From: Ancylobacter sp. WKF20
Lineage (GTDB): Bacteria; Pseudomonadota; Alphaproteobacteria; Rhizobiales; Xanthobacteraceae
Direction: 5' to 3'
NCBI RefSeq assembly: GCF_029760895.1
Contig: NZ_CP121679.1
Span: 3,330,001 to 3,394,000 of the forward strand
Length of the DNA: 64,000 nt
The notes below the pieces were generated by a model that saw only the letters and a list, made by a program, of their open reading frames with translations, had not been told where the DNA came from and ran no database searches. Of the stretch, positions 1 to 64,000 are shown piece after piece. A program made the translations under genes and the position numbers. Numbering within the stretch: the stretch's first letter is position 1; every line of letters starts with the position of its first letter.

Positions 1-1662
1 CTGTTCTTCGCGCAGAAGCCGCTGGCGCTCACCGCCGGCATCGGCCTCGCCGTGGTCACGCTGGTGGCAGGCATCGCCCTCCTCGGCACGGCCGGCTGGT
101 TCATCACCGCCACCGCCATTGCCGGCCTCAGCACGGCGACGGCGCTGGCCTTCGACCTGTTCGCCCCCTCCGCCGTGATCCGCCTGCTGGCGCTTCTGCG
201 CACCGCCGGGCGCTATGGTGAGCGGCTGGTGACGCATGATGCTGCCCTCAGTGTGCTCGCCGGGCTGCGCGAGCGGCTGTTTCGCGGCTGGGCGGCGCCG
301 GAGGCGGCCGGACGGCTGGCGGACCGGCCCTCGCGCCTGCTGTTCCGCCTGACGCTCGACATTGACGCGCTGGATTCGCTCTATCTGCGCGTTGCGCTGC
401 CCGTCGCGGCGGCGCTCCTCGTGGCGGCGGGGCTGATCGGCGCCATCACTGTCATCGACGGGACGACCGCGCTCATTTTCGCCGCGCTGCTGCTCGGTGT
501 CGGCATCGGCGTGCCGCTTGTCGCGCTGAAGGCCGCGCGCAAGCCGGCGCGCCGGCGGGCACATGTGCTGGAGGTGCTGCGCGCTCGCGCGGTGGATATG
601 CTCGCCGGCCAGACGGATCTCGTCATGGCCGGCCGGCTTGGCGCACAGCGGGCGGCGCTCGCTACCGCCGATGCCCGCCTCACGCAGGCCGACGACGCGC
701 TGAACCGGGTGGAGACGCGCATTGGCGCGAGTTTCACCGCGGCCTCCGGCGTGCTGCTGGCGGTGATGCTGGTGCTGGTCGCCGGGCTCGCGCAGGGCGG
801 CACCATCGACGCGCCCATCGGGGCGCTGGTGCTGCTGGTTGTGCTCGCCGCCTTCGACCCCTTCGCGGCGCTACGGCGGGGCGTGATCGAGGCGGAACGC
901 GCGCTCATCGCCGCTACCCGGCTCGCCCCGCGCCTGCGGCCCGCCGCGCCGCCCCCGGCACCCGCCGCACCGCCGCCGGGGCTGGCGATCCGCCTCGCCG
1001 ATGTGACGCTCGGCCATGACGCGCTCAAACTTGGCGGCGTGCCGGTGCTGAGCGCGCTCACACTCGACGTGCCGCGCGGGGCGCGCACCGCCTTTCTCGG
1101 CACCAGCGGTGCCGGCAAGTCGACCCTGCTCGCGGCGCTGGCGGGCGAACTCACGCCCCACGCCGGCGCGCTCGCCACCCTGCCATCGAGCCTGCTTACC
1201 CAGCGCACCGAGCTGTTCCAGGACAGCCTCGCCGGCAATCTGCGCCTCGCCAAACCTTCCGCCAGCGAGGGTGAGCTCTGCGCCGCGCTGGCGCAGGCCG
1301 GCCTTGCCGATGTGGTGGAGGCGCTGCCGGAGCGATTGGAAAGCCGGCTCGGTGAAGGCGGCATCGGGCTGTCCGGCGGCCAGCAGCGCCGCCTCGCGCT
1401 CGCCCGGCTGATCCTGCGCGGCGCCCCGCTCTGGCTGCTCGACGAGCCGACCGATGGGCTCGACGGCGCCACCGCCCGCGCGGTGATGGCCCAGCTCACC
1501 GCCTGCGCCGGGGAGCGCACGCTGGTGCTGGCGACCCATCTGCGGCGCGAGGCGGCGATCGCCGATACGCTCGTCCTGCTCGCGGAGGGTCGCCTCCACA
1601 CCGTCGCGCGGCGCGGCGAGCCCGCCTATGATGCGCTGCTCGCTCGCCTGCGGGACGACTGA
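1..1662 (+). CDS. cydC: Thiol reductant ABC exporter subunit CydC (5' end missing)
   Basis: Half of the CydDC heterodimeric inner-membrane ABC exporter, which moves glutathione and cysteine to the periplasm and is needed for cytochrome bd assembly. The frame is open to the left edge, so the true start is outside the window and the internal GTG at 52 is not taken as the start. Membrane segments fill roughly the first 300 residues and include the CydC-like stretch RLVTHDAALSVLAGLRERLF. The ATPase domain follows, with Walker A GTSGAGKST, signature LSGGQQRR and Walker B LWLLDEPTDGLD. CydD should lie just upstream. A full-length CydC is about 550-590 residues, so little is missing. Confidence 0.9.
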   Translation: MFFAQKPLALTAGIGLAVVTLVAGIALLGTAGWFITATAIAGLSTATALAFDLFAPSAVIRLLALLRTAGRYGERLVTHDAALSVLAGLRERLFRGWAAPEAAGRLADRPSRLLFRLTLDIDALDSLYLRVALPVAAALLVAAGLIGAITVIDGTTALIFAALLLGVGIGVPLVALKAARKPARRRAHVLEVLRARAVDMLAGQTDLVMAGRLGAQRAALATADARLTQADDALNRVETRIGASFTAASGVLLAVMLVLVAGLAQGGTIDAPIGALVLLVVLAAFDPFAALRRGVIEAERALIAATRLAPRLRPAAPPPAPAAPPPGLAIRLADVTLGHDALKLGGVPVLSALTLDVPRGARTAFLGTSGAGKSTLLAALAGELTPHAGALATLPSSLLTQRTELFQDSLAGNLRLAKPSASEGELCAALAQAGLADVVEALPERLESRLGEGGIGLSGGQQRRLALARLILRGAPLWLLDEPTDGLDGATARAVMAQLTACAGERTLVLATHLRREAAIADTLVLLAEGRLHTVARRGEPAYDALLARLRDD

Positions 1663-1769
1663 CCGGACCATCCGCCCGGCATCCCTGAAAGACCCGCCCT
1701 GAAAGACCCGCGCGCCGGCGCGTGCGAGACACTGGCACGGGGCGATGCCGCGCGCCGAAGGAGAGAGCC

Positions 1770-2750
1770 GTGCCGCAACCGCGACTGCCCATCGTCCCCG
1801 TCTCCTTCTTCGGCATGGTGCTGGGGCTGGTCGGCCTCGGCGGCAGCTGGCGCGCCGCCCATCATGTCTGGGATACGCCCGCTCTCATCGGCGAGGCGAT
1901 CATGGCGGTGGGCTCCCTCGTCTGGGCCGTGGTGCTCGCGCTCTACGCGCTGAAATGGCTCCTCGCCCGGCCCGCCGCGCTGGCGGAAATGAGCCATCCC
2001 GTGCAATCGGGCTTTGTCGGCCTCGCCGGCGTCGCGACGCTGCTGGTGAGCATCGCCGCCGCGCCCTATTCCCGCGATCTGGCGATCCTGCTGCTGCTGG
2101 CGGGCGCCGCCTTCACCCTCGGCTTCGGCGTCTGGCGCTCCGGCGCGCTGCTCCATGGCGAGCGCGACCCGGCGCTGGCGACGCCGGTGCTCTATCTGCC
2201 GACCGTCGCCGGCTGCTACGTCACCGGCACCGCCTGCGGCGTGCTGGGCTATCCCGACTGGGGCCAGCTCGCCTTCGGGGCGGGGCTGTTCTCCTGGCTC
2301 GCCATGGAATCCGTGCTGCTCTACCGCTTCCAGCACGGCGCCGCGCTCGCCCCGGCGCTGCGCCCGACGCTCGGCATCCAGCTCGCCCCGCCCGTGGTCG
2401 GCGCGGTGACCTATCTCGCCGTCACCAGCGGCCCGCCGGACATCTTCGAGCGTGCGCTGATCGGCTATGGCCTGCTGCAACTCCTGCTGCTGGCGCGGCT
2501 GCTGCCGTGGATCCTCAAACAGTCGCTCTCCCCGGCCTATTGGGCCTTCACCTTCGGCCTCACCGCGCTGGCCACCGCCAGCATCCAGTTGATCGGGCGC
2601 GGCGAGACCGGGGCGCTGGCGCTGCTCGCCCCCGCCCTGCTCGCTCTGGCGACGGCGGTGGTGGCGATCACCTCCGGCCATTCGCTCTGGCTGCTGCTTA
2701 CCGGCCGGCTGGTGCCCGCGCCCGCCCCACCCGCCTCGACGCCGGCCTGA
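1770..2750 (+). CDS. TehA/SLAC1-family membrane transporter
   Basis: Predicted 326-residue integral membrane protein with about ten hydrophobic helices and almost no soluble portion. The length and helix pattern match the tellurite-resistance/C4-dicarboxylate (TDT; TehA/SLAC1) anion channel family. I chose the GTG at 1770 because AAGGAG lies about 7 bases upstream; an in-frame start at 1722 would add an unlikely charged N-terminus. It follows cydC by about 100 bases on the same strand. The substrate cannot be read from the sequence; tellurite resistance is only a family name. Confidence 0.72.
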   Translation: MPQPRLPIVPVSFFGMVLGLVGLGGSWRAAHHVWDTPALIGEAIMAVGSLVWAVVLALYALKWLLARPAALAEMSHPVQSGFVGLAGVATLLVSIAAAPYSRDLAILLLLAGAAFTLGFGVWRSGALLHGERDPALATPVLYLPTVAGCYVTGTACGVLGYPDWGQLAFGAGLFSWLAMESVLLYRFQHGAALAPALRPTLGIQLAPPVVGAVTYLAVTSGPPDIFERALIGYGLLQLLLLARLLPWILKQSLSPAYWAFTFGLTALATASIQLIGRGETGALALLAPALLALATAVVAITSGHSLWLLLTGRLVPAPAPPASTPA

Positions 2751-2801
2751 TCGACAGGCGCGGGCCGGCGCGTCATGCTCGGGGCCGAGAGGTGCCGCCG
2801 C

Positions 2802-3740
2802 GTGACGACCCCCGTGATCCCCTACCCTCCCGGCCTGCCCGTCCGCTTTCCCGCCGCCGACGGCTATGAGCTCGGTGGCACGCTGTGGCGTCATGAGGAT
2901 GGGGCGCCGCAACAGGCGAGCGTGGTCATCGCCTGCGCGACGTCGGTGCGGGCGCGCTATTACGCCCGCTTCGCCGGCTGGCTGCATGGCCATGGCTTCA
3001 ACGTGCTCAGCTTCGACTATCGCGGCATTGGCGCGAGCCGGCCCGTGCGGCTGCGCGGCTTTGAAGCCGACTGGACCGACTGGGGCGAGAAGGATCTGGA
3101 CGGCGCGCTCGCCTTCATGCGCCAAGGCTTCCCCGGCGACGCGCTCGACCTCGTGGCGCATTCCTTCGGCGGCGTCGCCCTCGGCCTCGCGCCATCCAAT
3201 GCGCAGGTTCGGCGGGCGGTGACCGTCGGCGCGCAATACGCCCATTGGCGCGACTACGCCCCCCGCTCCCGCGCCGGCATGGTGCTGAAATGGCATGTCG
3301 CCATGCCCGCGCTCAGCTGGATGGCCGGCTATTTTCCCGGCGGCCGCCTCGGCTGGATGGAGGACACGCCGGCGGGCGTCGCGCGCGACTGGGCGGGCAT
3401 GGGCCCGCATTACCCCTCAAGCGTGCGCCGGCACCGTCCCGGGGAGGCCGAGCGTCTCGTCGCGCGCTTCGCCACCGCCCGCGCGGCGCTGCTCGCCATC
3501 GGGCTGGAGGACGATCCCTATGGCACGGTGCCGGCGCTGGAGCGGGCGCTCGGCCATTTCACCGGCGCGGCGCGCACCCATCTGCGGATCGCGCCCGCCG
3601 ACATCGGCGTGGCCGAAATAGGCCATTTCGCCTTCTTCCATGCGCGCTTTCAGGACACGCTGTGGCCCATCCCGCTCGCCTGGCTGACGCAGGGCAAACT
3701 GCCGGCATCCACGCCCGGACGCAGGGTTATCTTACCCTGA
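2802..3740 (+). CDS. Alpha/beta hydrolase (serine hydrolase, S33-like)
   Basis: A 312-residue cytoplasmic alpha/beta-hydrolase. The strand after the start carries FDYRGIGASRP, and the nucleophile elbow reads AHSFGG, with Ala at the first position of the usual G-x-S-x-G. A late EIGHFAFFH segment probably supplies the catalytic His. There is no signal peptide. Two in-frame starts are possible: ATG at 2775 and GTG at 2802. The latter has GAGAGG about 9 bases upstream and begins right before the conserved fold, so it is preferred. The gene may be cotranscribed with the TehA-like gene. Its substrate is unknown. Confidence 0.75.
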   Translation: MTTPVIPYPPGLPVRFPAADGYELGGTLWRHEDGAPQQASVVIACATSVRARYYARFAGWLHGHGFNVLSFDYRGIGASRPVRLRGFEADWTDWGEKDLDGALAFMRQGFPGDALDLVAHSFGGVALGLAPSNAQVRRAVTVGAQYAHWRDYAPRSRAGMVLKWHVAMPALSWMAGYFPGGRLGWMEDTPAGVARDWAGMGPHYPSSVRRHRPGEAERLVARFATARAALLAIGLEDDPYGTVPALERALGHFTGAARTHLRIAPADIGVAEIGHFAFFHARFQDTLWPIPLAWLTQGKLPASTPGRRVILP

Positions 3741-3831
3741 TACCTTCACCATCAAGGATTTGAGCAATATTGTGGCAATATCTGCCTGCTACCTTGCGGC
3801 CTCTACATTTCGCTTGCGATGAAAGCTGGTC

Positions 3832-5445
3832 ATGACCCGACTGACGATCCGCCACCGCATTCTTGCGAGTTTCCTGGCGGTGCTGCTGGTGCTGAGCGCG
3901 GTGACGGCGGTGAGCTATCGCTGGTTCCGCCAGGCCGAGCAGGAAGCGCTGACCATCGAGACCAGCACCGTCCCCGCGCTGATCGCCAGCCTCAAGATGC
4001 GCGAGGCCTGGGCCCGCGCGCAGGGGCTTCTGACCTCCGTCGCGCTGGAGACCGACAGCAACGGCCGCGCGACGGTGCTGGAGCAGCTAAAGGCGAACCG
4101 GACCACGATCACGCAGGGTCTCGCGGCCTATGAGGCAACGCTGGACTCCCCGGAGGACCGGCGCAATTACGAGGCGCTGCACGCCGCGGCGAACGGCTTC
4201 TGGCCGGCGGAAGATGCCGCGCTCACCCTTCCGGCCGACGCGCTGCACGCGGCGATCCGCACCGATCTGATGCCGCGCCTCGCCTCCATCGACAAGGTGC
4301 TGGACGAGGCGGTGGCGCTCAATCAGGCCGCGGAGGAAGCCTCGACCGATCATATCGTCGCGGTGATCCGCAACGCCGAGATCGGGCTCTATCTCGGCTT
4401 CATCGTGGCCGCCGCGCTGTCGCTGCTGAGCGGCTGGCTGCTGTTCCGCGCCATCACCGTGCCGCTCGGCACGCTGGTGGGCGCGGTCGGCGTGATGCGC
4501 ACCGGCGATTTCAGCACCCGGCTCACGCTGGCGCGGCGCGACGAGTTCGCCACGCTGGCCGATGGCTTCAACGCCATGGCGGACGAGCTCACCGCGCTGA
4601 TCGGGCAGGTGCAGAAGTCGAGCATCCAGGTCAACACCTCGATCACCGAGCTCGCCGCCACCTCCAAGGAGCAGCAGGCGACCTCCAGCGAGATCGCCGC
4701 CACCACCACCGAGATCGGCGCCACCGCCAAGGAGATTTCCGCCACCTCGAACGAGCTGGTGCGCACCATGACCGAGGTGTCGCATGTCGCCGAGGAGACG
4801 GCGACGCTGGCCGGCGGCGGCCAGGCCGGCCTTGCCCGCATGGAAGCGACGATGCGCCATGTGATGGAGGCGGCGGGCGCCATCAACGGCAAGCTGGCCG
4901 TGCTCAGCGAGAAGGCCGGCAACATCAACCAGATGGTGACCACCATCACCAAGGTGGCCGACCAGACCAACCTGCTCTCGCTCAACGCCGCCATCGAGGC
5001 GGAGAAGGCCGGGCAGTACGGGCGCGGCTTCGCCGTGGTGGCGACCGAGATCCGCCGCCTCGCCGACCAGACGGCGACCTCGACCTATGACATCGAGCAG
5101 ATGGTGCGCGACATCCAGTCGGCGGTCGCCGCCGGCGTGATGGGCATGGACAAGTTCTCCGAGGAGGTCCGCCGCGGCATGACGGAGGTGCAGGAAGTCG
5201 GCGGCCAGCTCACGGCGATCATCCAGCAGGTGCAGGGCCTCGTGCCGCGCTTCGAGATCGCCAATGAGGGCATGCAGGCCCAGGCCACCGGCGCCGAGCA
5301 GATCAGCGACGCGCTCGGCCAGCTCAGCGAGGCGGCGCAGCAGACGGTGGAATCGCTGCACCAGTCGACGCTTGCCATTGACGAGCTGAGCCAGGTGTCC
5401 GGCGGCTTGCGCAGTTCGATCGCGCGGTTCAGGCTCAGGGCCTGA
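3832..5445 (+). CDS. wspA: Methyl-accepting chemotaxis protein, WspA type
   Basis: A 537-residue surface-sensing receptor, first gene of a complete Wsp operon. TM1 is at about residues 8-27 and TM2 at about 183-206, flanking a short periplasmic helical region. HAMP follows at about 207-260 and then the cytoplasmic signalling coiled coil. The hairpin tip, near residues 376-410, reads ADQTNLLSLNAAIEAEKAG then QYGRGFAVVATEIRR. The Lys after AIEAE and the downstream TSTYDIEQMVRDIQSAV stretch are typical of WspA rather than of flagellar MCPs. WspA activates the WspE kinase through WspB and WspD (family knowledge). Confidence 0.9.
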   Translation: MTRLTIRHRILASFLAVLLVLSAVTAVSYRWFRQAEQEALTIETSTVPALIASLKMREAWARAQGLLTSVALETDSNGRATVLEQLKANRTTITQGLAAYEATLDSPEDRRNYEALHAAANGFWPAEDAALTLPADALHAAIRTDLMPRLASIDKVLDEAVALNQAAEEASTDHIVAVIRNAEIGLYLGFIVAAALSLLSGWLLFRAITVPLGTLVGAVGVMRTGDFSTRLTLARRDEFATLADGFNAMADELTALIGQVQKSSIQVNTSITELAATSKEQQATSSEIAATTTEIGATAKEISATSNELVRTMTEVSHVAEETATLAGGGQAGLARMEATMRHVMEAAGAINGKLAVLSEKAGNINQMVTTITKVADQTNLLSLNAAIEAEKAGQYGRGFAVVATEIRRLADQTATSTYDIEQMVRDIQSAVAAGVMGMDKFSEEVRRGMTEVQEVGGQLTAIIQQVQGLVPRFEIANEGMQAQATGAEQISDALGQLSEAAQQTVESLHQSTLAIDELSQVSGGLRSSIARFRLRA

Positions 5446-5459
5446 GCCCGGGGGCGACG

Positions 5460-5939
5460 GTGCTGTTCCTCACATTCCGCATCGGCAAGGACCGCTACGT
5501 GCTCGATGCGCGGCAGGTCGAGGAGGTGCTGCCGCTCGTCGCCGCCAAGGCGCTGCCCGGCGCGCCGGCGGGGATCGCCGGCCTCATCAGCTATCACGGC
5601 CAGCCCGTGCCGCTGCTCGACCTCGCGCTCCTCGCCACCGGGCAGCCCGTGGCGGAGGTGATGAGCTCGCGCATCATCCTGCTGCGCTACCCGGAAGCGG
5701 GCGAGGGCGCCGCGCTTCTGGCGCTCGCCGCCGAGGAGGTAATCGCCACGGTGCAGCGCGCGCCGTCCGATTTCGTGCCGACGGGCGTGGAGGCCGGCAT
5801 GCCGGCCTATCTCGGCCCGGTCGCCGCCGATGCGGACGGGCTGCTGCAATGGGTCAAGGCACCGGCTTTGCTGACCGACGACATCCGCGCCATCCTGTTC
5901 CGCCCCGCAGACACGGCGAGCGGCGAGGTGCGGCCATGA
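5460..5939 (+). CDS. wspB: CheW-like coupling protein, WspB type
   Basis: A 159-residue CheW-fold scaffold linking the WspA receptor to the WspE kinase. The start is GTG at 5460, 14 bases after the wspA stop. The protein opens with VLFLTFRIGKDRYVLDARQV and contains the CheW-type ISYHGQPVPLLDL strand. Its stop overlaps the next ATG by four bases, so translation is probably coupled. A first CheW placed here, before a CheR with TPRs and a second CheW, is the diagnostic order of Wsp operons. Confidence 0.87.
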   Translation: MLFLTFRIGKDRYVLDARQVEEVLPLVAAKALPGAPAGIAGLISYHGQPVPLLDLALLATGQPVAEVMSSRIILLRYPEAGEGAALLALAAEEVIATVQRAPSDFVPTGVEAGMPAYLGPVAADADGLLQWVKAPALLTDDIRAILFRPADTASGEVRP

Positions 5940-7237
5940 GCGCGGCGGCAAGCCACAGGACGGAGCACGGCCCCATTGAGAGCCTGCTGCGCGGCACGAT
6001 CGGGCTCGATGCCGGAACGCTCGGCGCCCATACGATCACCTATGCCGTGCGCCAGCGCCTCGCGGCCACCGGCATCGCCGACGAGACCGCCTATGCCCGC
6101 CATGCTGCCGCCGACCCGGCCGAGCTTCAGGAGCTGGTCAACGCCATCGTCGTGCCGGAGACCTGGTTCTTCCGCGATCCCCGCGCCTTCGCGGCCATGA
6201 CGCAGCACCTCACCGGGCGGGCGGGCAATACCGGTCCGCTGCGGCTGCTCAGCCTGCCCTGCTCGACCGGCGAGGAACCCTATTCCATGGCCATGGCGCT
6301 GCTCGATGCCGGCATTCCCGCCGATGGCTTTGTGATCGACGCGGTGGACGTCTCCACCCGCAACATCGTCGAGGCCCGGCGCGCCCTCTATGGGCGCAAT
6401 TCGTTTCGCGGCCGCGACCTCGCCTTCCGCGAGCGCTATTTCGAGGCGGTGGACGGGGGCTACCGTCCCCACGCGGCCGTGCGCGCGCCGGTGCGGCTGC
6501 GCACCGGCAATCTGTTCGATCCCGGCCTGCTGCTGGGCGAGCCGGCCTATGACGTCATCTTCTGCCGCAACCTGCTGATCTATTTCGACCGCGCCGACCA
6601 GATCCGGGCGCTGGAGCGGCTCGGCGCGCGGCTGGCGCCGGACGGGCTGCTGCTGGTGGGGCCGGCGGAATCCGGCCTGCCGCTGCTCAATGGCTATGCC
6701 TCGCTGCGCAGCCCGATGGCCTTTGCCTTCACCCGTGTGGCGCCGACGCCGCGCCCTGCTCCGCGCCCGGCGGCCCCGGCGCGCCGCCCATCACCGAAGC
6801 CGGAGGCGCGCCCCGTCGCCCGGCCGGCAACCCACGCCCCGGCTACCGCCCCGCCCCGCCTCGTCGCGCCGCGCGGGCCGGTCTCGCCGTCCCCGGCGGC
6901 GCCATCCGCCAGCGGCGACGCGGCAGCAACGAGCCTTGCCGCGATCGAGGGCGCGGCCAATGCCGGGCGTCTTGCCGAGGCCAAGGTGGCGGCACAGCGG
7001 CACATCGCCGCCTTCGGGCCCTCGGCCGGTGTGTTCTATCTGCTGGGGCTTGCCTGCGACGCCGGCGACGACGCGGCCGGCGCCGCCGAGCAGTACCGCA
7101 AGGCGCTCTATCTCGCGCCGGACCACCGCGAGGCGCTGGCCCATCTCGCCCTTCTTCTGCGGCGCAATGGCGACGAGGCCGGGGCGGCCCGGCTGCGCGC
7201 GCGGCTGGAGCGGCTCGGCCCGCAGGGTGACGTCTGA
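5936..7237 (+). CDS. wspC: CheR methyltransferase with TPR tail, WspC type
   Basis: SAM-dependent methyltransferase (433 residues) that methylates glutamates on the WspA receptor. The ATG at 5936 overlaps the wspB stop as ATGA; an upstream in-frame start at 5849 would overlap wspB deeply and is rejected. The N-terminal helical CheR domain has the VPETWFFRDP motif. The SAM-binding loop LSLPCSTGEEPYSM lies at about 105-118 and FCRNLLIYF at about 208-216. A Pro/Ala-rich linker at about 265-325 leads to C-terminal TPR-like helices (GVFYLLGLACDAGDDAAGAA), the extension that separates WspC from ordinary CheR. Confidence 0.9.
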   Translation: MSAAASHRTEHGPIESLLRGTIGLDAGTLGAHTITYAVRQRLAATGIADETAYARHAAADPAELQELVNAIVVPETWFFRDPRAFAAMTQHLTGRAGNTGPLRLLSLPCSTGEEPYSMAMALLDAGIPADGFVIDAVDVSTRNIVEARRALYGRNSFRGRDLAFRERYFEAVDGGYRPHAAVRAPVRLRTGNLFDPGLLLGEPAYDVIFCRNLLIYFDRADQIRALERLGARLAPDGLLLVGPAESGLPLLNGYASLRSPMAFAFTRVAPTPRPAPRPAAPARRPSPKPEARPVARPATHAPATAPPRLVAPRGPVSPSPAAPSASGDAAATSLAAIEGAANAGRLAEAKVAAQRHIAAFGPSAGVFYLLGLACDAGDDAAGAAEQYRKALYLAPDHREALAHLALLLRRNGDEAGAARLRARLERLGPQGDV

Positions 7238-7851
7238 TGGCGGCGCCCGACGACGATATCAAGCCGGACGCCCCTGCGGCGGGCACGAGTGCCGGCGCCG
7301 GCGGCCTGCTCGCCCGCCCGCTGCCGGAGGGCTACCGTGCCGAATGGGCCCGCCACATCGCCGCGCCGCGCCGCGAGACCGAGGCGGCGCAGGCCAGCGC
7401 GGCGAAGGTGCTGATCTTCCGCCTCGGCCGCGAATGGCTCGCCCTGCCCGCCGGGCTGGTGACGGAGATCACCGAGCCCCGGCGCAGCCACAGCCTGCCG
7501 CACCGGCGCGACCGTCTGGTGCGCGGCATCGTCAATGTGCGCGGCGAATTGCTGGTGAAGGTCGCGCTTGGCGAACTCCTCGGCACCGCCGAGGCCAGCG
7601 ATGGAGAGCGCGGCACCGGTTTCGCCCGGCTCGTGGTGATCGGCGATGCCGAACGCCGCCGCGTCGCCTTCGAGGCCGACGAGGTGCATGGCCTGCACCG
7701 GTGCATGGAAGCCGAACTGCGCCCGCTCCCCGCCACCGTCGAGCGGGCAGGGTCGCGCTTCACCGACGCACTGATCGACTGGCAGGGCCACGCCGTCGGC
7801 CGTCTCGACGGGCCGGCGCTGCTCGACGCGCTCGGGCGGGGGCTGGCATGA
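7237..7851 (+). CDS. wspD: CheW-like coupling protein, WspD type
   Basis: Second CheW-fold scaffold of the operon, 204 residues. The first ~55 residues form an N-terminal extension of low conservation (RPLPEGYRAEWARHIAAP), as in WspD. The CheW domain begins at VLIFRLGREWLALPAGLVTEI and includes RGIVNVRGELLVKVAL. The ATG shares one base with the wspC stop (TGATG), and the stop overlaps wspE by four bases. Its likely role is coupling WspA to WspE. Confidence 0.87.
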   Translation: MAAPDDDIKPDAPAAGTSAGAGGLLARPLPEGYRAEWARHIAAPRRETEAAQASAAKVLIFRLGREWLALPAGLVTEITEPRRSHSLPHRRDRLVRGIVNVRGELLVKVALGELLGTAEASDGERGTGFARLVVIGDAERRRVAFEADEVHGLHRCMEAELRPLPATVERAGSRFTDALIDWQGHAVGRLDGPALLDALGRGLA

Positions 7852-10097
7852 GCACCTCCGGCACCCCCGATCTCAGCCAGTTCTCCATGCTCGACCTGTT
7901 CCGCGCCGAGCTGGAGACGCAGTCGCAGGCGCTCACGCAGGCATTGCTGACGCTGGAGCGTGAGCCGACCTCGGCGCCGCATCTGGAAGCGGCGATGCGG
8001 GCGGCGCATTCGCTCAAGGGTTCGGCACGCATCGTCGAGCTGATGCCGGCGGTGCGGGTGGCGCACGCCATGGAGGAATGCCTCGTCGCCGCCCAGCACG
8101 GCACGCTGCGGCTGAGCCGCGCCCCGATCGACGCGCTGCTGCGCGGCGTGGACCTGCTGGCGCTGGTCGCCGACCCGGCGACGGAGGGCGCCGAGGACGG
8201 CCCGGTCGCGGCGCAGATCGACGGCTTCCTCGCCGCGCTGGCGCAGGCGGCCGCGCCGGATCACGCTGCACCACCCCCTGCGCCCCCGGTGGCGCCGGAA
8301 CCGGCGCGCCTGGCCCCGCCATCTGCGCCCGAGCCCGTCAGCGAGAGCGGCGAGCGGATGATCCGCATCACCGCCACGAGCATGACGCGCCTGCTCGGCC
8401 TCGCCGGCGAATCGCTGATCGAGGCGCGGCGGCTGCGCCCCTTTGCCGACAGCCTCACCCGGCTGCGCCGCGAGCACACCGCTCTCGCCCGCGCGCTCGA
8501 TAGCGTGCGCGCCACCCTGCCGCCCGGCACGGAGGACGGCCCGACCGCGCAGGCGCTGATGCTGGCGCGCGGCGCGCTGGAGGATGGCCGGCAGGCGCTG
8601 GAGGCGCGGCTGGCCGAACTCGACGCGCTCGACCGGCGCAGCACCGATCTCGCCAACCGGCTCTATAACGAGACGCTGGCGAGCCGGATGCGCCCCTTCG
8701 AGGACGGCGTGCGCGCCTATTCCCGCACCGTGCGCGACCTCGCCCATGCGCTCGGCAAAAGCGCGCGGCTGGAGATCATCGGCGGCTCGACCGGCATCGA
8801 CCGCGACATTCTCGACCAGCTCGACGCCCCGCTCGGTCACCTTCTGCGCAACGCCATCGACCACGGGCTGGAGACGCCGGAGCAGCGTCGCGCCGCCGGC
8901 AAGCCGGAGGAAGGCGTGATCCGCCTCGAGGCGCGCCACCATGCCGGGCTGCTGCAGATCCTCATCGTTGACGACGGCGCCGGCATCGACCTCGCCGCCC
9001 TGCGCCACGCCGTGGTCACCCGCCGGCTGATCGGCGCCGACGCGGCGGCGGGGTTGAGCGAGGGGGAACTGCTCGACTTCCTGTTCCTGCCGGGCTTCTC
9101 GATGAAGGAGGCGGTGAGCGACGTTTCCGGGCGCGGCGTCGGGCTCGACGCGGTGCAGACCATGGTGCGGCAGGTGCGCGGCAAGGTACGCGTGACCACG
9201 CAGCCGGGCGCGGGCACCACCTTCCTGCTGGAGCTGCCGCTCACCCTTTCGGTCATCCGCACTTTGCTGGTGGAGATTGCCGGCGAACCCTATGCGCTGC
9301 CGCTGGCCGGGCTCACCCGCACGCTGCGGGTGCCGCGCGAGGCGGTGCAGCTTCTGGAAGGGCGCCCGCATATCGGCCTCGACGGCCAGCGCATCGGCCT
9401 TGTCACCGCCCATGAGCTGCTCGGCCTGGGCGACGCGGAGGCGAACGGGGACGATCTCGCCGTGGTGGTGATCGGCAGCGGCGCCGGCGCCTATGGGCTG
9501 GTGGTCGACGCCTTTCGCGGCGAGCGCGAGCTGGTGGTGCGCCCGCTCGATCCGCGCCTCGGCAAGATCAAGGACATCGCCGCCGCCGCGCTGATGGAGG
9601 ACGGGGCCCCAGTGCTGATCGTCGACATGGACGACCTGCTGCGCTCGGCCGACAAGCTGGCCGCCGCCGGCAGCCTGCGCGGCATTGCCGGGCCGCGCGG
9701 CAGCGCCCCCGCGCAGCGGCGCAAGCGCGTGCTGGTGGTCGACGATTCGCTGACCGTGCGCGAGCTGGAGCGCAAGCTGCTCGACCATCACGGCTATGAG
9801 GTCGAGGTGGCCGTCGACGGCATGGATGGCTGGAACGTCGTGCGCTCGGAGAGCTTCGACCTCGTGGTGACCGATGTCGACATGCCGCGCATGGACGGTA
9901 TCGAGCTGGTGACGCTGATGCGCCGCGACCCCCGCCTGCGCAACCTGCCGGTGATGATCGTCTCCTACAAGGACCGCGAGGAGGACCGGCGCCGTGGCCT
10001 CGACGCCGGCGCGGACTATTATCTGACCAAGGGCAGCTTCCATGACGAGACGCTGATCCAGGCGGTGACCGATCTCATCGGGCCAGCCGTCGGATGA
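7848..10097 (+). CDS. wspE: Hybrid CheA-type histidine kinase/response regulator, WspE type
   Basis: A 749-residue hybrid kinase. HPt domain with phosphorylatable His54 in AAHSLKGSARIVEL; helical dimerisation region at about 180-300; HATPase with N box HLLRNAIDHGLETP near 330 and G boxes DDGAGID and SGRGVGLDAV; CheW-like regulatory domain at about 475-590; C-terminal receiver from about 628 with phosphoacceptor Asp676 in VTDVDMPRMDG. Known WspE phosphorylates WspR (diguanylate cyclase) and WspF (methylesterase). The ATG at 7848 overlaps wspD as ATGA; a long in-frame extension back to 6690 runs through wspC and wspD and is rejected. Confidence 0.92.
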   Translation: MSTSGTPDLSQFSMLDLFRAELETQSQALTQALLTLEREPTSAPHLEAAMRAAHSLKGSARIVELMPAVRVAHAMEECLVAAQHGTLRLSRAPIDALLRGVDLLALVADPATEGAEDGPVAAQIDGFLAALAQAAAPDHAAPPPAPPVAPEPARLAPPSAPEPVSESGERMIRITATSMTRLLGLAGESLIEARRLRPFADSLTRLRREHTALARALDSVRATLPPGTEDGPTAQALMLARGALEDGRQALEARLAELDALDRRSTDLANRLYNETLASRMRPFEDGVRAYSRTVRDLAHALGKSARLEIIGGSTGIDRDILDQLDAPLGHLLRNAIDHGLETPEQRRAAGKPEEGVIRLEARHHAGLLQILIVDDGAGIDLAALRHAVVTRRLIGADAAAGLSEGELLDFLFLPGFSMKEAVSDVSGRGVGLDAVQTMVRQVRGKVRVTTQPGAGTTFLLELPLTLSVIRTLLVEIAGEPYALPLAGLTRTLRVPREAVQLLEGRPHIGLDGQRIGLVTAHELLGLGDAEANGDDLAVVVIGSGAGAYGLVVDAFRGERELVVRPLDPRLGKIKDIAAAALMEDGAPVLIVDMDDLLRSADKLAAAGSLRGIAGPRGSAPAQRRKRVLVVDDSLTVRELERKLLDHHGYEVEVAVDGMDGWNVVRSESFDLVVTDVDMPRMDGIELVTLMRRDPRLRNLPVMIVSYKDREEDRRRGLDAGADYYLTKGSFHDETLIQAVTDLIGPAVG

Positions 10098-11137
10098 GCG
10101 GGAGCAGGGGCATGAGGATCGGCATCGTCAACGACCTGCCAATGGCCGCCGAGCTGCTGCGCCGGATCATCGTCGCCGCGCCGGAGCATCAGGTCGCCTG
10201 GATCGCCGCCGACGGGCGCGAGGCGGTGGCGGCCTGCGCGCGCGACCTGCCCGATCTCGTGCTGATGGACATCACCATGCCGCACATGGACGGCGTGGAG
10301 GCGACCCGCCGCATCATGGCGGCGACGCCCTGCCCGATCCTGCTGGTCACCGCCAGCATCGATGCCAACGTCTCGGGCGTCTATGAGGCGATGGGCCATG
10401 GCGCGCTCGACGCGGTCGACATCCCGACCGCGCGCGGCGACGACCCGGTGGCGCCGGCCGCCACGCTGCTCGCCAAGATCGCCACCATCGGCAAGCTGGT
10501 CGGCGACGGACGCACGCCGCGCCCGGCCCCGGCGATGCCGGAAACGCGCGGCCCGCGCACGCTCATTGCCATCGGCGCCTCGGCGGGCGGACCGGCGGCG
10601 GTGGCGGCGGTGCTCTCGCGGCTTCCCGCCGGCTTTCCCGCCGCGCTGGTGCTGGTGCAGCATGTCGACCCGAAATTCGTGCCGGGCCTCGCGAGCTGGC
10701 TCGCCCAGCAGGCACGCCTGTCGGTACGCCCGGCGGCGAGCGGCGACCGGCCGGAAGCCGGGACGCTGCTGATCGCCGCCACCGCCGACCATATGGTGCT
10801 GACCGCCGCCGGCGATCTCGCCTACACCGCCGAACCGGTGAGCTATCCCTACCGGCCCTCGGTCGATGTGTTCTTCGAGAGCGCCGCCCGCCACTGGCGG
10901 GGTCCGCTTCTGGGCGTGCTGCTCACCGGCATGGGGCGCGACGGCGCCCAGGGCCTGCTGAGCCTTCGCAAGGCGGGCCATCTCACCATCGCGCAGGATC
11001 AGGCGAGTTCGGCCGTCTATGGCATGCCCAAGGCCGCCGCCGCGCTCGGCGCGGCCGCCGAGATATTGCCGCTCGCTCTCATCGCCGACCGCCTCACCGA
11101 GGTGATCGGCCGCCCGTCAGACGAGGTAGTTCCATGA
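10094..11137 (+). CDS. wspF: CheB-type protein-glutamate methylesterase, WspF type
   Basis: Response regulator methylesterase that demethylates WspA; in Pseudomonas, loss of WspF locks the pathway on. The receiver occupies residues 1-125 with Asp59 in LVLMDITMPHMDG. The C-terminal esterase has the Ser motif IGASAGGPAAV, the His region VQHVDPKFV and the Asp region GMGRDGAQG, so the catalytic triad is intact. Two starts are possible: ATG at 10094, overlapping the wspE stop, or ATG at 10112 with a GGAGCAGGGG stretch upstream. Both leave the receiver complete. The stop overlaps wspR by four bases. Confidence 0.9.
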   Translation: MSGSRGMRIGIVNDLPMAAELLRRIIVAAPEHQVAWIAADGREAVAACARDLPDLVLMDITMPHMDGVEATRRIMAATPCPILLVTASIDANVSGVYEAMGHGALDAVDIPTARGDDPVAPAATLLAKIATIGKLVGDGRTPRPAPAMPETRGPRTLIAIGASAGGPAAVAAVLSRLPAGFPAALVLVQHVDPKFVPGLASWLAQQARLSVRPAASGDRPEAGTLLIAATADHMVLTAAGDLAYTAEPVSYPYRPSVDVFFESAARHWRGPLLGVLLTGMGRDGAQGLLSLRKAGHLTIAQDQASSAVYGMPKAAAALGAAAEILPLALIADRLTEVIGRPSDEVVP

Positions 11138-12153
11138 CACGCGACACGGACCTTGATCCGCACGGGGCCCAACTTCCGCCGGGGGCGGAGAAGTACCTCT
11201 CCATGGTGCTGCTGGTGGACGACCAGGTGCTCATCTGCGAGGCCGTGCGCCGCGCCTTATCCACCGAGTCGGATCTCGATTTCCACTATTGCACCGACCC
11301 GCTGGAAGCGCTGCGCATCGCCGAGGAGGTGAAGCCGACCGTCATCCTGCAGGATCTCGTCATGCCCGGCATGGATGGGCTCGACCTCGTGCGCCGCTAC
11401 CGCGACACGCCGGCGACCCATGCCGTGCCGGTGATCGTGCTCTCGGCCAAGGACGAGCCAGCGGTGAAGAGCGCCGCCTTCCAGGCCGGGGCGAATGACT
11501 ATCTGGTCAAGCTGCCGGACCGCATCGAGCTCATCGCGCGCATCCGCTACCATACCCGCGCCTATCTCGATCACGTCCAGCGCGACGCGGCCTATGCGGC
11601 GCTGCGCGAGAGCCAGCGCCAGCTCATGCAGGCCAATCTGGAGCTGGAGCGCCTCACCCGCATCGACGGGCTGACCGGGCTCGGCAACCGGCGCTATTTC
11701 GACGAGTACATGCTCGCCGAATGGCGCCGCGCGCTGCGCACCCGCGCGCCCATCGCCCTGCTGATGATCGATGTCGACAATTTCAAGCGCTACAATGACA
11801 GCCATGGCCATCTGGCCGGCGACGACGTGCTGCGCAAGGTCGCCGATGCCATTCAGGAGGGGGTCGGGCGCTCGGGCGATCTGGCGGCGCGGTTCGGCGG
11901 CGAGGAATTCGTCGTGGTTCTGCTCAACACCGAGCTCGCCGGCGCGCAGGCCGTGGCCGATCAGATCATGGGCCGCATCCACGCGCTCGACATTCCCGCC
12001 GAGGGCGGCCATGTCACCATCAGCATCGGCGCCGCCGCCATGGTGCCAGCCGACGGGGTGAGCCCGGAAGACCTCATCAAGGCCGCCGACCTCGCGCTGT
12101 TCCGCGCCAAGTCGAATGGCCGCGACCGGGTGGAGGTCGAGCTCATCGCCTGA
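11134..12153 (+). CDS. wspR: Diguanylate cyclase response regulator, WspR type
   Basis: Output of the Wsp pathway: makes cyclic di-GMP from GTP when its receiver is phosphorylated. It has 339 residues: receiver at about 22-145 with Asp74 in VILQDLVMPGMDG, then a helical stalk with LxxLTRIDGLTGLGNRRYF. The GGDEF domain has active-site GGEEF at 255-259 and an intact product-inhibition site RSGD at 246-249, so both activity and feedback inhibition are expected. Last gene of the operon; it converges on the MATE gene, whose stop lies 14 bases away. Confidence 0.92.
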   Translation: MTRDTDLDPHGAQLPPGAEKYLSMVLLVDDQVLICEAVRRALSTESDLDFHYCTDPLEALRIAEEVKPTVILQDLVMPGMDGLDLVRRYRDTPATHAVPVIVLSAKDEPAVKSAAFQAGANDYLVKLPDRIELIARIRYHTRAYLDHVQRDAAYAALRESQRQLMQANLELERLTRIDGLTGLGNRRYFDEYMLAEWRRALRTRAPIALLMIDVDNFKRYNDSHGHLAGDDVLRKVADAIQEGVGRSGDLAARFGGEEFVVVLLNTELAGAQAVADQIMGRIHALDIPAEGGHVTISIGAAAMVPADGVSPEDLIKAADLALFRAKSNGRDRVEVELIA

Positions 12154-12173
12154 GGGGCGGGTGAGGCTCAGGC
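12148..12173. terminator. Possible short shared stem-loop between convergent genes
   Basis: GCCTGAG and CTCAGGC form a 7-bp stem with a 12-base loop. The wspR stop (TGA) lies in one arm and the MATE stop in the other. No U-run follows on either strand, so this is at best a weak or Rho-assisted bidirectional terminator. Confidence 0.3.
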
Positions 12174-13514
12174 CGAGGCCGGGCCCATGGTGCGGGTGGC
12201 GAGGCGCGGCAGCATCCAGCGGAAGGCAATGCTGCGCGCGCACTGGAACAGGCCGAGCGCGATCCACAGCCCGTGATTGCCGAGGAGCGGCTGGAGCACG
12301 GCGCAGGCGGCGACATAGAGCACCAGCGAGGCCAGCATGAGGTTGCGCATCTCGCGCGACCAGGTGGCGCCGATATAGACGCCGTCCATCTGGAAGGCGA
12401 TGACGCCGATGATCGGCAGCGCCACCGCATAGGGCAGATAGAGATAAGCGAGCCGGGCGACCTCCGGTCCCGGCGCGGCGAGCGCGATCACCGTGCCGGA
12501 CAGGGCGAGGAAGCCGAGCGACACCAGCACCGCGAAGACGAAGCCCCACAGCGTGGTGAGCGCGATCACCCGGTCGAAGGCCGGGCGGTAGCGCGCGCCC
12601 ACCGCCCGCCCGGCAAGCTGCTCGGCGGCAGTGGCGACGCCATCCAGAAACGCGACGCCGAAGAAGTAGAAGCGCAGCAGGATGGTGTTGGCGGCGAGGA
12701 TGTGGATGCCCAGCGTGCCGCTCTGCCGGGTGAAGAAGGAGAGCCCGAGCAGCAGCGCGAAGGAGCGGATCATCATGTCGGAATTGACCGAGAACAGCCG
12801 CTTCAGCTCCGGCAGGCTCGGCAGGGTCCAGAGCCGCCGATCGGTACGGACGGCGATCAGCACCAGCCCGGCCAGCGTCGTCACCGCCTCCGCCGCCAGA
12901 CTGGCGAGAGCGAGACCTGCCAGCCCCCAGCCGAGACCGAGCACCCACCACAGGCTCAAGGCGAGGTTGAGCCCGTTCAGCAGGGTTTGCAGCACCATGG
13001 CGCTGACCGAACGGCCGAGGCCGATGACCCAGCCGAAAATGACGAAATTCACCAGCGCAAAGGGCGCCGACCAGATGCGCCAGCCGAAATAGACGCGCGC
13101 CGCCTGCGCCACCTCGCCCTCCGCCCCGAGCACGGCGAGGCTGAGCCGGCCGAGCGGGGCATGGACGGCGAGGATGAGCAGCCCGCCGGCGAGCGCGATC
13201 AGCAGCCCGCTCAGCAGCATGCGCTGCTCGGCCACCCGGTCGCCGGCCCCGAGCGACTGGGCGGTGAAGCCGGCAGTGGCGGCGCGCAGGAAGTTGAACG
13301 AGACGAAGATGACGTCGAAGATCACCGCGGCCAGCGCCACGCCGCCGATCAGCGCCTCCTCGCCGAGCTGGCCGACCACCATGGTCGCCACCAGCCCGAC
13401 CAGCGGCGTCGAGAGGTACGCCGCCATCATCGGCACGGCGATGCGCAGCACATCGCCATGGCCGACCGTGAAGGGCCGGACCGCGGGGCTGGCGGAAGGG
13501 GCGTGCGGGTCCAC
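12168..13514 (-). CDS. MATE family efflux transporter
   Basis: A 448-residue inner-membrane multidrug/toxin antiporter with about twelve hydrophobic helices in two similar halves, as expected for MATE proteins (Na+ or H+ driven). The N-terminal helix is preceded by FTVGHGDVLRIAVPMMAAYLS. The start is GTG at 13514, directly abutting the stop of the upstream peroxidase-like gene, which makes it the last gene of a ten-gene minus-strand run. This position suggests export of a product or toxic intermediate of that pathway (inference). DinF-like subfamily is possible. Confidence 0.85.
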   Translation of the reverse strand: MDPHAPSASPAVRPFTVGHGDVLRIAVPMMAAYLSTPLVGLVATMVVGQLGEEALIGGVALAAVIFDVIFVSFNFLRAATAGFTAQSLGAGDRVAEQRMLLSGLLIALAGGLLILAVHAPLGRLSLAVLGAEGEVAQAARVYFGWRIWSAPFALVNFVIFGWVIGLGRSVSAMVLQTLLNGLNLALSLWWVLGLGWGLAGLALASLAAEAVTTLAGLVLIAVRTDRRLWTLPSLPELKRLFSVNSDMMIRSFALLLGLSFFTRQSGTLGIHILAANTILLRFYFFGVAFLDGVATAAEQLAGRAVGARYRPAFDRVIALTTLWGFVFAVLVSLGFLALSGTVIALAAPGPEVARLAYLYLPYAVALPIIGVIAFQMDGVYIGATWSREMRNLMLASLVLYVAACAVLQPLLGNHGLWIALGLFQCARSIAFRWMLPRLATRTMGPASA

Positions 13515-14123
13515 TCAGGCCTTTCGCAGCGGTTCGCCGAGCGTGTGCATCAGCCGGTTGGCCCAGCCGAAAATGGCCACCGAATGGATGAGGTCGAGGA
13601 TTTCCAGATCGGACAGCCCGCTATTGCGCAGGTGATAGAGATGGTAGCCGCCGACATCGCCGGGATTCGCGGTCAGGTCCACCGCGAAGTCGAACAGCGC
13701 CTGCTCGGGGGCCGGCAGGTCCGCCTTGGTCTCGCGGGTGTAGATCTCCTCCACCACCTCCGGCTTCTTCTCGAGCTGGATGTAGCGGGCGGCATGGACG
13801 GCCGCGCAATAGACGCAGCGATTGACCACGGAGGCGCCGAGCGCGCCGAGCTCGCGCCCGCCGCGCGACAGGCCGCCCTCGCTGTACATGATGTCGTTGA
13901 ACAAAGGCGTGCGCTCGCGCAGCGCCTCCGGCTCATGGGCGAGCACCAGCACATAGGGCGAGATGCCCTTGTTGGAGGGCGTCATGCTCAGCGCCTCGCG
14001 CTGGGCGTCCGTGGCGCTGTCATAGTCGACCATGCCGACATAAGGGCGCCAGTCCAGCGCTTCGGTCGTGAAGGCGTGGACGGGTTCGCGGGTGTCGGTC
14101 GAGGGAGCGTCGCTCATGGTCAA
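13515..14123 (-). CDS. Peroxidase-related AhpD/CMD protein (Avi_7169-like)
   Basis: A 202-residue protein of the AhpD/carboxymuconolactone decarboxylase superfamily. The redox motif CVYCAAVHA (C-x-x-C-x-x-x-H) near the middle is the one used by AhpD-type peroxidases. It overlaps the upstream CMD gene by four bases. Tandem pairs of this type are known as the Avi_7169 and Avi_7170 families; my assignment is from recall of sequence pattern and synteny, not from a search. It may detoxify peroxides made by the neighbouring flavin monooxygenase (inference). Confidence 0.75.
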   Translation of the reverse strand: MTMSDAPSTDTREPVHAFTTEALDWRPYVGMVDYDSATDAQREALSMTPSNKGISPYVLVLAHEPEALRERTPLFNDIMYSEGGLSRGGRELGALGASVVNRCVYCAAVHAARYIQLEKKPEVVEEIYTRETKADLPAPEQALFDFAVDLTANPGDVGGYHLYHLRNSGLSDLEILDLIHSVAIFGWANRLMHTLGEPLRKA

Positions 14124-14635
14124 TGATCCCGCAGCATCTTCAGGCCGGCGACGAGCAGCACCTGATAATTCACGAAGGCGATGAGACCGGCGAGGGCAAC
14201 GATGTCGCGATCATCCAGCCCGGCGGCCTTCAGCGCCTCGATATTCGCGCGGGTCGCCGCCTTGGGGCTCAGCGTGACGAGGTCGACATGGCGCAGCAGC
14301 ACGGCGAGCGGGCTCGCCGCGTCGTCCGGCCGGAAGGCGGGATCGGCGATGCGGACGTCCTCAGCGTCGCCACCCTCGGCCGCCAGCGCGGCGGTGTAAT
14401 GGGCGTTGAGCTCCGTCGCCTTCCACGCCGCCGCCATGCGCGCGGCGAGCGCGGCGCGGCGGGCATAGGAGAAGTTGCGGGGGTCGGCGGGGCGCAGCGC
14501 GGCGAGGTAGCTGGTCTGGGTCAGCTGCTTGAGCCTCTCCCGCTGCTGGCGCAGCGCCAGCGTCGGCGACGACCCATCGAGGCCAAGAACCGTGTCGATG
14601 ACATCCGGCAGCGGTGCGGTTGCGCTGTCGCTCAT
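14120..14635 (-). CDS. CMD domain protein lacking the redox cysteines (Avi_7170-like)
   Basis: A 171-residue helical protein related to the carboxymuconolactone decarboxylase fold (NFSYARRAALAARMAAAW; LDDRDIVALAGLIAFVNYQ). Unlike its neighbour it contains no CxxC pair, so it is probably not a thiol peroxidase by itself and may form a hetero-oligomer with the 13515-14123 product. It sits three bases from the isomerase gene upstream and overlaps the peroxidase gene by four bases, so the pair is translationally coupled. Confidence 0.7.
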   Translation of the reverse strand: MSDSATAPLPDVIDTVLGLDGSSPTLALRQQRERLKQLTQTSYLAALRPADPRNFSYARRAALAARMAAAWKATELNAHYTAALAAEGGDAEDVRIADPAFRPDDAASPLAVLLRHVDLVTLSPKAATRANIEALKAAGLDDRDIVALAGLIAFVNYQVLLVAGLKMLRDH

Positions 14636-14638
14636 CGC

Positions 14639-15229
14639 TCAATCCTCCGACAGCGCTTCATCGAGGAAGCTCAGCCGGTCCTGGCCCCAATAGAGCACGT
14701 CCTTGTAGATCCAGGTCGGGGTGCCGAACACGCCGCGCCGCGTCGCTTCCTCGTGGCTGTCGAGCCAGGCCTGCATGATCGCCGGCTCGTCCTCCATCGC
14801 CTGAAGCTTTTCGCCATCGAGGCCGAGGGCATTGGCCACCGCGATGCGTACGGCCGGGTCGGTCACGTCCTTCTCCTCGCTCCACAGCGCGCGCAGCAAG
14901 GCATGGCTCAGCTCCAGCGCCGGCAGGCCGAGCCGGTCGGCGGCGATGACCATGCGGGCGGAGAACTCGTTATTGGTCGGGTAGTGAGCCGGCTTCAGAA
15001 CCAGCGGCATGTTCAGCCGCTTGCGCCAGCGATCGAGCTCCACCGCGTGATAGTCCTGCCGCGGCTGCGGGCGCGAGCGCAGCGGCACGCCGCCATTCTC
15101 CGGCACGATGCGGGTCGGGCGCACCACCACGTCGAGATCATGCTTCTCGATAAGCGCCTTGAACTGCGGCCAGCCGAGATAGGCCCAGGGCGAGGACAGA
15201 GCGTGGTAGTAATAGACGGTCTTGCGCAT
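14639..15229 (-). CDS. DsbA-fold protein, 2-hydroxychromene-2-carboxylate isomerase-like
   Basis: A 196-residue cytoplasmic thioredoxin/GST-kappa-fold protein. The N-terminus reads MRKTVYYYHALSSPWAYLG: the redox CxxC of DsbA is replaced by a Ser-Pro motif, as in HCCA isomerases and GST kappa, which use glutathione. GVFGTPTWIYKD supplies the cis-Pro loop near the C-terminus. The ATG at 15229 is preferred over the upstream frame to 15292, which overlaps the monooxygenase gene. A glutathione-dependent isomerisation or C-S bond step is possible; the true substrate is unknown. Confidence 0.78.
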   Translation of the reverse strand: MRKTVYYYHALSSPWAYLGWPQFKALIEKHDLDVVVRPTRIVPENGGVPLRSRPQPRQDYHAVELDRWRKRLNMPLVLKPAHYPTNNEFSARMVIAADRLGLPALELSHALLRALWSEEKDVTDPAVRIAVANALGLDGEKLQAMEDEPAIMQAWLDSHEEATRRGVFGTPTWIYKDVLYWGQDRLSFLDEALSED

Positions 15230-15234
15230 GGCTC

Positions 15235-16707
15235 TCACGCTGTCTTCTGCTGGGGAATGGAGGCGGCAACGGGCGCATCGGCATCGGTCCATTCCGAGCC
15301 GTCGAGTTCGGGCTTGGCGTAGGCGAGCAGCGCCTGCCAGTGCGCGTCGATGTCGCGGATGAACAGCCCGCCGGCGATGCCCTGCGCCAGCCAGTGCGCG
15401 CCCTCGCTGATGGCGGGGATGTCGCCCGAGACCTTGCCGAGGCTCATCGTCGCCCCGTAATTGAAGCAGTGGATATTGGCGAGCCAGGGCGCGGTGCCCG
15501 GCACCTTCTCGGTGAAGGAGAAGTCCTCCGCCAGCCAGGGGAAGCGGCCAAGGCCCGGATTGGCTTCCTCCGGCGGCGGGGTGAAGCGGTCCTCCCAGCA
15601 GGCGATGGCGTCCCGGTAGTCGGCGAGTTCCTCGCGCGCCACCGGGTCGATGGAAAAGCCGGTGCCGAGGATGAGGAAATCGGTGCGGAACTCGCGGCCC
15701 TTCACCGTGGTGATGACGACTTCCCCGTTCTCCTCGCGCACCGCGCCGATGCCGCAGTCGAAATGGAAGAAGGCGTTGGGGTGGCGGCTGACGCGCAGGG
15801 TGGAATTATGCGGCGCGGGGGTCTGCTGCTTGGTGGAATAGTCCATCATCCGCCAGCGCCATTCCGGCGCAATGCGCGGGAAGCCAGCGGTGACGCCATA
15901 GGAGCCGATGCCCATCAGCTTGTTGATGGTGGGCATGGTCGGGCGCCGGGCGAGCAGGCGCACCTCGGCGGCTCCCGCCTCCAGCGCCTCCGCCGCATTG
16001 TCCACCGCCGAGGCACCGACGCCGATCACCACCACGCGCTTGCCGGCGAGCCTGGCGAAATCCACCGGATCGGCCGAATGCGCCCAGAGCCGGTGACGCT
16101 CGATCGGGGCGACGAAATCGGGAATGGTCGGCTCGCCCAGCCCGTCGCGGCCGGTGGCCATCACCACCTTGCGGGTGAGGATGCCCGGCCCGCCGGCGAT
16201 CTCCAGCTCCATCAGCCCGTCGGCGCGCGGCAGGATGCGAGAGACCGGCGTGTCGTTCTCGACGGGGATAGCGAGCACGTCACGGTACCAGTTGAGATAG
16301 TCCATCCACATCGGCCGGGGGATGCGGAACAGCTCCTCCCACGCGCTCTCGCCGAAGCGGGTGGTGAACCACATGCGGAAGGTGAGCGAGGCCATGCCGA
16401 GCGCCGGGCCGAGCAGGATCTTCGGCGAGCGCAGCGTCTCCATGCGGGCATAGGTCACCCACGGGCCTTCCTTGCCCTTGGGCGCCTTGTCGATGATGCG
16501 GATATTGCGCACCCCGGCGCGGGTGAGCGCGAACCACGCCACCAGCCCGCACATGCCGCCGCCGATGATGACGACATCGCTGACCGGGCGGCCGTCCGGC
16601 GAGGGCGCCGGCACCGACCAGTTGGCCGGCGGATAGTTGAGGCAGGCGAGGTCATGCCGCACACGGCGGTTGAGCTCATCGAGCGCCTCGATCCCCTGAC
16701 TGGTCAT
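15235..16707 (-). CDS. FAD/NAD(P)-binding flavin monooxygenase-like oxidoreductase
   Basis: A 490-residue two-dinucleotide-fold flavoprotein. The FAD Rossmann motif is IIGGGMCG near residue 50, and a second fold for NADPH is VIGVGASAVDNAAEAL. The FMO-like ATGRDG and LGTGF segments are present. Class B flavin monooxygenases use NADPH and O2 to oxygenate S, N or carbonyl groups. The start is ATG 16707 with AAAGGA about 7 bases upstream. It lies 80 bases downstream of the ABC ATPase gene and five bases before the isomerase gene, so it is likely the first catabolic step after uptake (inference). Confidence 0.83.
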   Translation of the reverse strand: MTSQGIEALDELNRRVRHDLACLNYPPANWSVPAPSPDGRPVSDVVIIGGGMCGLVAWFALTRAGVRNIRIIDKAPKGKEGPWVTYARMETLRSPKILLGPALGMASLTFRMWFTTRFGESAWEELFRIPRPMWMDYLNWYRDVLAIPVENDTPVSRILPRADGLMELEIAGGPGILTRKVVMATGRDGLGEPTIPDFVAPIERHRLWAHSADPVDFARLAGKRVVVIGVGASAVDNAAEALEAGAAEVRLLARRPTMPTINKLMGIGSYGVTAGFPRIAPEWRWRMMDYSTKQQTPAPHNSTLRVSRHPNAFFHFDCGIGAVREENGEVVITTVKGREFRTDFLILGTGFSIDPVAREELADYRDAIACWEDRFTPPPEEANPGLGRFPWLAEDFSFTEKVPGTAPWLANIHCFNYGATMSLGKVSGDIPAISEGAHWLAQGIAGGLFIRDIDAHWQALLAYAKPELDGSEWTDADAPVAASIPQQKTA

Positions 16708-16787
16708 GGTCGTTCCTTTCCAAGCGGTCTCAAGCCCATGCGGCCGGCGCGCGGGCATGTGTGCGTCAGGTCGGTGGCGGGCCGGTT

Positions 16788-17858
16788 TCAGTCCGCCAGC
16801 AGCACCGCGTTTTCCCAGCGCCAGCCAACGAGCACCTCGTCGCCGGCAAGGCGTGCCAGCGCCTCCGGGTCAAGCTCGGCGGTCACGCTCTGGCGGCCCG
16901 CCAGCTCGATCTCCACCGTGGTGTGGCTGCCCTTGAAGATGCGGCGCACCACGCGGCCGGGCACGGCGAAGGCGTCGCCCGGCGTCTGGCCGAGGCAGTA
17001 GATCGATTCCGGCCGCACGATGAAGGCGACGCGCGCGCCGATGGCCGGGCTGGTGCCGTTGCGCCGGGCGCGCACGGTCTGGCCCGCCCAGGAGAGCACG
17101 GCCATCTCGCCCTCAAGGCCCAGCACCTGCGCCTCGAACAGATTGCTCTGGCCGATGAAATTGGCCACGAAGCGGCTGCGCGGCGAGGCGTAGAGCGTGT
17201 GCGGGTCACCCATCTGCTCGATGCGCCCGCCATTCATCACCACCACCACGTCGGACATGGTGAGTGCCTCCTCCTGGTCGTGGGTCACGAACAGGAAGGT
17301 CTTGCCGGTGCGCTGCTGGATGGATTTCAGCTCGATCTGCATCTGCTCGCGCAGCTTGGCGTCGAGCGCGCTCAGCGGCTCGTCGAGCAGCAGCACGTCC
17401 GGGTCCGGGGCGAGCGCCCGCATCAGCGCGACGCGCTGGCGCTGGCCGCCGGAGAGCTGCGAGGGCATCCGGTCGGCGAAATCGCCGAGCTGCACCAGCG
17501 CCAGCAATTCCATGGTGCGCCGGTGGATGACGTCGGAAGACAGCCCCTTCAGCTCCAGCCCGAAGGCGACGTTGCGCCCGACGGTGAGGTGCGGGAACAG
17601 CGCGTAGTCCTGGAACACGATGTTCACATTGCGCTTGTTGGGCGGCAGGCGGGTGATGTCCAGCCCGTCCAGCAGGATCTCGCCGGAGGTTGGCAGCTCG
17701 AAGCCGCCGAGCATGCGCAGCGTCGTCGACTTGCCGCAGCCGGAGGGGCCGAGCAGGGTGACGAACTGGCCGGGCGCGATGGACAGATCGAGATCGGCGA
17801 CCGCGGGTGTCGCGCCATAGAGCTTGTTGACGTTGCGGAACTGGACGACAGGCTGCAT
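16788..17858 (-). CDS. ABC transporter ATP-binding protein, spermidine/putrescine (PotA) type
   Basis: A 356-residue ATPase with Walker [10 protein letters not shown], signature [15 protein letters not shown] and Walker B VLLLDEPLSALD. It ends in a TOBE-type regulatory domain (after about residue 240) containing FIVRPESIYCL. It energises uptake together with the two permeases and the binding protein upstream in the same run; its start is three bases from the permease stop. PotA-type transporters carry polyamines, opine-like compounds or other cationic amines; the actual ligand is not visible here. Confidence 0.87.
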   Translation of the reverse strand: MQPVVQFRNVNKLYGATPAVADLDLSIAPGQFVTLLGPSGCGKSTTLRMLGGFELPTSGEILLDGLDITRLPPNKRNVNIVFQDYALFPHLTVGRNVAFGLELKGLSSDVIHRRTMELLALVQLGDFADRMPSQLSGGQRQRVALMRALAPDPDVLLLDEPLSALDAKLREQMQIELKSIQQRTGKTFLFVTHDQEEALTMSDVVVVMNGGRIEQMGDPHTLYASPRSRFVANFIGQSNLFEAQVLGLEGEMAVLSWAGQTVRARRNGTSPAIGARVAFIVRPESIYCLGQTPGDAFAVPGRVVRRIFKGSHTTVEIELAGRQSVTAELDPEALARLAGDEVLVGWRWENAVLLAD

Positions 17859-17861
17859 CGG

Positions 17862-18665
17862 TCAGGCCTTGGAACGACGGGTGAAATGTTCGGCGTAGAG
17901 GCCGACGGCGGCGGTGACGATCAGCACGATCGTCGCCATGGCGTTGATTTCCGGCGACATGCCGCCCTGCACCTTGGCGAAGATCAGCATGGGCAAGGTC
18001 GGCTGGTAGCCGCCGAGGAAGAAGGTGCGCACGAAGTCGTCAATGCTGCTCAGCACGCAGAAGATGGCGCTGCCGGCCAGCGCCGGGGCGAGGTACGGCA
18101 CCGTCACCCGCAGGAAGGCGACGAAATTGTCGGCCCCGAGATCGCGCGCGGCATCCGTCAGGCTGTGCGGCATGGAGCGCAGGCGGGTGAGCACCATCAC
18201 CACCACGAAGGGCACGGCATGGACGGTGTGGCCGAGGATGATGGCGCCGGTGCCGGTCGGAATATCCAGCACGCGGATGAAGATGCGCATCGAGATGGCA
18301 TTGATCAGGCCCGGCACCACCGCCGGCAGGCAGGCCAGCGCGAAGATGATGGCCCGGCCCCAGATGCCCTCCGCCGCGACCAGGAGCGCGATCCACACGC
18401 CGATGACGAGCGCGACCGCCGTCGTCGCCAGCGCGATGAAGATGGAGTAGCCGACCGCGCCGAGAAACTGCTGGTCCTGCAACACCTTGGCGTACCAGTC
18501 GAGCGTCCAGTTCTGGATCGGGAAGGCGATGAAGCTCGCCTCCTTGAAGCTCATCGCCATCATCAGGCTGAGCGGCAGCAGGAGGTAGATCACGAAGATC
18601 CAGTAGGAGGCCGACAGCGCCGTCTTCGGCAGATCGGTGAAATAGCGGCTGGCGAAGCTGGTCAT
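17862..18665 (-). CDS. ABC transporter permease, PotC type
   Basis: A 267-residue permease with six predicted helices and an EAA-type loop (SLTDAARDLGADNFVAFLRVTVP) that contacts the ATPase. ATG 18665 is chosen; an upstream start at 18704 would overlap the preceding permease gene by about 30 bases. The gap to the upstream permease is 10 bases and to the downstream ATPase three bases. Confidence 0.87.
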   Translation of the reverse strand: MTSFASRYFTDLPKTALSASYWIFVIYLLLPLSLMMAMSFKEASFIAFPIQNWTLDWYAKVLQDQQFLGAVGYSIFIALATTAVALVIGVWIALLVAAEGIWGRAIIFALACLPAVVPGLINAISMRIFIRVLDIPTGTGAIILGHTVHAVPFVVVMVLTRLRSMPHSLTDAARDLGADNFVAFLRVTVPYLAPALAGSAIFCVLSSIDDFVRTFFLGGYQPTLPMLIFAKVQGGMSPEINAMATIVLIVTAAVGLYAEHFTRRSKA

Positions 18666-18675
18666 GTGCGCGCCC

Positions 18676-19641
18676 TCAGGATAGCCGCACCGACCGCCCG
18701 CCAACGACCTTCATGAACAGGCCGACGGTGGAGAGCGAGACGATGAGCATCAGGATGGAGAAGGCCGAGCCCGCCGGCCATTTGTCGTTCGAGGCGTGGA
18801 ACAGCGCGGCGATGATCTCGGGGAAGATCACCGTGTTCGGGCCGCCCAGCAGCAGCGGCGCGGTGAAGACACCGATGGAGATGAGGTAGACGAGGCTGCA
18901 GCCGGAGACGATGCCGTCCTTCGACAGCGGCAGGATCACCCGCTTGAACCGCTCGAACGGCCCGGCGCCGAGATCGGCAGCAGCATCAATGAGTTGCGGC
19001 GGGATTTTTTCGATCGCCGAGTAGAGCGGCAGCAGCATGTAGAGGGCGATCAGGTAGACCACGCCGAAGCTGAGCGAGAAATAGGTGTAGAGCATGGGGA
19101 TGGGCCGGTCGATCAGCCCGAGCTCGCGCAGCGCGTAGTTCAGCGCACCGCGATTGGCCAGCAGCATGATGACCGAGAAGGTGCGGATAATCTCGCCCGC
19201 CCAGAACGGCACCAGAAGCAGCAGCAGCGCGCGCTTGCGGTTCTGCGGGCGGATGACCTTCGCCACGTAATAGGCGACCGGGTAGACCACGAGCAGCGTC
19301 ACCACCGTCACCACCGCCGCGAAGATCAGGCTGCGGATGAACGGCATGAAATAGAGCGGCTCGCGGAAGAAAAGCCTGTAATTGTCGAGCGTTAGGATCG
19401 CCCCGCTCTCCGGGGCCGGGTAGGTCTGCATCAGACTGATGCGGCCCATCTGGTAGATCGGGCCGATGTTGAAGGTGACGATCCAGGCCAGCGGCACGAC
19501 GATCAGCAGGATCAGCCGGGCGCGCGGGCTGGCCGCGAGCGCGCCGAGCGTGGCGCCATAAAGCGGCGAGCGGATGAGCCGGCCGATCCAGCCGCGGTAA
19601 CGCGGACCGGCCTCGCGGCGGTCGGTTCGGGTATCCGTCAT
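18676..19641 (-). CDS. ABC transporter permease, PotB type
   Basis: A 321-residue permease with about six helices and an EAA-like loop (QLIDAAADLGAGPFERFKRVILP). The N-terminal ~45 residues are charged and cytoplasmic. Two starts, 19641 (MTDTRTD) and 19656 (MVESSMTD), are both possible; neither has a strong Shine-Dalgarno. A 12-bp stem-loop lies between it and the binding-protein gene, which may lower its expression relative to the binding protein. Confidence 0.86.
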   Translation of the reverse strand: MTDTRTDRREAGPRYRGWIGRLIRSPLYGATLGALAASPRARLILLIVVPLAWIVTFNIGPIYQMGRISLMQTYPAPESGAILTLDNYRLFFREPLYFMPFIRSLIFAAVVTVVTLLVVYPVAYYVAKVIRPQNRKRALLLLLVPFWAGEIIRTFSVIMLLANRGALNYALRELGLIDRPIPMLYTYFSLSFGVVYLIALYMLLPLYSAIEKIPPQLIDAAADLGAGPFERFKRVILPLSKDGIVSGCSLVYLISIGVFTAPLLLGGPNTVIFPEIIAALFHASNDKWPAGSAFSILMLIVSLSTVGLFMKVVGGRSVRLS

Positions 19642-19679
19642 GCTGCTCTCGACCATGGCGTCGTCATCGGCTCCAGTGT

Positions 19680-19709
19680 GCCGGATCGCCCGGAAAAGGG
19701 CGACCCGGC
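19680..19709 (-). other. Intra-operon stem-loop after the binding-protein gene
   Basis: GCCGGATCGCCC and GGGCGACCCGGC form a 12-base stem with one mismatch around a six-base loop. There is no U-run, so it is more like an mRNA-stabilising or processing hairpin than a terminator. Such hairpins commonly raise the level of the binding-protein mRNA relative to the permeases. Confidence 0.5.
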
Positions 19710-19750
19710 CTGTCTCGTGCGTGCAGTCTTGTCAGTGCAGTGAGGTGGAC

Positions 19751-19777
19751 GATCAGGCCGATGAGGCCGATCAGGCC
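19751..19777 (-). repeat. Three-copy 9-bp tandem repeat at the binding-protein stop
   Basis: Three contiguous 9-base units, GATCAGGCC, GATGAGGCC and GATCAGGCC, span the stop codon of the binding-protein gene. The stop is read from the third unit. Likely slippage-derived; no function is evident. Confidence 0.6.
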
Positions 19778-20871
19778 GCCTTGATCTCGGCGGTGGCCTT
19801 GTCGATCATGTCGTTCTTCATCTTGCGGTTGATCGGGCTGAAGAACTGGATCCGCTCGATCTCTTCCTGCGGCAGGGCCAGCGCCGCCCGCTCACGGTCG
19901 TTCAGCAGCTTGTCGACGCCGCCGAAGGCCGAGCTGAAGCCGGACTGCCGGGTCATCGCCGCACCGATCTCGGGCGAGGCGAGGATGGCGTTCAGGAAGG
20001 TGTAGGCGGCGTCCGCGTTCGGCGCGTTGTTGACGATGTTGAAGGAGTAGAGGAAGCCATAGGTGCCCTCCTTCGGGATCGACAGCGCGATCGGATGGCC
20101 GTCCATGATCAGCTTGGCGGCCGGGCCCGACCAGGTCTGGGCGAGGTGGATGTCCTCGTTGAGGAACATCTGCTGCACCTCGGAGCCGGCGTCGTAGTAC
20201 TTGCGCACCTTGTCCTTGTTGGCGATCAGGAAGTCGCGCGCCTTGTTGGTCGCCGCCTGGGCGATCTCGGGCTTGCCCTCATAGGTGACGAAGTCGCCGT
20301 CATTGCCCTGGTACTTCATCACGATCGCGATGAAGTCGGAGATGATGTAGGAGGTCAGCCCCTTGAACTCACCCTCGAACATGTAGCCCCAGGTGTCGGT
20401 GGGCTTGGTGTACTGGGTGTTGCGGGCGAGGCCCTCGAAGCCGGCGAGCAGCGGCACGCCATAGACCTTGCCGTCGATGGTGAGCTGCGGCGCGCCCTTA
20501 TAGGCGCTCGCGAGGTTGCCGAAATTGCCGATGCGGCCGACATCGAGCGGCACGATCAGCTTGGACGCCAGGAACTGCGACAGGCGGTGGCCGGTGACGG
20601 TGACGATGTCGGTGGTCGGCGCGCCGCCCTCGGCGGTGAGCAGATTGTACTGCTTGCCCTGATCGTCGGTCAGGCGGACGCGGACCTCGATGCCGGTGTC
20701 CTTCTGGAACTGGTCGATGAAGGACTGCGGCACGAACTTGTCATAGGTCGTGATGTTCACGACCTTGCTCTGGGCGCGGGCGGGGCGGATGACATAGGGC
20801 GCGGCGACGAGGCCGGCGCCGGCTCCCAGGAGCTTCAGCGTCGAGCGGCGGGTCAGGTCAAATCGGTTCAT
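19771..20871 (-). CDS. ABC transporter substrate-binding protein, PotD/PotF type, Tat-exported
   Basis: A 366-residue periplasmic binding protein. The N-terminus has a twin-arginine signal (LTRRSTLKLLGAGAG) and a likely cleavage after ARA near residue 33. The mature part begins VVNITTYDKFVPQSFIDQFQ, typical of spermidine/putrescine-like binding proteins. Tat export suggests folding before export. It lies 62 bases downstream of the racemase gene and heads the transporter genes. A quaternary amine, polyamine or amino-acid conjugate is a reasonable ligand class; none is proven. Confidence 0.86.
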   Translation of the reverse strand: MNRFDLTRRSTLKLLGAGAGLVAAPYVIRPARAQSKVVNITTYDKFVPQSFIDQFQKDTGIEVRVRLTDDQGKQYNLLTAEGGAPTTDIVTVTGHRLSQFLASKLIVPLDVGRIGNFGNLASAYKGAPQLTIDGKVYGVPLLAGFEGLARNTQYTKPTDTWGYMFEGEFKGLTSYIISDFIAIVMKYQGNDGDFVTYEGKPEIAQAATNKARDFLIANKDKVRKYYDAGSEVQQMFLNEDIHLAQTWSGPAAKLIMDGHPIALSIPKEGTYGFLYSFNIVNNAPNADAAYTFLNAILASPEIGAAMTRQSGFSSAFGGVDKLLNDRERAALALPQEEIERIQFFSPINRKMKNDMIDKATAEIKAA

Positions 20872-20933
20872 GGCATCCTCTGGCGGTTGTCGGTGGACCT
20901 ATCGCGACCCGGAGCTCGCGCGGCGGCCGGGCG

Positions 20934-21671
20934 TCAATGCATGAGTGGGGCCAGCGCGGCAGGCGCCATGGCCCCGCCCTCCCCCAGCGACAGCCGCACG
21001 GCGGCATCGGCGTGGATCAGGGTGGAATCGAAGGTCGGGAAGGCGAAATCCTCCGCGCTCACCAGAAGGCCGATCTCGGTGCAGCCGAGGATGACGCTGT
21101 CGGCCCCGGCCGCGCGCCCCTTCTCGACAATGTCGAGATAGCGCTGCTTGGAGTCCGGGCGAATGATGCCGCAGCACAATTCCGAGAAAATGACCTCGTG
21201 CACCTCCCGGCGCTCCTCGGCTTCCGGCACCAGAACGTCGAGGCCGAAGCGCTCTTCCATGCGGTGGCGGTAGAATTCCTTTTCCATCGTGTACTGCGTC
21301 GCCAGCAGGAGCGGGCGGCGGCACTCGGCGGCGCGCACCGCCGCGCCGGTGACATCGGCGATGTGGATCAGCGGAATGCCGACGCTGGCCTGCACCTGGT
21401 CGGCGAGCAAATGCATGGTGTTGGTGCAGATCAGCACCATCTCGGCTCCCGCCTGCTCCAGCTCGCGCGCCACCTGGCCGAGCGCCTGCGCGGCGGCATC
21501 CCAGTCGCCCGCCTTCTGCAACGCAACGATGTCGCTGAAATTCACCGAGCGCAGCACGATATCGGCCGAGCTCAGCCCGCCCAGCGCCTCACGCACCTGC
21601 TCGTTGAGCCGCCGGTAATAGACGGCCGTGCTTTCCCAGCTCATGCCGCCGATCAGGCCAATCCGCTTCAT
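20934..21671 (-). CDS. Aspartate/glutamate racemase family protein
   Basis: A 245-residue cofactor-independent racemase of the Asp/Glu/hydantoin superfamily (YgeA/RacX-like), with two catalytic Cys in the motifs LICTNTMHLLAD and ILGCTEIGLLV. The N-terminus is MKRIGLIGGMSWEST. Adjacent ATGs at 21671 and 21674 are both possible; the frame to 21734 is rejected as promoter DNA. First gene of the ten-gene run and divergent from the Lrp regulator, which suggests the transported substrate contains or yields an amino acid. Confidence 0.85.
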   Translation of the reverse strand: MKRIGLIGGMSWESTAVYYRRLNEQVREALGGLSSADIVLRSVNFSDIVALQKAGDWDAAAQALGQVARELEQAGAEMVLICTNTMHLLADQVQASVGIPLIHIADVTGAAVRAAECRRPLLLATQYTMEKEFYRHRMEERFGLDVLVPEAEERREVHEVIFSELCCGIIRPDSKQRYLDIVEKGRAAGADSVILGCTEIGLLVSAEDFAFPTFDSTLIHADAAVRLSLGEGGAMAPAALAPLMH

Positions 21672-21674
21672 CAT

Positions 21675-22005
21675 CAAACCCACACTTCCACAGAACGTGG
21701 GAGGGCATGATAAGGGTGTCGCTCGGGAATGCATTGCGTTGTTTTACGCCAAGCGCCTGCAGTTTAGGATATTATCCTACCATTTAGCTGGAATTTAGGA
21801 TGATGTCACGCCCCTTTCGAAGTGGCTACGCGGCGCTCACCAAACGCCCATTTTTTCGCCAAGAATCATCCACCGGCGATGTAGAAGGGCGAGCCTGCGG
21901 TAATATCCTTTCCTTTCGCACCGCGACCTTCACGTATATTGACGTTTTCGACGAACAACGTTCTGCTGAACTACAACCGAATAAAAGGACGGCAGGGGGA
22001 TAGAC
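21675..22005. promoter_or_regulatory. Divergent control region between racemase operon and lrp-like gene
   Basis: 331 bases without a gene, clearly richer in A+T than the flanks. It holds a near-perfect Lrp box (21765-21779) and three TTTAG half-sites at 21763, 21783 and 21794, spaced 20 and 11 bases, close to two and one helical turns. The likely role is control of both directions by the Lrp-type protein. I could not place -35/-10 boxes with confidence; a TTGACG at 21939 is a possible -35 for the plus-strand gene. Confidence 0.65.
21765..21779. promoter_or_regulatory. Lrp-type operator (TAGGATATTATCCTA)
   Basis: Perfect inverted repeat of 7-base arms (TAGGATA/TATCCTA) around one central T. 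It matches 13 of 15 positions of the published E. coli Lrp consensus YAGHAWATTWTDCTR; the two mismatches are symmetric (G at 4, C at 12). It lies about 90 bases upstream of the racemase start. Confidence 0.65.
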
Positions 22006-22467
22006 GTGTTCGACCAGATCGACCGCAAGATAATCGACATCCTGCAACAGGACGCCGGCAAGTCAGTGGTCGAGATCGCCGAGGCGGTGGGGCTGTCGCA
22101 CACGCCGTGCTGGCGGCGCATCAAGCGGATGGAGGAGATGGGCCTCATCCGCAACCGGGTCGTGCTGATCGACCAGCGCAAGGCCAATGTGCCGATGACC
22201 ATCTTCATCTCGGTCAAGGTGCCCCGTCACACCACCGCCTGGCTCGACACCTTCCGCAAGGAGATCCGCGACATCCCCGAGATCATGGAAGCCTACCGCC
22301 TCACCGGCGAGACGGACTATCTACTGCGCGTCGTCGTGCCGAACATCGACGTGTACGACCAGGTCTACAAGAACCTGATCAGCCGCGTGGAGTTCTCCGA
22401 CCTGTCCTCCTCCATCGCCATGGAGGAGATGAAATTCACCACGGCGCTGCCGACCAAATATATCTGA
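22006..22467 (+). CDS. Lrp/AsnC family transcriptional regulator
   Basis: A 153-residue regulator. N-terminal winged HTH: QIDRKIIDILQQDAGKSVVE then AVGLSHTPCWRRIKRMEEMG. C-terminal RAM/ligand-binding domain from about residue 65 with the TGETDYLLRVVVPNIDVYD strand. The start is GTG 22006 with AGGGGGA about 7 bases upstream. It is divergent from the racemase/ABC/monooxygenase operon and 90 bases upstream of the opine-dehydrogenase-like gene, so it is the probable local amino-acid-responsive regulator of both. Confidence 0.88.
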   Translation: MFDQIDRKIIDILQQDAGKSVVEIAEAVGLSHTPCWRRIKRMEEMGLIRNRVVLIDQRKANVPMTIFISVKVPRHTTAWLDTFRKEIRDIPEIMEAYRLTGETDYLLRVVVPNIDVYDQVYKNLISRVEFSDLSSSIAMEEMKFTTALPTKYI

Positions 22468-22557
22468 GCGCCCTATCGGCTCCCCTGGCCCGCCGGTTCG
22501 CCGGCGCCGCGCGCCTTGCTCCGCGCGCCTCGACCTCTCCCGACGAAGGAAATTCCC

Positions 22558-23658
22558 ATGCGTGTCTCGATCCTCGGCGCCGGCTCCATCGCCTTTGGCG
22601 TCGCCGGCTTCCTCGCCGCCGCCGGCCATGAGCCCGTGCTGTGGTCGCCCTCCGGCCGCGCGACGCAGGCGCTCGCCAGTGGCGCGCCGCTGAAGGCGTT
22701 CGGCGCGCTTGAGTTCGAGGGCAAGGTCGCGACCGCCGCCAGCGCCGCCGAGGCCGTTGCGACCGGCGACGTGCTGTTCGTCGCCCTGCCCGGCTATGGC
22801 CACCGCGCCGCCTATGACGCGGTGATCCCGTATATCCGGCCCGGCCAGCCCATCATCATCTCCTCGCACTCCTCCTTCGGCGCGCTCTACCTCGCGCGGG
22901 CGTTGGCGGCGCGGGGCGTGAGCGCGCCCATCATCGTCTGGGGCACGACGCTGCTCACCGCCCGCGTGCAGTCGCCGGTCGGCGCCGACACCGCGCCGGA
23001 CAGTGTGAAGGTGAACACGGTGCGCCAGAAGATCGACGTCGCCACCCTGCCCAAGGAGGCGATCGAGGAGGGGCACGCGCTCTGCACCACCCTCTTCGGC
23101 GACCGCTTCGTGCGCCGCGACGGGCTGCTCGCCATCGCGCTCAGCAACCTCAACCCGCAGAACCATCTCGGCATCGCCCTGCTCAACCTCACCCGCATGG
23201 AAAAGGGCGAGACCTGGGGCCAGGGGGAGCATGTGACGCCCGCCGTCGGGCGCGTCATCGAGGCGCTGGACGCCGAACGCCTCGCCATCGCCGAGAGCTT
23301 CGGCCTGTCGGTCCGCACGGTGCGCGAGCATTTCTCGCTGTCCTTCCACGTGCCGATGGCCAGCGTGTCGGAGATGAACCAGCAGATGCACGCGGAAGGG
23401 CGCGGCGGCTTCGGCCCGACCAGCTTCGATAGCCGCTACATCTTCGAGGATGTGCCCTTCGGGCTCGTGCCGACCGTGCTGCTCGGCCAGCTCACCGGCC
23501 GGCCGGCGACGCTGCACGCGGCGGGCGTGGCGCTGCTCTCGGCCGCCGCCGGGCGCGATCTCGCCGCCGACAACAATCTGCTGCCGGCGCTCGGCCTCGA
23601 CACGCTGTCGGTGGACGCGCTCGCCGCCCTCTGCGCGACCGGGTATCCGGTCGCGTGA
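22558..23658 (+). CDS. NAD/NADP octopine/nopaline dehydrogenase family protein
   Basis: A 366-residue protein. N-terminal Rossmann domain with VSILGAGSIAFGVAGFLAAAGH; C-terminal helical octopine-dehydrogenase-type domain from about residue 190 (NLNPQNHLGIALLNLTRMEKGE). The family reversibly joins or splits an amino acid and a keto acid with NAD(P)H. ATG 22558 follows GAAGGA. It is probably cotranscribed with the Lrp gene. Next to a racemase and an amine-type importer it may oxidatively cleave an imported opine-like compound (inference). Its stop is only three bases from the stop of the convergent kinase gene. Confidence 0.8.
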   Translation: MRVSILGAGSIAFGVAGFLAAAGHEPVLWSPSGRATQALASGAPLKAFGALEFEGKVATAASAAEAVATGDVLFVALPGYGHRAAYDAVIPYIRPGQPIIISSHSSFGALYLARALAARGVSAPIIVWGTTLLTARVQSPVGADTAPDSVKVNTVRQKIDVATLPKEAIEEGHALCTTLFGDRFVRRDGLLAIALSNLNPQNHLGIALLNLTRMEKGETWGQGEHVTPAVGRVIEALDAERLAIAESFGLSVRTVREHFSLSFHVPMASVSEMNQQMHAEGRGGFGPTSFDSRYIFEDVPFGLVPTVLLGQLTGRPATLHAAGVALLSAAAGRDLAADNNLLPALGLDTLSVDALAALCATGYPVA

Positions 23659-23661
23659 GGC

Positions 23662-25272
23662 TCAGCCACGCGCGGCGCGATAGGCGGCCTGGAACGCCTC
23701 GAACGCGGTGAAGCGGCGGTCATGCCAAGCGCGGAGCGCCGGATCGGGCTCATAGACCGCCTCGATCTCCGACATGGCCGACATGGCGGCGGCGAAGCTC
23801 TCATAGCGGCCCGCCGCCACCGCGCCGAGCACGGCGGAACCCAGCAGCACCGGCTCGGGCGAGGTGGTCGCGGCGATGCGGGTACCGCCGGCATCAGCCA
23901 GCACCTGCCGCACCAGCGGGCTCTGCCCGGCGCCGCCGCTGATGACGATGAGATCGGTGCGCGCGCCCTTGGCGTGCTGCGCGTCGAGGATCTGGCGCAG
24001 GCCATAGCCGATGCCGGCAAGGCCCGCCATATAGAGGCCGACAAGGCTCTCCACGCTCTCATCCATGCCGAGGCCGGCGACAATGCCGCGCGCCAGATGG
24101 TCGGCGAAGGGGGCGCGGTTGCCGAGGAATTCCGGCACCACATGCAGCGTGCCGGCAAGCTTGGCGATCGCCGCCGCCCCACCCGCCGCTTCCGCCTGCG
24201 CGGCGAGCCACATGCTGAGATTCTTGCCCTCGGCGCGGGCGATGGTCTCGGCCTGCGGCGCCGCCGGGTGCATCCGCACGAGACGGTCAATGGCCGCGCC
24301 GGCGGCGGACTGGCCGCCCTCGTTCAGCCAGAGGTCCGGCACCATGGCGGAGAAATACGGGCCCCACACGCCCGGCACGAAGGCGGGGTCGGCGGTGGTG
24401 AGCAGCGTGCAGGCGGAGGTGCCGAACACATAGGCCATGCGGTTCAGCGCATCCCCCGCGCCGCCGCGCGCGCCGACCGTGCCGATGCCGCCGGCATGGG
24501 CGTCGATCAGCCCGGCCGCGACCGCCGTGCCCGGCGCAAGGCCGAGCTCGTCCGCTGCCCGCACGGTCAGCCCGGTGCCGAGCGGCGTGCCGGCGGCGAC
24601 GATGTCGGTGCCGATGCGGGCAAAGCCTTTCTCCGCCAGCGCGCCGAGGCCCACTTTACGGAAATAGTCGGCGTCCCAGCGGCGCTCATGCGCCAGATAG
24701 GTCCATTTGCAGGTGACGGTGCAGACCGAGCGGGCGAGGCTGTCGGTCGCCTTCCAGGTGAGGAAATCGGCCAGATCGAGAAACTGCCAGGCGGCGTTGA
24801 AGGTCGCGGGCAGTTCTTCGGCGAGCCAGAGAAGCTTCGGCGTCTCCATCTCCGGCGAGATGATGCCGCCGACATAATCCAGCACCGGGCTGCCGAGCGT
24901 GTTGATGCGGTCGGCCTGCCCGGTGGCGCGGTGGTCCATCCACACGATGATGTCGCGGGCCGCATCGCCATGGCGCCCGACGGGCAGGGACGCCCCGCCC
25001 TCGCCCAGCACCACCAGCGAACAGGTGGCGTCGAAGCCGATGCCCTTGATGTCGGCGGGCGCGATGCCGGCTTTCGCCACCGCCTCGCGCACGCTGGCGC
25101 AGACGCCCGCCCAGATGTCGGCGCTGGACTGCTCGACGATGTCGCCGGGCTCCTTCCACATGCGGATGTCGCGCTTGGCCGAGGCGATGAGCGTGCCCGC
25201 CGCATCGAAAATGCCGGCGCGGACGCTGCCCGTGCCGACATCAATCCCCGCGAAACATCCTTCCATGGTCAC
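23662..25272 (-). CDS. FGGY-family carbohydrate kinase, probable D-ribulokinase
   Basis: A 536-residue FGGY kinase. The phosphate-binding strand reads [16 protein letters not shown], with WMDHRA near residue 120 and the C-terminal [14 protein letters not shown]. The pattern fits the D-ribulose/ribitol (FGGY, YpCarbK-like) subfamily. It likely phosphorylates D-ribulose made by the ribitol dehydrogenase directly upstream. The start is GTG 25272, overlapping the upstream stop (GTGA), or ATG 25266. Last gene of the polyol operon. Specificity for another ketopentose or tetrulose is possible. Confidence 0.83.
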
Positions 25273-25997
25273 AGATCCGTTCCGTTCGGCAGAATCACCA
25301 GGTCGCGAATGGTCACGTTACGCGGACGGGTCAGCATGAAGATGACCGAATCGGCCACTTCTTTCGGCTCCATCAGCGCGCCGGCGGCCAGCGCCTCGTC
25401 GAGCTTGGCCTGCGGCCAGTCCTTGATCAGGGCGGTCACCACCGGGCCGGGCAGCACCGCCCCCACCCGCACGCCATGCTTGGCGACCTGCCGGCGCACG
25501 GTGTGGACGAAGGCCTGCACGGCGAATTTCGAGGCGGTATAGACCGGCTCCCACACGACGGGAACCACCCCGGCGATCGACGAGGTGAAGATGATGTCGC
25601 CGGTGCCGCGCTCCACCATGTGCGGCAGCACGGCATGGACGGTGCGGAAGGCGGCGTTGACGTTGAGGTTGAGCACGCGGTCCCACACATCGGGATCGCC
25701 CTCCACGACGTCGCCGCCAATATAGGCGCCGGCATTGGCGTGGAAGATGTCGAGCGGGCCGCAACGGTCGAGGATCTGCGGCAGCATGGTCGCGACGCTC
25801 ACCGGATCGAGCAGATCGACCACCACCGGCACGGCCTTGGGGCCGAGCTCGGCGCAGATCGATTCCAGCGCATCGGCGGCACGGTCGACGAGTGCGACGC
25901 TCGCGCCTTCCTCGATCATGGCGTGGGCGCATTCCAGCCCGATGCCCGACGCCGCGCCGGTGATGGCGGCAACCTTGCCCTGAAGCCGTAAGGCCAT
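25269..25997 (-). CDS. rbtD: SDR oxidoreductase, ribitol 2-dehydrogenase
   Basis: A 242-residue short-chain dehydrogenase oxidising ribitol to D-ribulose with NAD+. Cofactor motif [11 protein letters not shown] motif in [10 protein letters not shown], catalytic Ser in FTSSIAG and Tyr/Lys in YTASK. The stretches [13 protein letters not shown] and [19 protein letters not shown] closely resemble my recollection of Klebsiella ribitol dehydrogenase. It is translationally coupled to the kinase gene, consistent with ribitol to D-ribulose to D-ribulose 5-phosphate. Confidence 0.85.
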
Positions 25998-26083
25998 GTG
26001 AAACTCCGGTGGTTCGGTTCTGTGGTGGTCGTCCCTCTCCCGGACGGGGAGAGGGAGTGCGCCGCGCCCTCAGCGTCGGGCGT

Positions 26084-27118
26084 TCACGGCATGCGGATCT
26101 GCAGCTTCACGTCGGTCGGCAGGCCCTTGGCGGCGCGGTCGAAGGCCTCGATGCTGGCGGCGAAGTCGAAGGTCTCGGAGATCAGCGGCTTGAGATCGAC
26201 CTTGCCGGAGGCGATGAGGTTCACCGCGCGGTCGAAATTGTTGGCGTAGCGGAACACGGTCTCGAGCCGCGCTTCCTTGATGATGGCGGCGGCAACATCG
26301 AACTTCACCGTCTCCACCGGCATGCCGATCAGCACCAGCGTGCCGCCCGGCCGCACCACGTCGAACAGCCCCTCATAGGCGCGCGGCGAGCCGCTGGCCT
26401 CGAACACCACATCGGCGCCCCAGCCCTCGGTTTCCTCGGCGATCACATCCTTCAGCGCCCGCTCGGTGATGTTGACCGGGTGAATGCCCGGATACTGGCC
26501 GGCGATGGCGAGCTTGGGGGCGGAGAGGTCGGAGATGTAGACGCGCGAGCAGCCGCCAGCGAGGGCGGCGAGCGCGGTCATGATGCCGATCGGGCCGCAG
26601 CCGATCACCACCGCCACATCGCCGGGGGTGATGCGCGCGCGCGTCGCCGCCTGCAGGCCGACCGCGAAGGGCTCGACCATGGCCCCTTCCGCGAAGGAGA
26701 CGTTCTCCGGCAGCTTGTAGGTGAAGGCGGCCGGGTGGACGACCTCAGGGGTGAGCACGCCATGGATCGGCGGCGTCGCCCAGAAGCGCACGTCCGGGTC
26801 GACATTGTAGATGCCGAGCTTGGTGGCGCGCGAGTTCATGTTCGGCACGCCCGGTTCCATGCAGACCCGGTCGCCGACCTTGAGGTTCTTCACATGGGCG
26901 CCGACCGCCGTGATGGTGCCGGCGGCCTCATGGCCGAGCACCATGGGCTCGCGCACCACGAAGGAGCCGATGGCGCCATGCGTGTAGTAGTGCACGTCGC
27001 TGCCGCAGACGCCGACGGTGTGGATGGCGATCTTCACGTCATCGGGGCCGACCTCGAGGGGGAGGTCGATGTCCCTCAGCGCGAGTTCGCCCTTCTTTTC
27101 CAGAACGAGTGCTTTCAC
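26084..27118 (-). CDS. Zinc-dependent polyol dehydrogenase, xylitol dehydrogenase-like
   Basis: A 344-residue medium-chain dehydrogenase. The catalytic zinc site includes [11 protein letters not shown] and GHEAAG; the Rossmann motif is IGCGPIGI. The usual four-Cys structural-zinc loop is absent, as in sorbitol dehydrogenases. Best fit is D-xylulose reductase (xylitol + NAD+ to D-xylulose); sorbitol or L-iditol activity is possible. It lies between the ABC ATPase and rbtD in the polyol operon. No xylulokinase is in the window, so D-xylulose must be phosphorylated elsewhere or by the FGGY kinase. Confidence 0.82.
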
Positions 27119-27148
27119 GGGAATGGTCCTGTCCGGTGACGGGTCGGC

Positions 27149-28231
<1,083 letters not shown>

Positions 28232-28280
28232 CGGCTCAAAACTCCAGATCGGGGCGGGCGCGGGCGCGCGCCGCCCGTCG

Positions 28281-29252
28281 TCAGCTCTCCAGCAGCGCGG
28301 CGGCGCAGCGCTCGTCGGTCACCAGTCGTTTCACATAGCCGGCGCGCAGGATCGCCCGCACGATCGGCACCTTGTAGAGGCCGCCCGAGGCAAGGATCGA
28401 GTAGCGCGCCGAGGCCACTTCATGCGGCGCCAGCGACAGCACGCGCTCATTGAGCGGGTGGTCGACCGGGCGGCCATCGGCATCGAGGAACACGCCGAGC
28501 AGATCGCCCACGGCGCCGGCGGCGCGCAGGCCCTCGAGATTTTCCGAGACGGTCTGCGTCTGCACCAGCAGCGAGCGGGTCGTCATGTCGCCGCAGGACA
28601 GCAGCGCCACATCCACCGCGCGGGCGCGGCGCATGGTTTCGCTGATGCCGTGATGGGAGAGCAGCATGGTGCGGCTCTCGGGCGTGGGGAAATAGAGCGG
28701 AGCGGCGAGGTAGTAGCACTCGGCCGAGATGGTGCGGGCATAGCCGGTCGCCACCTCGAAGGTGCTCGATCCCGAGCCGCGGGTGAGCCCGCCCATGACG
28801 GAGGTGACGTAGCATTGCGAGAGCGGGCGAGCGGTGACGCGCTTCAGCCCGGCGGCCAGCGTCTTGCCCCAGCCGACGCCGAGGCCCATGCCGTTCTCCA
28901 GCAGCCGGTCGAGCTCGGCGCCGGCGGCCTCGCCGATGACGCGCTGCTGCTCGCCCTCATCCGGCAGCGCCGGCACGACGCTCGCCGCCTCCAGCCCATA
29001 GCGCGCCATCAGCTTGCGCTCGGCGTCGATGCAGTCGGCCATGGGCAGGCGGATGTCGATCTGCACCGAGCCGTCGGAGCGGACCTGGCCGAGGATCTTG
29101 TTGGTGCGCAGGCGCGTGAGGCCAAGCTGGTCGGCGATCTCCTGCTGGGTCAGGCCGCCGACGAAATACAGCCAGGCGACGCGGGCGCGGATCTGCGCCG
29201 CCTCGATCTCCTGAGCTTCCACCAGCTTGCGTTCGCGCCCGACCATGTTCAT
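28281..29252 (-). CDS. SorC/DeoR-type sugar-binding transcriptional regulator
   Basis: A 323-residue regulator. N-terminal HTH ([20 protein letters not shown]) and a C-terminal SorC sugar-phosphate-binding domain ([33 protein letters not shown]). ATG 29252 has GGGGGA about 7 bases upstream. It is inside the polyol operon, between the epimerase and ATPase genes, so it probably controls its own operon in response to a phosphorylated polyol or ketose. Family members can act as activator or repressor. Confidence 0.86.
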
Positions 29253-29262
29253 GCCATCCCCC

Positions 29263-30189
29263 CTAGGCGAAGGCCTGCCGCAGCCGGGCGGAGGTGATCT
29301 CCAGCGCCGACAGGATCGACAGGTCGTCCTTCTCGAAGGGATAGAATACTTCGAGGAACACCGGCGCGGGGGCGATGCCGGTGCGACGCAGCAGCGCCGC
29401 CGCATCCACAGGATCGACGCGGCCGGGCTCGGTGAAGTCCCAGTGGCGGTCGAGCTGGAAGTCGGTCTGCTGGATATGGACGGCGGTGATGAAGGGCTTC
29501 AGCTCGCGGAACCACGGCTCCATCGCGCCATGGTCGGGCCCGTAGAGCGGCTCATGCGTGCCATGGCCCCAATCGACGCAGTAGCGCCACGGGACAGCGC
29601 TCCCGGCGACGTCGGCCATCATCTGCTTGGCCTGCGCGATGGTCCACGGCCATTCCCGGCGCATCGGGGTCGGCTCGACATAGAGCTCGCTCAGCCCCTC
29701 AGCTGCCGCGCGCTCACCGAGGCGATGCATGCGGGCGATGAGGTCGGCATAGTCGGCCGCGTCCAGCGCGTCCGGCTCCACGCCGTCAACGCGCGAGGCG
29801 ATGGCGCCGAGCGGGCCGCCGACGCGGGTGATGCCGGCCATGGCCGCCACGCGATAGGCGCGGGCGAACCATTGTTCCGCATAGTCGCGCACGTCCCGGT
29901 CGGGGTGGAGCAGCTGGTTATAGGTGTAGTGGGCGAGGCCGATGAAGGCGCTGTGAATGGTCACGCCCGCCTGCGCCGTGCGCGTGCGCAGCTCGGCGGC
30001 GTGACGCTCGAGGATGGCGTCCGGCCACATCGGGTCGATCAGGTCGAAGGAGAGCTGGACGAGGTTCAGCCCCAGCCGCTCGCTGACGATCTGCGTCCAT
30101 AGTTCCGGCGTCACCCAGCGCTTCACGCAGAAGGACAGGTTGATGCCGAACGGGATGGGGGTCTGGGCCACGCTCAGGTTGTCGCTCAC
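29263..30189 (-). CDS. Sugar-phosphate isomerase/epimerase, TIM barrel (EryC-like possible)
   Basis: A 308-residue xylose-isomerase-like (AP_endonuc_2) TIM barrel. It starts at GTG 30189, overlapping the permease stop as GTGA. Metal-site candidates are Glu in LYVEPTPM, Asp/His in YCVDWGHGTHEP, His in AVHIQQTD and Glu in VFLEVFYPF. The pattern resembles tetrulose/ketose-phosphate epimerases such as EryC of erythritol loci, but that is recall rather than a search. In this operon it may epimerise a ketose or its phosphate from a C4 or C5 polyol. Confidence 0.75.
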   Translation of the reverse strand: MSDNLSVAQTPIPFGINLSFCVKRWVTPELWTQIVSERLGLNLVQLSFDLIDPMWPDAILERHAAELRTRTAQAGVTIHSAFIGLAHYTYNQLLHPDRDVRDYAEQWFARAYRVAAMAGITRVGGPLGAIASRVDGVEPDALDAADYADLIARMHRLGERAAAEGLSELYVEPTPMRREWPWTIAQAKQMMADVAGSAVPWRYCVDWGHGTHEPLYGPDHGAMEPWFRELKPFITAVHIQQTDFQLDRHWDFTEPGRVDPVDAAALLRRTGIAPAPVFLEVFYPFEKDDLSILSALEITSARLRQAFA

Positions 30190-30998
30190 TTGGTCGCTCC
30201 CATGGTGAGGCCGCGCACCATGTGGCGGGAGACGATGAGCGCGAAGATGGTGACGGGCAGCACGATCACCGTGCCGGTCGCCATGATCTTGCCCCAGGGC
30301 AGCTCATAGCCGGACATGAAGGAGGTCGCGACCACGGGCGCGGTCTGCGCGGCGCGGCGGGTCAGCACCAGCGCGTAGAGCAGCTCGTTCCACGAGAAGA
30401 TGAAGGAGAAGATGGCGGACACCGCGATGCCGGGCGCGCCGAGCGGCAGATAGATCTTGCGGAAGATGGTGAACTGGTCGGCGCCGTCGAGCCGCGCGGC
30501 CTGTTCCAGATCCGGCGGGATCGACTTGAACTGGTCGGTGACGATCCACACCACGATCGGGATGTTGAAGGTGAGATAGACCAGCACCAGCACCAGATGG
30601 GTGTCGAGCAGGTTCATGTACATGGCGAGCAGATAGACCGGCAGCGCCAGCACGATCGGGCTCGTCATGCGGTTGGAGATGAACCAAAACCACAAATCCG
30701 ACTTGCCGCGGAAATCATAGCGCGCCAGCGCGAAGGCGGCCGGCGTGCCCAGCACCACCGAGAGCAGCGTGGCGAAGGCCGCGACGATCAGCGAATTGAT
30801 GATCGCGCCGGAGACCTTGGTGTCGGAAAAGATCTGCGCGTAATTGTCGAGCGTCGGGGTGAAGAACCACACCGGCGGCGAGGCGAGGATGTCCGCCTGG
30901 CTCTTGAAGCTCGCCGCCACCATCCAGAAGAACGGGAACAGCGAGAAGATGACGACGGCGGCGAGGCCGAGCGCGTGGAGGATTTTGCCGGTACGCAT
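30186..30998 (-). CDS. Carbohydrate ABC transporter permease (MalG type)
   Basis: A 270-residue permease with six helices and the EAA loop LEQAARLDGADQFTIFRKIYLP. Its ATG shares one base with the upstream permease stop, and its stop overlaps the epimerase GTG start. It forms the polyol importer with the other permease, the ATPase and the binding protein. Confidence 0.88.
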   Translation of the reverse strand: MRTGKILHALGLAAVVIFSLFPFFWMVAASFKSQADILASPPVWFFTPTLDNYAQIFSDTKVSGAIINSLIVAAFATLLSVVLGTPAAFALARYDFRGKSDLWFWFISNRMTSPIVLALPVYLLAMYMNLLDTHLVLVLVYLTFNIPIVVWIVTDQFKSIPPDLEQAARLDGADQFTIFRKIYLPLGAPGIAVSAIFSFIFSWNELLYALVLTRRAAQTAPVVATSFMSGYELPWGKIMATGTVIVLPVTIFALIVSRHMVRGLTMGATK

Positions 30999-31900
30999 CA
31001 GTTGACCTCCCGGTACAGCACGCGGATGTAGAGCCGGCTAATGATGATGGTGAGGATGAGCAGCAGGATCGCCTGCGCCGATGCCGTGCCGAGATCGAAG
31101 ATGCGGAAGCCGACGCGCTGGATGTAGATCGAGATGAGGTCGGTGGCCGAACCCGGCCCGCCGCGCGTCATCACGAACACCATGTCGAACAGCTTCAGCA
31201 CGTCGGCCGAGCGCAGGATCATCACGGCGGTGAGGCCGGGCAGAAGATAGGGCAGCTGCACATGGCGCAGCAGCGCGAGCTTTGAGGAGGTCTCCAGCCG
31301 CGCCGCCTCCTCGATCTCGCCGGGGACCATGGACAGGCCGGCGAGGAAGATCAGCGCGCAGAACGGCGTCCACTGCCAGACATCCATGATAACGATGGCG
31401 GCGAAGGCGCCGTTCGGGGTCGACAGCCAGTCCACCGGGCCGAAGCCCAGCACGGACAGGAACTGGTTGGCCACGCCGAAATCGCGGTTGAAGATCAGCC
31501 GGCCGATGAGGCCGACCACCGCATAGGTGGTGGCGAGCGGCACGACGAGGGTGACGCGGGCAAGCGACTTCAACAGCCCCATGCCCGGCTTGTGCAGCAG
31601 CAGCGCGACGATGAGGCCGAGCACGACCTGGATCGGCAGCGCGGTCAGGTAGAATTGCGCGGTGAGGCCGAGCGAGGACCAGAAAGTACTGTCGGTCAGC
31701 ACCGCCACGTAGTTCTCGAAGCCGACGAAGGGAAAACCGTCGCGCGGGCGGGCGATGTTGTAACGCCGGAACGAGGTGACCAGCGCGAACAGCGTCGGGT
31801 AGATGCCGATGGCGAAGAGGGTCAGGACGGCCGGGGCGAGGAACCACAGCGGCGTCCAGCGGCCGTAACCGCGATTGGGCTTGGTCTGGGTTGCGCTCAT
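30998..31900 (-). CDS. Sugar ABC transporter permease (MalF type)
   Basis: A 300-residue permease with six helices and the EAA-type loop EIEEAARLETSSKLALLRHV. It follows the SIS-domain gene by about 108 bases and is coupled to the second permease. The N-terminus begins MSATQTKPNRGYGRWTPLWF, with no cleavable signal. Confidence 0.88.
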   Translation of the reverse strand: MSATQTKPNRGYGRWTPLWFLAPAVLTLFAIGIYPTLFALVTSFRRYNIARPRDGFPFVGFENYVAVLTDSTFWSSLGLTAQFYLTALPIQVVLGLIVALLLHKPGMGLLKSLARVTLVVPLATTYAVVGLIGRLIFNRDFGVANQFLSVLGFGPVDWLSTPNGAFAAIVIMDVWQWTPFCALIFLAGLSMVPGEIEEAARLETSSKLALLRHVQLPYLLPGLTAVMILRSADVLKLFDMVFVMTRGGPGSATDLISIYIQRVGFRIFDLGTASAQAILLLILTIIISRLYIRVLYREVN

Positions 31901-32008
31901 CTCTTCAATTCCCGCATGTCTTCACTTCCCGAAGGCGCCGGCGGCGCGGGCCGCTGGCGTGTCGCGGTGGCCGTTGCGGAGGAGGCGGGGGAGCCTCATC
32001 CCGCGGCC

Positions 32009-32563
32009 TCATTCCAGATTGGTGTGGTTCGCCCGCATCGCGGCCGGCGTGATGGCGAGCCGGTCGCGCAGCTTCAGGATCAGGATCTCGAACAGCACAT
32101 AGAGCGCGCCTTCATAGAGCGAGCCCATGGGCAGCACCGAGGTGGCGGCCGCGCCCTGGTCGCGCGCCATGGTCTGGGCGGGCACCACGAGCACCGTGTC
32201 GGCGCGCGCGGCGGCGGCCCCGGTGGGCTCGGCGGTGACCAGCAGGGTGCGCGCGCCAGCGTGGCGGGCGACGCCCATCAGCGCGGCAACGGTGGAGAAA
32301 TCGCCCGGCCCGGCGGAGACGACGAGCAGGTCGCCCTCCCCCACCGGCGGGGTGGTCATGTCGCCGACCACCGCGGCTTTCAGGCCGAGATGGAACAGGC
32401 GCATGGCGAGGCCCTTGATCTGCAGGCCCTCGCGTCCGACGCCATAGAGCGCGATGCGGTTGGCGCCGGCCAGCGCCGCGACCGCGGCGTCGATGTCGGC
32501 GCCGCTCACCTGGTCGAGGCAGGCGCGGATCTCGTCCAGCGCACGGGCATGAAGCGTGGTCAT
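32009..32563 (-). CDS. SIS-domain sugar-phosphate isomerase-like protein
   Basis: A 184-residue SIS protein resembling 6-phospho-3-hexuloisomerase. RIALYGVGREGLQIKGLAMR and VVSAGPGDFSTV supply the phosphosugar-binding loops. It is encoded between the binding protein and the permeases of the polyol operon. SIS proteins of this size isomerise ketose/aldose phosphates; here a pentulose or tetrulose phosphate is plausible, but no residue fixes the substrate. Confidence 0.8.
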   Translation of the reverse strand: MTTLHARALDEIRACLDQVSGADIDAAVAALAGANRIALYGVGREGLQIKGLAMRLFHLGLKAAVVGDMTTPPVGEGDLLVVSAGPGDFSTVAALMGVARHAGARTLLVTAEPTGAAAARADTVLVVPAQTMARDQGAAATSVLPMGSLYEGALYVLFEILILKLRDRLAITPAAMRANHTNLE

Positions 32564-32588
32564 GGAACAATCCCGGGACAGTATCAGG

Positions 32589-32631
32589 AAAAAGGGGGCG
32601 GGCGCCGGGTCGCGGGCTCCGGCACCCGCCC
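32589..32631 (-). terminator. Intrinsic terminator/attenuator after the polyol binding-protein gene
   Basis: On the minus strand a 13-bp stem (32619-32631 with 32596-32608, one G-U pair) with a 10-base loop is followed within two bases by a run of five U (A-run at 32589-32593). It lies between the binding-protein stop (32684) and the SIS gene start (32563). It should let only part of the transcripts read on, giving more binding protein than membrane subunits. Confidence 0.7.
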
Positions 32632-32683
32632 GCAGGAGCCGGCACGCAGGGGGCGGAACCCCGCGCGTGCCGCGCTCAAGCCG

Positions 32684-34033
32684 TCACTGGAGGAGCTTCT
32701 TCTTCCCGTCGTAGTAGCCTTCCTTCTGCAGGATGGCTTCCATGCGGGTGCCGATCTCCTTGGAGCCGGCCTCCACCGAGACTTCGCCCAGCTCCATCTT
32801 GGAGCCCCATTCGGCGACGATCTCGGAGATCGCCGGCCAGGCCGGGAAGCGCGGGCGATATTCCGGCACGCCGGCCTGCCAGGAGGCGACCATCGGCGCG
32901 ACGAACTTGTACTTCGCCTTGATCGCCGGATCCTCATAGACCGCCATGCGGCCCGACACGCCGCCGGCCTCGACATAGGCCTTGGCGATGGCTTCCGAAG
33001 TCGCCCACTGGATGAACAGCCAGGTCGCCTTCTGCTGCTCGGGGGTCGCCTGCGCGGCGACGGCGAGCGAGAAGCCACCCAGAGCGGGCAGGCGGCCGGC
33101 CGGGCCGGCGGGCTCCGGCGCCACGGCGAGGCAGTCGCCGAGCTTGGAGGTCGCGGGGTCGGCGAGGGTCGAGTAGAAGGCCGACCATTCGGTGATCATC
33201 GCCACCTGGCCCTGGGCCAGCGCGTTCACCGCTTCCGCGTGATCGAAGCTGACGACGCCGGGCGGCTGGTACTTGAGCAGTTCCTGGCGGAACTTCAGGC
33301 CGTCCTGGCTGCCCTGGCTGAGAAGGTTCGACTTGAACTCCTTGTTCAGCAGCGAGCCGCCGAAGGGCCAGAGGAAGCGCATGAAGGCGTCAGCTGACTG
33401 CGTCTCGCCGCGGCGCGACTGCAGGGCATAGGCGTACTGGTTCTTCGAGGGGTCCGTGAGCTTGGGCCCATAGACGTCCTTCAGCTCGGCCCAGGTCGCC
33501 GGCGGCTTGTCGAAGCCCGCTTCCTTGAGCTTGCAGGAATTGTAGAACAGCAGGCCGGAATAATTGTCGAAGGGCAGGCCGTAGACCGTGCCGCCCCAGC
33601 TGCCGAAGGCGTCGAGCAGCAGCGGGAAGAAGCCCTTGAGGTTCAGGTTCGGGTCGGTGATCGCCTTGTCCTTGGCGAGGTCGTCGACCGGCACCAGCCA
33701 GCCATTCTCGGCGAACTCGCCGATCCAGACGAGATCGACCAGCGCCATGGTGAGGTCACCGCGCGAGGTGAAGTTCAGCACTTCCTTCTCGCGGGCGTTC
33801 TCATAGGGAACGATCTCGTAATTGACCTTGATGCCGGTCTTCTTCTCGAATTCCGGCAGCAGCTTGATGATGGCGCGGTAACCGGGACGGTCGAGGAAGA
33901 TGCCGTTGACCTCGGTTCCCTTGAGAGGCTTGGCGGCCTCTTCGAGCCAGTCGGCCATGGCCGCGACCGGCATCGCCGCCGTGGCGGCGGCGAGCGCCAC
34001 CACGCTGGCGCAGATTCTCAATGCACGCTTCAT
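32684..34033 (-). CDS. Sugar ABC transporter substrate-binding protein
   Basis: A 449-residue family-1 solute-binding protein. A Sec signal peptide spans residues 1-27 ([12 protein letters not shown], then [11 protein letters not shown]). The mature part has [20 protein letters not shown] near residue 65 and the C-terminal [15 protein letters not shown] helix. First gene of the ten-gene polyol operon; the divergent upstream region carries the promoter. Ligand probably a C4-C6 polyol, judged from the dehydrogenases downstream. Confidence 0.87.
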
Positions 34034-34347
34034 GTCTTTCCTCCTGAGATGGCGTGGCGCCGCCGGGCAGCGGGCCGCAGGGACGGCTGGGCCGTCTCGT
34101 CTTGTTGGCTCGGGAGGCTTCCCGCCCGTTTCCTCATGATCGCCGAACTCCCGGAACCGCCCGCGCGAGGCCGGGGAAAGCTGTTCAGCAAGGCTCGCGG
34201 GGCGAGCCGATCAGGAACCTGGATGGGACGCTTCCGTCGCGTCGTGCGAAATTCGATACATTTGTAATCTGGATTATGCAATAGCATGGCGTCAACATAG
34301 CCCGCGAATTGCAGGGCCAGACAAGACGCCAGGAAGGGGAGAGACGC
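34034..34347. promoter_or_regulatory. Divergent promoter region of polyol operon and IMPase gene
   Basis: 314 bases with no gene. Most is GC-rich, but 34245-34290 is A+T-rich and contains the inverted repeat TAATC-TG-GATTA (34265-34276), flanked by TTG and CAA. This is the best candidate operator for the SorC regulator encoded in the operon. The distance to the binding-protein start (about 230 bases) implies a long leader. No clear -35/-10 was found. Confidence 0.5.
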
Positions 34348-35172
34348 ATGGTGGCTGCCGGGGACAGGACGCAAGGCGAAGCGCAACAGGGGCAGCCGGT
34401 GGACGCCCTCGCCGCCCGCGTCGCGCTGGCGCAGAAGCTGGCCCGAACCGCCGGCAGCAAGGCGCGGCGTTTCTTCCTGAGGCCCGAGGCGCTGCACCCC
34501 GAGCTGAAATCCTCGTCACAGGATCTGGTCAGCGAGGCCGACCGCACGGTCGAGACCTGGCTGCGCGCCGCCATCGGCCGGCACTTCCCGCAGGACGGCA
34601 TCGTCGGCGAGGAGGAGGCGGCCACACGCGGCACGTCCGGCTATGTCTGGGTGGTCGATCCGATCGACGGCACCATGCCCTTCCTCGTCGGCCAGCCGAA
34701 CTGGTGCGTCTCGATCGGCCTCGCCCATGAAGGGCGCCCGGTCGGCGGCGCCATCTACGCGCCGATGCTGCGGGAGCTGTACTGGGCGATGGAGGGCGCC
34801 GGCGCCTATCTCAACGGGCGGCGCCTCGTCATGAACCCGGACTGGACGCTCGCCTCCACCACCATCGGCTTCGGCGCCACGCAGAAGGCGACGCCGGAAG
34901 AGGTCGGGGAATTCGTCGAGGGGCTGTATCGCGAGGGCGGGGTGCTGTTCCGAATCGGTTCGGGCGCGCTGATGCTGGCCTATGTCGCGGCCAACCGCAT
35001 CGCCGGCTATTACGACCCGATGCTCTATTGCTGGGATTGCTGGGCGGGCGCGGCACTGATCCGCGAGGCGGGGGGCGAAGCGAGCTTCGCCGGCGATCTC
35101 GCCAATCCCGGTCCGATCTGGGCCGGCAATGCCCGCGTGCACGCCGATCTGAAGCGGCTCAGCGGCGCCTGA
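34348..35172 (+). CDS. Inositol monophosphatase family protein
   Basis: A 274-residue Mg2+-dependent sugar-phosphate phosphatase. Metal-site motifs are GEEEA near residue 90, DPIDGT near 110 and WDCWAGAALIREAGG near 230, all intact. ATG 34348 follows AGGAAGGGGAG. It is divergent from the polyol operon, so a role in dephosphorylating a polyol or sugar phosphate, perhaps to relieve phosphate stress or inducer build-up, is plausible. Inositol-1-phosphate or histidinol-phosphate phosphatase activity is an alternative. Confidence 0.85.
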   Translation: MVAAGDRTQGEAQQGQPVDALAARVALAQKLARTAGSKARRFFLRPEALHPELKSSSQDLVSEADRTVETWLRAAIGRHFPQDGIVGEEEAATRGTSGYVWVVDPIDGTMPFLVGQPNWCVSIGLAHEGRPVGGAIYAPMLRELYWAMEGAGAYLNGRRLVMNPDWTLASTTIGFGATQKATPEEVGEFVEGLYREGGVLFRIGSGALMLAYVAANRIAGYYDPMLYCWDCWAGAALIREAGGEASFAGDLANPGPIWAGNARVHADLKRLSGA

Positions 35173-35196
35173 GGCGCGCGGATTATCGCAGGGCGT

Positions 35197-35505
35197 TCAG
35201 CGGCGGCGCCATTCGGCGGCGGCCGGCAGGTCGCCGATGATATCGACATGAGCGGCCGCCTCGCCGCTGGACAGGCGCTTCTCGGAAAAGCGCAGGCGCA
35301 GCAGGCGCCCGCCGGCGGTGCGCAGGCGCAGATCGGCGCGGCCGAACACCTGCCGCAGCGCGGCGGAGGCAAGACGGATCTCGCCGCAGCTCGTCACCTG
35401 GCCGGAATTGGAGAGATAGCCGTCGAAATCATAGGTCGTCGGCACCGCCGCTCCCGAACCGCACAGGAGCAGGCCGTCGCCGCGCATTCCACCGAGATAG
35501 TCCAT
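35197..35505 (-). CDS. Conserved hypothetical protein (102 aa)
   Basis: Small soluble protein beginning MDYLGGMRGDGLLLCGSG with a later RLRFSEKRLSSGEAAAHVDI. The ATG at 35505 has AGGAGG about 9 bases upstream, which strongly supports translation. It resembles small hypothetical proteins common in Rhizobiales, but I assign no function. It begins 27 bases from the RIME-like repeat and may be cotranscribed with the 85-residue gene upstream. Confidence 0.7.
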   Translation of the reverse strand: MDYLGGMRGDGLLLCGSGAAVPTTYDFDGYLSNSGQVTSCGEIRLASAALRQVFGRADLRLRTAGGRLLRLRFSEKRLSSGEAAAHVDIIGDLPAAAEWRRR

Positions 35506-35532
35506 GCGGATGTCCTCCTGGGGACGCGCCAC

Positions 35533-35637
35533 GAGCTATTGCGGTGAAATCCGGTTCACCGCAATAGCTCTAAATTATTGTTCGGACGCATTTTCTTCAC
35601 GCGAACCGGAATCCACTTCGCTCGAAAATGCTCTAGC
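35533..35637 (-). repeat. RIME-like dispersed palindromic repeat, copy 1
   Basis: About 105 bases made of two inverted-repeat modules. One reads GAGCTATTGCGGTGAA...TTCACCGCAATAGCTC (35533-35570). The other runs from GCATTTTC to GAAAATGC with CGAAGTGGATTCCGGTTCGCG between. The two are joined by a shared AATAATTT. A second copy in the opposite orientation is at 52095-52202. Size and two-palindrome layout fit the RIME class described in Rhizobium. The CTAG at its end provides the stop of the 85-residue gene. Confidence 0.8.
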
Positions 35638-35890
35638 GAATCTGGTCGGCGTCGAGCGCCTTGGCCAGTTCATCGGCGTTGACGGTGAAAACCTGGACAC
35701 TGCCAGAGCCGGCGACTGCCGGCGTGTGCAGCATCGTCGCCGCCCGGCGAAAGGCGAGGAAGGTGATGTCGGGGATCTCTTCCTCGTCGATGACGACGCG
35801 GTAGGTTCCCGCCGGCTGGGGACGGTCAAAGGCGCTCAGCGTGAAGGGATGCCGGAAGGTGACCGTGGTTTCCCGTGTCCGGCTGAGCAT
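35633..35890 (-). CDS. Conserved hypothetical protein (85 aa)
   Basis: Small protein (MLSRTRETTVTFRHPFTLSA, then RPQPAGTYRVVIDEEEIPD) with beta-rich character and no signal peptide. The TAG stop lies in the terminal CTAG of the RIME-like repeat, so the C-terminal residues may have been fixed by the repeat insertion. It lies ten bases downstream of the 41-residue gene. Function unknown; similar short proteins are common in Rhizobiales. Confidence 0.65.
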   Translation of the reverse strand: MLSRTRETTVTFRHPFTLSAFDRPQPAGTYRVVIDEEEIPDITFLAFRRAATMLHTPAVAGSGSVQVFTVNADELAKALDADQIR

Positions 35891-35899
35891 GAACGTGCC

Positions 35900-36025
35900 T
35901 CAGACCTTCTTCTTGGCGCCGAGGGTGACGGGGGCGCCCTTCAGCAGGGTCGGGGCCGCGACGGGCGGCTTCACCTTCTTCGGCTTCTTGGCTTCACGGG
36001 TGCCGCGTAGCTGTCCTTTAGCCAT
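35900..36025 (-). CDS. Small lysine/proline-rich protein (41 aa)
   Basis: A 41-codon frame beginning MAKGQLRGTREAKKPKKVK and ending in LGAKKKV. It is strongly basic (about a quarter Lys/Arg) with an Ala/Pro core. Small Rhizobiales proteins beginning MAKGQ with KKPKK are familiar to me. It lies directly upstream of the 85-residue gene and downstream of the cold-shock gene on the same strand. A nucleic-acid-binding role is conceivable but not shown. Confidence 0.6.
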   Translation of the reverse strand: MAKGQLRGTREAKKPKKVKPPVAAPTLLKGAPVTLGAKKKV

Positions 36026-36195
36026 GGGATGGCCTCCACCTGATGATTGTCGCTGCCGCACAAGGCGCCGTCACACAAATCCCCGCGACCTCGGAGAGGC
36101 GCGGGGCTGAAGGCGCGAAGCGCCCTGCGGAGGCCCTGGGGGCCTCGTATCCTGACGGATCGGCGACCGCCGAAGCGGTCCGCCGGGGTCCGTTC

Positions 36196-36408
36196 TCAGC
36201 TCAGCGATTCAAGCTTGTCGGCCGTCATCTTGCCGCTGCGCTGATCCGGCACGAGCGTGAAGCCGACCTTCTGGCCCTCGCGCAAATCGCTGAGACCGGC
36301 ACGCTCCAAAGCGCTGATGTGAACGAATGCATCACTGCCGCCGTCATCCGGCGCGATGAATCCGAAGCCCTTCTGGGCGTTAAACCATTTCACGGTTCCC
36401 GTGGCCAT
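36196..36408 (-). CDS. Cold-shock domain protein
   Basis: A 70-residue single-stranded RNA/DNA chaperone. It contains RNP1 (KGFGFI) and RNP2 (DAFVHISAL) in the order expected for CspA-type proteins, starting [15 protein letters not shown] 36408 gives the family length; the longer frame to 36489 is upstream leader. Its control is probably post-transcriptional through the leader, as in other csp genes. Confidence 0.93.
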
Positions 36409-36648
36409 GGGAAGCTCTTTCATCTTGTATTCTGGCTTGCCCGCAGACATTGCGGGCCGTCGAAATCGCATTTTCAGGAAAATGAACATAGTGGCGCGAA
36501 ACTATTTTCCGCGCGAAGTGACGTTCAGTTCGCCGTTTATCGACATGATTAATATGTGCCTGACGGGGTATTATTTCAAGGGAAATGATTTTCTAAATTC
36601 CCCATCGGCGTTTTACTATGACAAAAACCCCGTCTTTCGGACACACAG
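36409..36648 (-). promoter_or_regulatory. Leader/promoter region of the cold-shock gene
   Basis: 240 bases with no gene, A+T-rich from about 36490 to 36648. The leader contains the inverted repeat CATTTTC-AG-GAAAATG (36468-36483 or close). A possible promoter on the minus strand is TTGAAA (36574-36579) and TATTAA (36549-36554), with a 19-base spacer, longer than ideal. The start-proximal hairpin could serve as a temperature-sensitive element; this is speculative. Confidence 0.4.
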
Positions 36649-37461
36649 CTAGACCGGGCCGGGCACCTCATAGGTCCACACCCGGAACGATTTCAGCAGA
36701 TGCGGGCCGAAGGAATTGATCAGCGGAATGTCGGCGGCGTCCCGCCCGCGCGCGATGAGGATGCGGCCGATGCGCGGCACGTTGTTGCGCGGGTCGAAGG
36801 TGTGCCACTGGCCGTCCAGGAACACCTCGATCCAGGCGCTGAAGTCCATCGGATCGACCACCGGCACGCCGATATCGCCGAGATGGCCGTTCACATAGCG
36901 CGCGGGAATGTTGAGGCAGCGGCACAGCGCGACCGCCAGATGGGCGAAGTCGCGGCACACGCCGACGCGCTCATGGAAGGCCTCGAAGGCCGAGCGGGTG
37001 GAGCGCGCCTGCTGGTAGTCGAAGCGGATGTGGTTGTGGACGAAATCGCACACCGCCTGCACCCGGCCCCAGCCCGGCGCCACCGTGCCGAACATGTCCC
37101 AGGCGATCTGGCTCAGCCGGTCGGTCTCGCAATAGCGGCTGCCCAGCAGATAGACGAGGCAATCGTCCGGCAGCTCCGGCACCGCCATCTCGCGCGCGTT
37201 CGGCAGCACAGGGTCGAGCTGGCCATCATCCTCGATGGTGGCGTCGCCCCAGATCATCAGATCGCCCGCGGGCGCCACCAGCCGTCGGCAGCGATTGCCG
37301 AACAGGTCGCGATAGGTCGTGCTGGGCACGTCGGGCGCGGTGAAGAAGCTCTCCGGCGCGCGAATATCGGCGGCGCGGTCCTCATGGACGGAGAGCAGGC
37401 AGACCAGCGCCGTCGGCTGCTGGCAGGTCAGGGTGATCTCGTAGCCGTAGCGTATGTGCAT
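36649..37461 (-). CDS. Transglutaminase-like protein with substituted catalytic His
   Basis: A 270-residue bacterial transglutaminase-like cysteine protease fold. The N-terminal beta domain begins MHIRYGYEITLTCQQPTALV; the core is residues ~150-230. The nucleophile Cys lies in GVCRDFAHLAVALC and the Asp in TFDPRNN. Where most relatives have H in MDFHAW, this one reads MDFSAW (AGC codon), so the catalytic His appears replaced by Ser. Last gene of a four-gene operon of small proteins. It may be inactive or use another base. Confidence 0.8.
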   Translation of the reverse strand: MHIRYGYEITLTCQQPTALVCLLSVHEDRAADIRAPESFFTAPDVPSTTYRDLFGNRCRRLVAPAGDLMIWGDATIEDDGQLDPVLPNAREMAVPELPDDCLVYLLGSRYCETDRLSQIAWDMFGTVAPGWGRVQAVCDFVHNHIRFDYQQARSTRSAFEAFHERVGVCRDFAHLAVALCRCLNIPARYVNGHLGDIGVPVVDPMDFSAWIEVFLDGQWHTFDPRNNVPRIGRILIARGRDAADIPLINSFGPHLLKSFRVWTYEVPGPV

Positions 37462-37488
37462 CTAGGGTTCCCGGAGGCGTGGATCCGC

Positions 37489-37761
37489 CTACCGGACATC
37501 GGCGGCAGTCAGGACATAGGGGGAGCGCCGCCCGTCGGCATAGGCCTTGGAGGCGGCGGCGTAGACCGAGCCGCGCAGCCGGTCGAAACCGGACAGGCAG
37601 GCCGCCTCGATCCGTTCGGGCACGCGGTCGGCGGTGGAACTCACCAGCGCGGCGATCTCGACGAGGAAGGACACCTCGAACATACCGTCATAGCCGGTGA
37701 ACCGAACCACGTTGCGCGACGCATCGAAGCTGCGGCTTGGATTGGGGAAGGCCAGCGTCAT
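37489..37761 (-). CDS. DUF1488 family protein
   Basis: A 90-residue protein starting MTLAFPNPSRSFDASRNVVRF, the usual opening of DUF1488, and ending with YADGRRSPYVLTAADV. Function unknown. It overlaps the upstream 86-residue gene by four bases and lies 27 bases before the transglutaminase-like gene. Confidence 0.78.
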   Translation of the reverse strand: MTLAFPNPSRSFDASRNVVRFTGYDGMFEVSFLVEIAALVSSTADRVPERIEAACLSGFDRLRGSVYAAASKAYADGRRSPYVLTAADVR

Positions 37762-38018
37762 GGCGAGCGCCTCTCGGTTGGCGGCAACAGGGCGTCATCG
37801 AAGGCAAGTTCATGCAGGGTCGTCCCGTCGGCATCGCGGATGACCAGCGCGTCGGGCCGCTGCGGCATGAGCGCGGGCGAGTCGGCAAGGGCCTGAGCCC
37901 GCAGACCCGCCAGCGCGATCGCGGCGGCGAGATCGGCCACCTCCGCGCTCTCGCGACCGAGCAGCGCGTGGGCGTCGTCCTGGGCGCGGGTGCGGTAGAA
38001 CTCGATGACGATCCGCAT
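37758..38018 (-). CDS. Conserved hypothetical protein (86 aa)
   Basis: Small acidic protein (MRIVIEFYRTRAQDDAHALLG, with a following AEVADLAAAIALAGLRAQAL). It has a short beta strand and then helices, with no signal or membrane segment. The ATG at 38018 is used; the frame extends to 38309 but that part is out of frame with the 100-residue gene and is a shadow. It overlaps DUF1488 by ATGA, which supports translation. Confidence 0.62.
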   Translation of the reverse strand: MRIVIEFYRTRAQDDAHALLGRESAEVADLAAAIALAGLRAQALADSPALMPQRPDALVIRDADGTTLHELAFDDALLPPTERRSP

Positions 38019-38052
38019 CACGCCCTCACGCGCCGATGGCCGGCGGGGGCGC

Positions 38053-38355
38053 TCAGCGCGCGAAGGTCCGGTCGCGCAGCGCGTTCGCCTCGGTCGGCGC
38101 CTCGACGCGCACCATTTCCAGGCTGTTCTCGGTCGCGACCCGCTCATAGTGCTGGCGCTCATGGCGCAGGCGGTACTGCAGCGAGTTGCCGGTCGGCGGC
38201 AGCGTGCCGATGACGCGGTAGATCTCATCGATGCGCGAGCTGGGAATGCCGTAGCCGCCCTTGAGCCGCACGGCCTGGCCGACGGTGAACATATGCGTCG
38301 TCGGCTCACTCTGCGTCGGGCGGGTGCCGGGCTGCGGGGTGGGTTGAATGCTCAT
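38053..38355 (-). CDS. Conserved hypothetical protein (100 aa)
   Basis: Begins MSIQPTPQPGTRPTQSEPTT followed by MFTVGQAVRLKGGYGIPSSR and then YRVIGTLPPTGNSLQYRLRH. The ~30-residue N-terminus is low-complexity and the core is an SH3-like small beta domain by its pattern. ATG 38355 has AAGGA about 10 bases upstream. It heads the operon with the 86-residue, DUF1488 and transglutaminase-like genes. Similar proteins are frequent in Rhizobiales; function unknown. Confidence 0.68.
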   Translation of the reverse strand: MSIQPTPQPGTRPTQSEPTTHMFTVGQAVRLKGGYGIPSSRIDEIYRVIGTLPPTGNSLQYRLRHERQHYERVATENSLEMVRVEAPTEANALRDRTFAR

Positions 38356-38915
38356 AGAAGGTGGTCCTTGAAGAAGAGGGCGGAGCGATCGACGCCAGCG
38401 CCCTGACACCGGCCGAAGGCCACCGTCAGGAGAGGGCGAAGGCGTCGCTCACCGGCCGAGATCGAGAATCCGCCACGCGCAAACGGCAAGGATCGGGGAA
38501 CGGGCCGCGCGGGGCGTGGCCAGTCCAGGATCATGTCGAACTCAGGCGGGGCGGCATCGAACGCCGAACGGCGCGATGCATTCACGTCGACGATCCTGCG
38601 GCACATGCGGAACCCAACGGACACCGCGCCAGCCAAATCAGCTCGTCGACTTTATTGATGTAGTCCCTACCGGTCATTACGGCAAGGCGAAAACAGGAAA
38701 GCGGAAATATTTCTTGCCGAGATATTTGCCAGATCAAAATAAATGAGGCCCTGCATAACGGGCGTTCGGGTGATTTATCGGAACTTTTGCTTGCGGCGAT
38801 GGATTGACGGCGAGCCCCCTCACGACGGTGTGAGACGCGGCATTGTGCTCCGTGGGTTCGGCATTCCCCGTCCCCTCCGCCCCCCGGCTCGCGCGTGTCG
38901 CCAGGAGATCTTCCA
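38356..38915. other. 560-base gap without a convincing gene
   Basis: Divergent region between the 100-residue gene and the membrane protein gene. The stretch 38640-38790 is A+T-rich relative to its surroundings, so promoters for one or both directions are likely there. A GGAAC at 38780-38784 could be a -35 of a general-stress (EcfG) promoter, but no CGTT follows at the right spacing. Short frames here look like shadows. Confidence 0.5.
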
Positions 38916-39842
38916 ATGGCATCCACCTATCCGGCGACCGGCGTCGCCCTACCCGCCGCAGCCTCCACCTCCACCTCGGCCGTGAGCTGGGGACCGATCG
39001 TCGCCGGCGCCCTCGCCGCCGCCGCCCTCACCTTCGTGCTGATGCTGCTCGGCTCGGGGCTCGGCCTCACCATGGTTTCGCCCTGGGCCAATGAGAGCGC
39101 CAGCGTCACCACCTTCGCGGTCTCCACCGCCATCTGGCTGGTGGTGGTGCAATGGCTCTCCTCCGGCGTCGGCGGCTATCTCGCCGGCCGGCTGCGCTCG
39201 AAATGGACCGGCATCGCCACGCAGGAGAGCTTCTTCCGCGATACCGCGCATGGCTTCATGAGCTGGGCGCTGGCCACGCTGCTGGTGGTGACCCTGCTGG
39301 GCTCGGCGCTGACCGGGGCGATCGGCACCGGCATGCAGGCGGCCTCCACCGTCGCCTCCGGGGCCGCTCTCGGCGCCTCGGCCGGGGCGAGCGCCAATGC
39401 GGATTCGGATGACGGCTCGCAGATGAGTTCCTATTTCGTCGACGCGCTGTTCCGCCCGAGTGATGCCGCCCAGCTCGCCACCAATGACGCGCAGGGCAAT
39501 GGCGCCGCCGCCGCGCAGGCGACGCGTATCCTTGCCGCCAGCGCGATGGCGGGGCAGGTCTCGCCGGACGACAAGGCCTATCTCGGCCAGCTCGTCGCCG
39601 CCCGCACCGGCCTCTCGCCGGCCGACGCGACAGCGCGGGTCGATGCCGTGCTCGCCCGCGTCAATGAGGCGAAAACCCAGGCGCAGCAGGCGGCCGAGAC
39701 CGCCCGCAAGGCCGGCGCGACCTTCGCCCTGCTCGGCACGCTGTCGCTGATGATCGGCGCCTTCATCGCCTGCGTCGCCGCCGCCATTGGTGGACGCCAG
39801 CGCGACGATGACGAACTGAACGCACGCGGCCTCCGCAGCTGA
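38916..39842 (+). CDS. PhnA-like / conserved membrane protein
   Basis: A 308-residue inner-membrane protein with helices at about residues 24-46, 63-85, 108-132 and 276-298, separated by an Ala/Gly-rich segment and a soluble domain at about 155-270. ATG 38916 has CAGGAGAT upstream. Proteins of this type in Rhizobiales are often labelled PhnA-like; that label comes from recall and does not imply phosphonate metabolism. It is a single-gene unit. Confidence 0.65.
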   Translation: MASTYPATGVALPAAASTSTSAVSWGPIVAGALAAAALTFVLMLLGSGLGLTMVSPWANESASVTTFAVSTAIWLVVVQWLSSGVGGYLAGRLRSKWTGIATQESFFRDTAHGFMSWALATLLVVTLLGSALTGAIGTGMQAASTVASGAALGASAGASANADSDDGSQMSSYFVDALFRPSDAAQLATNDAQGNGAAAAQATRILAASAMAGQVSPDDKAYLGQLVAARTGLSPADATARVDAVLARVNEAKTQAQQAAETARKAGATFALLGTLSLMIGAFIACVAAAIGGRQRDDDELNARGLRS

Positions 39843-39855
39843 GCGTTCCAAGGGT

Positions 39856-39876
39856 CGGCCCCCCGCGCGGGGGCCG
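39856..39876 (+). terminator. GC-rich stem-loop after the membrane protein gene
   Basis: CGGCCCCC and GGGGGCCG form a strong stem with a short loop 14 bases after the stop. No U-run follows, so it is a probable Rho-assisted or weak terminator. Confidence 0.4.
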
Positions 39877-40010
39877 GCAGCTCCGCAACAGGTGATGGGG
39901 TCAGGGTATCGCCCTCACTTCACCTCTTATTGTGCAGCGCAACAAATCCATTGCCGACGCGTTGGCTTCGTGGCACTCGATACTCAGGGGGCCGTAACAA
40001 GGATATTTCC

Positions 40011-41186
40011 GTGCGGACCCTCTCGGACAATTTCGCCGCCTTTGGCGGTTTTCGCGGCCTCCACGGCCTCTCGTCCACCACACAGGCTCCGGCCGGTCAT
40101 CTCGCCACCCTCACCGATTTCGGCAGCAATCCCGGTCATCTCGCGGGGCGGTTTCATGTGCCCGCCGGGCTGGCCGATCAGGCGCCGCTGGTTGTCGTGT
40201 TGCATGGCTGCACCCAGAACGCGGCGGGCTATGATCATCACGCCGGCTGGTCGCAGCTTGCCGACGAGGCGGGATTCGCCCTGCTCTTTCCCGAGCAGCA
40301 CTCCGGCAACAACCCCAATCTGTGCTTCAACTGGTTCCGCCCCGGCGATACACGGCGCGATGCCGGGGAGGCGCTGTCGATCCGGCAGATGATCGATGCC
40401 ATGGTCATCGCCCATGGCATCGACCGGGAGCGCATCTTCATCACCGGGCTGTCGGCCGGCGGCGCCATGGCCTCGGTGATGCTCGCCACCTATCCCGAGC
40501 TGTTCGCCGGCGGGGCGATCATCGCCGGGCTCGCCTATGGCCGGGCCAGCTCGGTGCCGGAAGCCTTCGACTGCATGCGCGGGCAGCGCCTGGCCTCGGA
40601 CGAGGAGCTGTGGGCGCTGCTGCGCGCCGCCTCCGCCCATGACGGGCCGTGGCCGCGCATCACCATCTGGCAGGGAACGGCCGACCACACGGTGGCGCCG
40701 TCCAATGCCGAGGACATCGCGGCGCAATGGCGCAGCGTCCATGGTCTCGACACGGCGCCGACGCAGAGCGAGACGCTCGGCCCGCGCGTGCGCCGCCGCT
40801 GGAGCAATGCGGACGGCGACATCCTGATCGAGGTGAACACGCTGGCGCGCATGGGCCATGGCACGCCGGTCGGCGAGGATCTCGGCACGGCCGGCCCCTA
40901 TATGCTGGATGTCGGCGTCTCCTCGACCCGCGAGATCGCCGGCTTCTGGGGGATCTGCCCGGCGCGCGACGCCGACGCGCAGACCGCACCCCCGCGCCGG
41001 ACGACAAAGGCCAATTCTCCGAGGGGCGCCAATGCTCCGGCGAAGGCCAATTCTCCGGCGACACGGCTGGCCGCGCCGGAGGCCGGCCGCACCCCGGCCG
41101 CCCCGCGCGGGCGCCCCCAGCCCGAGCGGTCCAGCGTGCAGAAGACCATCGAGGACGCGCTGCGCGCCGCCGGCCTGATGCGCTGA
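40011..41186 (+). CDS. PHB-depolymerase-type esterase
   Basis: A 391-residue alpha/beta hydrolase of the Esterase_PHB family. The oxyanion strand is VVVLHGCTQNAAGYDHHAGW and the nucleophile is in GLSAGGAM; a later DHTV and GHGTPVG supply the Asp/His region. The C-terminal ~75 residues are a Pro/Ala-rich tail with repeated AKANSP units, then SSVQKTIEDALRAAGL. GTG 40011 with AAGGAT upstream is preferred over ATG 39930, which would add about 27 low-quality residues. No clear signal peptide; a cytoplasmic or peripheral role is likely. Confidence 0.82.
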   Translation: MRTLSDNFAAFGGFRGLHGLSSTTQAPAGHLATLTDFGSNPGHLAGRFHVPAGLADQAPLVVVLHGCTQNAAGYDHHAGWSQLADEAGFALLFPEQHSGNNPNLCFNWFRPGDTRRDAGEALSIRQMIDAMVIAHGIDRERIFITGLSAGGAMASVMLATYPELFAGGAIIAGLAYGRASSVPEAFDCMRGQRLASDEELWALLRAASAHDGPWPRITIWQGTADHTVAPSNAEDIAAQWRSVHGLDTAPTQSETLGPRVRRRWSNADGDILIEVNTLARMGHGTPVGEDLGTAGPYMLDVGVSSTREIAGFWGICPARDADAQTAPPRRTTKANSPRGANAPAKANSPATRLAAPEAGRTPAAPRGRPQPERSSVQKTIEDALRAAGLMR

Positions 41187-41396
41187 CGCGCGCCAGCGCC
41201 GCCGCGACCTGCGCGCTGCCGAACCCATGAGATGACCGCCCGCGCCCGCTGCGCCCTCCCGCGTGGCGGGCGTTTCGGCAGCCCATGGCATCTTCGCGCA
41301 AGCCAGCCTTGCTAATGCCGGAAGCGTTGGCAGGCGCCGTGCCCTGCGCGGTCCGAATAGGCGCTGGACATGATCGCGGTGACGCGCCCTCGACGA

Positions 41397-42038
41397 TCAG
41401 GCCGCGTGCGCGACAGGGCGCAGGGCGCGCCGCACCAGTTCCAGATGCGCCTCGATGAAGGCCGCCTCGTCGAGCGGGCGCTGCCCCATGAACAGGGAGC
41501 GCCACAGGCTCAGATGCAGGATGGAGCTGCCGACCACGTCCGGCATCGTCGCCACGGCCGCCCCTTCCAACTCGCCGGCGCGCACACCGTCCTCGACCAC
41601 GGTGCGGATGGCGGTGACCAGCGGCGCGATGAATTCGTCGTGGTGGCGCAGCACCATCTCCGGGAAGCGGATGCCATCGGCGAGGGAAAGCCGCAGCAGG
41701 TCGCGCACCCGCCGGTCATCGGCCAGCATGCGGTAGCCGAGACGGAGCACGTTCTGCAGGCGGTCGGCATAGCCGCCATCGAGCCGCTCGATCTCCCGGC
41801 GCAGATCGGCGAACACCGCCGCGACATGGCGGAAGGCCTCCTCGAACAGGATCTCCTTGGTCGGGAAGTAGACATAGACCGTGCCCTTGGTCACGCCGAT
41901 GCGGGCGGCCACGTCCTCGACGCGGGTGGCCGCGAAGCCCTTCTCCGCGAATTCGTCGAACGCCGCCTCGAGAATTTCCCCCGGCCGTCGCGCCTTCTGC
42001 TCCGCCCGCGAGAGCTTCGGCCGCTTCTGGATCGCCAT
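41397..42038 (-). CDS. TetR/AcrR family repressor
   Basis: A 213-residue regulator. The N-terminal HTH includes ILEAAFDEFAEKGFAATRVE followed by IGVTKGTVYVYFPTKEIL. The C-terminal ligand-binding helical domain follows. ATG 42038 has AGGAGG six bases upstream. It is divergent from a three-gene RND efflux operon and a perfect palindromic operator lies between, so it is the probable drug-inducible repressor of that operon and of itself. Confidence 0.88.
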   Translation of the reverse strand: MAIQKRPKLSRAEQKARRPGEILEAAFDEFAEKGFAATRVEDVAARIGVTKGTVYVYFPTKEILFEEAFRHVAAVFADLRREIERLDGGYADRLQNVLRLGYRMLADDRRVRDLLRLSLADGIRFPEMVLRHHDEFIAPLVTAIRTVVEDGVRAGELEGAAVATMPDVVGSSILHLSLWRSLFMGQRPLDEAAFIEAHLELVRRALRPVAHAA

Positions 42039-42070
42039 CCCCTGCCTCCTGCTTGCCATGTCCGGAATCT

Positions 42071-42100
42071 TTTCATTGACTGACTTGAAAGTCAATGAAA
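42071..42100. promoter_or_regulatory. TetR operator, perfect 11-bp inverted repeat
   Basis: TTTCATTGACT at 42071-42081 and its exact inverse AGTCAATGAAA at 42090-42100, separated by eight bases. It contains TTGACT, a good -35 element, on both strands (42076-42081 and 42090-42095), so repressor binding would block RNA polymerase in both directions. It lies 32 bases upstream of the adaptor gene start and 33 upstream of the TetR gene start. Confidence 0.82.
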
Positions 42101-42132
42101 CAAGGCGACACGTGATTACCTATGGAGCGTCC

Positions 42133-43212
42133 ATGCGACTGTTTCCGCTCGTCCTGATCTTCGGCGCGTTCCTGCCCCTTGCCGGGGCCGCACGCGCCGG
42201 CGAACCCGCGCCCCGTGCCGTGTCTGCGGCGCCACGGGACGTGCGGGCGGTGACGGCCGCCCTCACCGACTACCAGCCCTCCATCGACATCACCGGGTCG
42301 ATCGCGGCGCGGATCCAGTCGGACCTATCCTTCCGCACCAGCGGCCGCGTCACCGACTTGCTGGCGGATGTCGGCGACCATGTGCGCAAGGGCGACGTAC
42401 TCGCCCGCATCGACAACACCGAGCAGCGGGCGGAGGTGGACATCTCCCGCGCCAAGCTGCAATCGGCGCAGGCCACTCGCGTCCAGAAGCAGCTTGCCTT
42501 CGACCGCTACAAGACCCTGCTCCAGTCGAAGGCGGTGTCGCAGGCCACCTTCGATCAGGCGAAGGAGGATCTCGTCACCGCGCAGGGCTCGGAGGAGACC
42601 GCCAAGGCCAACCTCGCCACCTCCGAGGACGAGCTCGCCTATACCGAACTGAAGGCGGATGCGGACGGCATCATCACCGCCCGCAACATCGAGGTCGGGC
42701 AGGTCGTCTCCGCCGCGCAAGCCGCGCTGACCCTCGCCCATGACGGGCCGCGCGACGCCGAGTTCAACGTGTTCGAGGCCATGTTCCTCGACGGCCCGCC
42801 GATCCCGGATGTCGATGTCGCCCCGATCGACTCGACCGCACGGGTCCGCACCCGCGTGCGCGAGGTCTCGCCGGCGCTCGACACCAGCACCGGGACGATC
42901 CGGGTGAAGGTGACGCTGCCCGACAGCGCGCAATGGTCCCTCGGCACGCCGGTGAAGGGCGAGTTCCGCGCCGCGCCCCGCAGCGGCGTCGTCGTGCCCT
43001 GGAGCGCCCTGACCTCCGAGCGCGGCCAGCCGGCGGTGTGGATCATCGATCCGCAGACCAAGCTGGTGGCGCTGCGGCGGGTCAAGGTCGCGCTCTACCG
43101 CACCGGCGAGGTGGTGATCGCCGACGGCGTGAAGCCGGCCGAACTCGTGGTCACGCAAGGGGGCCAGTTCCTGCGCGACGGCCAGCCGGTTACCTGGGAG
43201 AACCTGCCATGA
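42133..43212 (+). CDS. RND efflux periplasmic adaptor subunit (first)
   Basis: A 359-residue membrane-fusion protein with a Sec signal (LVLIFGAFLPLAGAARA). It has a lipoyl/hairpin region (RVTDLLADVGDHVRKGDVLARID and the coiled coil after it) and a beta-barrel domain. It links the inner-membrane RND pump to an outer-membrane channel. ATG 42133 has GGAG upstream. Its stop overlaps the second adaptor as ATGA. Confidence 0.87.
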   Translation: MRLFPLVLIFGAFLPLAGAARAGEPAPRAVSAAPRDVRAVTAALTDYQPSIDITGSIAARIQSDLSFRTSGRVTDLLADVGDHVRKGDVLARIDNTEQRAEVDISRAKLQSAQATRVQKQLAFDRYKTLLQSKAVSQATFDQAKEDLVTAQGSEETAKANLATSEDELAYTELKADADGIITARNIEVGQVVSAAQAALTLAHDGPRDAEFNVFEAMFLDGPPIPDVDVAPIDSTARVRTRVREVSPALDTSTGTIRVKVTLPDSAQWSLGTPVKGEFRAAPRSGVVVPWSALTSERGQPAVWIIDPQTKLVALRRVKVALYRTGEVVIADGVKPAELVVTQGGQFLRDGQPVTWENLP

Positions 43213-44297
43213 CCCTCACCCGCTGGATGCAGGGGGCCGCGCTGATCGGCGCCCTCGCCGTGCTCGCCGGGTGCGATTCCCCGCCCCCCGCGCAGGAAAC
43301 CGCCGTCCGCCCGGTGAAATCCATGGTGGTGAAGACCGAGGCTTTCACCGGCGCCGGCTATGCCGGCACAGTGCAGCCGCGCGTCGAGACCGATCTGGCG
43401 TTCCGCACGCTGGGCCGCATCATCGCGCGCGACGTCGACACCGGCGACCTCGTCACCAAGGGCCAGCTCATCGGCGAGCTCGACCCGCTCGCGCTGAAGA
43501 TGGCTGTGACCAGCGCCGAGGCCGACCTGCGCAACGCGCAGGCCACGCTCGAGAACGCCACCGTCAATGAGCAGCGCAAAAAGACGCTCGCCGCCACAAA
43601 TGCCGGCAGTGCCGCCGATTTCGATCTCGCCGAGCAGGAGCTGAAGACCGCGCAGGCCAATCAGGCCCAGACGCAGGCCAGCCTCGACAAGGCCCGCGAG
43701 CAGCTCGGCTATGCCAAGCTGCTGGCCGAGTTCGACGGCATCGTCACCGCAACCTCCGCGGAAGTCGGCCAGGTGGTGACCGCCGGCCAGGCCGTGGTAC
43801 GCGTCGCCCGCCTCGCCGACCGCGACGTGGTGATCGACGTGTCCGAGGCCCGGCACGGCGCGCTCAAGCTCGGCCAGCCCTGGACCATCGCCCTGCAACT
43901 CGACCCCTCGGTCAAGGCGCATGGCGTGCTGCGCGAGATCGCCCCGCAGGCCGATTCTAACACCCGCAGCTACCGGGTGAAGATCGCCCTCGACACCCCG
44001 CCGGACGCCTTCCGCTTCGGCTCCGTCGTCACGGCCTGGCCCGACGAGGCGGCGAGCGCCGGCATCAGCGTGCCCGCGCGCGCCGTGCTGACGCAGGACG
44101 GCGCCACCTATGTCTGGGTGGTCGACAGAACCAGCCAGAGCGTGGAGCGGCGCCCCGTACAGCTCCAGCCCGAGGCGGCGACCGGCAATTTCCGGGTGCT
44201 GACCGGCCTCACCGACGGTGACGAAGTGGTCCTGGCCGGCGTGCACCAGCTCGCCGACGGACAGAAGATCAGGCTCAGCCAGGAGACGACCCGGTGA
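43209..44297 (+). CDS. RND efflux periplasmic adaptor subunit (second, lipoprotein)
   Basis: A 362-residue membrane-fusion protein with a lipoprotein signal (LAVLAGC near residue 20), so it is probably membrane anchored by a lipid. It has a hairpin coiled coil (NAQATLENATVNEQRKKTL) and lipoyl/beta-barrel domains. Two adaptors in one operon suggest a heteromeric adaptor ring, as seen in a few tripartite pumps. The downstream pump start overlaps it as GTGA. Confidence 0.87.
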   Translation: MTLTRWMQGAALIGALAVLAGCDSPPPAQETAVRPVKSMVVKTEAFTGAGYAGTVQPRVETDLAFRTLGRIIARDVDTGDLVTKGQLIGELDPLALKMAVTSAEADLRNAQATLENATVNEQRKKTLAATNAGSAADFDLAEQELKTAQANQAQTQASLDKAREQLGYAKLLAEFDGIVTATSAEVGQVVTAGQAVVRVARLADRDVVIDVSEARHGALKLGQPWTIALQLDPSVKAHGVLREIAPQADSNTRSYRVKIALDTPPDAFRFGSVVTAWPDEAASAGISVPARAVLTQDGATYVWVVDRTSQSVERRPVQLQPEAATGNFRVLTGLTDGDEVVLAGVHQLADGQKIRLSQETTR

Positions 44298-47200
44298 AGA
44301 CCTTCAACCTTTCGGACTGGGCGCTCGAGCACCGTTCGCTCGTCTGGTACTTCATGATCGTCTTCGCCCTGGCGGGAACCTTCGCCTATCTCAGCCTCGG
44401 CCGGGAGGAAGATCCCGACTTCACCATCAAGACGATGATCATCCAGGCGAGCTGGCCGGGCGCCTCGGCGCAGGAGGTCACCGAGCAGGTGACCGACCGC
44501 ATCGAGAAGAAGCTGCAGGAGCTCGAATCGCTGGAGCACACCCGCAGCCTGACCACGGCCGGCCAGACGATCATCTTCGTCGACCTGCTGCCGACCACCA
44601 AGGCCAAGGATGTGCCGGCGATCTGGATGCGCGTGCGCAACATGGTGGCCGATGTCGAGGGCAATTTTCCCTCCGGCGTGGTCGGCCCGTTCTTCAACGA
44701 CAACTTCGGCGACGTCTATGGCAACATCTTCGCCTTCACCAGCGACGGGCTGAGCCAGCGCGAGCTGCGCGATCTCGTCGAGGACGCCCGCACCAAGGTG
44801 CTGACCGTGCCGAATGTCGGCAAGGTCGACATCGTCGGGGCGCAGGACGAGGCGATCTATCTCGAATTCTCCACCCGCAAGACCGCCGCGCTCGGCATCG
44901 ACCAGTCGGCGATCCTGACCACGCTGCAGGAGCAGAACAACGTCACGCAGTCCGGCGTCATCCAGGCCGGGCCCGAGCGCATCGCCATCCGCGTCGGCGG
45001 CCGCTTCACCTCGGAGGAAAGCCTGCGGGCGATCAATCTGCGGGTGAATGACCGGTTCTTCCCGCTCACCGATGTCGCCACTATCAGGCGCGGCTATGCC
45101 GACCCGCCGAGCACGTTGTTCCGCTTCAACGGCCAGCCGGCCATCGGCCTCGCGGTGGGCATGAAGACCGGCAGCAACCTGCTGGCCTTCGGCACCGCGC
45201 TCGATGAGACCATGGCGCGCGTCGTCAACGACCTGCCGATCGGCGTCACCGTCGAGCGCGTCTCCGACCAGCCGGCCGTGGTGGACGAAGCCGTCTCCGG
45301 CTTCACCCGCGCGCTGTTCGAGGCCATCGTCATCGTGCTGGCGATCTCCTTCATCAGCCTGGGCTTCCGGGCCGGCCTCGTCGTCGCCATTTCCATTCCG
45401 CTGGTGCTCGCCATCACCTTCCTGGTGATGGCCTATTCGGGCATCTCGCTCCAGCGCATCTCGCTCGGCGCGCTCATCATCGCCCTCGGCCTGCTGGTGG
45501 ACGACGCGATGATCGCGGTGGAGATGATGGTGGCGCGGCTGGAGGTGGGCGACAGCCTGCGCAAGGCCGCCACCCATGTCTACACCTCCACCGCCTTCCC
45601 CATGCTCACCGGCACGCTGGTGACGGTGGCGAGCTTCATCCCCGTCGGCCTCAACAGCAGCGCCGCCGGTGAATTCACCTTCACGCTGTTCGTCGTCATC
45701 GCCGTCTCGCTCATCGTCTCCTGGGTGGTGGCCGTGCTGTTCACCCCGCTGCTCGGCGTGACCATCCTGCCGGCCACGATGAAGAAGCATGCCGAGCACA
45801 AGGGCTGGTTCACCCGGGGCTTCGCAAACCTGCTCCGGCTCTGCCTGAGATGGCGCTGGGTGACGATCATCCTCACCGTCCTCGCCTTTGTCGCCTCGGT
45901 GGCCGGCATGTCGCTGGTGCAGCAGCAGTTCTTCCCGAGCTCGGACCGCCCGGAGCTGATCGTCGACTGGAACCTGCCGCAGAACAGCTCGATCCAGGAA
46001 ACCGACCGGCAGATGGCGCAGTTCGAGAAGGACATGCTCGTGGGCAATCCCGCCATCGAGCACTGGTCGACCTATGTCGGCCGGGGCGCGCCGCGCTTCA
46101 TCCTGTCCTTCGACGTGCAGCCCGACGACATCGCCTTCGGCGAAATGGTCATCCTGACCAAGAACCTCGAAGCCCGGGACAAGCTCAAGGGCGAGCTGCA
46201 GGCCTATCTGCAGAAGACGTTTCCGGGCACCGACGCCTATGTGAAGCTGCTCGACATCGGTCCGCCGGTCGGCAAGCCGGTGCAGTACCGGATCTCCGGC
46301 CCGGACCTGCAGACAGTGCGCGACCTCGCGCAGAAGTTCAGCGCCATCATGGGCAGCGATCCGCGGCTGCGGAACATGTCGATGAACTGGAACGAGCCGG
46401 CGCGCGTGGTGAAGGTGGAGGTGCTGCAGGACAAGGCGCGCCAGCTCGGCGTGTCCTCGCAGGACATCGCCACCGCGCTTAACAGCATCGTCGAGGGCTC
46501 CTCCGCCACGCAGGTGCGCGACGACATCTACCTGATCGACGTGATCGGCCGGGCCCAGGCGACGGAGCGCGGGTCCATCGACACGCTGCTCAACCTCCAG
46601 CTTCCCAGCACCAGCGGGGAGGCGGTGCCGCTGTCCTCGCTCGCCACCTTCCATTACGAGCTCGAGCAGCCCACCATCTGGCGGCGCGACCGCATCCCGA
46701 CCATCACCATCAAGGCCGGCATCACCGACGCGACGCAGCCCGCCACCATCGTCGACGCCCTCGCCCCGCAGGTCGAGGCGTTCCGCAAGAGCCTGCCGGT
46801 CGGCTACCACGTGCAGGTCGGCGGCGCGGTGGAGGAAAGCGCCAAGTCGCAGGGCCCGATCGCCGCCGTGGCGCCGATCATGCTCTTCGTCATGGCGACC
46901 CTGCTGATGATCCAGCTCCAGAGCTTCCACCGGCTGTTCCTGGTGTTCTCGGTGGCGCCGCTGGCGCTGATCGGCGTGGTCATCGCCCTGCTCGCCAGCA
47001 ATGCCCCGCTCGGCTTCGTCGCCCTGCTCGGCGTGCTCGCCCTGATCGGCATCCTGATCCGCAACTCGGTCATCCTGGTCGTGCAGATCGAGGAGATGCG
47101 CAGCACCGGCGTGGCGCCCTGGGAGGCGGTGATCGAGGCGACCGAGCACCGGATGCGGCCCATCCTGCTCACCGCCGCCGCCGCGACGCTGGCGCTGATC

Positions 47201-47392
47201 CCGATCTCGCGCGAGGTGTTCTGGGGCCCGATGGCCTACGCCATGATGGGCGGCATCGTGGTCGGCACGGTTCTCACCCTGCTGTTCCTGCCGGCGCTCT
47301 ATGTGACGTGGTTCCGCATCCGCCGGGATACCCCGCCCTCCACGCCGGCCGCGCCGCTGGCGGCAGACACCGCGCCGACCCCCGCCGGCTGA
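44294..47392 (+). CDS. RND efflux pump permease (AcrB/MexB-like, HAE1 family)
   Basis: A 1032-residue inner-membrane proton-driven exporter with twelve helices: TM1 near residue 15, then a large periplasmic loop, TMs 2-6, a second large loop and TMs 8-12. The proton-relay Asp pair is in LGLLVDDAMIAVEMM. No outer-membrane factor gene follows, so it probably uses one encoded elsewhere. Start GTG 44294. The tight coupling to two adaptors implies one complex. Confidence 0.92.
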   Translation: MKTFNLSDWALEHRSLVWYFMIVFALAGTFAYLSLGREEDPDFTIKTMIIQASWPGASAQEVTEQVTDRIEKKLQELESLEHTRSLTTAGQTIIFVDLLPTTKAKDVPAIWMRVRNMVADVEGNFPSGVVGPFFNDNFGDVYGNIFAFTSDGLSQRELRDLVEDARTKVLTVPNVGKVDIVGAQDEAIYLEFSTRKTAALGIDQSAILTTLQEQNNVTQSGVIQAGPERIAIRVGGRFTSEESLRAINLRVNDRFFPLTDVATIRRGYADPPSTLFRFNGQPAIGLAVGMKTGSNLLAFGTALDETMARVVNDLPIGVTVERVSDQPAVVDEAVSGFTRALFEAIVIVLAISFISLGFRAGLVVAISIPLVLAITFLVMAYSGISLQRISLGALIIALGLLVDDAMIAVEMMVARLEVGDSLRKAATHVYTSTAFPMLTGTLVTVASFIPVGLNSSAAGEFTFTLFVVIAVSLIVSWVVAVLFTPLLGVTILPATMKKHAEHKGWFTRGFANLLRLCLRWRWVTIILTVLAFVASVAGMSLVQQQFFPSSDRPELIVDWNLPQNSSIQETDRQMAQFEKDMLVGNPAIEHWSTYVGRGAPRFILSFDVQPDDIAFGEMVILTKNLEARDKLKGELQAYLQKTFPGTDAYVKLLDIGPPVGKPVQYRISGPDLQTVRDLAQKFSAIMGSDPRLRNMSMNWNEPARVVKVEVLQDKARQLGVSSQDIATALNSIVEGSSATQVRDDIYLIDVIGRAQATERGSIDTLLNLQLPSTSGEAVPLSSLATFHYELEQPTIWRRDRIPTITIKAGITDATQPATIVDALAPQVEAFRKSLPVGYHVQVGGAVEESAKSQGPIAAVAPIMLFVMATLLMIQLQSFHRLFLVFSVAPLALIGVVIALLASNAPLGFVALLGVLALIGILIRNSVILVVQIEEMRSTGVAPWEAVIEATEHRMRPILLTAAAATLALIPISREVFWGPMAYAMMGGIVVGTVLTLLFLPALYVTWFRIRRDTPPSTPAAPLAADTAPTPAG

Positions 47393-47393
47393 C

Positions 47394-47429
47394 AAAAAAG
47401 CCTCCCCGCCCGGGTCGGGGCGGGGAGGC
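47394..47429 (-). terminator. Intrinsic terminator (minus strand) between RND and DoxX genes
   Basis: An 11-bp perfect GC-rich stem (47400-47410 with 47419-47429) with an eight-base loop. On the minus strand it is followed at once by six U (A-run 47394-47399). It terminates the doxX/azoR operon and, without a U-run on the plus strand, may also weakly stop the RND operon. Confidence 0.88.
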
Positions 47430-47470
47430 CTTGGGAAGATCGCGAAAAGTGCGGGCGACGCCCGCGGCGA

Positions 47471-47863
47471 TCAGCGGCGCTGGCGCCAGCCATCGAGGCT
47501 GAAGCCGCCGGCGCCGAACGCCGTCACCTGCAGAAGACCGCCGATGATCGCGATGTTCTTCATGAAGTGGATCATCTGGTTCTGGTCGGCGAGGTTGTTG
47601 TGGAAGAACACCGCCGCCGCCAGGGTGAAGGCGGCAACCGCGAGGCTGCTGATCCGGGCGTGGTAGCCGAGCAGAACGGCGATGCCGCCGCCGAGCTCGA
47701 CGATGACCGCCACCAGATAGGAGATCAGCGGCAGCGGCAGCCCGGCCGAGGCGATATAGGCCTGCGTCGCCTCGGGAGCGGCGATCTTGCTCGCCCCGCT
47801 GGCGATGAAGATGAGCGCGATCAGCACACGGCCGACGGCCGCGAGCAGGTTGGTCTGAGACAT
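47471..47863 (-). CDS. DoxX family membrane protein
   Basis: A 130-residue protein with four helices, typical of DoxX. It begins MSQTNLLAAVGRVLIALIFI, with a second segment starting LVAVIVELGGGIAVL. The family function is uncertain (redox, sulfur or oxidative-stress links). It lies about 48 bases downstream of an azoreductase gene on the same strand, and the two are probably cotranscribed. Confidence 0.82.
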   Translation of the reverse strand: MSQTNLLAAVGRVLIALIFIASGASKIAAPEATQAYIASAGLPLPLISYLVAVIVELGGGIAVLLGYHARISSLAVAAFTLAAAVFFHNNLADQNQMIHFMKNIAIIGGLLQVTAFGAGGFSLDGWRQRR

Positions 47864-47911
47864 GATGGATCCGGCCTTGGTTTCGGGAAAAGGGGATGAA
47901 GCGATTGGGGG

Positions 47912-48520
47912 TCAGGCGGCCAGCGCGTCGATCTGCGCCTTGGCGCCGGCCAGCGCCGCCTTGGCCTCGTCGCCCAGCGCCAGACCTTCGGCGCGGATGA
48001 TCGTCACGTCGGTGAGGCCGATAAAGCCGAGTGCCGCGAGCAGGTAGGATTCCTGATGGTCGAGCGCCGCCAGCGGGCTCTGGCCGCTGTAGACGCCGCC
48101 GCGCGCGGAGGCGATGAACACCTTCTTGCCGGTCACCAGCCCCTCGGGGCCGTTCGGGCCATATTTGAAGCTGCGGCCGGCGACGGCGACGCGGTCGATC
48201 CAGCCCTTGAGCTGCGAGGGGATGGAGAAATTGTACATCGGCGCGCCGATGACGACGATGTCGGCGGCAAACAGCTCGTCCAGATAGGCGCCGCCAGTGG
48301 CGAGGTCCTGGCCGAGATGCGGATCGGACACCGGCGCGCCCTGAAACACCGCCATATGCGCGTCCGACAGATGCAGCGCCGCATCGGCGACGAGGTCGCG
48401 CCGGACGATCCGTGCGCCGGGATGCAGCGCCTGCTGCTTGGCGACGATGTCCGCCGTCAGCGCGCGGGTCGCGGAATAGCCGCCGAGAATGCTGGAATCG
48501 ATGTGCAGGATACTGTTCAT
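47912..48520 (-). CDS. azoR: FMN-dependent NADH-azoreductase
   Basis: A 202-residue flavodoxin-fold oxidoreductase reducing azo dyes and quinones. The N-terminus is MNSILHIDSSILGGYSATRA, and the FMN/active-site loop is PMYNFSIPSQLKGWIDRV followed by GRSFKY. ATG 48520 has GGAGGATC about 8 bases upstream; the longer frame to 48682 is rejected. It is divergent from a LysR regulator, its likely controller, and shares a probable transcript with doxX. A role in quinone/electrophile stress is common for this pair. Confidence 0.88.
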   Translation of the reverse strand: MNSILHIDSSILGGYSATRALTADIVAKQQALHPGARIVRRDLVADAALHLSDAHMAVFQGAPVSDPHLGQDLATGGAYLDELFAADIVVIGAPMYNFSIPSQLKGWIDRVAVAGRSFKYGPNGPEGLVTGKKVFIASARGGVYSGQSPLAALDHQESYLLAALGFIGLTDVTIIRAEGLALGDEAKAALAGAKAQIDALAA

Positions 48521-48651
48521 GGGGTGATCCTCCAGCTGTCCTGGCGTCGGGACCTTGGCCGCGCGTGAGAACAGCTTTTTGAGCGTGGTGAGCATGGAGG
48601 ATGGGTGCCACGCGCCGATATGCCGGGGAAGCCGGTATAAAGTGATGTAAT

Positions 48652-48670
48652 CCATCGACTGCCCCGATGG
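48652..48670. promoter_or_regulatory. LysR-type operator between azoR and its regulator
   Basis: Perfect inverted repeat CCATCG-N7-CGATGG. It fits the LysR T-N11-A rule as ATC-N9-GAT (48654-48668). It lies about 60 bases upstream of the LysR gene and 130 upstream of azoR. It differs from the ATGA-N7-TCAT boxes found farther right, so this is a separate regulator's site. Confidence 0.6.
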
Positions 48671-48730
48671 TAAGATCGACAAAGGCCCGCGCGAGAGTAT
48701 CCTTGGGCCTGCTCACCGGGAGAACCCCCC

Positions 48731-49672
48731 ATGCTCGACGGCGTCTCGCTCGACCAGTTGCGGACTTTCCTCGCGGCCGCCGATGAGGGCAGCTTCTCGG
48801 CCGCCGCCCGGCGGCTGCGGCGCACCCAGTCGGCCGTCAGCGAAGCCATCGCGACGCTCGAGGCTCAGCTCGCCGTGACGCTGTTCGACCGGAGCGCCCG
48901 CTACCCGCGTCTGACGCGGGAAGGCACGGTGCTGCTTGCCGATGCGCGGGGCATCGTTGCCGGCGTCGACGGCATGAAGGCGCGTGCCCGCGGCATTTCC
49001 GGCGGGCTGGAGGCGGAGCTCGCGGCAGTGATCGACGTGTTCTTCCCGATCAGCGTGATCGCCGAGGTCGCCCGCGACTTCCGCGACCAGTTTCCGGCGA
49101 CACCGCTGCGGCTCTATGTCGAGGCGCTCGGCGGCACGGTGCAACCGCTCATCGAAGGGCGGGCGAGCTTCAGCCTCGTCGTGTCGCTGCCCACCCTTCC
49201 CGCCGGGCTGGTGGCCGAACGGGTGACCAGCGTCGATTTCGTCATGGTCGCCAGCGCCGACCATCCGCTCGCCGCCCATGCCGGCCCGATTCCGCGCGAG
49301 GAACTGGCGCGCCACGTCCAGCTCGTGCTGACCGACCGGACCAGCCATTCGCAGGGCCGCGAATTTGGCGTCATGTCGCCCTCGACCTGGCGGCTCGCCG
49401 ACCTGTTCGCCAAGCACGCCTTCCTCATCAGCGGGCTCGGCTGGGGCGGGATGCCGCTCCATGCCGTGGCCAAGGACATCGCCGAGGGGCGGCTGGTGCG
49501 GCTCACCATCGAGGACGCGCCGCTTGAGGGACTGAAACTGCCGATGTCCGCCGTCTACCGCAGCGCCGCCCCACCCGGCCCCGCCGGGCGCTGGATGATC
49601 GACCGCATGAAGCGGTGCCCGAGCGAGGGGCGGAGCGTGGCGCTCATCGAGCCTACGCTCGGGGTGGTCTAA
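48731..49672 (+). CDS. LysR family transcriptional regulator (azoR-linked)
   Basis: A 313-residue LysR protein. HTH in the first ~60 residues (EGSFSAAARRLRRTQSAVSE, continuing AIATLEAQLAVTLFDRSAR) and an effector-binding domain from about residue 90. It is divergent from azoR/doxX; an inverted-repeat LysR box lies between. Such regulators sense quinones or electrophiles (family knowledge); the effector is not identifiable. It ends 75 bases from the convergent cupin gene. Confidence 0.87.
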   Translation: MLDGVSLDQLRTFLAAADEGSFSAAARRLRRTQSAVSEAIATLEAQLAVTLFDRSARYPRLTREGTVLLADARGIVAGVDGMKARARGISGGLEAELAAVIDVFFPISVIAEVARDFRDQFPATPLRLYVEALGGTVQPLIEGRASFSLVVSLPTLPAGLVAERVTSVDFVMVASADHPLAAHAGPIPREELARHVQLVLTDRTSHSQGREFGVMSPSTWRLADLFAKHAFLISGLGWGGMPLHAVAKDIAEGRLVRLTIEDAPLEGLKLPMSAVYRSAAPPGPAGRWMIDRMKRCPSEGRSVALIEPTLGVV

Positions 49673-49746
49673 CCTCGGGCCGGCCCCCGTCCCGGCCGGC
49701 GGCGCCGCTCATGCGGGGAAGGGAGGCGCGTCGGCGCCACCGCCCC

Positions 49747-50229
49747 TCAATGGCCGAGATACTGGGCGTCCGAGACCTGCTCCATCCAGGTGACCACCTT
49801 GCCATCGAGCTCCTCGGCAAAGGCGAAGTGCGACATGGCCTCGGTCGCGCGCGCCCCGTGCCAGTGGCGCAGGTTCGGCGGAATCCAGACGACATCCCCC
49901 GCCGCGATCTCCTCGACTGGCCCGCCTTCCTTCTGCACCCACCCCCGGCCGGAGATGATGAACAGCGTCTGGCCGAGCGGATGGGTGTGCCAGGCGGTGC
50001 GTGCGCCGGGCGCGAAGCTGACCGTCGCGCCGCTGATGCGCGAGGGAGCATCGCCACGGAAATGGCCGGAGATGCGGACATTGCCAGTGAAGAACTCCGC
50101 CGGACCCGGCGCCATCGGGGAATCCTTGGCGCGGACGATCCTCAGATCCGCACCCGGCGCGGGTGCCGGCTCCGCGACGCTGGCGGTCGCGAGAGCCGAG
50201 AGGGCGATGCCGGTGGCGATCTTCTTCAT
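49747..50229 (-). CDS. Cupin-domain protein, (R)-mandelonitrile lyase-like, secreted
   Basis: A 160-residue single-domain cupin with an N-terminal Sec signal (MKKIATGIALSALATASVA). The metal motifs read HTHPLGQTLFIISGRGWVQ (cupin motif 1) and PPNLRHWHGA (motif 2), which provide the His ligands. The arrangement resembles bacterial cupin hydroxynitrile lyases, so a carbonyl/cyanohydrin or related C-C lyase activity is possible. A signal peptide is unusual in that family. Next gene is a cytochrome c. Confidence 0.75.
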   Translation of the reverse strand: MKKIATGIALSALATASVAEPAPAPGADLRIVRAKDSPMAPGPAEFFTGNVRISGHFRGDAPSRISGATVSFAPGARTAWHTHPLGQTLFIISGRGWVQKEGGPVEEIAAGDVVWIPPNLRHWHGARATEAMSHFAFAEELDGKVVTWMEQVSDAQYLGH

Positions 50230-50322
50230 GGTGCGCCTCTTTCAGAGGAAACCAACCCCGATTCACGGGACCGGATGACGGGTGGGCCGGCGTGGAGCGA
50301 CGCCGGCGCAGTGACGGAAGGG

Positions 50323-50706
50323 TCAGTTGCTCGGCGGTTGGCCTTGCAGATAGGCGATGATCGCCGCGCGATCCGCCGCGTTCGTGACCGCGACGGTCAT
50401 GGTCGTGCCCTTCACCATGGCGCGGGGATTGGCAAGGAAGCTGTTGAGCTGGGCGGCATCCCAGGTGATCCCGAGATCGCGCAGGCCCTGCGAGTAGCGC
50501 GCGCCCTCAAGGCTGCCGGCCTTGCGACCGACGATGCCGCTGAGGCTCGGGCCGATGCGGTTCTGGCCGGGCTCCAGGGAGTGACAGGAGGCGCAGCGGG
50601 TGCGGAACAGCCGGTCACCATTGGCCTCCTGCGCGCCGGCCGCAGGGGCGAGCACCAGCAGGGCAAGGAACGGGACGGCGGATAAAGCGCGGAATCGGGC
50701 GGACAT
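50323..50706 (-). CDS. Class I cytochrome c
   Basis: A 127-residue periplasmic c-type cytochrome with a Sec signal (AVPFLALLVLAPAAGAQ). One haem is bound at CASCH, with a probable axial Met in KGTTMTVAV. ATG 50706 is chosen over the upstream ATG near 50727. It sits between the cupin gene and the FAD amine oxidase gene on the same strand, suggesting an electron acceptor for a periplasmic dehydrogenase, perhaps the molybdenum hydroxylase farther right. Confidence 0.87.
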   Translation of the reverse strand: MSARFRALSAVPFLALLVLAPAAGAQEANGDRLFRTRCASCHSLEPGQNRIGPSLSGIVGRKAGSLEGARYSQGLRDLGITWDAAQLNSFLANPRAMVKGTTMTVAVTNAADRAAIIAYLQGQPPSN

Positions 50707-50785
50707 GCGGTCTCCGGCAAGGCTCACGGGCGTCGGGTCCGTGCGGCCGGCGGCCGGGCACGGGGTTTCCGTGGCAAGCTAGGTA

Positions 50786-50817
50786 GGGGGAGACGGCGGG
50801 ATTAGCCCGCCTCCCCC
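50786..50817. terminator. GC-rich stem-loop in the amine oxidase/cytochrome c gap
   Basis: GGGGGAG-(ACG)-GCGGG pairs with CCCGCCTCCCCC, leaving a short bulge and a five-base loop. There is no U-run. It lies in the gap between the amine oxidase stop (50842) and the cytochrome c start on the same strand, so it could attenuate or stabilise mRNA. Confidence 0.4.
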
Positions 50818-50841
50818 GCATGGCGCTATGCGGGAGATTCA

Positions 50842-52086
50842 TCAATCCGCGGGGCGACGCAGCGCCGTCAGGGCCTCGTCGGCGGCGCGCATCCCGGACA
50901 TCAGCGCGCCATGGGCGGTCGAAAAGTCGGTCGGATGCGTGGCCTCGCCGGCGAAGAACAGCCGCTCATCGACAGGACGGGCGAGGCGGTCGCGCGCGGC
51001 GCGGTGACCGGGCAAGGCATGGCTGTAGCCGCCGCCGATCTCCGGCGTCGCGCCCCAGGCGGAGGCGCGCGCCGGGCGCAGCACGCGCCGCACATCCGCG
51101 CCGAAGAGGGCCGCGAGCTGGTCGGTGGCATGGGCGAAGGCGGCGTCGGTTCCCTCGTCACGCGCGCGGCGGGCGCCGGCGCCGCCGAGGAAGCACTCGA
51201 TAACGGGCCGGTCGAGGGGCCGGATGTAATAGGTGCCCGACGCCGGATCGTGGAAGTCGCCGTGCACATGGGTCTCCGCCTCGAAGGGCGAGGGACCGAC
51301 GATCTCCAGAAACAGCTTCTCGTTGCAGCCGAGCGGCAGATGCGCCGCCGCCGCGCGCCAGGGGTCGAGCGCGGCCGGCCAGCGGATCGCGTCGCCGGCG
51401 AGCACATGGGTGGAGACGGTGAGGATCGCCGCCCGGCAGCGCAGCGTGCCGCGCGAGGTGACGAGTTCGATGGCCGGTCCGTTGAGGTCGAGCCGTTCCA
51501 GCGGCGTCGCCAGATGCAGCGCCACATCGGCAGGGAAGCGGGAGGCGATCAGCGTGCCGTAGCCCGCCGGCAGGCGCCAGTTGAGCCCGGTCGAGGCGCT
51601 GTCATAGGCGGCATAGTCGGCGGCCGAGATGCGCTCCAGTTCGTCGCCGCTGATATAGCCGCTCAAGGCCTGGAGATAGGCGAGCCAGCGCTCGCCGGGC
51701 GCCACCGCGTCAAGGGCCCGGTCGCTGGGCGGCGGATCCGCGAGGAGCCGCCGGCTCCAGGCGTCGAACGCGTTGCCGGCCGCTTCCCACTCCGCCGGGA
51801 GCGCGCCGAGATCGCCGAATTGCTGGTCCCAGGCGCTGCGCCGCCGGTCCACGACGAAGCCGGCCGCCTCGGCGATCCGTGTCCACGGGTTGCGGTCGGC
51901 CGAATGCAGCCAGCCGCAGCCGAGATCGAGCGGCAGGCCGCGCATCAGGACGGTCGAGGCGCGCCCGCCAAGACGCGGCAGGGCCTCCAGCACGGCAACC
52001 GACAGGCCGCGACCGGCCAGCCGCCGGGCGGCGCCGATGCCGGCCGCTCCGGCCCCGATGATGGCGATGTCGCAGGCGTGGGTCAT
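50842..52086 (-). CDS. FAD-dependent amine oxidase family protein
   Basis: A 414-residue monoamine-oxidase/phytoene-desaturase-type flavoprotein. The N-terminal FAD motif is IAIIGAGAAGIGAARRLAGR, with the acidic ribose end in EALPRLGGRA. The C-terminal flavin-contacting segment is FFAGEATHPTDFSTAHGALM. It has no signal peptide. The start (52086) lies eight bases from a RIME-like repeat, so its 5' leader is made from the repeat. The substrate could be an amine or polyamine. Confidence 0.83.
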   Translation of the reverse strand: MTHACDIAIIGAGAAGIGAARRLAGRGLSVAVLEALPRLGGRASTVLMRGLPLDLGCGWLHSADRNPWTRIAEAAGFVVDRRRSAWDQQFGDLGALPAEWEAAGNAFDAWSRRLLADPPPSDRALDAVAPGERWLAYLQALSGYISGDELERISAADYAAYDSASTGLNWRLPAGYGTLIASRFPADVALHLATPLERLDLNGPAIELVTSRGTLRCRAAILTVSTHVLAGDAIRWPAALDPWRAAAAHLPLGCNEKLFLEIVGPSPFEAETHVHGDFHDPASGTYYIRPLDRPVIECFLGGAGARRARDEGTDAAFAHATDQLAALFGADVRRVLRPARASAWGATPEIGGGYSHALPGHRAARDRLARPVDERLFFAGEATHPTDFSTAHGALMSGMRAADEALTALRRPAD

Positions 52087-52094
52087 GCGTGGAT

Positions 52095-52202
52095 GCTAGA
52101 GCATTTTCCAGCGACGTGGATTTCTGTTCGCGACAGGAAAATGCGTCAGGCCAATAATTTAGAGCCCTGTTGGTGAGCTGGAGTTCACCCGGAAAGCTCT
52201 AG
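52095..52202 (+). repeat. RIME-like dispersed palindromic repeat, copy 2
   Basis: Same repeat family as 35533-35637 but in the opposite orientation. It starts CTAGAGCATTTTC, has the CGTGGAT, GTTCGCG and GAAAATGCGTC blocks, the conserved AATAATTTAGAGC, and ends in GAAAGCTCTAG. The central arms of the second module have diverged (GTGAGCTGGAGTTCAC). Its terminal CTAG supplies the TAG stop of the RibD-like gene. Confidence 0.8.
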
Positions 52203-52894
52203 GCCGGTTTCACCTTATAGCGAAGATGCACCACGCCGTGATCGAGCGTCTCGGCACTGAGGAACGACAGCGTCACCTTGCCGGCGAGCCCGTCCGGGCC
52301 GGCATCGACGATGGCCTCGCTGCCCGGCCGGGCATCAAGCGCGGGGGTGACGAGCACGCTGAACTCATCGACGAGGCCAGCGGCGAAGAAGGCGCCATTG
52401 GCGCGCGCGCCGCCCTCCACCGCAAGGCGCTGAATGCCGAACTCCCGCGCCAGAATCTCAAGCGCGGCCGCGAGGTCGATCTCAGCGTCCTCGGCGACGA
52501 TGTAGGAAACGCCATCGGCCGCGAGTTCGGCGAGGTGGCTGTCCGGCACATCCCGGCCGAGCAGGGCGATGGCGTGATCACCGCCGACGCTCGATCCCTT
52601 GAAGTGCACCTTGCCGGAGGGATCGAGCGCGATGGCGTAGCTCGCCGCACGCGTCGCGACATGGAGAGGGCGCGCGACCGCGCCGGGCGTCGCCGGCGGA
52701 TGCGGCACGCCCTTGGCCATCTCGGCCATCGTCACCCGCCCGACCAGCCAGGCATCGGCTTTCAGCGTGCCGTGGACCTGCTCATAGAGCCGGCCCCAAT
52801 CGGCGCGACCACCCTGCGGGCTGGCGGTGAACCGGCTCGGGTGCAGGCGCCCGTCGAGCGAAGTTTCCATCAGGCAGATGACATGGGGCTTCAT
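52199..52894 (-). CDS. RibD C-terminal-domain / dihydrofolate reductase-like protein
   Basis: A 231-residue NADPH-dependent reductase-like protein (RibD_C fold). HVICLMETSLDGRLHPSRF at the N-terminus and LAVEGGARANGAFFAAGLVDEF near residue 165 are typical. It is a standalone reductase without a deaminase domain. ATG 52894 has GAGGTG six bases upstream. It lies 60 bases downstream of the alcohol dehydrogenase gene on the same strand and may be cotranscribed. Its TAG stop is inside RIME-like copy 2. Confidence 0.78.
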   Translation of the reverse strand: MKPHVICLMETSLDGRLHPSRFTASPQGGRADWGRLYEQVHGTLKADAWLVGRVTMAEMAKGVPHPPATPGAVARPLHVATRAASYAIALDPSGKVHFKGSSVGGDHAIALLGRDVPDSHLAELAADGVSYIVAEDAEIDLAAALEILAREFGIQRLAVEGGARANGAFFAAGLVDEFSVLVTPALDARPGSEAIVDAGPDGLAGKVTLSFLSAETLDHGVVHLRYKVKPA

Positions 52895-52954
52895 GGGGCG
52901 CACCTCGGACGAAGGACCGCCGGCGATGGCCCGCCGACGGTCAGGGAAGGGATT

Positions 52955-54022
52955 TCAGGCCGCCTCAGGAAGCGGAAGCGAGGCCATGTCGATGACGAAA
53001 CGATAGCGCACATCGGCCTTTTCCAGCCGCTCGAACGCCGCGTTGATGTCCTCCATGCGGATCATCTCGACATCGGGCAGAACGCCGGCCTTGGCGCAGA
53101 AGTTCAGCATCTCCTGCGTTTCCGCGATACCGCCAATTGGCGAGCCGGCGATGCGGCGCCGGCCGAGCAGCAGTGGCACGGTGCTCGGCTCGGCCAGCGG
53201 GCCGATCTGGCCGACCAGCACTAGCGTCGCGTCGACATCGAGCAGCGGCACATAGGGGTTGATGTCGTGCTTCACCGGCACGGTGTCGATGATGAGATCG
53301 AAGCTGCTGGCGGCCTGCGCCATGGCCTGCGCGTCGCTCGACACCAGCAGGCGGTCGGCGCCCAGCGCCAGCGCGTCGGCTTCCTTGTCCCTGGTGCGGC
53401 TGAGCACCGTGACGTCCGCGCCCATGGCGGTGGCGAGCTTGACCGCCATATGGCCGAGCCCGCCGAGACCGACCACGCCGACGCGGCTACCCGGCCCGAC
53501 ATTCCAAGTGCGCAGCGGCGAATAGGTGGTGATGCCGGCGCAGAGCAGCGGCGCGGCCTTGGAAAGGTCCAGCCCTTCCGGCACGCGCAGCACGAATTCC
53601 TCGCGCGTCACCAGATGCTTGGAATAGCCGCCCTGGGTCGGCGCGGTCGGCTCGCAGGAAAAGCGGTCAGTGTCGCTATAGGTCTGCACCGGCCCCTTGC
53701 GGCAGAGCTGCTCGAGGCCTTTCCGGCACTGGTCGCAGCTCTGGCAGGAATCGACGAGGCAGCCCACCGCCACATGGTCGCCGACCGCGTAACGCTTGAC
53801 CTCATTTCCGACGGCGGTCACGCGGCCGATGATCTCGTGGCCGGGCACCAGCGGGTAGCGGCTCCAGCCCCAGTCATTGCGCGCCTGATGCAGGTCCGAA
53901 TGGCAAACGCCACAGAACAGCACCTCCATCGCCACATCGTTGGGCCGGAGTTCACGCCGCTCGAAATCATAGGAACTGAGCGGGGTCGTCTCCGAGCGCG
54001 CCGCATAGCCAACGGTCTTCAT
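52955..54022 (-). CDS. Zinc-dependent NADP alcohol/aldehyde dehydrogenase (YahK/CAD type)
   Basis: A 355-residue medium-chain dehydrogenase with intact catalytic zinc site (CGVCHSDLHQ; GHEIIG) and the four-Cys structural site CQSCDQC...C. The cofactor fold is VGLGGLGHMAVK. The sequence fits the YahK/cinnamyl-alcohol-dehydrogenase group that reduces aldehydes with NADPH. It is divergent from an MFS exporter, with two ATGA-N7-TCAT boxes between, so it belongs to the putative LysR regulon. Confidence 0.86.
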   Translation of the reverse strand: MKTVGYAARSETTPLSSYDFERRELRPNDVAMEVLFCGVCHSDLHQARNDWGWSRYPLVPGHEIIGRVTAVGNEVKRYAVGDHVAVGCLVDSCQSCDQCRKGLEQLCRKGPVQTYSDTDRFSCEPTAPTQGGYSKHLVTREEFVLRVPEGLDLSKAAPLLCAGITTYSPLRTWNVGPGSRVGVVGLGGLGHMAVKLATAMGADVTVLSRTRDKEADALALGADRLLVSSDAQAMAQAASSFDLIIDTVPVKHDINPYVPLLDVDATLVLVGQIGPLAEPSTVPLLLGRRRIAGSPIGGIAETQEMLNFCAKAGVLPDVEMIRMEDINAAFERLEKADVRYRFVIDMASLPLPEAA

Positions 54023-54348
54023 GGGCTTCTCCTGTGCTGTGCCGGGCCGCGCCGCCGCAGAGGCGCGGCGCCGGGATACCGCACCTGAATTAGGGCGCGC
54101 CGCCCGTCACGAGTAGAGCCGCCGCGACGCTAGCTCTCATGAAGGGCGTTCATCAATGGAAGCCGCGCATGCGAGTTTGCGCGCGATGGCCGGCGATTGA
54201 TGAGGCTCCCTCATCACGCCATGCGCCCTCCGGCCGGTAGTCCCCGGCCCGGCTGCCCCCTAGCCTCGATCCATCCCGCAGGCCGCGCCTCCCGCCACGC
54301 TGTTGCTCCGTGGCGACTGGCGCGCGCGCCCACTTCACTGGAATCATC
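54023..54348. promoter_or_regulatory. Divergent region with two ATGA-N7-TCAT boxes
   Basis: 326 bases without a gene between the alcohol dehydrogenase and MFS genes. It contains ATGAA-GGGCG-TTCAT at 54139-54153 and ATGAG-GCTCC-CTCAT at 54200-54214. The second is embedded in an 8-bp perfect palindrome (TGATGAGG/CCTCATCA). Their centres are 61 bases apart, near six helical turns, which suits a LysR tetramer binding two sites. No other strong signal was seen. Confidence 0.65.
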
Positions 54349-55557
54349 ATGCTGACCCACGATACGCCTGTCGCCGACGGCATGGCGGAGGCGACGGTCT
54401 CCCCTGCCGCGAACTGGGGCGCGGTCTTCGCGCTCTCGCTCTGCGTCTTCACGCTCATCGCCTCCGAATTCATGCCGGTGAGCCTGCTCACCCCCATCGC
54501 CACCGAACTGCGCGTCACCGAAGGGCAGGCCGGGCAGGCCATCGCCGTTTCCGGCGCCTTCGCCGTGGTGACGAGCCTGTTCATCACCGCCATCGCCGGC
54601 GGGCTGGACCGCAAGATCCTCCTACTGATCCTCACCGGCCTGATGATCCTCTCCGGCATCATCGTCGCCACCGCCCCGACCTACACCGTGCTGATGATCG
54701 GGCGCGCGCTGATCGGCATCGTCATTGGCGGCTTCTGGTCGATGTCGGCGGCGACCGCGATGCGGCTCGTGCCCAGCCCTCAGCTGCCGCGCGCGCTGGC
54801 CATCCTCAATGGCGGCAACGCGCTGGCGACCGTGGTCGCGGCGCCGCTCGGGAGCTTCCTCGGTGGGGTCATCGGCTGGCGCGGGGCGTTCTTCTGCGTC
54901 GTGCCGATCGCCGCGCTGGTGTTTTTCTGGCAGGCCGCCAGCCTGCCCACGATGCGGGTCGCACCGTCACCGGGTTCCGGGCACGTCTTCCGCCTGCTGC
55001 GCCGGCCGGTCGTCGCCTATGGCATGGCGGCGATGAGCCTGTTCTTCATGGGGCAGTTCACCCTGTTCACCTATCTGCGGCCGTTCCTCGAAACGGTGAC
55101 GCGAGCGGACCTCACGACCCTCTCGCTCCTGCTGCTGCTGATCGGGGTCACCGGCGTCATCGGCACGCTGCTGATCGAGCGCTTCGTGAAGACGGGGCTC
55201 TACCGCACGCTCATCGTCATTCCCGCGATGATGGCCCTCATCGCGGCGGCGCTGATCGGGTTCGGCACGTCGTTGATCGCTACCGCCGGCCTGCTCGGTG
55301 TCTGGGGCCTGCTCGCCACCTCGGCGCCGGTCGGCTGGTGGACCTGGCTGGCGCGGACGCTGCCGCGCGATGCGGAGGCCGGCGGCGGGCTGATGGTTGC
55401 CATGGTCCAGTTCGCCATCACGCTGGGCGCCACGCTCGGCGGCCTGCTGTTCGACACGAGCGGCTATGCAGCGACCTTCGGTGCCGCCGCCGGGATTTTG
55501 CTGATCGCCGCCGTGCTGGCCCTGCTCACCGGCCGACGCGCCTCGGCCACGAGCTGA
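54349..55557 (+). CDS. MFS transporter (AraJ/sugar-efflux/DHA1 type)
   Basis: A 402-residue transporter with twelve predicted helices. The first reads NWGAVFALSLCVFTLIASEF; the DHA1-type segment GRALIGIVIGGFWSM is present. ATG 54349 is chosen; the frame to GTG 54310 is possible. It is divergent from the alcohol dehydrogenase and preceded by two LysR-type boxes. It probably exports a small organic compound; the substrate is unknown. Confidence 0.84.
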   Translation: MLTHDTPVADGMAEATVSPAANWGAVFALSLCVFTLIASEFMPVSLLTPIATELRVTEGQAGQAIAVSGAFAVVTSLFITAIAGGLDRKILLLILTGLMILSGIIVATAPTYTVLMIGRALIGIVIGGFWSMSAATAMRLVPSPQLPRALAILNGGNALATVVAAPLGSFLGGVIGWRGAFFCVVPIAALVFFWQAASLPTMRVAPSPGSGHVFRLLRRPVVAYGMAAMSLFFMGQFTLFTYLRPFLETVTRADLTTLSLLLLLIGVTGVIGTLLIERFVKTGLYRTLIVIPAMMALIAAALIGFGTSLIATAGLLGVWGLLATSAPVGWWTWLARTLPRDAEAGGGLMVAMVQFAITLGATLGGLLFDTSGYAATFGAAAGILLIAAVLALLTGRRASATS

Positions 55558-55577
55558 GCGCCTCGGCCGGGGTGACC

Positions 55578-55617
55578 AAAAAGCGGCAGCCGCCCTCGTA
55601 GCGACGGGGGCGGCTGC
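55578..55617 (-). terminator. Intrinsic terminator between MFS and molybdenum hydroxylase genes
   Basis: A 14-bp stem (55586-55599 with 55604-55617, one G-U pair) closed by a four-base loop. On the minus strand it is followed within three bases by five U (A-run 55578-55582). It ends the minus-strand hydroxylase operon; on the plus strand it lacks a U-run but may still slow transcription of the MFS gene. Confidence 0.87.
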
Positions 55618-55669
55618 ATCTTCCGGTGCCGATGTTCGCGGGGCTTTGGCACCGAAAGCCGGAGAGAGC

Positions 55670-57907
55670 TCAGCCCGCAGTTCCCGTGAGCTTGGCGCGC
55701 GAGAGCGGCAGGCTGCGGATGCGTTGGCCGGTGAGCACCGAGGCCGCGTTCACCACCGCCGGCGGCACCCCCGGCAGGCCCGGTTCGCCAATGCCGCCCA
55801 TGGGCGCGCCGCTCTCGAGGATGCGGACATGCACCTTCGGCATCCGGTCGGGCGACAGGATCGGGTAGCCGTCATAGTTGCGGGCACGCGGCACGCCATT
55901 CTCGTAGATCACCTCTTCGAGCAGGGCGGAGGAGAGCCCGAGCGCCACCGCCGAATTCACCTGCGCCTCGATGATTGCCGGATTGACGATGCTGCCCGGG
56001 TCGATCGCCACCCAGACATGGTGGACGACGACCTCGCCGTCCCTCAGCGACACCTCGGCGATGGTCGCGACCTCGCTGCCGAAGGGCGAGGCCATGGCGA
56101 CGCCGCGCGCCCGGCGCGTGCCGTCCTCGGCGGTGAAGGGACCACGCTTCCAGCCGCCGGAAAGCGCCGCCACTGCCTCAATGAGGTTGCGATGGCGCGG
56201 GCTGTCCGCCAGCAGGCGCCGGCGCAGCTCATAGGGATCCTGCTTGCCGGCATCGGCCATCTCGTCGAAGAACGTCTCGTAGAAGAAGTCGTTCATCGAA
56301 TGCCCGACCGAGCGCCAGAAGCCGATGATGGTGGGATCATCGACATGGATATGGCCGACACGGCGGTTCGGGATCGCGTAGACCTTGCCGGCGATGCCTT
56401 CCACGGCCGAACTGTCGACCTTGTCGGCCGCGCGACCGAACCAGCGGCCGGTGGCGCCCTCGCCGACAGCCACCGCGCTCAACGCGACCGGCAGGCCGCT
56501 GGCGTCGAGGCCGGCGCGGAAGCGGGCGACGCTCATCGGCCGGAACGCATCGCGCAGGAACTCCTCCTCGCGCGACCAGATCACCTTGACCGGCCGTCCC
56601 GTGGCTTTCGCCAGCCGGATCGCCTGCTGGTAGGGATTGGCGGTCTGGTAGAGGAAGTGCCGGCCGAAGAAGCCGCCGAGGATCGGCGAGTGGATGATGA
56701 CCTTTTCGGGCGGAAGACCGGCGACCTTGGCCGCATCGGCCTGAAACATCTCCGGCGCCTGGTTGGGCGCCCAGACCTCAAGCGCTCCATCCGCGTTGAA
56801 CCGGGCAATGGCCGAGGGCGGCTCGAGCTGCGCATGGGAAAGATGCGGCGCATCGAAGCTGGCCTCGACGATGCGGGCAGCGCCTGCCAGTGCCGGGCCG
56901 ATATCGCCGTGGGTCTCGAAGGCAAGACCCTCGCCCCTGCGCGACTGGAGATCGGCGCGGTGCTTTTGCGAGGAATAGTCCGCCGGCATGACGCGGGCCG
57001 AGCTGTCGGGCTTCGCCTCGTCCCAGCTCACCTGAAGCGCCTCGACCGCGCGGCGGGCGCGCCACCAGCTGGAGGCGAGCACCGCGACCGCCCCTGGCAG
57101 ACGGTGAACCGAGTGGACGCCGGGCATCGCCCTGACCTCGGCCTCATTAGCGAGGGCAGCGGGCTCCTGGCCGAGCCGCGGCGCATGCTGGACGACAGCC
57201 TGCAGCATGCCCTCGACCTTCAGGTCGATGGCGTAGGTCGCCTTGCCGGTCGACTTGTCGCGGATGTCGATCCGGGCCACCGGCTTGCCGATCCAGCGGA
57301 AATCGGCGCGGGACCGCAGCGGGACATCCGCCGGCACCGGGAGCGCCGCGGCGGCGGTGGCGAGATCGCCATAGGGGATCGAGCGGTTGGACGCGGTGTG
57401 AATCACCAGGCCGGGCTGCGTCGAGAGCTCCGCCATCGGCACGCCGAGCTGGGTGGCGGCGGCCTGCAGCAGCATCCGGCGCGCGGCGGCGCCAAGCTTG
57501 CGCATCGTCTCATAGCTCATGCGCACCGACATGCTGCCGCCGGTGAAGCGGTAGCCGCCGATCAGCGTGTAGTCGGGACCGGGCGGCGCGCCTTCCACCA
57601 CGAATTGCGCGGGATCGACATCGAGCTCCTCGCCGACGATCTGCGCCATGGCGGTGAAGATGCCCTGCCCGCCCTCGATGAAGGCGCTGCGGAACAGCAC
57701 CGTGCTGTCCGGGCGGATCTGGATATAGGCGTTGACCCGCGTGCCCGGCACGATGGCGGGCGCTTCCTGGGCGACGGCACGTCCGCCCGCCGGCAGGGCG
57801 ACGCCCAGCACCAGCGCGCCGAGCGAGGCACCCAGAAAGCTGCGCCGCGACAGGTTGAGCGGCACGGCTTCCGGCGGGACGGTGGGGAGGGGGCTCATCT
57901 CGTTCAT
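55670..57907 (-). CDS. Molybdenum hydroxylase large subunit (IorB-like), Tat-exported
   Basis: A 745-residue molybdopterin-binding subunit of the xanthine dehydrogenase/aldehyde oxidase family. The N-terminus has a Tat signal (LNLSRRSFLGASLGALVLG), so the enzyme is periplasmic. Single-subunit Mo domains of this length with a Tat signal are typical of isoquinoline 1-oxidoreductase beta (IorB) and aldehyde-oxidising relatives. MGGIGEPGLPG near the C-terminus carries the conserved catalytic Glu. ATG 57907 with GAGGAG is preferred over GTG 57922. It pairs with the 2Fe-2S subunit encoded upstream; electrons probably go to cytochrome c. Confidence 0.88.
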   Translation of the reverse strand: MNEMSPLPTVPPEAVPLNLSRRSFLGASLGALVLGVALPAGGRAVAQEAPAIVPGTRVNAYIQIRPDSTVLFRSAFIEGGQGIFTAMAQIVGEELDVDPAQFVVEGAPPGPDYTLIGGYRFTGGSMSVRMSYETMRKLGAAARRMLLQAAATQLGVPMAELSTQPGLVIHTASNRSIPYGDLATAAAALPVPADVPLRSRADFRWIGKPVARIDIRDKSTGKATYAIDLKVEGMLQAVVQHAPRLGQEPAALANEAEVRAMPGVHSVHRLPGAVAVLASSWWRARRAVEALQVSWDEAKPDSSARVMPADYSSQKHRADLQSRRGEGLAFETHGDIGPALAGAARIVEASFDAPHLSHAQLEPPSAIARFNADGALEVWAPNQAPEMFQADAAKVAGLPPEKVIIHSPILGGFFGRHFLYQTANPYQQAIRLAKATGRPVKVIWSREEEFLRDAFRPMSVARFRAGLDASGLPVALSAVAVGEGATGRWFGRAADKVDSSAVEGIAGKVYAIPNRRVGHIHVDDPTIIGFWRSVGHSMNDFFYETFFDEMADAGKQDPYELRRRLLADSPRHRNLIEAVAALSGGWKRGPFTAEDGTRRARGVAMASPFGSEVATIAEVSLRDGEVVVHHVWVAIDPGSIVNPAIIEAQVNSAVALGLSSALLEEVIYENGVPRARNYDGYPILSPDRMPKVHVRILESGAPMGGIGEPGLPGVPPAVVNAASVLTGQRIRSLPLSRAKLTGTAG

Positions 57908-57918
57908 CGCGCCGCTCC

Positions 57919-58365
57919 TCACGCCTGCGCCGCGTGCCGGACGGCGGCGGCGATCGCGTTATAGGTGCCGCAGCGGCACAGATTGACCATGGCGGCGGCG
58001 ATATCCTCGTCGCTGGGCTTTGGGGTCTGCTTGAGCAGCCCGGTCGCCGCCATCACCTGGCCAGACTGGCAATAGCCGCATTGCGCGACCTGCTGCGACA
58101 CCCAGGCTTCAACGACCTTCTGCCCCACCGGATCCTGCGTCACCGCCTCGATGGTCATGATCTGGCTGCCCGCGACCGCGTCGACCGGCGTCACGCAGGA
58201 GCGGGTCGGCTGGCCATCCACCAGCACGGTGCAGGCACCACACTGAGCGAGGCCGCAGCCATATTTGGTGCCGGTAAGCCCGAGTTCATCGCGCAGCACC
58301 CAGAGCAGCGGCGTATCGGGCTCGCTGTCGAGGCGGTGCGTCTGTCCATTGATGGTGAGGTCCAC
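57919..58365 (-). CDS. Molybdenum hydroxylase small subunit, 2Fe-2S (IorA-like)
   Basis: A 148-residue protein with two 2Fe-2S clusters. The plant-type ferredoxin domain has Cys in YGCGLAQCGACTVLVDGQ and a following RSC; the C-terminal four-helix cluster is in QCGYCQSGQ and LCRCG. It transfers electrons from the Mo centre. GTG 58365 with GGAG upstream is chosen; TTG 58392 would add a short extension. It has no Tat signal of its own, so it would be co-exported with the large subunit. Confidence 0.9.
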   Translation of the reverse strand: MDLTINGQTHRLDSEPDTPLLWVLRDELGLTGTKYGCGLAQCGACTVLVDGQPTRSCVTPVDAVAGSQIMTIEAVTQDPVGQKVVEAWVSQQVAQCGYCQSGQVMAATGLLKQTPKPSDEDIAAAMVNLCRCGTYNAIAAAVRHAAQA

Positions 58366-58521
58366 CGTCAGTCTCCGTGCAAGAGGGCGCAAGACCGTCC
58401 GTGCGGCGCGGCCTGCGCGAGGCCAACACCCACGCGATCGCCGTCATGGCTTCCGTTTGGTCTGGTTCCAAATCTACGCGGTGACTGGCCGGCGCATTAG
58501 AGGCCCGCCTTGCTTGTCGCG

Positions 58522-58536
58522 ATGAGCCACGCTCAT
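58522..58536. promoter_or_regulatory. ATGA-N7-TCAT box upstream of the molybdenum hydroxylase operon
   Basis: ATGAG-CCACG-CTCAT, a perfect 5-bp-arm palindrome with T-N11-A spacing, about 160 bases upstream of the 2Fe-2S subunit start. It sits between that gene and the small membrane protein gene. Confidence 0.6.
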
Positions 58537-58546
58537 GAATGGGCGG

Positions 58547-58849
58547 TCAGAGCGGGCTGACAACCACGCGCTCCACCGCCCCGGCGCAGAGGGTCGTCCT
58601 GGCGCGGTTCATGCCGGAGCCGGACATATCCTCGTCCGCCGCGAGACCGGCGGCCACCGACGCATCGTCATCGTGGCGGCCGGGCGCGACGACCACGACG
58701 GGGGCGCCGACATCCTGCGCCACGCGGTCGCCCGCCGCGCTGTTGGGGAAGCACTGGACGAAAACGGCCGCGAGCACGATGGCCGCGAGCAGATAGCTCG
58801 TGCCGATGCGCCGGCCGTCGATGACATAGCGGTCGGGTTCATAGGACAT
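58547..58849 (-). CDS. Small predicted membrane protein (100 aa), unknown
   Basis: A short frame beginning MSYEPDRYVIDGRRIGTSYL with one hydrophobic helix (LLAAIVLAAVFVQCF) near residues 18-33, then a Gly/Ala-rich soluble tail. There is no strong Shine-Dalgarno. An upstream start at 58861 (MRKTMSYEP) is equally possible. It lies just upstream of the LysR box at 58522. No family recognised; it could be spurious. Confidence 0.45.
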   Translation of the reverse strand: MSYEPDRYVIDGRRIGTSYLLAAIVLAAVFVQCFPNSAAGDRVAQDVGAPVVVVAPGRHDDDASVAAGLAADEDMSGSGMNRARTTLCAGAVERVVVSPL

Positions 58850-58961
58850 GGTTTTTCTCATCCGTGGTGAGTGGCCCCCCAGCCGAAAATGTCGATCCCG
58901 CCCATCTACGTATGCGCGGCGGCGTTCGCACGCCGCTCGCCGAGATGTGAGCGGGTGGCGC

Positions 58962-59414
58962 TCAGCGCCGCGCCGTGGCGGTCAGCGGGAAGCGCCCGCG
59001 TGTCAGCAGCGGCGTCACCCCGCCCTCAAGCCGCCCCAGCCGGATCAGGCCGGGGGAATAGCGATAGCCGGCGTAATAAAAGACGAGATTGCCCCAGGGC
59101 GCGTAATAGGCGAGGTCGCCGGGCGCCTCTTCGGCGAACGGCCCACTCCCGGCCTCGGTGAGCTTGCACGGCAGATAGGCGATCTTCTCATTGGTCGCGT
59201 AGTCGTCGATCACCAGATCGAGCGGCAGCATCGCGGCGAACTCACGCGCCGCCGGCGTGTCGAACAGCGTCGCGGTGAAGGCGTGTTGGTCAAAGGCGAA
59301 GTCGACTTTCATGAACGCTCTCTCCGCGACCTGGCCAAGCGCGGGGCGTGCGCCGGCCGCAAGCGGCATGGCGACACCCATGGCAACCAGCCCCAACGCT
59401 CGCCGGCGCGTCAT
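58962..59414 (-). CDS. Cyclophilin-like fold protein, secreted (Tat-type signal)
   Basis: A 150-residue protein with a short twin-arginine-like N-terminus (MTRRRALGLVAMGVAMPLAA) and a mature cyclophilin-like domain (Cyclophil_like2/DUF369-type: FDTPAAREFAAMLPLDL; KIAYLPCKL; GDLAYYAPWGNL). Such domains lack clear isomerase activity and their role is unknown. A GTG start at 59441 is possible. An imperfect ATGA-N7-TCAT box lies about 135 bases upstream. Confidence 0.75.
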   Translation of the reverse strand: MTRRRALGLVAMGVAMPLAAGARPALGQVAERAFMKVDFAFDQHAFTATLFDTPAAREFAAMLPLDLVIDDYATNEKIAYLPCKLTEAGSGPFAEEAPGDLAYYAPWGNLVFYYAGYRYSPGLIRLGRLEGGVTPLLTRGRFPLTATARR

Positions 59415-59549
59415 CACCCTCGTCACGGTTTGCCTCTCCACGGCACGACCGCCCCTGCGCAGCGGGGACGGCCAGCCTCCCGGTTGTTCCGACCCTCAAT
59501 CTAACGGCGGAGGCGGCGCTGGATTAGAGGCTGGCTTCGGCATGGAGAT

Positions 59550-59564
59550 ATGAGCGCCGGTCAT
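59550..59564. promoter_or_regulatory. ATGA-N7-TCAT box upstream of the cyclophilin-like gene
   Basis: ATGAG-CGCCG-GTCAT, four of five arm positions paired. It is in the divergent region between the cyclophilin-like gene and the LysR gene. Confidence 0.5.
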
Positions 59565-59683
59565 CAATCGAGCCCCGCGTCATCCGCCATGACGGGTAAT
59601 AGGCTCGTGACCGCCGGATCATCGCCAACGCCCGCGACGCCGCTTCCTACCTTGCATTCATGAGGTACAATAGACCCTCTCTT

Positions 59684-59698
59684 ATGATGAGGGTTCAT
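59684..59698. promoter_or_regulatory. ATGA-N7-TCAT box overlapping the LysR gene's ribosome-binding site
   Basis: ATGAT-GAGGG-TTCAT, ending two bases before the ATG at 59701. The GAGGG inside it is the only Shine-Dalgarno-like sequence, so binding here would block the gene's own expression. Confidence 0.55.
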
Positions 59699-59700
59699 GG

Positions 59701-60594
59701 ATGGCGCGCGAGAACATCAATGACCTGCTGGCCTTCATCGCCGTGGCGCGGGAGCGCAGCTTCACGCGCGCCGCCGCGCGCATGGGCGTCTCGCAATCGG
59801 CGCTGAGCCACACCATCCGCCAGCTCGAGGCGCGCCTCGGCGTTCGCCTGCTGACGCGCACCACCCGGGCCGTCTCGCCCACGGAGGCCGGCGAGCGCCT
59901 GCTGGAGGGCATCGGGCCACATTTCGACGAGATCGAAGCCCAAGTCGACGCGCTGAATGCGCTGCGCGACAAGCCCGCCGGCACCATCCGCATCAGCGCC
60001 TCGGATTACGCCATCAGCAGCGTTCTCTGGCCGAAAATCCAGAGCTTCCTGCCCCGATTTCCCGACATCAAAGTCGAACTCACCCTCGATAACGGGCTGA
60101 CCGATATCGTGACGGAACGCTTCGATGCCGGTGTGCGCATGGGCGAGCAACTCGCCAAGGACATGATCTCCGCCCGCATCGGGCCGGATTTTCGTTTCAC
60201 CGTCGTGGGTTCGCCCGGCTATTTCGCCGCGCATCCGCGGCCCTCGCACCCCGAGGAACTCGTCCAGCACCGCTGCATCAATTACCGCTTCCAGACCTCA
60301 GGCGGCCTCTGGGCCTGGGAGTTCGAGAAGGACGGCCGAGAGCTCAAGATCCGCGTGGACGGCCAAGTGGCCTTCAGCAACATCTTCCACGTGCTGGACG
60401 CGGCCCTTGGCGGCGCCGGCCTTGGCTTTGTGCCGGAGGAGATCGCGCGCGATCACATCAGCGCCGGTAGGCTCATTCCCGTGCTGGAGGATTGGTGCGC
60501 CTATTGGGACGGCTTCTATCTCTACTACCCCAGCCGCCGCCAATCCTCGCCGGCCTTCGTGGCGCTTGTCGAAGCCCTGCGCCACCGCACGTGA
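59701..60594 (+). CDS. LysR family transcriptional regulator (oxidoreductase cluster)
   Basis: A 297-residue LysR protein. HTH at residues 20-40 (TRAAARMGVSQSALSHTIRQ) and a dimerisation helix; effector domain with ISASDYAISSVLWPKIQSFL near residue 100. It is the only regulator within the 52.9-62.8 kb oxidoreductase cluster, and an ATGA-N7-TCAT box abuts its start codon. It is the best candidate reader of the six boxes around it. The effector is unknown. Confidence 0.88.
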   Translation: MARENINDLLAFIAVARERSFTRAAARMGVSQSALSHTIRQLEARLGVRLLTRTTRAVSPTEAGERLLEGIGPHFDEIEAQVDALNALRDKPAGTIRISASDYAISSVLWPKIQSFLPRFPDIKVELTLDNGLTDIVTERFDAGVRMGEQLAKDMISARIGPDFRFTVVGSPGYFAAHPRPSHPEELVQHRCINYRFQTSGGLWAWEFEKDGRELKIRVDGQVAFSNIFHVLDAALGGAGLGFVPEEIARDHISAGRLIPVLEDWCAYWDGFYLYYPSRRQSSPAFVALVEALRHRT

Positions 60595-60783
60595 GGCGCG
60601 CCGTCTCTGGCTTGATGACGTGCCCGTCTTTCTCGACGCAGTCGATACCGGCCGCGTCGCGCATGCACTGCTCGGCGCAGCCTGACGCTGGCGATCGCCT
60701 GAACGTCTACGCTCTCGGCCCACCATAGGGCGGAAATGGAGCGGGCCTCAGACCACCATGTCGGCGAATGACCGATGCAATTG

Positions 60784-60798
60784 ATGAGAGGAGCTCAT
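60784..60798. promoter_or_regulatory. ATGA-N7-TCAT box upstream of the alpha/beta hydrolase gene
   Basis: ATGAG-AGGAG-CTCAT, a perfect 5-bp-arm palindrome 90 bases upstream of the hydrolase ATG. The 293-base gap it lies in (60595-60887) holds no convincing gene. Confidence 0.6.
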
Positions 60799-60887
60799 AA
60801 CGACGCGCGTTATCGAACGACTAGTGGCACGGGGCCACCCTCCTCACACTCCATCCCACGCCAGGTTCAACGTGATGGAGACACGCC

Positions 60888-62006
60888 ATGACTACCTCCA
60901 CTGATAAAGCGCCGACCGCCCCTACGCCTCGGGATGACAGCCTTGATCGCCGCACGATGCTGAAGGTCGCCGGTGCTGGCCTCGCCGCCGTCGGTCTCAC
61001 CTCCCTGCTGGATACCACCGAGGCGACCGCGCAGGACATGTCGCGCGGCGCGGCGAATTTCTACACCAGCGACAGGGTCACGCTGCAAAAAGTTATCTTC
61101 AAGAGCCAGTACCGGATGGATGTCGCCGGCAACCTGATCGTGCCGAAGGACATCAACCGCAGCGCCCGCAACCCCGCGATCATCGTTGGCCATCCTATGG
61201 GGGCGGTGAAGGAACAGAGCGCGACGCTCTACGCGACGAAGATGGCCGAACAGGGCTTCGTGACTCTCGCCATCGACCTGCCCTTCTGGGGCGAGAGCGC
61301 CGGCGAGCCGCGCAACATGGTCTCGCCGGATCTCTATGCCGAGGCGTTCAGCGCCGCTACCGACTATCTCGGCACCCAAGCCTTCGTCGACCGCAACCGC
61401 ATCGGCGTCATCGGCATCTGCGGTTCGGGCAGCTTCGCCATCAGCGCCGCGAAAATCGACCCGCGGCTCCGCGCGGTCGCGACCGTCTCGATGTACGACA
61501 TGGGCGCCGCCAACCGGAACGCGCTGAACCATTCGCTGACCCTGGAGCAGCGCAAGGCCATCATCGCCGCCGCCGCCGATCAGCGCTATGCGGAGTTCGA
61601 AGGCGGGGAGGTCGCGGTCGCCGGCGGCACCGATCTCGTGCTCACCGCTGACACCCACCCGATCCAGCGCGAGTTCTACGATTTTTACCGCACGCCGCGC
61701 GGCGAGGTCACCCCGGCCGGCGCGTCCCCGCTTCGGACGACGAAGCCGACGGTGACCAGCAATGTGAAGTTCATGAATTTCTATCCCTTCAACGACATCG
61801 AAACGATCTCCCCGCGTCCGATGCTGTTCATCAGCGGCGACCAAGCGCATTCGCGCGAGTTCAGCGAAGATGCCTACAGGCGGGCCGCCGAACCGAAGGA
61901 ACTGATCTGGGTGGCCGGTGCCGGTCACGTCGATCTGTACGACCGCGTGGATCTCATCCCCTTCGACAAGCTGACGAGCTTCTTCAGCCAGCATCTGTCC
62001 GCCTGA
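60888..62006 (+). CDS. Tat-exported alpha/beta hydrolase (dienelactone-hydrolase/YcjY type)
   Basis: A 372-residue serine hydrolase with a twin-arginine signal (LDRRTMLKVAGAGLAAVG) near residue 20. The nucleophile elbow is in GICGSGSFAIS, the acid is in FISGDQAHS and the His in GAGHVDLYDR. The family acts on esters, lactones or dienelactones. It is probably controlled by the LysR gene just upstream. With the periplasmic molybdenum hydroxylase it may process an oxidised or esterified aromatic compound (inference). Confidence 0.82.
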   Translation: MTTSTDKAPTAPTPRDDSLDRRTMLKVAGAGLAAVGLTSLLDTTEATAQDMSRGAANFYTSDRVTLQKVIFKSQYRMDVAGNLIVPKDINRSARNPAIIVGHPMGAVKEQSATLYATKMAEQGFVTLAIDLPFWGESAGEPRNMVSPDLYAEAFSAATDYLGTQAFVDRNRIGVIGICGSGSFAISAAKIDPRLRAVATVSMYDMGAANRNALNHSLTLEQRKAIIAAAADQRYAEFEGGEVAVAGGTDLVLTADTHPIQREFYDFYRTPRGEVTPAGASPLRTTKPTVTSNVKFMNFYPFNDIETISPRPMLFISGDQAHSREFSEDAYRRAAEPKELIWVAGAGHVDLYDRVDLIPFDKLTSFFSQHLSA

Positions 62007-62237
62007 GCGGGACGCTCGCATCAGGGACAGCTCTCGGCGGCGCGCCTCCGGGCGCCTCTCGGGCCGATCGCTCCATCAGTTCATCGGACGGGAGCGCGGC
62101 ATCTGCCATCGTCCGATGACGAATACGACGCTCCGGGCTGTGCGACGGCGCTCCCGCACGACGCCGCAGCAGACCGTAATCCGCCGCCGTCGCCAAGCTG
62201 CGAACCGCGGTCGCGTTTCAACGAAAGACCCGTCTCA

Positions 62238-62795
62238 ATGAACATCGCCATCGTGTTTGATAGTGGCTATGGCCACACCGCCAAGCTCGCCCGCCATGTG
62301 GCGGAGGGCGTCGCCCGGGTGCCTGGGGCCAAGGCAACCCTTTTCGCCGTGGCCGACGGCCCCGTCGACTGGGCCGCGCTGGCCGCCAGCGACGCCATCA
62401 TCTTCGGATCGCCGACCTATAACGGCCTCATCTCCGCGCGCCTGAAGAGGTTCATGGAAGATTCAACTGGCACCGCCTGGATGCCACAGGCCTGGCGCAA
62501 CAAGATCGCTGCCGGCTTCACAAATTCCGGTGCCGTTCACGGCGACAAGCTCAACGCCCTGGTGTCTCTGGCGCTTTTCGCCGCCCAGCACGGCATGATC
62601 TGGGTCGGCCTCGATATCTTTCCCGGCAAGACCCAGAACGACCTGAACCGTCTCGGTAGTTGGCTCGGTGCGATGGCGCAGTCGGACGACGCGCCGGCAG
62701 AGCTGACCCCCATCGACAGCGACCTGCGGACCGCGGCCTATCTCGGCCAGCGTGTCGCCGAGGTCACGGCGCAGTTCCTTAAGGGCAGGGCCTGA
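62238..62795 (+). CDS. Flavodoxin family protein (NAD(P)H:quinone oxidoreductase/WrbA-like)
   Basis: A 185-residue FMN-binding protein. The phosphate loop is DSGYGHTAKLARHVAEGV, and the FMN loop is GSPTYNGLISARLKRFMED. WrbA-type proteins reduce quinones by two electrons. It lies 231 bases after the hydrolase gene; cotranscription is uncertain. Confidence 0.84.
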   Translation: MNIAIVFDSGYGHTAKLARHVAEGVARVPGAKATLFAVADGPVDWAALAASDAIIFGSPTYNGLISARLKRFMEDSTGTAWMPQAWRNKIAAGFTNSGAVHGDKLNALVSLALFAAQHGMIWVGLDIFPGKTQNDLNRLGSWLGAMAQSDDAPAELTPIDSDLRTAAYLGQRVAEVTAQFLKGRA

Positions 62796-62883
62796 TCGCC
62801 CCATCGGGAAATTCCACGCCGGACGCGGCCGGATGAGAGCGCCGATCACATCCGGCCGCGGCTCGCGGACGAACCAACGCAGA

Positions 62884-62903
62884 AAGCGCCCCGAGGGGCG
62901 CTT
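62884..62903. terminator. Bidirectional terminator between flavodoxin and tRNA-Gly
   Basis: AAGCGCCCC-GA-GGGGCGCTT is a perfect 9-bp stem. On the plus strand it follows the flavodoxin gene and is followed by a pyrimidine-rich stretch; on the minus strand it is downstream of tRNA-Gly. Confidence 0.65.
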
Positions 62904-62932
62904 GCTATACGTCTGATTTTCTTTTGGAAAAT

Positions 62933-63007
62933 TGGAGCGGGCGATGGGATTCGAACCCACGACCCCAACCTTGGCAAGGTTGTGCTCTACCCCTGAGCTA
63001 CACCCGC
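62933..63007 (-). tRNA. tRNA-Gly(GCC)
   Basis: A 75-nt tRNA including an encoded CCA end. The acceptor stem GCGGGTG pairs with CGCCCGC (one G-U). The D arm has TAGCTCAGGGGTAGAGC, the anticodon arm CAACC-TTGCCAA-GGTTG with anticodon GCC, and the T arm GTGGGTTCGAATCCCAT. No intron or mismatch. Confidence 0.97.
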
Positions 63008-63108
63008 TCGCTCCGTGTTCTGAAGCTCCGGTCTTGCCGGCGCCCCCGAACGGGCCGTCTCTATGCCCCAGCCTCGGGCGGATTGCAACGGGGTTTTTCA
63101 GCTTTTCT

Positions 63109-63130
63109 CACCGGCCGATGACGGCCGGTG
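63109..63130 (-). terminator. Perfect 9-bp stem-loop downstream of the Pnap_2097-like gene
   Basis: CACCGGCCG-ATGA-CGGCCGGTG: nine perfect base pairs with a four-base loop, 20 bases after the stop at 63151. No clear U-run follows on either strand, so termination would be weak or factor-assisted. Confidence 0.5.
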
Positions 63131-63150
63131 GAAAACTCCCCGCGGGTCGC

Positions 63151-63963
63151 TCACACCGCCCGCTCGGTGAAGGCGTCGGCAAGGCGCGCCCCGTCGCTTG
63201 CCCGCTCCAGCCGGCAGCGATGCACCAGAACGCCCTCCCCGCGCCGCGCCGCGAGCCAGCGCACGAGGATCCGCTCACCGGGATCGACATTGCCGTGAAA
63301 GAACACCTCGCGTCGACGCGTGACGGCACGCGGCGCGCGGCGGCCGTCGAGATGCCACTCCGCCCGGTCGAGAAAACCGACGAAGCTGGAGAAGTAGAGA
63401 AAGCCCGCGCCGTTGAAATCCTGCGCCGGGCAGGGGTCGATCTCGAATCGGCCCTCCCCTTCCAGGCTCGCGAGATCAAAGCCGAAATGCGTGCCCAGCC
63501 GGCCCGCCCGCAGATCCGCCGCGCGGGTGGCAAGCTCGTTCGGTGCGTCGATCACGGGCGGGAAGCCGTCCAGCGCCACGCGGGCGACGGCATGGTTGCT
63601 CCCGCCGCTGCCGCGCCGGACGAAGACCGAGACCAGTTCGATCTCGCCGAGACAGACGCCCTGCCGCAGCAGGCGGTGTCGGCTGGCGCATTGGGTGCGG
63701 GAGATGCGCCGCAGGCTGGAGCGGATGACCAGACGGTCATTCTCCCCCAGCGCATCGAAGGCGGCCTGGGCGACCGACAGCGCGCAGAAGGCGGCATAGA
63801 CCGGCGCCCCGTCGCCATCGCGGAAATCCGGCACGGCGCGCCCGGCCATCTCCGCCAGCAGCATCCAGTGGCGATGGCCGAGCTCCTTGAGCAGCCAGCT
63901 CTCCGAGAGGCCGGCCAGCGAGAGCTGCGGCATGCCGAGGATGAGCGAGACCTCGCCCGTCAC
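63151..63963 (-). CDS. Pnap_2097-family (LnmK-like) biosynthetic protein, possibly cut at edge
   Basis: A 270-residue frame from GTG 63963. The frame is open to base 64000, so the true start may lie outside the window. LGMPQLSLAGLSESWLLKELG with HRHWMLLAE begins the conserved region. Two hot-dog-like halves with FLYFSSFVGFLDRAEWHL near residue 190 fit the double-hot-dog LnmK/Pnap_2097 acyl-carrier-linked enzymes of polyketide/hybrid pathways. The assignment is by recall of family pattern. It lies beside a tRNA and may be the first gene of a biosynthetic locus beyond the window. Confidence 0.6.
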   Translation of the reverse strand: MTGEVSLILGMPQLSLAGLSESWLLKELGHRHWMLLAEMAGRAVPDFRDGDGAPVYAAFCALSVAQAAFDALGENDRLVIRSSLRRISRTQCASRHRLLRQGVCLGEIELVSVFVRRGSGGSNHAVARVALDGFPPVIDAPNELATRAADLRAGRLGTHFGFDLASLEGEGRFEIDPCPAQDFNGAGFLYFSSFVGFLDRAEWHLDGRRAPRAVTRRREVFFHGNVDPGERILVRWLAARRGEGVLVHRCRLERASDGARLADAFTERAV

Positions 63964-64000
63964 CTCACGCGCGAGGTGGCCTGGGGCGGCGGCAGGGATG

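Follow-up and report, generated by a model that had tools for sequence, protein, structure and literature searches.

LysR-type regulators form a very large family, and to our knowledge the protein sequence does not reveal the operator for most of them. The regulator described here (LysR 59701; Table 1), encoded in the window (the 64-kb stretch of DNA analyzed), belongs to a known kind of system whose operator is unusually readable. The protein scored above the cut-off for both Pfam domains (PF00126, 86.7 bits; PF03466, 124.6 bits), and its nearest full-length solved relatives in the PDB are 3hhg, which we take to be CrgA, and 3t1b/3szp, presumably AphB. Among its nearest NCBIfam models, the best-scoring named ones, GcvA (NF008352; 147.3 of 288 bits) and YafC (NF040888; 146.7 of 470 bits), both fell far below cut-off. 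BenM and CatM (ATAC-N7-GTAT) have the same domains, N7 spacing, T-N11-A geometry, and specificity residue position, with BenM Arg34 aligning with His37 of LysR 59701. Unlike LysR 59701, which has several promoters around one regulator and boxes with ATGA/TCAT arms, they use ATAC/GTAT arms, and the BenM match covers the N-terminal half only (residues 8 to 128). According to the available text of PMC6628147, R34 of BenM touches the DNA and determines specificity.

GcvA, MetR, OxyR, IlvY, CynR, and LysR, as presented in the accessible part of Oliver et al. 2016 (PMC5002191), have an upstream conserved inverted repeat and a second site near −35, a layout that the composite described below resembles, and are autorepressed through overlap with the regulator's own promoter, as we propose here too. 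That part of the study analyzed one divergent intergenic region per regulator, whereas at this locus each of six candidate target promoters carries an oriented element of its own. The CrgA sites of P. aeruginosa, in the available text of PMC6422896, are mirror repeats, including a G-rich one, and differ from ATGA-N7-TCAT. A partial literature search found no paper with ATGAN7TCAT as a string and none that brings together LysR, isoquinoline 1-oxidoreductase, a cyclophilin-like protein, and alcohol dehydrogenase; a further multiterm search yielded two papers, both apparently unrelated.

A cluster of ATGA-N7-TCAT boxes

An earlier note on this DNA had reported six intergenic ATGA-N7-TCAT boxes, and we found all six where it had placed them (Table 1), none within an annotated gene. 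T-N11-A interrupted palindromes lie near the regulator's own gene and its presumed targets at six sites, and do so in relatives as well. The window holds eight boxes in total, the other two lying outside the cluster at 3819 and 32549, while 100 dinucleotide shuffles of the window gave a mean of 0.41 and a maximum of 3. The expectation of one box per 65 kb at even composition, given earlier, is conservative, because the G+C content of the window is 66 to 72% (4-kb steps). The whole genome (4,630,237 bases, one contig) contains 26 boxes and none of the reversed control. From the 20 boxes outside the cluster, about 0.03 would be expected per 6.66 kb (Poisson probability of six, ~1e-12); box density elsewhere in the genome, set beforehand as a test, is far lower than in the cluster. 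Six boxes in 6.7 kb are not chance.

When the genomic boxes were scored by flanks learned only from the relatives L021 to L095, the cluster boxes took ranks 1 to 6 among the 26, although the box at lysR (−2.38) was barely above the best noncluster box (−3.05). A regulon spanning all 26 boxes was rejected, since the other 20 score lower by the relatives' flanks and 7 of them fall within open frames predicted by a simple frame caller.

All six boxes recur in order in three relatives (L017, L019, and L020). At the L021 to L095 loci with a His37 regulator, a box precedes 49 of the 73 orthologue hits of target genes within 300 bp, a count that includes closely related loci in many cases and the MFS gene of L047 two times, and in which six boxes double as the box against the lysR start. 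When the box letters were rearranged in 11 other orders, these together matched 1 of the 73. Boxes were found before orthologous genes even where gene order differs; some of the 24 hits that have none are perhaps inside operons. At loci with Gln37 or Tyr37 in the same set, no target orthologues were found at ≥40% identity.

The composite element and its candidate targets

In relatives, the box heads a composite, ATTS-ATGA-N7-TCAT-RA-N3-CATGC-N12-CTAAT-N19-TAnnnT, which resembles a LysR recognition site joined to an activation site over −35. The box center lies about 66 bp upstream of the transcription start inferred from TAnnnT in relatives; by that start, which comes from relatives only, the geometry fits the LysR layout of a recognition site near −65 and an activation site near −35. 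The composite occurs in 15 of 63 genomes of the phylum that have this LysR (the window's own included) versus 2 of 335 others (P = 2e-11). A genome-wide scan allowing up to 3 mismatches gave 10 matches (reversed control, 0), all of them around LysR 59701 or a 60% identical paralogue; none was seen outside these two clusters at that threshold, at which weaker elements would be missed.

Table 1. Features of the LysR 59701 locus (window coordinates unless noted; start codons for distances as listed or inferred)
Feature	Position	Strand	Box to start (bases)	Evidence
Cupin gene, after cytochrome c	49747-50229	-		Position
Cytochrome c, putative target of 50801-50846 element	50323-50727	-		Gene downstream of element
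Additional composite element, ATGA-N7-GCAT	50801-50846	-		Pattern scan, one mismatch; upstream of cytochrome c gene
RibD_C reductase	52199-52903	-		Domain match
Zinc alcohol dehydrogenase, putative target	52955-54022	-	116	Nearest NCBIfam aldehyde reductase Ahr (NF047908), 322.1 of 470 bits, under cut-off
Composite element before alcohol dehydrogenase, box 54139-54153	54112-54157	-		Pattern match
Composite element before MFS gene, box 54200-54214	54196-54241	+		Pattern match
MFS exporter, putative target, start codon inferred	54349-55557	+	134	Nearest NCBIfam NepI, under cut-off
IorB-like molybdopterin subunit, twin-arginine-like signal	55670-57922	-		Profile matches
IorA-like [2Fe-2S] subunit, putative target	57919-58392	-	129	Profile matches
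Composite element before molybdenum hydroxylase genes, box 58522-58536	58495-58540	-		3 mismatches
Cyclophilin-like protein (Cyclophil_like2), putative target, divergent from lysR	58962-59441	-	108	Domain match
Composite element before cyclophilin-like gene, box 59550-59564	59523-59568	-		0 pattern mismatches
Box ATGA-tgagggt-TCAT	59684-59698	.		Ends 2 bp ahead of lysR start codon
LysR-type regulator, 297 aa	59701-60594	+	2	Pfam HTH_1 and LysR_substrate above cut-off; His37 in recognition helix SQSALSH
Composite element before hydrolase, box 60784-60798	60780-60825	+		Pattern match
Alpha/beta hydrolase, twin-arginine-like N terminus, putative target	60888-62006	+	89	Nearest NCBIfam UilS lactonase (NF047920), 57.2 of 400 bits, far under cut-off
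Paralogous LysR, Tyr37, 60% identical, 1.1 Mb away	2285142-2286029 (genome)			Composite scan

The genes named earlier as neighbors (alcohol dehydrogenase, MFS, molybdenum hydroxylase, cyclophilin-like protein, hydrolase, and lysR) each have a box 2 to 134 bases from the start. In the element before the molybdenum hydroxylase genes, CTAAT lies one base closer than the pattern has it, which accounts for the three mismatches. IorB and IorA, whose frames overlap, are probably encoded in one operon, and the RibD_C reductase gene is perhaps cotranscribed with that of the alcohol dehydrogenase. Judged by its pattern, the promoter at the cytochrome c gene seems to belong to the regulon as well. The local LysR regulon proposed earlier is supported, with box density in the genome and conservation in relatives, both named beforehand as possible grounds for refuting it, coming out in its favor. 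That description was incomplete: the element is longer than the box, at least one further promoter seems to belong, and a paralogous LysR has its own set of these elements with an altered half-site.

The box at lysR abuts the start codon and in the window has no CATGC/CTAAT part. At this position (−17), it is exact in 38 of 81 sequences (the window and 80 relatives), and a composite in antisense orientation at lysR was found in 33 of 57 with no more than 2 of 11 anchors mismatched, compared with 0 of 228 at shifted positions. It is a probable autorepression site.

Residue 37 and box class

We compared box class with residue 37 across relatives, keeping 191 after 37 hits below 45% identity, 2 partial sequences, and 7 duplicates were dropped. 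An exact ATGA box was present upstream of 74 of 144 His37 genes versus 0 of 36 Gln37 genes. Among the Gln37 genes, 26 of 36 had an AT[AT]A/T[AT]AT box, a type found at 15 of the 144 His37 genes, 7 of which lacked the ATGA type; neither type was near the start in 63 His37 and 10 Gln37 genes. The eight Tyr37 genes had mixed box types. After clustering at 80% identity, 32 of 77 His37 clusters and 0 of 23 Gln37 clusters had the ATGA box; for the A/T-type box, the counts were 13 His37 and 15 Gln37 clusters.

A scan anchored on the outer bases, with the arms ignored, was tabulated for 146 distinct sites (149 raw). ATGA/TCAT occupied 75 of 111 sites at loci with His37 only and 0 of 22 at loci with Gln37 only, where 19 of 22 were A/T type. 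Loci with both regulators gave nine sites (four ATGA/TCAT, two ATAA/TAAT, and three other), and none of the four sites at Tyr37 loci was ATGA/TCAT. Across 297 alignment columns and 87 rows, residue 37 was the best predictor of box class (normalized information 0.86; next column, 0.54). With boxes at −17 only, the state was clear in 83 His/Gln rows, of which 82 followed the His/Gln rule; the exception, L177, carries an exact ATGA-N7-TCAT further upstream.

Residue 37 changes 13 times in one tree and 8 times in another, each giving 8 independent pairs when all branches are used; the first tree and the column scan left out 3 of 188 His/Gln/Tyr proteins, of 200 residues or fewer. On supported branches, the independent pairs number only 2 and 1, too few for a sign test to reach significance, so that a small number of events may underlie the covariation. 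The covariation points to LysR 59701 as the reader of the boxes, a good substitute for binding but not proof of it.

We lean slightly toward a broader reading in which residue 37 would be a one-residue specificity switch of this LysR subfamily: at the third base pair within each half-site, His would select G:C, and Gln either A:T or T:A. Through changes at this residue, duplicated regulators would have insulated parallel regulons built on one portable 46-bp operator-promoter cassette. If that is true, the operators of uncharacterized subfamily members would be predictable from one amino acid. The subfamily offers a residue-to-base correspondence and a promoter architecture kept across genera, and paralogues with different operators in one genome make the recognition rule testable by a simple swap.

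Proposed regulation and alternative explanations

We consider it highly probable, from the sites, their conservation, the composite, and the covariation, that the boxes are T-N11-A recognition sites of LysR 59701, through which it would activate six targets and repress its own gene. The six target promoters would be five of those noted earlier plus that of cytochrome c, with its imperfect box. At each, CATGC- and CTAAT-like bases come after ATTS-ATGA-N7-TCAT at a constant spacing, those like CTAAT standing where a −35 hexamer would be, with the −10-like TAnnnT following in relatives. The LysR protein would bind the upstream box as a tetramer and, together with its effector, move to the downstream part and activate. 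Self-repression could follow from the box covering the ribosome-binding region of lysR, or, in many relatives, from the whole composite lying antisense over the lysR promoter.

LysR 59701 might instead do no more than repress the targets until released by its effector, given that a bound protein could obstruct the −35 region. We think this unlikely: CTAAT-like bases stand at the −35 place, and the distance of the box from the inferred start is that usual for an activator, as the available text of PMC5002191 describes for LysR systems. It is less likely still that another regulator is the main reader of the boxes, or that it shares them with LysR 59701. The most plausible candidate, the Tyr37 paralogue, is surrounded by elements of the same architecture, and the left arm ATGA is common to both sets. 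Its five elements, however, have the right arms GTAT, ACAT, ATAT, ATAT, and GTAT, never TCAT, whereas of the window's six promoter elements, five have TCAT and one has GCAT. The TCAT form tracks His37 in relatives, though one Tyr37 gene, L045, has ATGA/TCAT.

We see hardly any room for chance as the source of the clustering, or for a side effect of base composition or of the sequence at start codons and ribosome sites. The exact boxes at 3819 and 32549 do look unrelated, and 7 of the 20 noncluster boxes of the genome fall in predicted frames, but the shuffles, the genome-wide count, the reversed and letter-order controls, and the conservation across genera all oppose such an origin, which we rejected. 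We give equally little credence to the boxes being RNA or DNA hairpins, such as terminators or mobile-element ends. They are indeed inverted repeats in intergenic DNA; however, their arms are only four bases long, their position is fixed relative to CATGC, CTAAT, and the −10-like element, and the arms covary with one residue in a single protein.

Read as targets of LysR 59701, the genes outline what would be a coherent stress or detoxification regulon of an alcohol/aldehyde dehydrogenase, a periplasmic molybdenum hydroxylase, a cytochrome c that is a possible electron acceptor, a cyclophilin-like protein, a hydrolase, and an exporter. At a guess, the likeliest trigger would be a reactive carbonyl or another small electrophile of that sort. 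The element upstream of the cytochrome c gene was absent from the set in the earlier note; its right arm is GCAT instead of TCAT.

The box cluster and its genes

The earlier note had claimed six ATGA-N7-TCAT boxes, all of which are present, and a pattern search brought the total across the window to 8; 100 shuffles of the window averaged 0.41 and never exceeded 3. The whole genome, a single contig of 4,630,237 bases in which the window occupies positions 3330001-3394000, contains 26 boxes and no copy of the reversed pattern, and its 20 sites outside the cluster lead to an expectation of about 0.03 per 6.66 kb. The six-box cluster is a real, local LysR regulon, a system of a known kind. That part of the claim was borne out; the extent proposed was too small, in that the regulon has at least one further member and its operator is longer. 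The two exact boxes elsewhere in the window score low with the flanks of the longer operator and seem unrelated to the cluster.

Features of the LysR cluster and its paralogue (short coordinates refer to the window)
Feature	Position	Strand	Remark
Box	54139		in cluster
Box	54200		in cluster
Box	58522		in cluster
Box	59550		in cluster
Box	59684		in cluster
Box	60784		in cluster
Box	3819		outside cluster
Box	32549		outside cluster
Window LysR	59701-60594	+	297 aa, His37
Further composite match	50801-50846	-	upstream of cytochrome c gene, then cupin gene
Open frame	58547-58861	-	104 aa, beside box 58522
RibD_C reductase	near LysR	-	family-level name
Zinc alcohol dehydrogenase	near LysR	-	family-level name
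MFS exporter	near LysR	+	family-level name
IorAB-type molybdenum hydroxylase, two subunits	near LysR	-	family-level name
Cyclophilin-like protein	near LysR	-	family-level name
Alpha/beta hydrolase	near LysR	+	family-level name
WrbA-like flavodoxin	near LysR	+	family-level name
Paralogous LysR (G000, the window's genome)	2285142-2286029		Tyr37
Second element set (L258, L259)	G000:C1:2277811-2301237		around Tyr37 LysR

The cluster genes are named at family level only, because none of the ten cluster proteins reached an NCBIfam cut-off among the matches listed, the best 25 in the case of two of them. The closest relatives of the window LysR among named records come from Ancylobacter and Rhizobiales (90 to 94% identity). 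A twin-arginine-like signal can be read directly in the sequence at the N terminus of the large molybdenum hydroxylase subunit. The genes behind the six target promoters encode oxidoreductases, a periplasmic molybdenum hydroxylase, an exporter, a hydrolase, and a cytochrome c, and it is possible that the cytochrome c is the electron acceptor of the hydroxylase. Together with the neighborhood of the paralogue, the regulon looks like one for carbonyl or electrophile handling; an effector of that type is our guess. The open frame beside one of the boxes has no Pfam or NCBIfam match and is probably not a gene.

A probable composite operator-promoter element

We aligned the target promoters on the box, oriented to the gene, and took the first box base as the reference point for numbering. 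The shared bases are ATT at -4 to -2, CA at 20-21, GC at 23-24, CTAAT at 37-41, TA at 61-62, and T at 66, giving the composite ATTS-ATGA-N7-TCAT-RA-N3-CATGC-N12-CTAAT-N19-TAnnnT. CTAAT ends 19 bp before TAnnnT, and a hexamer beginning at its T would lie 17 bp before TAnnnT, at the -35 position. On this spacing, the box center would sit about 66 bp ahead of the transcription start. The layout agrees with what an excerpt of PMC5002191 describes for LysR systems, namely a recognition site upstream and another site near -35.

Searching the whole genome with up to 3 mismatches gave 10 composite matches and none for the reversed control. Six lie in the window region, one of them beyond the six boxes of the earlier note, and four lie at 2.278 to 2.301 Mb, within about 15 kb of the second LysR, which is 60% identical.

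At lysR itself, the rest of the composite was found upstream on the opposite strand, with no more than 2 of 11 anchor mismatches, in 33 of the 57 His37 genes with a box at -17 (shifted-position control, 0/228). This antisense composite spans the region of the lysR start as well as promoter bases resembling TATAAT. Because the element overlaps the gene's own promoter, LysR would be expected to repress itself. The operator and the ribosome-binding site are often interleaved, since the seven-base spacer contains GGAG, GAGG, or AGGA in 28 of the 57. The window lysR has the box alone, the remainder of the composite being absent.

Conservation in relatives and across the phylum

We retrieved 80 loci with relatives of the window LysR. 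Of 81 sequences (the relatives plus the window), 38 have an exact box 17 bp ahead of the lysR start, and all six boxes recur in unchanged order in loci L017, L019, and L020. Gene order is often altered in more distant loci; the box still accompanies the genes. Outside the near group (L016 to L020), at loci whose main regulator has His37, a box was found within 300 bp upstream of orthologue matches for the hydrolase (21/23), MFS (17/23), alcohol dehydrogenase (7/13), cyclophilin-like protein (2/8), IorA (2/5), and flavodoxin (0/1). The combined 49/73, against 1/73 for the other eleven arrangements of these four letters together, does not represent 73 independent trials, because the MFS gene of locus L047 was entered twice, 6 of the 49 boxes double as the one abutting a lysR start, and many of the loci are closely related.

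We then surveyed 398 genomes of the phylum for the composite with at most 1 mismatch, taking a match at E 1e-85 or better as LysR presence. The composite occurred in 17 genomes and the reversed control in none. It was found in 15 of 63 genomes with the LysR, the window's own included, versus 2 of 335 others (p 2e-11), some of which may hold such a LysR, as scoring was limited to the five best candidates in each genome. The A/T form occurred in 6/63 versus 1/335 (p 8e-5), one match, in genome G322, being a mixed ATGA/TAAT box. Of 26 composite sites, 21 have a listed LysR no more than 21 kb away, and 13 of the 21 are at the lysR start or no more than 50 bp from it. Three of the other five are on another contig of G322 (locus L291, G322:C779), within 11 kb; the sole LysR in the 20 kb read there is only 29% identical, and one composite lies in front of an MFS gene that shares 70% identity with the window's. 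The three may belong to a regulon that acts in trans. The regulon may also be patchy, because none of the candidates scored in G365, a genome placed in the window's genus, matched the LysR at E 1e-85.

Residue 37 and the paralogue

Of the 191 relatives with at least 45% identity, 144 have His at residue 37, in the recognition helix, 36 have Gln, 8 have Tyr, and 3 have another residue. In the region from -160 to +15 relative to the start, exact ATGA-N7-TCAT was found at 74/144 His37 and 0/36 Gln37 genes, and the A/T-type box AT[AT]A-N7-T[AT]AT at 15/144 (8 of the 15 also carrying ATGA-N7-TCAT) and 26/36, respectively; the rate in shuffled upstream regions was 0.3 to 1.1%. When 179 loci were searched by the composite's outer anchors, with the arms read afterwards, ATGA/TCAT appeared at 75/111 sites of His37-only and 0/22 of Gln37-only loci, with A/T-type arms at 19/22 of the latter (149 raw matches, about 25 expected by chance at even composition). 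Residue 37 was the best predictor of box class among 297 columns (normalized information 0.86, 97.7% right in 87 rows; second-best column, 0.54). The case is weakest in its phylogeny, with no more than one or two independent His/Gln comparisons on supported branches. Residue 37 aligns with Arg34 of BenM, which, according to an excerpt of the CatM engineering paper (PMC6628147), contacts DNA directly and provides specificity. This covariation of residue and base likely assigns the boxes to the window LysR, an assignment that is directly testable.

Relatives with Glu37 (43 to 46% identity; loci L146, L152, L153, L154, and L160) have other sequence against the start codon, in L154 the evenly spaced palindrome TGTGCG-N6-CGCACA.

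The five elements around the Tyr37 paralogue all have the left arm ATGA, with right arms GTAT, ACAT, ATAT, ATAT, and GTAT. Its neighborhood contains a separate IorAB pair, 55% and 34 to 38% identical to that of the window, together with an aldo-keto reductase, two short-chain dehydrogenases, a cytochrome P460, and a CMD-cupin protein.
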